DNA of 18,332 nucleotides. Origin: Azonexaceae bacterium (GTDB lineage: Bacteria > Pseudomonadota > Gammaproteobacteria > Burkholderiales > Rhodocyclaceae). A program made the translations under genes and the position numbers. Position 1 is the stretch's first letter. Every line of letters starts with the position of its first letter. The notes beneath the pieces are model-generated. The model ran no database searches, was not told the origin of the DNA, and saw nothing but the letters and a program-made list of their open reading frames with translations. The stretch is taken from the NCBI GenBank assembly GCA_009469685.1, contig SSTA01000223.1, positions 1 through 18,332 of the forward strand, read 5' to 3'. Positions 1 to 18,332 of the stretch are shown here, piece after piece.

Positions 1-11
1 GAAGAAGCGGA

Positions 12-40
12 ATTATGTAACAGCCCCTAATAACCGTCAA
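12..40 (-). promoter_or_regulatory. Promoter P2 of probable rRNA operon (leftward)
   Basis: On the minus strand a -35 TTGACG (35-40) and a -10 CATAAT (12-17) are separated by 17 bases. It is the second of two tandem promoters pointing off the left edge, with no gene between it and the edge. Tandem strong promoters next to tyrS suggest a 16S rRNA gene just outside the window. The identity of that gene is inference. Confidence 0.7.
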
Positions 41-45
41 CTCCC

Positions 46-76
46 CCCTCAACACCAACACCCTCAACCCAACACC
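46..76. repeat. Imperfect tandem direct repeat between P1 and P2
   Basis: Read on the minus strand, GGTGTTGGGTTGAGGG (61-76) is followed by GGTGTTGGTGTTGAGGG (46-62), which differs by one inserted base. The two copies overlap by two bases and fill the spacer between the tandem promoters. The minus strand here is very G/T-rich and almost free of cytosine. No function is known to me. Confidence 0.6.
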
Positions 77-96
77 GCAACAGCAAAGAGCCGCGC

Positions 97-124
97 ATTA
101 TACGGATCAGAGAAACGACGTCAA
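97..124 (-). promoter_or_regulatory. Promoter P1 of probable rRNA operon (leftward)
   Basis: On the minus strand a -35 TTGACG (119-124) and a perfect -10 TATAAT (97-102) are separated by 16 bases. The -10 is followed directly by the GC-rich stretch GCGCGGC, a discriminator of the kind found at promoters under stringent (ppGpp) control. I see no A/T-rich UP element upstream. Its -35 hexamer is identical to that of P2, 84 bases downstream. Confidence 0.75.
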
Positions 125-212
125 TGGCCTCGCCCAAACTTTCCGAATCGCGCCAGCCCAACCCAACTCGACCGCGCAAAATAGCCCCGCATCCCTCTCG
201 CAAGCGCGAAAG

Positions 213-1412
213 TCAGCTCACAGTCACCCGAGCAAACTTGCGCTTGCCCACCTGCAGCACCACCGTCGCCCCGCGGGAGATTGCAAGGCAACGATCTTCG
301 ACTTTTGCGCCATCGGCGCGAACTCCGCCCTGATCGATCATCCTGAGCGCCTCGGAGGTGCTCGCCGTGAGACCGGCGAGCTTGAGCATCTGAACCACTG
401 GGAAATCCTTGCCGTCTCCGGCAAACGTGAACTCAGGCATCTCATCGGGCAGCGCCCCTTGCCGGAAGCGTGCCTCGAAATCGGCCAATGCGTCGTCAGC
501 GGCCCGCCGATCGTGGAATCGCGCCACCAACTCCTGCGCCAGAAGGACCTTGACGTCACGGGGATTTCTCCCGCCTTCGACCTCGGCTTTCATGGTCGTA
601 ATCTCACCCTGCGGAAGGAAAGACAGGAGGTCGTAGTAGCGCCACATCAGCTCGTCCGAGACGGACATGATCTTGCCAAAAATCTCCCGGGGCGGCTCAC
701 TGATCCCCACATAATTGCCCAAGGACTTGGACATCTTGTTCACGCCATCGAGCCCCTCCAACAGGGGCAGCATGAGGACGCACTGGGGCGGTTGTCCGTA
801 ATGCTTTTGCAATTCCCGTCCGACCAGGAGATTGAATTTCTGATCGGTCCCGCCGATTTCGATATCCGACCGCAACGCAACGGAGTCATACCCTTGGCAA
901 AGAGGGTAGAGAAATTCGTGCAACGCGATGGGCTGGCCTGCGCCGTAGCGCTTGGCAAAGTCATCTCGCTCCAACATCCGGGCCACAGTATGCTGGGCCG
1001 CTAAGCGGATCATGCCCGCAGCCCCCAGGGCGTCGAACCAGGCGGAATTGAATCCCACTTCTGTCTTTTCCGGATCGAGAATCTTGAACACCTGGTCCTG
1101 GTAAGTACGCGCGTTCTCCAGAACCTGCTCGCTCGAAAGCGGGGGACGGGTGGCGTTCTTCCCGGTGGGATCTCCGATCATGGCAGTGAAATCGCCAATC
1201 AGGAAGATGACGTGGTGGCCAAGGTCCTGAAAGTGCCGCAGTTTGTTGAGAAGTACGGTATGCCCGAGATGGAGGTCGGGCGCAGTGGGATCGAACCCAG
1301 CCTTGACCCGGAGCGGCCGCCCGGACTTCAGGCGCTCCACCAATTCCGCCTCGACCAGCAATTCATCGCTTCCGCGCTTGATTTGCAATAGGCAGTCTTC
1401 AATGCTCGTCAT
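213..1412 (-). CDS. tyrS: Tyrosine--tRNA ligase
   Basis: This cytoplasmic class I aminoacyl-tRNA synthetase charges tRNA(Tyr) with tyrosine. The 399-residue protein has the HIGH-type signature HLGH (residues 48-51) inside [12 protein letters not shown], a [13 protein letters not shown] segment at 73-85, GTDQKFN at about 188-194, and the KMSKS loop at 226-230. A C-terminal S4 RNA-binding domain starts at about residue 335 ([13 protein letters not shown]...). Length and motifs fit the TyrS subfamily with an HLGH signature that is common in Proteobacteria. The ATG is preceded by GAGGG seven bases upstream, which supports this start. It is divergent from the M23 peptidase gene (72-base gap), and its 3' end faces the leftward promoters at 12-124. 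I see no convincing intrinsic terminator after its stop. Confidence 0.97.
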
Positions 1413-1444
1413 CGCTCGACCCTCAACGGCCCTCGCCTTGCTTC

Positions 1445-1453
1445 TGCTAAACT
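1445..1453 (+). promoter_or_regulatory. Possible extended -10 promoter for the M23 peptidase gene
   Basis: TGC followed by TAAACT forms an extended -10 element in the 72-base divergent gap between tyrS and the peptidase gene. No good -35 lies 16-18 bases upstream. This is a weak call. Confidence 0.3.
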
Positions 1454-1484
1454 CCGCGAAGTTTTTTGCCAGAAAGCCAGACCC

Positions 1485-2798
1485 ATGAAAAAGTGCGCCA
1501 TTCTAGCGCATTCGCCTAGCCCGATCGACGACGGTTCCCGGCGCCGCTGGACCCTGGGCGTGACGGCCCTCTTCCTGGGAATTGGCATGGCAGGCGCCAT
1601 CGCCGTTTCCCGCGACGAGTTGCAGTCGACCGCTCGCGCTCGCGTCATCGAGCAGATTTCCTTCGAGGCAACTCCACTGATCGAGAGTGTCGGCAGCATC
1701 TTCGTTGCCGAGGAACGCATCCAGCGCGGCGACTCGGTGGGTGGGCTGTTTGAGCGGCTGGGCGTCGGAGATCCAGAGGCGATGGCGTTTTTGCGCAATG
1801 ACGAGACCGCCCGAATCTTCTTTCGTCAACTCGTCCCAGGCAGGACTGTCGTTGCCAGGATCAATGAGAACGGGGCGCTGCTTTCCTTGGTGTTTCCACT
1901 GAACGGAAACGAAACCGCCCTCCAGATAGATCGCACCAACCAGGGGTTTACCGCGCGCATACTGCCGGCGCGATTCGAACCCCACGTAGAGACCAAGGTT
2001 GCCGAGATCGAGACGTCGCTGTTCGCAGCCTCCGATGCCGCCGGCATTCCAGACGCGGTCGCAATTCAATTGGCCGAGGTCTTTTCTGCCGAAATCGACT
2101 TTCATCGGGATCTCCGCCGCGGAGACCGCTTTTCGGTCGTCTACGAAATGAACTACCTCGACGGACAGCCGGCCCGAAGCGGACGAATCCTGGCTGCCGA
2201 ATTCGTCAATAACGGACGCACCCACACTGCCATCTGGTTCGAACACCAAGGGCGAGGCGCTTACTATGGCGAGGACGGAAGTCCAATGCGACGCACTTTC
2301 CTGCGCTCGCCGCTGGAGTTCTCTCGCATTACTTCTGGCTTTGCCATGCGTCTTCACCCCATCCTGCAGGAGTGGCGCGCCCATCGCGGCATCGATTACG
2401 GCGCACCTACTGGCACGCGCGTCCGTGCCACGGCGGATGGTGTGGTGGAATTCGCCGCAACTCAAGGGGGATACGGAAGGTTGCTGGTCCTGCGACACAG
2501 CAGCGCTTATTCAACCGCTTACGGCCATCTCAGCGGTTTCGCGAAAGGTCTCAAGAAGGGAACCCGGGTCTCCCAGGGCGAGACGATAGGCTATGTGGGA
2601 CAGTCCGGCTGGGCTACCGGCCCGCATCTTCATTATGAATTCAGGGTCAATAACCATCAGGTTGACCCGCTGGCATTTATTTCGCCTCCGGCCCTGCCGC
2701 TCGAATCATCTCAGTTGAAGCTCTTCAGGGAGCGCACCCGAGAATGGGGGCACACCTTGACGCTGTTGCGCGACGCCAGCGCCGCCTCCGCAAACTAA
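1485..2798 (+). CDS. Membrane-anchored M23 family peptidoglycan endopeptidase
   Basis: This is a probable zinc DD-endopeptidase that trims peptidoglycan cross-links in the periplasm (437 residues). A basic N-terminal stretch precedes one hydrophobic segment (about 23-41), so it is either anchored in the inner membrane or exported. Residues about 75-140 resemble the OapA/LysM-like N-terminal domain found in MepM/Csd3-type enzymes. The LytM domain covers about 280-400. Expected metal ligands are H300 and D304 (HRGID) and H383 (HLH at 381-383), with H348 (YGHLS) and H381 as expected catalytic histidines. The catalytic set is complete. There is no strong Shine-Dalgarno before the ATG. It is divergent from tyrS and convergent with erpA. 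In many betaproteobacteria I recall anmK following this gene, but here erpA comes next. It is of the MepM/YebA type, and the exact substrate is not shown. Confidence 0.92.
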
Positions 2799-2814
2799 TA
2801 TCCCGGGGGCGCCC

Positions 2815-2844
2815 AAAAAAAACGGGCGGCATCGTTGCCGCCCG
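2815..2844 (-). terminator. Intrinsic terminator downstream of erpA
   Basis: A perfect 9-base-pair stem (2823-2831 with 2836-2844, CGGGCGGCA arm) encloses the loop TCGT. On the minus strand it is followed by eight T residues (A-run 2815-2822). It terminates leftward transcription of the argC-erpA cluster, and its stem may also slow rightward transcripts of the M23 gene. Confidence 0.92.
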
Positions 2845-2863
2845 CTCTGGTTGGTCTTGGCGA

Positions 2864-3214
2864 TCAGGCAGAGAAGCTAGAGCCACACCCGCAAGTGGAG
2901 GTGGCATTGGGATTCCGGATCACGAACTGAGAACCTTCGAGCCCCTCGGTGAAATCGATCTCCGCACCGACCAGATACTGGTAGCTCATGGGATCGATCA
3001 ACAAGGTCACCCCGTTCTTCTCCATCGTGGTGTCATCTTCATTGACGTCCTCGTCAAAGGTGAAGCCATACTGGAATCCGGAGCAACCACCGCCGGTTAC
3101 GAAGACCCTCAGTTTCAGGCCGGGATTTCCCTCTTCCTCGATCAACTCCTTCACCTTGCTGGCGGCACTATCGGTGAAGACGAGGGGGCTGGATATATCG
3201 CTGACGGCGTTCAT
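2864..3214 (-). CDS. erpA: Iron-sulfur cluster insertion protein ErpA
   Basis: This A-type carrier receives Fe-S clusters from the Isc scaffold and delivers them to apoproteins in the cytoplasm. It has 116 residues, the normal family length. The three conserved cluster-binding cysteines are present: C44 in GGGCSGF, and C108 and C110 in the C-terminal CGCGSSF motif. The long acidic loop FDEDVNEDD and the DPMSYQYL segment favour ErpA over IscA. AAGGAG lies six bases before the ATG, a strong ribosome binding site. It is the last gene of the leftward cluster, 63 bases after bactofilin, and is followed by the terminator at 2815-2844. Confidence 0.95.
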
Positions 3215-3277
3215 GGAGGACTCCTTGGAAAAATCGACGCGGGATTATGGATGCGGCGAACAACGCCGTCAACGCGA

Positions 3278-3679
3278 TTAGTTCGACGCCGCGAGCTTTA
3301 GTTCCACGGACTTGCCGGGCCGATGCACAAGCCGCCCCTCGATCACCGCACCCTGATGCATTTCGATGATCGAGTATTCGACGTCTCCCACGATACGGGC
3401 CTTGGGCTGCATTTCAAGGGACTCGGTAACGACGACTGGACCCACCACGGTGCCATTGATGACCAGATGTGCGACATCCACAGCGCCTTCGATACGGGCC
3501 TGTTCGCTCACCACCAGGGTCGACGAAGTCGCTCCGTCGCTGGCGGCAACGCATCCCTTGACTTCGCCGTCAATCCGCAACCCCCCGGCGAACCGGATGT
3601 TTCCCTCGACCTGGGTTCCTGCGCCGATCAGACTGTCGATCCGATTTTGCGGTTTGGTTTCTTTGCCTTTGCCGAACAT
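3278..3679 (-). CDS. Bactofilin family cytoskeletal protein
   Basis: Bactofilins (DUF583/CcmA family) polymerise without nucleotide into filaments beneath the membrane and often recruit cell-wall enzymes or define cell shape. The 133-residue protein has a short polar N-terminus, then a bactofilin domain at about 14-120 made of short repeated strands (VEGNIRFAGGLRIDGEVKG, ARIEGAVDVAHLVINGTVVGPV, ARIVGDVEYSIIEMHQGAVIEG). This spacing is typical of the right-handed beta-helix fold. It has no transmembrane segment. Its start lies 8 bases after the stop of the upstream membrane coiled-coil gene, so the two are probably co-translated and may work together at the envelope. That partnership is inference. 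Confidence 0.93.
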   Translation of the reverse strand: MFGKGKETKPQNRIDSLIGAGTQVEGNIRFAGGLRIDGEVKGCVAASDGATSSTLVVSEQARIEGAVDVAHLVINGTVVGPVVVTESLEMQPKARIVGDVEYSIIEMHQGAVIEGRLVHRPGKSVELKLAASN

Positions 3680-3687
3680 GCTACCTC

Positions 3688-4425
3688 CTAAAGGGTCGCT
3701 ACGCGTTTGGCACGAAGTGTATCACCCTGGAAAAGACGAGCCTCCACACCCTTCACCTGCGCGCCCTGAGGCAGCTTGAAGGCCCCCTCCTTACGCTGGA
3801 AGTGCAGAACGTCCACACCGTATTCGGCAATTCCCTGACCTGGCTCCGGCAACGTGAGGGCCTGATCCTTGCCGGCCAGCGCGTAACTGACGACGATTTG
3901 AAGCTTCCCCTTGAATTCTTTGACTTGCTTGCTGGGAACAAAGCCGATCAGCAGTCGATACCGATAGGAATCCGCGGCGACTTCTCGACTGACCTGCAGC
4001 CGCTCGATCCTGACTGCGGATTCGACGCCAACAGGAGGAACCAGACGCTCGAAGAAGGCGATCTCCTCCTTGAGACTGGCATTTTCCGCTTCCAACCCCT
4101 TGACCCTGGAAAGGAGCTGTTGGCGGACCGTCCTCTCCATCTGCATTCCACTCTGCTCGGTCCCCACCGCGCCGCGCAGTACCTGCAACTCCTCCTCCGC
4201 AGCTTCGAGCTTCTCCTTGAGCACCCCGATTTCCTGGGAAAGTCCTGCCTTTTCGCCGCGCTGGGCAACAAGCCAGACAGCGGCTGCCACACAGAGGACC
4301 AATGCAACCAGCGCCCCTGCATACCATTGCCAGGACACATGGCTGCGCACCGTCACCCGGGGCGCAGCGATTCCGAAGCGCCGTCGAAATCGCCTGATCT
4401 TCAGGGTAACAGCGGGGGTCGGCAT
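3688..4425 (-). CDS. Membrane protein with coiled coil, DUF6776-like
   Basis: I recognise no biochemical function. The 245-residue protein has a strongly basic N-terminus ([10 protein letters not shown]), one transmembrane helix at about 32-54, and a heptad-rich coiled coil at about 60-126. A C-terminal domain of about 115 residues (130-245) is rich in beta-like strands. The charge pattern predicts a cytoplasmic N-terminus with the coiled coil and C-terminal domain in the periplasm. Architecture and position beside bactofilin resemble the DUF6776 family of betaproteobacteria (from memory). The ATG lies 25 bases inside the end of argC. No alternative start lies closer to the argC stop, so translation is probably coupled. 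A role as a bactofilin membrane partner is plausible but not shown. Confidence 0.8.
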
Positions 4426-5429
4426 AGACCGAGGGTCTCCTCGAAGCCGAACATCAGGTTCATGTTCTGGACTGCCTGACCGGCGGCGCCCTTGACTAGG
4501 TTGTCGATGACCGAGAGGATCACCAGGGTATCGCCGCCCTGCGGGCGATGAACGGCAATCCGGCAGATGTTGGCCGAACGGACCGAGCGGGTCTCTGGAT
4601 GGGACTTGGCCGGCAGTACATCGACGAAGGGTTCTGCGGCATAACAGCCTTCGAAGATTCCCTGGAAATCGGCCTCCTTCGAGATCCGTGCGTAGAGCGT
4701 GGCGTGGATACCCCGGATCATGGGGGTGAGATGCGGCACAAAGGTCAGCCCCACGGGCTTACCCGCCATCTGGCCCAGGCCTTGGCGAATCTCAGGCAGA
4801 TGCCGATGCCCGGGAACTCCATAGGCCTTGAAATTATCTGCAGCCTCGGAAAACAGGATGTGAGTTTCCGCCTTGCGACCCGCGCCGGAAACCCCCGATT
4901 TCGCGTCGGCGATCAGGTGATCGACATCGACGAGGCCAGCGCGCACCAGTGGGAGGAAGCCCAACTGAACGGCCGTGGGATAACAACCGGGATTGGCCAC
5001 CAGCCGGGCCGATCGAATCTCGTCGCGGAAGACTTCCGGGAGTCCATAGACAGCCTTGTCCACCCACGCGGGTGCGGAATGGGCCATGCCATACCACTTT
5101 TCCCACTCCGCTACGTTCCGAATCCGGAAATCGGCCGCCAGGTCGATGACGCGCACTCCGGCATCCAGCAGTGCCGGCGCCTGCTGCATGGCAATCCCGT
5201 TGGGCGTGGCGAAGAAGACCAGATCACAAGCCCGGAGGTCTGCGCGGGAAGGATCTTCGAACTCCAGGTCGATGTGGCCGCGCAAACTCGGAAACATGGC
5301 GTCGACCCGCGTCCCCGCGTCGCCCCGGGACGTAATGGCCGCAACTTCGGCTTCCGGATGGGAAGCCAGCAGGCGAAGCAATTCGACGCCGGTATATCCG
5401 GTGCCACCGACAATTCCAACCTTGATCAT
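4401..5429 (-). CDS. argC: N-acetyl-gamma-glutamyl-phosphate reductase
   Basis: This NADPH-dependent enzyme carries out the third step of arginine synthesis, reducing N-acetyl-glutamyl phosphate to the semialdehyde. The chosen start gives 342 residues and begins [14 protein letters not shown], the nucleotide-binding glycine motif. AGGAG lies seven bases upstream. An in-frame ATG at 5471 would add 14 residues and lies against the rpsI terminator, so it is unlikely. The catalytic cysteine is C149 in ANPGCYPTA, and the conserved histidine is in [11 protein letters not shown]. It is the first gene of the leftward cluster and overlaps the next gene by 25 bases. Confidence 0.95.
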
Positions 5430-5453
5430 GAAAGCTCTCCTGAAATCCGGACC

Positions 5454-5482
5454 ATCATAACCTTCCCGCACCCATGAAAAAA
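5454..5482 (-). promoter_or_regulatory. Possible argC promoter abutting the rpsI terminator
   Basis: The only room for an argC promoter downstream of the rpsI terminator is 5430-5476. A -10-like TATGAT occurs on the minus strand at 5454-5459. At a 17-base spacing the -35 position (5477-5482) is the T-run of the terminator itself, a poor match. Read-through from rplM-rpsI is an alternative source of argC transcripts. Confidence 0.3.
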
Positions 5483-5502
5483 GCCGCCAGTCGGCGGCTT
5501 TT
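5477..5502 (-). terminator. Intrinsic terminator downstream of rpsI
   Basis: The stem AAAAGCCGCC / GGCGGCTTTT (5479-5488 with 5493-5502) encloses the loop AGTC. The A-run from 5477 gives a six-T tail on the minus strand. It lies 17 bases after the rpsI stop. The four T residues on the plus side make it potentially bidirectional. Confidence 0.9.
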
Positions 5503-5519
5503 CCCGGATCGAAGACGCA

Positions 5520-5912
5520 TCAGCGCTTGGAGAACTGCTTGCGGCGACGGGCTTTGTGAAAACCGACTTTCTTACGCTCGACTTCGCGGGCATCGCGAGT
5601 GACGAAGCCTGCCTTGGAAAGCGCGGGCTTGAGCGCTGCATCGTACTCGATCAGGGCACGGGTGATCCCATGGCGCACGGCGCCGGCCTGACCGGATTCG
5701 CCACCACCGGTCACATTGACCTTGATGTCGAATCCCTTGACTTGCTCGACCAACTCCAGGGGCTGGCGGACAATCATACGACCCGTTTCGCGAGAAAAGA
5801 ATTCGTCCACCGGCTTGCCATTGACGACGATCGCGCCGGTTCCGCGCTTCATGAACACACGGGCCACCGCACTCTTGCGCCGCCCGGTACCGTAAAAATA
5901 AGCCTCAGCCAT
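5520..5912 (-). CDS. rpsI: 30S ribosomal protein S9
   Basis: S9 is a small-subunit protein whose basic C-terminal tail reaches the P-site tRNA. It has 130 residues, the standard bacterial length. It begins [19 protein letters not shown], contains [18 protein letters not shown], and ends in the conserved tail [11 protein letters not shown]. It lies 12 bases after rplM and is followed by the terminator at 5477-5502. It is presumably co-transcribed with rplM, as in most bacteria. Confidence 0.98.
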
Positions 5913-5924
5913 TTCAAAAACCCC

Positions 5925-6353
5925 TTAGATTTCCAGCGCCTTGGGCTGCTGGGCGGAATGCGGATGCGAACTGCCGGCGTAGCACTTAAGCTTCTTCAAC
6001 ATGGCGTAGCCCAGAGGACCCTTGGGCAGCATCCCCTTGACAGCAGTTTCCAGGGCGCGGCCCGGGAAGCGCTGCTGCATCTTCTTGAAGTTGGTTTCGG
6101 TCACACCGCCAGGATAGCCGGAATGGCGATAGTATTTCTTGTCGTCGGCCTTGTTGCCCGTCACGACCAATTTCTCGACATTGGTGACGACCACGAAGTC
6201 GCCGGTGTCAACGTGGGGCGTGTAGATCGTCTTGTGCTTGCCGCGCAAACGGCGGGCAATTTCGGAAGCGAGGCGGCCGAGGACCTTGTCTGTGGCATCC
6301 ACCACAAACCACTCGCGCGTCACCTCATGTGGCTTGGCGGAAAAAGTTTTCAT
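5925..6353 (-). CDS. rplM: 50S ribosomal protein L13
   Basis: L13 is an early-assembling large-subunit protein. The chosen start [11 protein letters not shown] gives 142 residues, the usual length, with [18 protein letters not shown], the [16 protein letters not shown] segment, [10 protein letters not shown] and MLPKGPLG all as expected. AGGA lies eight bases upstream. The reading frame stays open for about 500 bases further upstream, but that extension lacks L13 similarity and runs through the promoter at 6398-6427, so it is not used. It is the first gene of the rplM-rpsI operon. Confidence 0.98.
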
Positions 6354-6397
6354 CTGTGCCGTCCTTGGAATCGGGTGCTGATTACAGAAAGCCGCGC

Positions 6398-6427
6398 AGT
6401 ATAGGGGATACCGTTCTCGCGTGTCAA
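6398..6427 (-). promoter_or_regulatory. Promoter of rplM-rpsI
   Basis: On the minus strand a perfect -35 TTGACA (6422-6427), an 18-base spacer and -10 TATACT (6398-6403) are followed by GCGCGGC. This discriminator is the same as at the P1 promoter near the left edge. The predicted transcript starts about 40 bases before the rplM ATG. Confidence 0.88.
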
Positions 6428-6460
6428 ACGGCAGGGAAGCTCGGCAAAAACCCTCCCGAG

Positions 6461-6763
6461 TCAGCGTCGCGGGCGAAGTTCCTCGGGACGCCGCAAGTGA
6501 TCGCTCCCTGCGGGGTGCGCAGTGATATAAACCCGATGGGCAGCCGCGATGACGACGTGCACATCCTCTGCCGACAAGGCGGGGAAATTCTCCCGGAGGA
6601 CACGAAACGCCAGGTGTTCCAAGGAGCGCCCCGCCCATCCCGACTGGGGATCGAAGAAGGGTTCGATCAGGCGATAGGCGCTGTCGAAAAGCTCCCGCAG
6701 TTCGGGGCGGCGCCGACGTTCCGTCCCGCCCGCAACTCCGGAAGTATCCTGGACCGGTGCCAT
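6461..6763 (-). CDS. Small protein of unknown function, last gene of the glycolate operon
   Basis: I do not recognise this 100-residue protein. It has a charged N-terminus ([11 protein letters not shown]), a mostly helical middle (about 22-85: [23 protein letters not shown], then [14 protein letters not shown] and [17 protein letters not shown]), and an arginine-rich end. It has no signal peptide, transmembrane segment or cysteine. Its ATG lies two bases after the stop of the HDOD gene, a spacing that supports a real, translationally coupled gene. GAGG sits too close to the ATG to be a normal ribosome binding site. The gene ends 33 bases upstream of the rplM promoter. It could serve with the HDOD protein. 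Confidence 0.6.
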
Positions 6764-6765
6764 CC

Positions 6766-7662
6766 TCAGGCCTGCCCGTGGAAGGCCTCGAGCATTTCAT
6801 CGATGAACTCGGGCAATGCGTCATCGCGAAGCCCGAGCTCCGCAAGAACATCGTCTTGAATCCGGTCCCACTCGGTATTCTTGACGTGCTGATCGCGGTA
6901 GAAGATTTCGATCGCCAGTTGCAGGATCGCCACCATCGTCCGCGAAGCGTGCATCCCTAGGGACGACATGTCGTGGTGGTAGCGAATCGCGTCGCAGATG
7001 AATTCCGGCAGATTCCAGTGGCGTGCGACGATGTAGCCGACGACGCAGTGATCGGCGCTGAATTTCTTGTCCTCATCGGCCAGATCGATCCAGCGGCCGG
7101 GCTCGCCAAGGTGCATCTCTTTGCAGTAGGTGGTGAACCGCTGCATCAGGAGGGGAACGCCACAGTCGTGGAAAATGCCGGCCAGGAACGCCTGGTCGGG
7201 AAAGACGTTGCACACGGCAATGCGCTCGTCGGCGATCAACATGGCCAGTTGCGCCACCGCCTGGGAACGGGTCCAGAATGCCTCGTAGGCGCGCGGATTC
7301 TGCTTGACGACCGCGATGCTCGCCAGGGCAATGGCCTGAACGAGATTGAAGGTCTGCCTCACCCCTACGGCATGGAGGATTTCCTCCACCGAAGCAAAGG
7401 GCTGGTGCTGCTTATAAGCGGCGCTGCCGACGACCTTGAAGAGCATGGCCGAGAGGCCGGGATCCTGATTGATCACCCGCGCCAGGACCCGCAGGTCGAA
7501 TTCCTTGCGCATCAAATGCTGCCGCAGTTCCTCGAGAACCCTGGGTTGCGGGGGAATATTCACGCCCCTTTCCAGGAGACGCTTCACTTTGGCCGCCTCG
7601 TCCGCGGTCAGACTGCGCACGGCCTCGGATACCGGAGTCGGCTTGGCGATCTCGGCACTCAT
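6766..7662 (-). CDS. HDOD domain-containing protein
   Basis: HDOD proteins are regulators with an HD-superfamily fold whose catalytic residues are usually incomplete. They are often tied to c-di-GMP, stress or motility signalling. In this 298-residue protein the HDOD domain covers about 30-235: [55 protein letters not shown], then [15 protein letters not shown] with HDCG at 165-168, and [29 protein letters not shown]. No attached GGDEF, EAL or receiver domain is present. Its ATG overlaps the glcF stop by four bases (ATGA), so it is read as part of the glycolate operon. Why a regulator of this type should be coupled to glycolate oxidase is unknown. Confidence 0.88.
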
Positions 7663-8897
7663 GCGAGCACCTCGTCGACCAGTTCGACCCAGTGGCGCAC
7701 GGGCAGGGCGCTACCGGCCTGCAGATGACTAAGACAGCCGATGTTGGCGGTAGCAATGAATTGGGGAGAACCGGTGTTGAGGGCGTTCAATTTATTGTCC
7801 CGCAGGCGTTTGGAAATTTCAGGCTGGAGGATGGAGTAAGTACCGGCGGAACCACAGCAAAGGTGAGAATCCGCCACCGGAACCAGAGTATATCCGCAGC
7901 TGACGAGCAATTCCTCAATGGTCCCGCGGACCCCAAGGCCGTGCTGAAGCGAACACGGCGAGTGGAAGGCCACTCGCCCGCGATCGCCGCGCGCCGCTTC
8001 CATCAACGGCGCGAGTTGAAGTCGCAGACCGGCGAGGACTTCAGAAGGGTCGCGACAGAGGGAGGCGATTCTGGCGGCCTTTTCAGCATAAACGGGGTCG
8101 TCGGCCAGCACATGGCCGTAATCCCGCACCTGGACGGCGCAACCCGATGCGGTGACGAGGATGGCTTCGACCCCCGCCTCGACATGGGGCCACCACGCGT
8201 CGATATTGCGCCGCATATCCGCACGACCCGCCTCCTGGTCATTGAGATGAAAACGCAGGGCGCCACAACAGCCGGCTCCGTCAGCCTCGAATAAGGCGAT
8301 TCCCAGCCGGTCCAAGATACGGGCGGCAGCGGCATTGATATTGGGCGCCAGGCTAGGCTGCACACAACCGGCCAGCGTCAGCATTCGACGGGGGTGCGCC
8401 TTGGATTGAGGCCAAGGCCGAACGACGCCAGCCGCTTCCGGCGGCAGCTTATCGGCAATCGCTCCCGGCAGCAGCGGCCGCACCAGCTGGCCAAGGCGGA
8501 CGGCCGGGCCAAACAGCCAGGGCCGGGGGAGCGTTTCGCGTAGGACGGCGCGGACGACCCTCTCCGGTCCGCGGCGGGGAAGTCCGTCTTCGACGACCCG
8601 ACGGCCAATGTCCAGAAGCTGTACGTACTCGACCCCGGAAGGACAGGTCGTCTCGCAGGAACGGCAGGTGAGGCAGCGATCCAGGTGAAGGCGCGTCTTT
8701 TCAGTGGCCGGTTTGCCCTCCAGGACTTGCTTGATGAGGTAGATGCGCCCGCGGGGACCATCAAGCTCGTCCCCCAGCAGTTGGTAGGTCGGGCAGGTCG
8801 CAGTGCAGAAGCCGCAATGCACGCACTTGCGCAATATGGCCTCGGCACGGCGGCCTTCTGCCGTGGCGGCGAATTCGGGGGCAAGGTCGGTCCGCAT
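7659..8897 (-). CDS. glcF: Glycolate oxidase iron-sulfur subunit
   Basis: GlcF passes electrons from the FAD subunits GlcD/GlcE, probably to the membrane quinone pool. It has 412 residues. Two ferredoxin-like 4Fe-4S motifs are complete: C25, C28, C31 and C35 (CVHCGFCTATCP), and C75, C78, C81 and C85 (CLTCRSCETTCP). Two CCG motifs of the heterodisulfide reductase-like domains follow at 210-212 and 347-349. There is no transmembrane segment. It starts three bases after the glcE stop and overlaps the HDOD gene by four bases at its end. Related lactate oxidase subunits (LutA type) are shorter or differently arranged. Association with glcD and glcE supports glycolate. Confidence 0.94.
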   Translation of the reverse strand: MRTDLAPEFAATAEGRRAEAILRKCVHCGFCTATCPTYQLLGDELDGPRGRIYLIKQVLEGKPATEKTRLHLDRCLTCRSCETTCPSGVEYVQLLDIGRRVVEDGLPRRGPERVVRAVLRETLPRPWLFGPAVRLGQLVRPLLPGAIADKLPPEAAGVVRPWPQSKAHPRRMLTLAGCVQPSLAPNINAAAARILDRLGIALFEADGAGCCGALRFHLNDQEAGRADMRRNIDAWWPHVEAGVEAILVTASGCAVQVRDYGHVLADDPVYAEKAARIASLCRDPSEVLAGLRLQLAPLMEAARGDRGRVAFHSPCSLQHGLGVRGTIEELLVSCGYTLVPVADSHLCCGSAGTYSILQPEISKRLRDNKLNALNTGSPQFIATANIGCLSHLQAGSALPVRHWVELVDEVLA

Positions 8898-8900
8898 GAT

Positions 8901-9995
8901 TCAGAGCTCGGCGTAGAGGCGCCCCGGGTTGAATATCCCCGAGGGGTCGAACACGCGCTTGACCCGCCGGTGAAGTTCCAGCACCGCCGGCGCAGGAACC
9001 GCAAAGGCGCCGACCCGACAACGCAGGGACTCGGGCGCCCGGAAGAGCACTGCGTGGCCCCCCGCCTCCGCGGCAGCCGCACGCACCGCCCCCGGATCGA
9101 TTTCCCCGGACAGCCAGCGCTGGCCGCCTCCCCACTCGAAAGGCCCCGATTTCGCAAGACCCAGCGGCGGTGTCGTCTTTGGCAAGGCCAGCCGCCACAG
9201 GATTTCGCCCGCGTAAGCCGGATGGCGCTGCTCCCGCACCGAAGGCCAGAAACCGCCGTCGGCAAGCGCTTCGCCCCCCAGCCTCGCCCGGGCGGCAAGG
9301 ACAGCGGGCTCCGCTCCGGACAGACGCAATACCAAGCGTCCCTCATGCCAGAACGACGCTGATATGGGCAGCGGTTGCCCGGCCCAACGGCCCAGAGCGC
9401 CCAGAGCGGCCGCTTCGCCCATCTCGAAGGCCAGGCTCAGTTCGCGCTGGGGCCGCGGCAAGACCTTGAGGGTGACTTCGGCGATCAGCCCGAGCGTTCC
9501 CATACTGCCGGCCATGAGTCGAGAGACGTCGTAACCGGCGACGTTCTTCATCACCTGGCCGCCGAATTCAAGAACGCGACCGCTGCCGTCGACGAGTTTG
9601 ACGCCGAGGATGAAATCCCGCACCCCGCCGACCTGCTGTCTCCGGGGACCGGCAAGGCCCGCGGCCACCGCACCGCCGACGGTGGCGACGCTTTCCCCCG
9701 GATTCTCCGGCAATCCGCACCCGAACTGGGCCGGCGGCTCGAAGGCGAGCATTTGCCCCCGCTCGGCAAGAACGGACTCGACTTCCGCGAGCCGAGTGCC
9801 GCAACGGGCGGTAACGTACAGTTCGGTGGGCTCGTAGGCGACAACGCCGCAATAGCCCCCGGTATCGAGCACTTGCCCGGCCAGCATGCCGCCGTAGAAA
9901 TCCTTGCTACCGCCACCGCGCACGCGCAGGGGAGCACGCTCGCTCGCTGCGGTAGCCACCGCGTCCCGCAGGGCGTCGAGCGTCGTAGGGCGCAT
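8901..9995 (-). CDS. glcE: Glycolate oxidase FAD-binding subunit
   Basis: GlcE is the second flavin subunit of the GlcDEF glycolate dehydrogenase. The start chosen, MRPTTLDALRDAV, shares one base with the glcD stop (TGATG) and gives 364 residues. An upstream in-frame ATG would run 49 codons back into glcD and adds no family-like sequence. The PCMH-type FAD domain shows RVRGGGSK (24-31), TVGGAVAAG (105-113), GPRRQQVGGVRDFILG (116-131) and KNVAGYDVSRLMAGSMGTLG (150-169). The C-terminus ends RVFDPSGIFNPGRLYAEL, normal for the family. Translation is almost certainly coupled to glcD. Confidence 0.94.
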   Translation of the reverse strand: MRPTTLDALRDAVATAASERAPLRVRGGGSKDFYGGMLAGQVLDTGGYCGVVAYEPTELYVTARCGTRLAEVESVLAERGQMLAFEPPAQFGCGLPENPGESVATVGGAVAAGLAGPRRQQVGGVRDFILGVKLVDGSGRVLEFGGQVMKNVAGYDVSRLMAGSMGTLGLIAEVTLKVLPRPQRELSLAFEMGEAAALGALGRWAGQPLPISASFWHEGRLVLRLSGAEPAVLAARARLGGEALADGGFWPSVREQRHPAYAGEILWRLALPKTTPPLGLAKSGPFEWGGGQRWLSGEIDPGAVRAAAAEAGGHAVLFRAPESLRCRVGAFAVPAPAVLELHRRVKRVFDPSGIFNPGRLYAEL

Positions 9996-11476
9996 CAGAA
10001 TCGTTCCAGGTCGGGGAATTTCAAGTCCCCCCCATGGACATGCATGCGCCCGTACTCGGCACAGCGATGCAGGCTGGGCACCGCCTTGCCCGGATTGAGC
10101 AGCCCGCGTTCGTCGAAGGCCGCCTTCAGCCGGTGGAAGCACTCCAGTTCCGGCTCACCATACTGGGCGCACATCTGGTTGATCTTCTCGATGCCGACCC
10201 CGTGCTCGCCCGTGATCGACCCTCCGAAAGCCACCGACAGTTCCAGGATCTCGGCGCCGAAGGCGTCCGCCCGTTCCCAGTCGCCAGGCTTGGCGGCGTC
10301 GTACATGATGAGCGGGTGCAGGTTGCCGTCCCCGGCGTGAAAGACATTGGCGCAGCGCAGCCCATGCTTGGTCTCCAAGGCAGCGATGGCGGTGAGCATC
10401 TCGGCCAGGTGACGACGCGGAATGGTGCCGTCCATGCAGTAGTAATCCGGGGTGATGCGGCCCACCGCCGGGAAAGCGGCCTTGCGCCCTGCCCAGAAGC
10501 GCAGGCGCTCGGCTTCGGTCTCCGACACCCGAATACCCCGGGCACCGCTCGCCTCCAACACCCTTCTTACCCGGGCAATCTCATCCGCCACTTCATCCGG
10601 GGTACCGTCGGACTCGCAGAGCAGGATGGCCGCGGCGTCCAGATCATAGCCCGCCCGCACGAAGGGCTCGACTGCCGCAGTCGCCGCCTTGTCCATCATC
10701 TCCAACCCGGCAGGGATGATGCCGGCTGCGATGATGGCGGCGACCGCCTCGCCAGCCCGAGCCACATCGTCGAAGGAAGCCATCGCCACCCGCGCAAGTT
10801 CTGGCTTGGGCACCAATTTCACCGTCACTTCGGTGGCGACGGCAAGCATGCCCTCCGAACCGACCAGGAGCGCCAAGAGGTCATACCCTGGGGCATCGGG
10901 GGCGCAGGAGCCTATCTCCAGCACTTCACCGGCAATGGTGACGACCCGCAGGGAGACGACGTTGTGCACGGTCAGCCCGTACTTGAGGCAATGAACGCCC
11001 CCCGAATTTTCCGCCACATTGCCACCCAGGGTGCAGGCGATCTGCGACGAAGGATCGGGCGCGTAATAGAGACCGTAGGGGGCTGCCGCTTCGGATACTG
11101 CAAGATTGCGCACCCCTGGCTGCACCACCGCCAGGCACGCGGCCGGATCGACTCTGAGAATCCTGTTGAAGCGAGCGAGCGAAAGGACGACGCCTTGGGG
11201 ATGGGGCATGGCTCCCCCGGAGAGGCCGGTGCCTGCACCCCGGGCTACCACCGGGACACCAAGGCGATGGCAGATGCCCAGCACGTCGCGCACCTGCTGT
11301 TCGGTCTCCGGCAGGCAAACCGCCAGCGGTAACGCTCGATAGGCGGTCAGGCCATCGCATTCGTAGGGACGCAAATCCTCGGGATCGGTGAGCAGAGAGT
11401 GGGGCGGCAATACCGCGGACAGGCTTCTGTAAGCGGCTTCCCGGTCAGTTTCGAAAACCCTGTCTTCCCCGCCCAT
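9995..11476 (-). CDS. glcD: Glycolate oxidase catalytic subunit
   Basis: GlcD is an FAD-linked oxidase that converts glycolate to glyoxylate with GlcE and GlcF. It has 493 residues. The FAD-binding domain contains VARGAGTGLSGGA (77-89) and PDPSSQIACTLGGN (140-153) with NVAENSGG. The C-terminal oxidase domain carries FHAGDGNLHP and the GEHGVGIEK motif before the final NPGKAVPS segment. GGGAGG lies a few bases before the ATG. It starts 15 bases after the glycerate 2-kinase stop, so both are in one operon. D-lactate dehydrogenases share the fold, and the glcE/glcF neighbours decide for glycolate. No glcC-type regulator is present in the window. Confidence 0.95.
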   Translation of the reverse strand: MGGEDRVFETDREAAYRSLSAVLPPHSLLTDPEDLRPYECDGLTAYRALPLAVCLPETEQQVRDVLGICHRLGVPVVARGAGTGLSGGAMPHPQGVVLSLARFNRILRVDPAACLAVVQPGVRNLAVSEAAAPYGLYYAPDPSSQIACTLGGNVAENSGGVHCLKYGLTVHNVVSLRVVTIAGEVLEIGSCAPDAPGYDLLALLVGSEGMLAVATEVTVKLVPKPELARVAMASFDDVARAGEAVAAIIAAGIIPAGLEMMDKAATAAVEPFVRAGYDLDAAAILLCESDGTPDEVADEIARVRRVLEASGARGIRVSETEAERLRFWAGRKAAFPAVGRITPDYYCMDGTIPRRHLAEMLTAIAALETKHGLRCANVFHAGDGNLHPLIMYDAAKPGDWERADAFGAEILELSVAFGGSITGEHGVGIEKINQMCAQYGEPELECFHRLKAAFDERGLLNPGKAVPSLHRCAEYGRMHVHGGDLKFPDLERF

Positions 11477-11491
11477 GGCTCCTCCCGCGAC

Positions 11492-12754
11492 CTATTCTAC
11501 CCCGACCAGGATGGCCCGGAAGTCGTTCACGTTGGTCCGCGTGGGACCGGTGACCAGCAGGTCACCGAGGGCTGCGAAGAATCCCCAGGCGTCATTGGCG
11601 TCCAGGGCGGCCCGGGGATCGAGCCCGGCGACCCGAGCGCGGGCCAAGGTATTCGGGGCGACGAAGGCGCCCGCATTGTCCTCGCTTCCGTCGATGCCGT
11701 CGCTGTCAGCCGCCAAGGCATGGATTCCGGGGGCTCCGCCAAGCCCTAGGGCCAGGCCGAGGAGGAACTCGGTGTTGCGGCCGCCGCGGCCGCCGCCCCG
11801 CACTGTGACGGTCGTCTCGCCACCGGAGAGCAGGACGCAAGGCGCGGGCGCCGGGTCCCTGTAGCGGGCACAGGAGAGGGCCACGCCGGCCAGGGCGCGG
11901 CCCAATTCCCGCGCCTCCCCCTCCAGGGCGTCCCCGAGAATCAACGGCTGCAGACCGCGTTCCCGGGCTCTTGCGGCGGCGGCTTCCAGCATCTGACGCG
12001 GGCTTGCGATCAGACGGAATTCACTCGCCGCCAACCGCGGATCGCCTGGCTTGGGGGTTTCCAGTTCCCCCGAGGCGAGGGCATCGCGCAACGACGAATT
12101 CACGGAAATCCTATGGCGGTCGAGCAGCGCCAAGGCATCCGCGCAGGTAGTCGGATCCGCCACCGTCGGACCCGAAGCGATGACCGCCGGATCGTCGCCG
12201 GGAACGTCGGAGATGGCGAGAGTCAGCACGCGGGCCGGCCAAGCCGCCAGGGCGAGTCGGCCTCCCTTCACGGCCGAGAGGTGCTTGCGTACGCAATTGA
12301 TCTCGTCGATGGCGGCGCCACTCTTGAGCAGGGCGGTGGTAATGGCTTGCTTCGCGTCCAGGGTGACCCCCTCCGCTGGCGCAGCCAGAAGGGCGGAACC
12401 GCCACCGGAGGCGAGAAAAAGCACCTGGTCCGTTTCGCTCAGGCCGGAAACCTGTGCGAGGATGCGGCGGGCGGCAAGCGTCCCTGCCTCGTCGGGTACC
12501 GGGTGGGCGGCTTCCAGGACCTCGATGGTCCGGCAGGGCACGCCATGCCCGTAGCGGGTCACCACGAGACCCTCAATTGGCCCCGGCCACGAATCCTCCA
12601 CGGCTCGCGCCATAGCCGCTGCGGCCTTGCCGGCGCCGACCACGATCAAGCGGCCCCTTCCGGCTTCCGGCAGTTGATCGCGAAGGCAGCCGGCAGGATC
12701 GGAAGCCGCCAGCCCGGCGTTGAACAAATCCTTGAGGATTTGTCGTGCATCCAT
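11492..12754 (-). CDS. ttuD: Glycerate 2-kinase (MOFRL/DUF4147 family)
   Basis: This enzyme phosphorylates D-glycerate to 2-phosphoglycerate, feeding C2-derived carbon into lower glycolysis. The start MDARQILKDL has GGGAG seven bases upstream and gives 420 residues. Upstream in-frame ATGs (12772, 12853) have no ribosome binding site and would run across the putative operator at 12783-12796. Visible signatures are VVGAGKA (38-44), SGGGSAL (116-122), the CVRKHLSAVKGG stretch (154-165), SDVPGDD (182-188), and the C-terminal MOFRL part GRGGRNTEFLL ... ALAADSDGIDGSEDNAGA. It is the first gene of the glc operon. The symbol could also be gckA, since naming varies for this family. Confidence 0.92.
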   Translation of the reverse strand: MDARQILKDLFNAGLAASDPAGCLRDQLPEAGRGRLIVVGAGKAAAAMARAVEDSWPGPIEGLVVTRYGHGVPCRTIEVLEAAHPVPDEAGTLAARRILAQVSGLSETDQVLFLASGGGSALLAAPAEGVTLDAKQAITTALLKSGAAIDEINCVRKHLSAVKGGRLALAAWPARVLTLAISDVPGDDPAVIASGPTVADPTTCADALALLDRHRISVNSSLRDALASGELETPKPGDPRLAASEFRLIASPRQMLEAAAARARERGLQPLILGDALEGEARELGRALAGVALSCARYRDPAPAPCVLLSGGETTVTVRGGGRGGRNTEFLLGLALGLGGAPGIHALAADSDGIDGSEDNAGAFVAPNTLARARVAGLDPRAALDANDAWGFFAALGDLLVTGPTRTNVNDFRAILVGVE

Positions 12755-12775
12755 GGAAAAACTCCCAGGCATTGG

Positions 12776-12781
12776 ACTATG
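12776..12781 (-). promoter_or_regulatory. Possible -10 element of the ttuD-glc operon
   Basis: On the minus strand CATAGT lies 21 bases before the ttuD ATG and directly next to the FNR-type box. The -35 region (around 12799-12804) is a poor GC-rich match. If this -10 is used, the box falls between -35 and -10, where a bound protein would block RNA polymerase. Confidence 0.35.
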
Positions 12782-12782
12782 C

Positions 12783-12796
12783 TTGATATCAATCAA
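12783..12796. promoter_or_regulatory. FNR/Anr-type binding site
   Basis: TTGAT-ATCA-ATCAA matches the FNR-family consensus TTGATnnnnATCAA at all ten defined positions. Flanking bases extend the symmetry (GC before, GC after). The centre, 12789.5, is about 41 bases before the start expected from the -10-like TAATCT at 12818-12823. This is the class II activating position for the hemerythrin gene. DNR/NnrR regulators use similar boxes, so the exact regulator is uncertain. Confidence 0.85.
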
Positions 12797-12817
12797 GCGC
12801 CCCGCTGGCGGGACGGG

Positions 12818-12823
12818 TAATCT
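12818..12823 (+). promoter_or_regulatory. Probable -10 element of the hemerythrin promoter
   Basis: TAATCT lies where a class II FNR-dependent promoter would need it: a start at about 12830 puts the box centre at about -41. There is no recognisable -35 (GC-rich), as expected for an activator-dependent promoter. The transcript would have a leader of about 22 bases before the ATG at 12853. Confidence 0.5.
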
Positions 12824-12852
12824 GGCCGTTTCAATTACGAGGCATCGCCCCA

Positions 12853-13338
12853 ATGAATGATCGCGAACTCTTCGCCTGGTCCGACAGTTACAACGTCGGC
12901 ATCCAGGAGGTGGACGAGCAGCATCAGGTGCTCGTCTCCCTGCTCAATCAATTGCACGAAGCCATCCGCGAGCACCACGGCAAGGCGACTTCACGGGAGA
13001 TTCTCGACCGCCTGGCCGAGTATACCCGGACCCATTTCCTACTCGAAGAAAGCCTCATGCGGCTCACCCACTATCCCGGTTTCGATTTCCACAAGCAGCA
13101 GCACGAGGAATTGATCCACCAGGTGAGGGACCTCCAGCACAAGCTGGACCACGAGAATGCCGCCATCACCTTCGAGTTGCTCCATTTCCTCAAGGTCTGG
13201 CTCACCCAGCACATCAACGAAAGCGACAAGAGGTTCGGGGCCTTCTTCGAGACTGCTGGCCTCAGCCAATACTCCACGTGGTCGAAAGAGGTCGAGACCA
13301 CCATGAAGAAGAAGAAATGGTGGTGGAAATTCTGGTGA
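12853..13338 (+). CDS. Bacteriohemerythrin
   Basis: This is an oxygen-binding non-haem di-iron protein. Bacterial members are thought to carry, store or sense O2. The 161-residue protein has the complete ligand set with canonical spacing: H24 (VDEQH), H61 and E65 (HFLLEE), H80 and H84 (HKQQH), H120 and D125 (HINESD). The four-helix domain ends at about 135. An unusual tail follows, ending in a lysine run and KKWWWKFW, which suggests membrane-surface attachment (inference). A GAGG lies about ten bases before the ATG. The gene diverges from the glycolate operon with a perfect FNR-type box between them. Its stop codon touches the stop codon of the convergent hyi gene. Confidence 0.95.
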   Translation: MNDRELFAWSDSYNVGIQEVDEQHQVLVSLLNQLHEAIREHHGKATSREILDRLAEYTRTHFLLEESLMRLTHYPGFDFHKQQHEELIHQVRDLQHKLDHENAAITFELLHFLKVWLTQHINESDKRFGAFFETAGLSQYSTWSKEVETTMKKKKWWWKFW

Positions 13339-14118
13339 CTAACGCCAGGGGCTGAGCCACGACAGCCCCTCTTCCGTCCCCGCCCGGGGACGGTATTCGC
13401 ATCCCACCCAGCCCGCGTACCCCAGTTCGTCCAGAAGCTTAAACAGGCGCCCGTAGTCGGCTTCGCCGCTGCCGGGTTCATGGCGCCCGGGCAAGTCCGC
13501 CACCTGAACATGTCCGATTTCCGGCAAGCGTCTCCTCAATGTCAGTCGCGGATCGTCTCCCATCACCAGAGCGTGGTAGATATCGTACTGGACACGCAGA
13601 TTGGGACGGCCGATTTCCTCGGCCAGCGCAAAGGCGCAGGCCGGGGTATCGAGCCAGTAGCCAGGCATGTCGATGCGGGTATTGATGGCCTCGATCATCA
13701 CCGTCGCCCCCAGGGTCGCCGCTCGGTCGGCGGCATGGCGGAGGTTTTCGACGTAGGTGGCGCGGACGCGCTCCGCGGGCACGCCTGGCGGAGTCAGGCC
13801 GGCAAGGCAATGGAGTCTCCGACACCCGAGAACGCGAGCGTATTCGAGAGCCGTTTCCACCCCGGCAGCGAATTCTTCGCCGCGGGCCGGGTCGCAAGCC
13901 AAGCCCCGCTCCCCTGCTGCCCAGTCGCCGGGGGGAAAATTGAACAGCACCATCTCGAGACCGCTCGCCGCCAGCCAGCGGGCGATTTCGACGGCCGGCC
14001 ACTCATAGGGAAAGAGAAATTCGACGCCCCGGAAACCCGCCCGAGCGGCCCGGGCGAAGCGCTCCGGGAAGGGCACGTCGGCAAACAGAAAACTCAGATT
14101 GGCGGCAAAACGGGGCAT
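13339..14118 (-). CDS. hyi: Hydroxypyruvate isomerase
   Basis: Hyi interconverts hydroxypyruvate and tartronate semialdehyde in the glyoxylate-to-glycerate route. The start ATG at 14118 (MPRFAANLSFLF) gives 259 residues and aligns with the E. coli Hyi start. A GTG two codons earlier (14124) is also in frame, and neither start has a clear ribosome binding site. The sugar-isomerase TIM barrel shows FRGVEFLFPYE (29-39), GDWAAGERG (64-72), catalytic E143 (IEAIN), D179/H182 (QYDIYH) and catalytic E241 (GCEYRP). The reductase gene often found beside hyi is missing. It stands alone, convergent with hemerythrin with zero bases between stops. A relative such as 2-oxo-tetronate isomerase (OtnI) cannot be excluded, but close resemblance to Hyi and the glc/ttuD neighbours favour Hyi. 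Confidence 0.88.
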   Translation of the reverse strand: MPRFAANLSFLFADVPFPERFARAARAGFRGVEFLFPYEWPAVEIARWLAASGLEMVLFNFPPGDWAAGERGLACDPARGEEFAAGVETALEYARVLGCRRLHCLAGLTPPGVPAERVRATYVENLRHAADRAATLGATVMIEAINTRIDMPGYWLDTPACAFALAEEIGRPNLRVQYDIYHALVMGDDPRLTLRRRLPEIGHVQVADLPGRHEPGSGEADYGRLFKLLDELGYAGWVGCEYRPRAGTEEGLSWLSPWR

Positions 14119-14149
14119 AGGCACGGGGCTGGGTCAAACGCCCGGAAAG

Positions 14150-14155
14150 TATAAT
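14150..14155 (+). promoter_or_regulatory. Candidate -10 in the hyi / adenosyltransferase gap
   Basis: The plus strand has TATAAT, and the overlapping minus strand has TATACT (14148-14153), in the roughly 60-base divergent gap. Neither has a good -35 at 16-18 bases. Each may serve as the -10 for the gene on its side, competing for polymerase. Confidence 0.4.
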
Positions 14156-14178
14156 CCGCCAATCTTGGAGGAATCCCG

Positions 14179-14742
14179 ATGAACGAGCGCCGCGGCAACC
14201 GCCTTTCGAAAATCGTCACCCGAACCGGTGACGCCGGAACGACCGGTCTCGGCGATGGCAGCCGGACGGGCAAGGACAGTCTCAGGATCGATGCCATCGG
14301 CGAAGTGGACGAGCTCAATTCCGCCCTCGGCGTGTTGCTCGCCGAAGACCTCCCGCCCACGGTCCGGGAAGCCCTGACGGCAGTCCAGCACGATCTTTTC
14401 GACCTTGGCGGCGAACTTTGTCTGCCGGGCACTGCGCTGGTCAAGGAAGAGCAAGTATCCCGCCTGGAGACCCAGGCCGAAAATTTCAACGCCCCGCTGG
14501 GCAAACTCAAGGAATTCATTCTTCCTGGCGGCTCGCGGGCCGCCGCGCTCGCCCATTTAACCCGTACCGTCTGTCGCCGCGCCGAGCGCGCGGTGGTCAG
14601 GCTGCACGCTGCGGAGCCGGTCTCGGAAACCACTCGTCGCTATCTGAATCGGCTTTCGGACCTGCTGTTCATCCTCGGCCGCCACCTGAATCACGCAGTG
14701 GGGCAGGGGGATGTGCTGTGGCGGCGAACGGAACCCAATTGA
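14179..14742 (+). CDS. Cob(I)yrinic acid a,c-diamide / cob(I)alamin adenosyltransferase, PduO type
   Basis: This enzyme transfers the adenosyl group of ATP to cob(I)alamin, making the B12 coenzyme. The 187-residue protein has the PduO/MMAB signatures: TRTGDAGTTGLGDG (14-27, ATP-binding N-terminus), GEVDELNS (41-48), FILPGGS (113-119), CRRAER (132-137) and RYLNRLSDLLF (154-164). GGAGG lies seven bases before the ATG. No cobalamin riboswitch fits in the short gap upstream. Its stop lies four bases from the stop of the convergent regulator gene, inside a 10-base palindrome. No other B12 genes are in the window. Confidence 0.93.
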   Translation: MNERRGNRLSKIVTRTGDAGTTGLGDGSRTGKDSLRIDAIGEVDELNSALGVLLAEDLPPTVREALTAVQHDLFDLGGELCLPGTALVKEEQVSRLETQAENFNAPLGKLKEFILPGGSRAAALAHLTRTVCRRAERAVVRLHAAEPVSETTRRYLNRLSDLLFILGRHLNHAVGQGDVLWRRTEPN

Positions 14743-14746
14743 CCGG

Positions 14747-15475
14747 TCATTCCCGAGCCAAGGCGCGGAATTCGGGTGGCTCCCAGTGGCGAACCGCCAG
14801 GCAGACGCTGAGTGCCGGTCGATCGGCCAAGGGCAGGACCGCGTCGGCGGCATGCTGTTCGGAGTACTCCCGGGCAATTTGCTCCAGGCGTGCCACCAGC
14901 GCCACTGCCGCAGCGGTCGATACCCGCACGGTAACGATACGCATGGATTCGCCCGGAGCTGCGAAGGGATAGTCGAAATAGTCCCCGGCGCGGGCGGTGA
15001 CGTAGCGCATGATGGGTCCGTTGGGAATCCAGGTGAAAGTGCGGGAAACGTTGAGGCGGATGCGGTCGTTGGGGTGGAGTTCAAGGACCCCGAGCGCCTC
15101 CAGGCGCAGAAGGAGCGTCGTGCATTCCGCCCGTTCCAGGCAGTAGGCGGCGAGCATGTCGTCGATACCCATCTGATTCAGCGCACAGACGGCCACCAGG
15201 AGCAGGCGCGGGTCACCCACCAGGGCTTCCTCCTGACCCTCTGACAATTGGTTGAGCAAGCGCCGCGGCCTGGGTTGGACGCGGGCGAGTTCGCCCAGCT
15301 CCACCTGCACCAGGTCGCACAGGGCCGCGAAGCGCTCCAGGGAACAGTCCCGCCGGGAAAAGATGCGTTTTACCGTGGCTTCCGAAACCCCCAGGGCACG
15401 GGCCGCATCGGCGTAGGTCAGGCCCCGGGCCTTGAAGTGAAGCTTGAGGGCGTCAAAGAGTGTGGGGAAGGCCAT
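14747..15475 (-). CDS. XRE-type helix-turn-helix regulator
   Basis: This is a probable DNA-binding transcription regulator. The start MAFPTLFDALKLHF gives 242 residues. The frame stays open further upstream, but the extra 52 residues cross the AT-rich intergenic region and look non-coding. An XRE/Cro-type helix-turn-helix covers about 8-65, with LTYADAARALGVSEATVKRIF (19-39) as the DNA-binding helices. The remaining 170 residues contain no ligand-binding domain I can name. A stretch at about 120-150 (TTLLLRLEALGVLELHPNDRIRLN) looks like a winged-helix wing. There is no clear Shine-Dalgarno before the ATG. It diverges from a small lipoprotein gene, a likely but unproven target. An approximate dyad at 15486-15502 could be its own operator. 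Confidence 0.85.
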   Translation of the reverse strand: MAFPTLFDALKLHFKARGLTYADAARALGVSEATVKRIFSRRDCSLERFAALCDLVQVELGELARVQPRPRRLLNQLSEGQEEALVGDPRLLLVAVCALNQMGIDDMLAAYCLERAECTTLLLRLEALGVLELHPNDRIRLNVSRTFTWIPNGPIMRYVTARAGDYFDYPFAAPGESMRIVTVRVSTAAAVALVARLEQIAREYSEQHAADAVLPLADRPALSVCLAVRHWEPPEFRALARE

Positions 15476-15485
15476 AGCTGCAAAC

Positions 15486-15502
15486 GTAGCATAATTTACT
15501 AC
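15486..15502. promoter_or_regulatory. Approximate dyad upstream of the XRE regulator, possible operator
   Basis: GTAG-CATAATTTA-CTAC has four-base perfect arms and 12 of 16 symmetric positions around one central base. It lies 11-27 bases before the regulator ATG in the AT-rich, 121-base divergent gap. That position suits autoregulation. The binding protein is unproven. Confidence 0.35.
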
Positions 15503-15596
15503 CTTTAAATCCAATCCATGCAACTTCGTATTGATAAATTGAACTTTTATCGCCTTCTGTCCAGAGTGGGGACTCCATCCACTTCCGGAGATCGCC

Positions 15597-16121
15597 ATGC
15601 GAACCCTTCGTCCTCCCCGACTCCTCGCCATTCTGACGGCCGCAGCAAGTCTCGCCGGCTGTTACGTCGTCCCCATCGATACCCGTCAACCGCCCCAGGT
15701 GATCTACTCTCCTGGCGGCACGGCTGAATCCATCGCTCTACCCGCCACGCAAGCCCAGCCGGTTCAACTGGAAGCACGCCTCTATCCGGTCAATGACGTG
15801 GCCGGCAAAATGGGAGTTCTGACTGCCCTGGTGAGCGATAACCTGAACGGTCACGGTCGTTTTACCCTGAACGCCGGCAACGAGACCCTGGTCGGCGAAG
15901 CAAGCCGCGTTGGCACCGAGCAAGCCGGCTTCGGCAATGTCTATCGCCTGGTGTACGGCGAAACCCGCCTACCCGCCGCCGGGCGGCGAGGAATCGCCAA
16001 CGCCGCCAGCGGCAAAGGCAGCTACGTCAATTGCGAGTATGTGCTCACTGCGGCGGCCAGGGGCGTGGGCGCCTGCCTGTTCTCAAACGGCGCCAAATAC
16101 CAGCTCCACTTCGGGAGCTGA
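15597..16121 (+). CDS. Small outer-membrane or periplasmic lipoprotein of unknown function
   Basis: I do not recognise the family. The 174-residue protein has a clear lipoprotein signal peptide: basic N-terminus, hydrophobic stretch 9-20, lipobox LAGC with lipidated C22. Y23 at +2 (not Asp) predicts outer-membrane sorting. The mature part has a proline/glutamine-rich linker (about 25-55), then a strand-rich domain of about 110 residues with two cysteines in the C-terminal third (VNCEYVL and GACLF), possibly a disulfide. GGAG lies six bases before the ATG. It diverges from the XRE regulator and is convergent with aroG with a 16-base gap. Confidence 0.82.
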   Translation: MRTLRPPRLLAILTAAASLAGCYVVPIDTRQPPQVIYSPGGTAESIALPATQAQPVQLEARLYPVNDVAGKMGVLTALVSDNLNGHGRFTLNAGNETLVGEASRVGTEQAGFGNVYRLVYGETRLPAAGRRGIANAASGKGSYVNCEYVLTAAARGVGACLFSNGAKYQLHFGS

Positions 16122-16137
16122 GCACCGCAGGGACGGA

Positions 16138-17217
16138 TTACTCTGCCGCTTCGACCAGCCGGCGAGCCCGCACCGCGGTGGCAAGCTGATCGAGGAGAAC
16201 AACGCTATCCTCCCAACCGATGCAAGCGTCGGTGATGCTCTGGCCGTGGGTCAGCGGCCGATCTGGGGTGAGATCCTGGCGTCCTTCGACCAGATGGGAT
16301 TCGATCATCACCCCGACGATACGCTCGTCGCCACCGCCCACCTGGCGGCAGACATCGGCGCAGACCTCTTTCTGAAGGGCGTATTGCTTGCGACTGTTGC
16401 CGTGGGAAAAATCAATCATGAGGCGGGCTGCCAGCCCCGCCTTGGCGACCTCCTGGCAGGCCGCCTCGACATGGACCGCATCGTAATTGGGTTCCTTGCC
16501 GCCGCGCAGGATCACATGGCAATCCTCGTTGCCGACGGTGGCCACAATGGCCGTATGGCCAGACTTGGTCACCGAGAGAAAATGGTGCGGCGACTGGGCT
16601 GCCCGAATGGCATCGACGGCGATGCGCATATTGCCGTCGGTACCATTCTTGAATCCCACCGGACAAGACAGGCCGGAAGCCAATTCGCGATGGACCTGGG
16701 ATTCGGTGGTGCGGGCTCCGATCGCACCCCAGGCAATCAGGTCGGCGGTGTATTGAGGGGTGATCGTGTCGAGGAATTCGGTGGCACAGGGCAGCCCCAT
16801 CTCGTTCGTCTGAAGCAGGATGCGGCGGGCCAGCCGTAAGCCCTCGTTGATCTGGAAGCTGCCGTCAAGACGTGGATCGTTGATCAGGCCTTTCCAACCC
16901 ACGGTGGTCCGGGGCTTCTCGAAATAGACCCGCATGACCACAACCAGGTCTGCGGCATGGCGCCGCGCCTCCGCGGCGAGGCGCAGGGCGTATTCGCGCG
17001 CGGTTTCCAGGTCGTGGATGGAACAGGGGCCGATCACCACCAGAAGCCGGTCATCGGCGCCATGGAGGATGCGATGGATGGCCTGGCGGGCCTCGAAGGT
17101 CGTTCTGGCCGCCTGCTCCGAAACGGGATACTCGGCGAAGACCTGTTCTGGGGAGGCCAGTTCCTTGATGGCCTCAATGCGGACATCGTCCGTAATCGGC
17201 CTGTTTTCGTGCGACAT
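16138..17217 (-). CDS. aroG: 3-deoxy-7-phosphoheptulonate synthase, class I (AroG/F/H type)
   Basis: DAHP synthase condenses phosphoenolpyruvate with erythrose 4-phosphate, the first step of aromatic amino acid synthesis. The start MSHENRPITDDVRI gives 359 residues and aligns with the normal family N-terminus. An ATG four codons earlier (17229) is possible, and neither start has a good ribosome binding site. Signatures are DDRLLVVIGPCSIHD with metal-binding C65, RVYFEKPRTTVGWKGLINDP (96-115), TPQYTADLIAWGAIGARTTESQ, GFKNGTDG, and MIDFSHGNS with the metal-binding His. Whether it is inhibited by Phe, Tyr or Trp cannot be read safely from sequence, so the symbol is a family label. A -10-like TAGAAT lies on the minus strand at 17253-17258. 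Confidence 0.93.
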   Translation of the reverse strand: MSHENRPITDDVRIEAIKELASPEQVFAEYPVSEQAARTTFEARQAIHRILHGADDRLLVVIGPCSIHDLETAREYALRLAAEARRHAADLVVVMRVYFEKPRTTVGWKGLINDPRLDGSFQINEGLRLARRILLQTNEMGLPCATEFLDTITPQYTADLIAWGAIGARTTESQVHRELASGLSCPVGFKNGTDGNMRIAVDAIRAAQSPHHFLSVTKSGHTAIVATVGNEDCHVILRGGKEPNYDAVHVEAACQEVAKAGLAARLMIDFSHGNSRKQYALQKEVCADVCRQVGGGDERIVGVMIESHLVEGRQDLTPDRPLTHGQSITDACIGWEDSVVLLDQLATAVRARRLVEAAE

Positions 17218-17268
17218 GAGACAACCCATTCAACTCTGGTGGAAATCGGAGCATTCTACCGGATACGC

Positions 17269-18332
17269 ATGGAAGACTTCTTCGACCCCCCTCCCGACCC
17301 GCGTCTACCGTCCCGTCCCCGCAAGGGCCGCGGCGCGGTCGGCAATGTCGACCACCGCTTCACGGCCTGGAGCCGCCAGGCGGAGGACGATGGCTGGTGG
17401 CAGGACGAAACCCCGGCACCCGCCACCCACCTCCGGGTCGACAATGCCAAATCCATCCTTTCCTGGAACGAATCCCCGGATCTGGGCTTTGACCGCTCGC
17501 TGAACCCCTATCGCGGGTGCGAGCATGGCTGCGTCTATTGCTACGCCCGCCCGACTCATGCATGGCTGGGGCTTTCGCCCGGTCTCGATTTCGAGACCCG
17601 GCTCTTCTACAAACCCGACGCGGTGAGCCTGCTCAGAACCGAACTGGCGGCCCCCGGCTACGTCTGCCAACCCATCGCACTAGGCACCGCCACCGACGCC
17701 TATCAGCCCGTAGAACGCACTCAGCGGTTGACCCGCGCCCTGCTGGAAGCACTGATCGGCCTCGACCATCCCGCGACTCTGGTCACCAAATCCGCGCTCG
17801 TCGCCCGCGACGCCGACCTCTGGTCCACCCTGGCCTCCCGCAGCTTGGCCGCCATCGCGGTCTCGATCACTGGCCTCGACAGCGAACTCAGTCGCCGCCT
17901 GGAACCCCGCGCTGCCACCCCCGCAGCCCGCTTACGCACCGTGCAGACCTTGGCGGACGCTGGCGTGCCGGTCGGCGTCCTGGTCGCCCCAATCATTCCG
18001 GCCCTCAACGACCATCAGCTCGAAGCCGTCCTCGAGGCTGCATGCGACCACGGTGCCCGCTTCGCCGGCTACACCCTGCTCCGGCTACCCCATGAAGTCG
18101 CCGGGTTGTTCTCCGAGTGGCTAGCCCACCACGCGCCTGAAAAAGCCGCCCGCCTGATGGCCATCCTTTACGACCTGCGCGGCGGCCGCGCCAACGATCC
18201 CACCTTCGGTCGTCGCATGACCGGACTCGGCCACTACGCCGACCTCATTCGCCAGCGCTTCGAACTCGCCTGCCGCCGATTGGGGCTCGCCACCCAATGG
18301 CCGCAGCTCGATTGCAGCCGCTTCCGGCCACC
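17269..18332 (+). CDS. PA0069-family radical SAM protein (SplB-like), cut by right edge
   Basis: This is a radical S-adenosylmethionine enzyme of the COG1533/SplB-like group, whose substrate is unknown to me. The frame starts at the ATG at 17269 (MEDFFDPPPDPRLPSRP) and stays open for 354 codons to the window end. The usual C-terminal ending of the family (SRFRPP...) has just begun, so only a few residues are missing. The 4Fe-4S motif CEHGCVYCYAR has C84, C88 and C91 in the radical SAM CxxxCxxC spacing. The preceding NAKSILSWNESPDLGFDRSLNPYRGC is typical of the family. PIALGTATDAYQPVE and VTKSALVARD belong to the barrel. Shorter frames in this region on either strand are shadows. It is divergent from aroG with about 50 bases between starts. 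Confidence 0.92.
   Translation, partial: MEDFFDPPPDPRLPSRPRKGRGAVGNVDHRFTAWSRQAEDDGWWQDETPAPATHLRVDNAKSILSWNESPDLGFDRSLNPYRGCEHGCVYCYARPTHAWLGLSPGLDFETRLFYKPDAVSLLRTELAAPGYVCQPIALGTATDAYQPVERTQRLTRALLEALIGLDHPATLVTKSALVARDADLWSTLASRSLAAIAVSITGLDSELSRRLEPRAATPAARLRTVQTLADAGVPVGVLVAPIIPALNDHQLEAVLEAACDHGARFAGYTLLRLPHEVAGLFSEWLAHHAPEKAARLMAILYDLRGGRANDPTFGRRMTGLGHYADLIRQRFELACRRLGLATQWPQLDCSRFRP

Follow-up and report, generated by a model that had tools for sequence, protein, structure and literature searches.

An FNR/Anr-type box between two divergent genes

The window analysed here, by which we mean the whole stretch of 18,332 bases, carries a palindromic FNR/Anr-type box in the 98-bp gap that separates a bacteriohemerythrin gene from the divergent ttuD-glcDEF run (Table 1). 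Such a placement raises the question of which neighbour the box serves and which regulator would use it. The reading that we favour, with a probability of about 0.86, is that the box is a site of an FNR/Anr-type regulator, a putative class II activator of hemerythrin at low oxygen.

The first-pass annotation had claimed that this box matches the FNR/Anr consensus in full. On rescanning, TTGATATCAATCAA indeed showed 0 mismatches to TTGATNNNNATCAA and was the sole perfect match among the 18,332 bases; the FNR consensus that belongs to a class II FNR-activated promoter is thus present here in its perfect form. One might suppose that the box is a chance palindrome devoid of function, given that 17 of 2,000 shuffles of the whole window contained a perfect box somewhere. 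When only the 98-bp intergenic region was shuffled with its dinucleotides preserved, a perfect box appeared in 5 of 20,000 trials, and the conservation of the box and its fixed distance to a -10 element among relatives (see below) contradict a chance origin as well. With the orthologue counts, the -10 spacing and the shuffles all against it, we rejected this explanation as extremely improbable. Boxes with up to two mismatches were found five times in the window versus 3.5 expected, so only the perfect box deserves attention.

Table 1. Features of the window discussed in the text (positions count from the first base of the window)
Feature	Position	Strand	Remarks
glcF	7659..8897	-	NF008434 above cut-off
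glcE	8901..9998	-	Translated stretch, start approximate; NF008439 above cut-off
glcD	9995..11476	-	Top NCBIfam matches are GlcD models, below cut-off; Pfam FAD domains
ttuD-type gene, glycerate 2-kinase/hydroxypyruvate reductase family	11492..12754	-	DUF4147 and MOFRL; NCBIfam glycerate 2-kinase models below cut-off
ttuD -10 proposed in the first-pass annotation, CATAGT	12776..12781	-	4/6 match to TATAAT
FNR/Anr-type box TTGATATCAATCAA, palindromic	12783..12796	+	Consensus match; core kept upstream in 39/90 hemerythrin orthologues
Hemerythrin -10 hexamer TAATCT	12818..12823	+	Starts 21 nt past the box; TAnnnT at the same spacing in 30/39 boxed relatives
Predicted hemerythrin transcription start	12830	+	Arithmetic from the -10
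Bacteriohemerythrin, 161 aa, C-terminal KKKWWWKFW	12853..13338	+	PF01814, 1.5e-13; NF033749 above cut-off
Two perfect tandem hairpins	13347-13370, 13374-13393	.	Within the hyi 3' end, just after the hemerythrin stop; without a T run
hyi, hydroxypyruvate isomerase type	13339..14124	-	PF01261; TIGR03234; NF043033
hyi/adenosyltransferase divergent intergenic stretch	14125..14178	.	Probable site of the promoter for the hyi run (putative promoter)

Geometry of the predicted hemerythrin promoter

With the last base of the TAATCT hexamer set at -7, arithmetic places the box centre (12789.5) at -40.5 relative to the predicted start. This recalculation bears out the hexamer, the approximate start and the box centre near -41 proposed in the first-pass annotation, the start itself being a predicted one. 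FNR sites at directly activated Escherichia coli promoters are reported to lie at -41.5 +/-4 in 19 of 23 cases, with two sites at -40.5 (PMC3688515). A strict scan for sigma-70-like promoters between 12600 and 14300 passed none, either for hemerythrin or for ttuD, which is what one expects of an activator-dependent promoter that lacks a -35 element. Overall, the placement of the box where a class II site would activate hemerythrin is well supported.

Box and -10 spacing among hemerythrin orthologues

Evidence from relatives, which lies beyond the reach of a single sequence, was drawn from 297 genomes in the GTDB family to which Dechloromonas sp. H13 belongs. A hemerythrin match (E up to 1e-40) was found in 92 of them, and 90 loci were analysed, with start codons set by rule; G166 and G216, the latter with its gene truncated at the contig start, were left out. 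The core TTGA-N6-TCAA occurred within 300 bp upstream of hemerythrin in 39 of these 90 loci, while 200 shuffles averaged 0.275 and never exceeded 2. In a control scan over the initial 300 bp of the hemerythrin coding sequences, the core was present in 0 of 90. Most of the core boxes (33/39) had their centres between -80 and -55 relative to the ATG. When the full 10-base consensus was sought in the 250 bp upstream of the same 90 genes, 10 had a perfect box, 33 a box with no more than one mismatch and 43 one with no more than two.

The distance to the -10 element turned out to be fixed. In the group of 33 boxes between -80 and -55, TAnnnT lay exactly 21 nt past the box in 24, whereas no other spacing between 10 and 35 gave more than 5; after the promoters were thinned to less than 75% alike, the count was 18 of 25. 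All six outlying boxes, located at -104 to -180, had TAnnnT at 21 nt too. Taking all boxes together, the element was found at this spacing in 30 of 39 (the next best spacing between 10 and 35 reached 5) and was absent from nine; when the stretch downstream of the box was shuffled 2,000 times, the count never rose above 6. A box-to-10 spacing that stays constant while the distance to the ATG varies fits a site that positions RNA polymerase. The conserved spacing is that of a predicted class II activator aimed at hemerythrin.

The box tracks hemerythrin and not ttuD: the core was found in 6 of 13 loci with hyi, ttuD or glcD nearby and in 33 of 77 loci without glycolate neighbours. Conservation of the box within the same gene pair, which the first-pass annotation had made a point of, holds in part. 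Out of six relatives with hemerythrin beside ttuD, three have a core box at -65 to -70 and a fourth (L089) has one at -171, where the distance to the -10 is unchanged, but L066 retains only a weak box with three mismatches and L136 has none.

More than half of the orthologues (51/90) lack a core box in the 300 bp before the gene, and one of these is identical to the protein that bears the name Azoarcus sp. CIB. In the wider class, where start codons were left unrefined, a hemerythrin match at 1e-33 was present in 16 of 369 genomes and a core box in 4 of these 16; none of the four had TAnnnT at 21 nt, and two had TAATAA there. Such a pattern among boxless and distant orthologues suggests that FNR-type control of hemerythrin may often have been lost or replaced.

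The hemerythrin protein

Seven residues (H24, H61, E65, H80, H84, H120 and D125) are invariant in 91 of 91 aligned sequences, the window protein included. The diiron ligands of bacteriohemerythrins are described as five histidines, one glutamate and one aspartate (PMC9388753); the invariant residues fit this set, and each of them probably serves as a ligand. The nearest solved structures are also bacteriohemerythrins, for example 4xpx (E 2.2e-15). The exact KKKWWWKFW end was found in 28 of 91 sequences and a similar aromatic end in 78, while the last tryptophan is aligned in all 91. According to a title in the reference list of PMC12403760, a conserved C-terminal tail is required for the membrane localization of a Pseudomonas hemerythrin, and the window protein likewise ends in an aromatic tail. 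In one relative, a second and more distantly related hemerythrin gene (L172:7602-8078, hemerythrin-oriented; 43%) follows the first in tandem and is also antisense to hyi.

Which regulator may use the box

In all nine relatives chosen for a search, the NCBIfam FNR model NF008365 scored above its cut-off. The FNR frames that we read in relatives contain C-x2-C-x5-C and one later cysteine. This arrangement with a further cysteine is the pattern of an oxygen-labile cluster. Most of the relatives searched also had further matches to the Crp-Fnr family, weaker against the FNR model, so a sister regulator is possible. Since Crp-Fnr regulators such as those of the Dnr type have the TTGA-N6-TCAA core in common, the main user of the box might be another member of the superfamily, for instance a nitric oxide-sensing regulator of the Dnr type. 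The occurrence of TTGAC instead of TTGAT in 16 of the 33 boxes between -80 and -55, together with the weaker matches, would agree with such a user. Against it stand the perfect FNR form of the window box and the above-cut-off FNR orthologue in 9/9 relatives, and we regard it as unlikely.

Returning to an FNR/Anr-type regulator, we infer the following course for this organism. As oxygen drops, the iron-sulphur form of FNR would bind the box at about -41 and contact RNA polymerase at the TAATCT element, thereby turning hemerythrin on from the predicted start. The oxygen-binding and probably membrane-associated hemerythrin might then aid respiration at low oxygen. If so, this assigns a low-oxygen regulator to a common hemerythrin of the family (92/297 genomes).

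Control of hemerythrin by FNR/Anr is already in print. The mhr hemerythrin of Pseudomonas aeruginosa is controlled by Anr (PMC12403760), and the window resembles this system in having an oxygen-binding hemerythrin whose gene is predicted to answer to an FNR-type regulator when oxygen is low (microoxic conditions in the case of mhr). A nesting among glycolate genes, as in the window, is not described for mhr in that account, and the likeness is one of description, not of sequence (PMC12403760). In Candidatus Accumulibacter UW-LDO-IC, a hemerythrin gene with a predicted FNR motif, as in the window, was reported to be raised in transcript level in the anaerobic stage (PMC6446978). That account describes neither the -10 spacing nor the nesting found in the window, and here too the comparison is made by description and not by sequence (PMC6446978). 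Within our own sample, the L072 hemerythrin is 96% identical to P0039, a protein named Accumulibacter, and its box is at -70; judging by this identity, L072 probably encodes a hemerythrin of the Accumulibacter kind. What the present analysis adds to these accounts is the -10 spacing, fixed across the family, and the nesting in a glycolate operon. A search of the open-access literature for a hemerythrin gene divergent from glycolate oxidase found none, the match returned being an unrelated one.

As a side observation, perfect FNR boxes are present elsewhere in a relative, G035: three were found in about 3.4 Mb versus 0 in a reversed control (L166, L167 and L168, at about 1501-1514). One of them precedes a uroporphyrinogen methyltransferase-like gene, as judged by eye; neighbours assessed in this way add little.

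Does the box also control ttuD-glcDEF?

The first-pass annotation went further and proposed a reciprocal switch, in which FNR bound to the same box would activate hemerythrin and repress ttuD-glcDEF by covering its promoter. The activation half agrees with the geometry described above, but the repression half, which depends on a -10 element abutting the box, is not supported. It had been noted correctly that class II activation of ttuD would require a start at 12748, inside the gene, and blocking of CATAGT had been offered instead. This hexamer is a weak match and is not in place in the four hemerythrin-ttuD relatives that have a core box, and no spacing between 0 and 35 showed a mirror-image -10 in more than 1 of 33 loci.

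We also inspected the region upstream of 59 ttuD genes without hemerythrin in the locus. A box with at most one mismatch preceded 0 of 59 and a two-mismatch box 5 of 59, although some of these loci are short upstream (about 98 bases in L012) and many of the 59 genes directly follow hyi without a promoter gap of their own, which makes this a weak test for a ttuD promoter. What speaks for direct repression is the arithmetic of the gap: any ttuD promoter within 98 bp would overlap the hemerythrin promoter complex, and L064 and L065 have a short gap as well, with about 12 nt in L065 between the box and the apparent start codon of ttuD. With no box of at most one mismatch before the 59 ttuD genes, no mirror -10 at a fixed spacing and no conservation of CATAGT in the four relatives, we rejected the idea that the box serves ttuD and consider direct repression improbable.

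A hemerythrin gene nested among glycolate genes

The layout of the locus, which the first-pass annotation had overlooked, offers another way in which the two units might be connected. In the window, hemerythrin lies antisense between hyi and ttuD-glcDEF, and its stop codon adjoins that of hyi, tail to tail. The identity of hyi is that of a hydroxypyruvate isomerase type by TIGR03234 (351.2 bits, just under the cut-off of 353.45) and of a 2-oxo-tetronate isomerase by NF043033, above cut-off. An adenosyltransferase gene (pduO) is divergent from hyi in 9/9 nested loci and in 20 of 25 annotated loci. For ttuD, the nearest relatives found are records of Dechloromonas, Azonexus and other Rhodocyclales, whose proteins are up to about 75% identical (78% in G035).

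Among the 59 ttuD loci, 20 have hyi ahead of ttuD on one strand, with 3-27 nt between their aligned ends, and glcD comes next in all 20; the records are named Dechloromonas, Azonexus or similar. By contrast with these contiguous loci, antisense hemerythrin lies between hyi and glcD in 9 of 20 hemerythrin genomes, a non-random set of 18 best matches and two genomes picked for a nearby ttuD, and ttuD is kept in five of the nine. Contiguous and interrupted loci taken together indicate that one operon is found both with and without the antisense gene. By its gene order, the window presents what marks a noncontiguous operon, namely an opposite-strand gene between genes of one operon. A known example is menE-menC-MW1733-ytkD of Staphylococcus aureus, where a gene on the opposite strand likewise sits between genes of one pathway (PMC7154746). 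Our case differs in coming from a Gram-negative organism, in having an oxygen regulator as the putative driver and in being recognized from gene order alone.

It is tempting to suppose that the hyi transcript crosses the antisense strand of hemerythrin into ttuD-glcDEF. FNR-driven transcription of hemerythrin would then collide with it or make overlapping RNA, leading to less glycolate oxidation at low oxygen. FNR would touch no ttuD promoter, and the suggestion would add to activation of hemerythrin rather than replace it. Besides the gene orders just described, the abutting stop codons speak for such read-through, as do the published cases of noncontiguous operons under reciprocal control (PMC7154746). 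Two scans, both simple ones, agree with it: no terminator-like site was found in 12600-14300 (shuffle mean 1.7), and the second scan found no terminator in the window, L064, L065 or L136. The latter scan did find one terminator-like hairpin in L066, in the gap that separates hemerythrin from ttuD and on the strand of ttuD, which argues the other way. In addition, ttuD may have its own promoter in the 98-bp gap, Rho may end the hyi transcript, and the 20 genomes were not a random sample. On balance, we offer read-through as a tentative possibility, with the odds against it.

A slightly bolder and somewhat more doubtful extension is that, in several genera of the family, an FNR-driven hemerythrin has been placed or kept antisense within hyi-ttuD-glcDEF as an oxygen-gated noncontiguous operon. 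Low oxygen would turn the oxygen-binding protein on, and opposing transcription would turn an oxygen-linked carbon pathway down. If the nesting does couple both transcripts, it would provide a clean natural comparison, because close relatives have the operon without the antisense gene.

Several minor observations concern the same locus. The tandem hairpins past the hemerythrin stop (Table 1) were considered as an intrinsic terminator and rejected, having no T run and no support from the terminator scan; they are not perfect stems in the three relatives compared. An HDOD-domain gene (6766-7662) directly follows glcF, as it does in several relatives, and may belong to the glycolate operon. Finally, in one relative, a gene resembling GntR/FadR-type regulators by eye (L174:7645-8493) takes the place of ttuD between hemerythrin and glcD.
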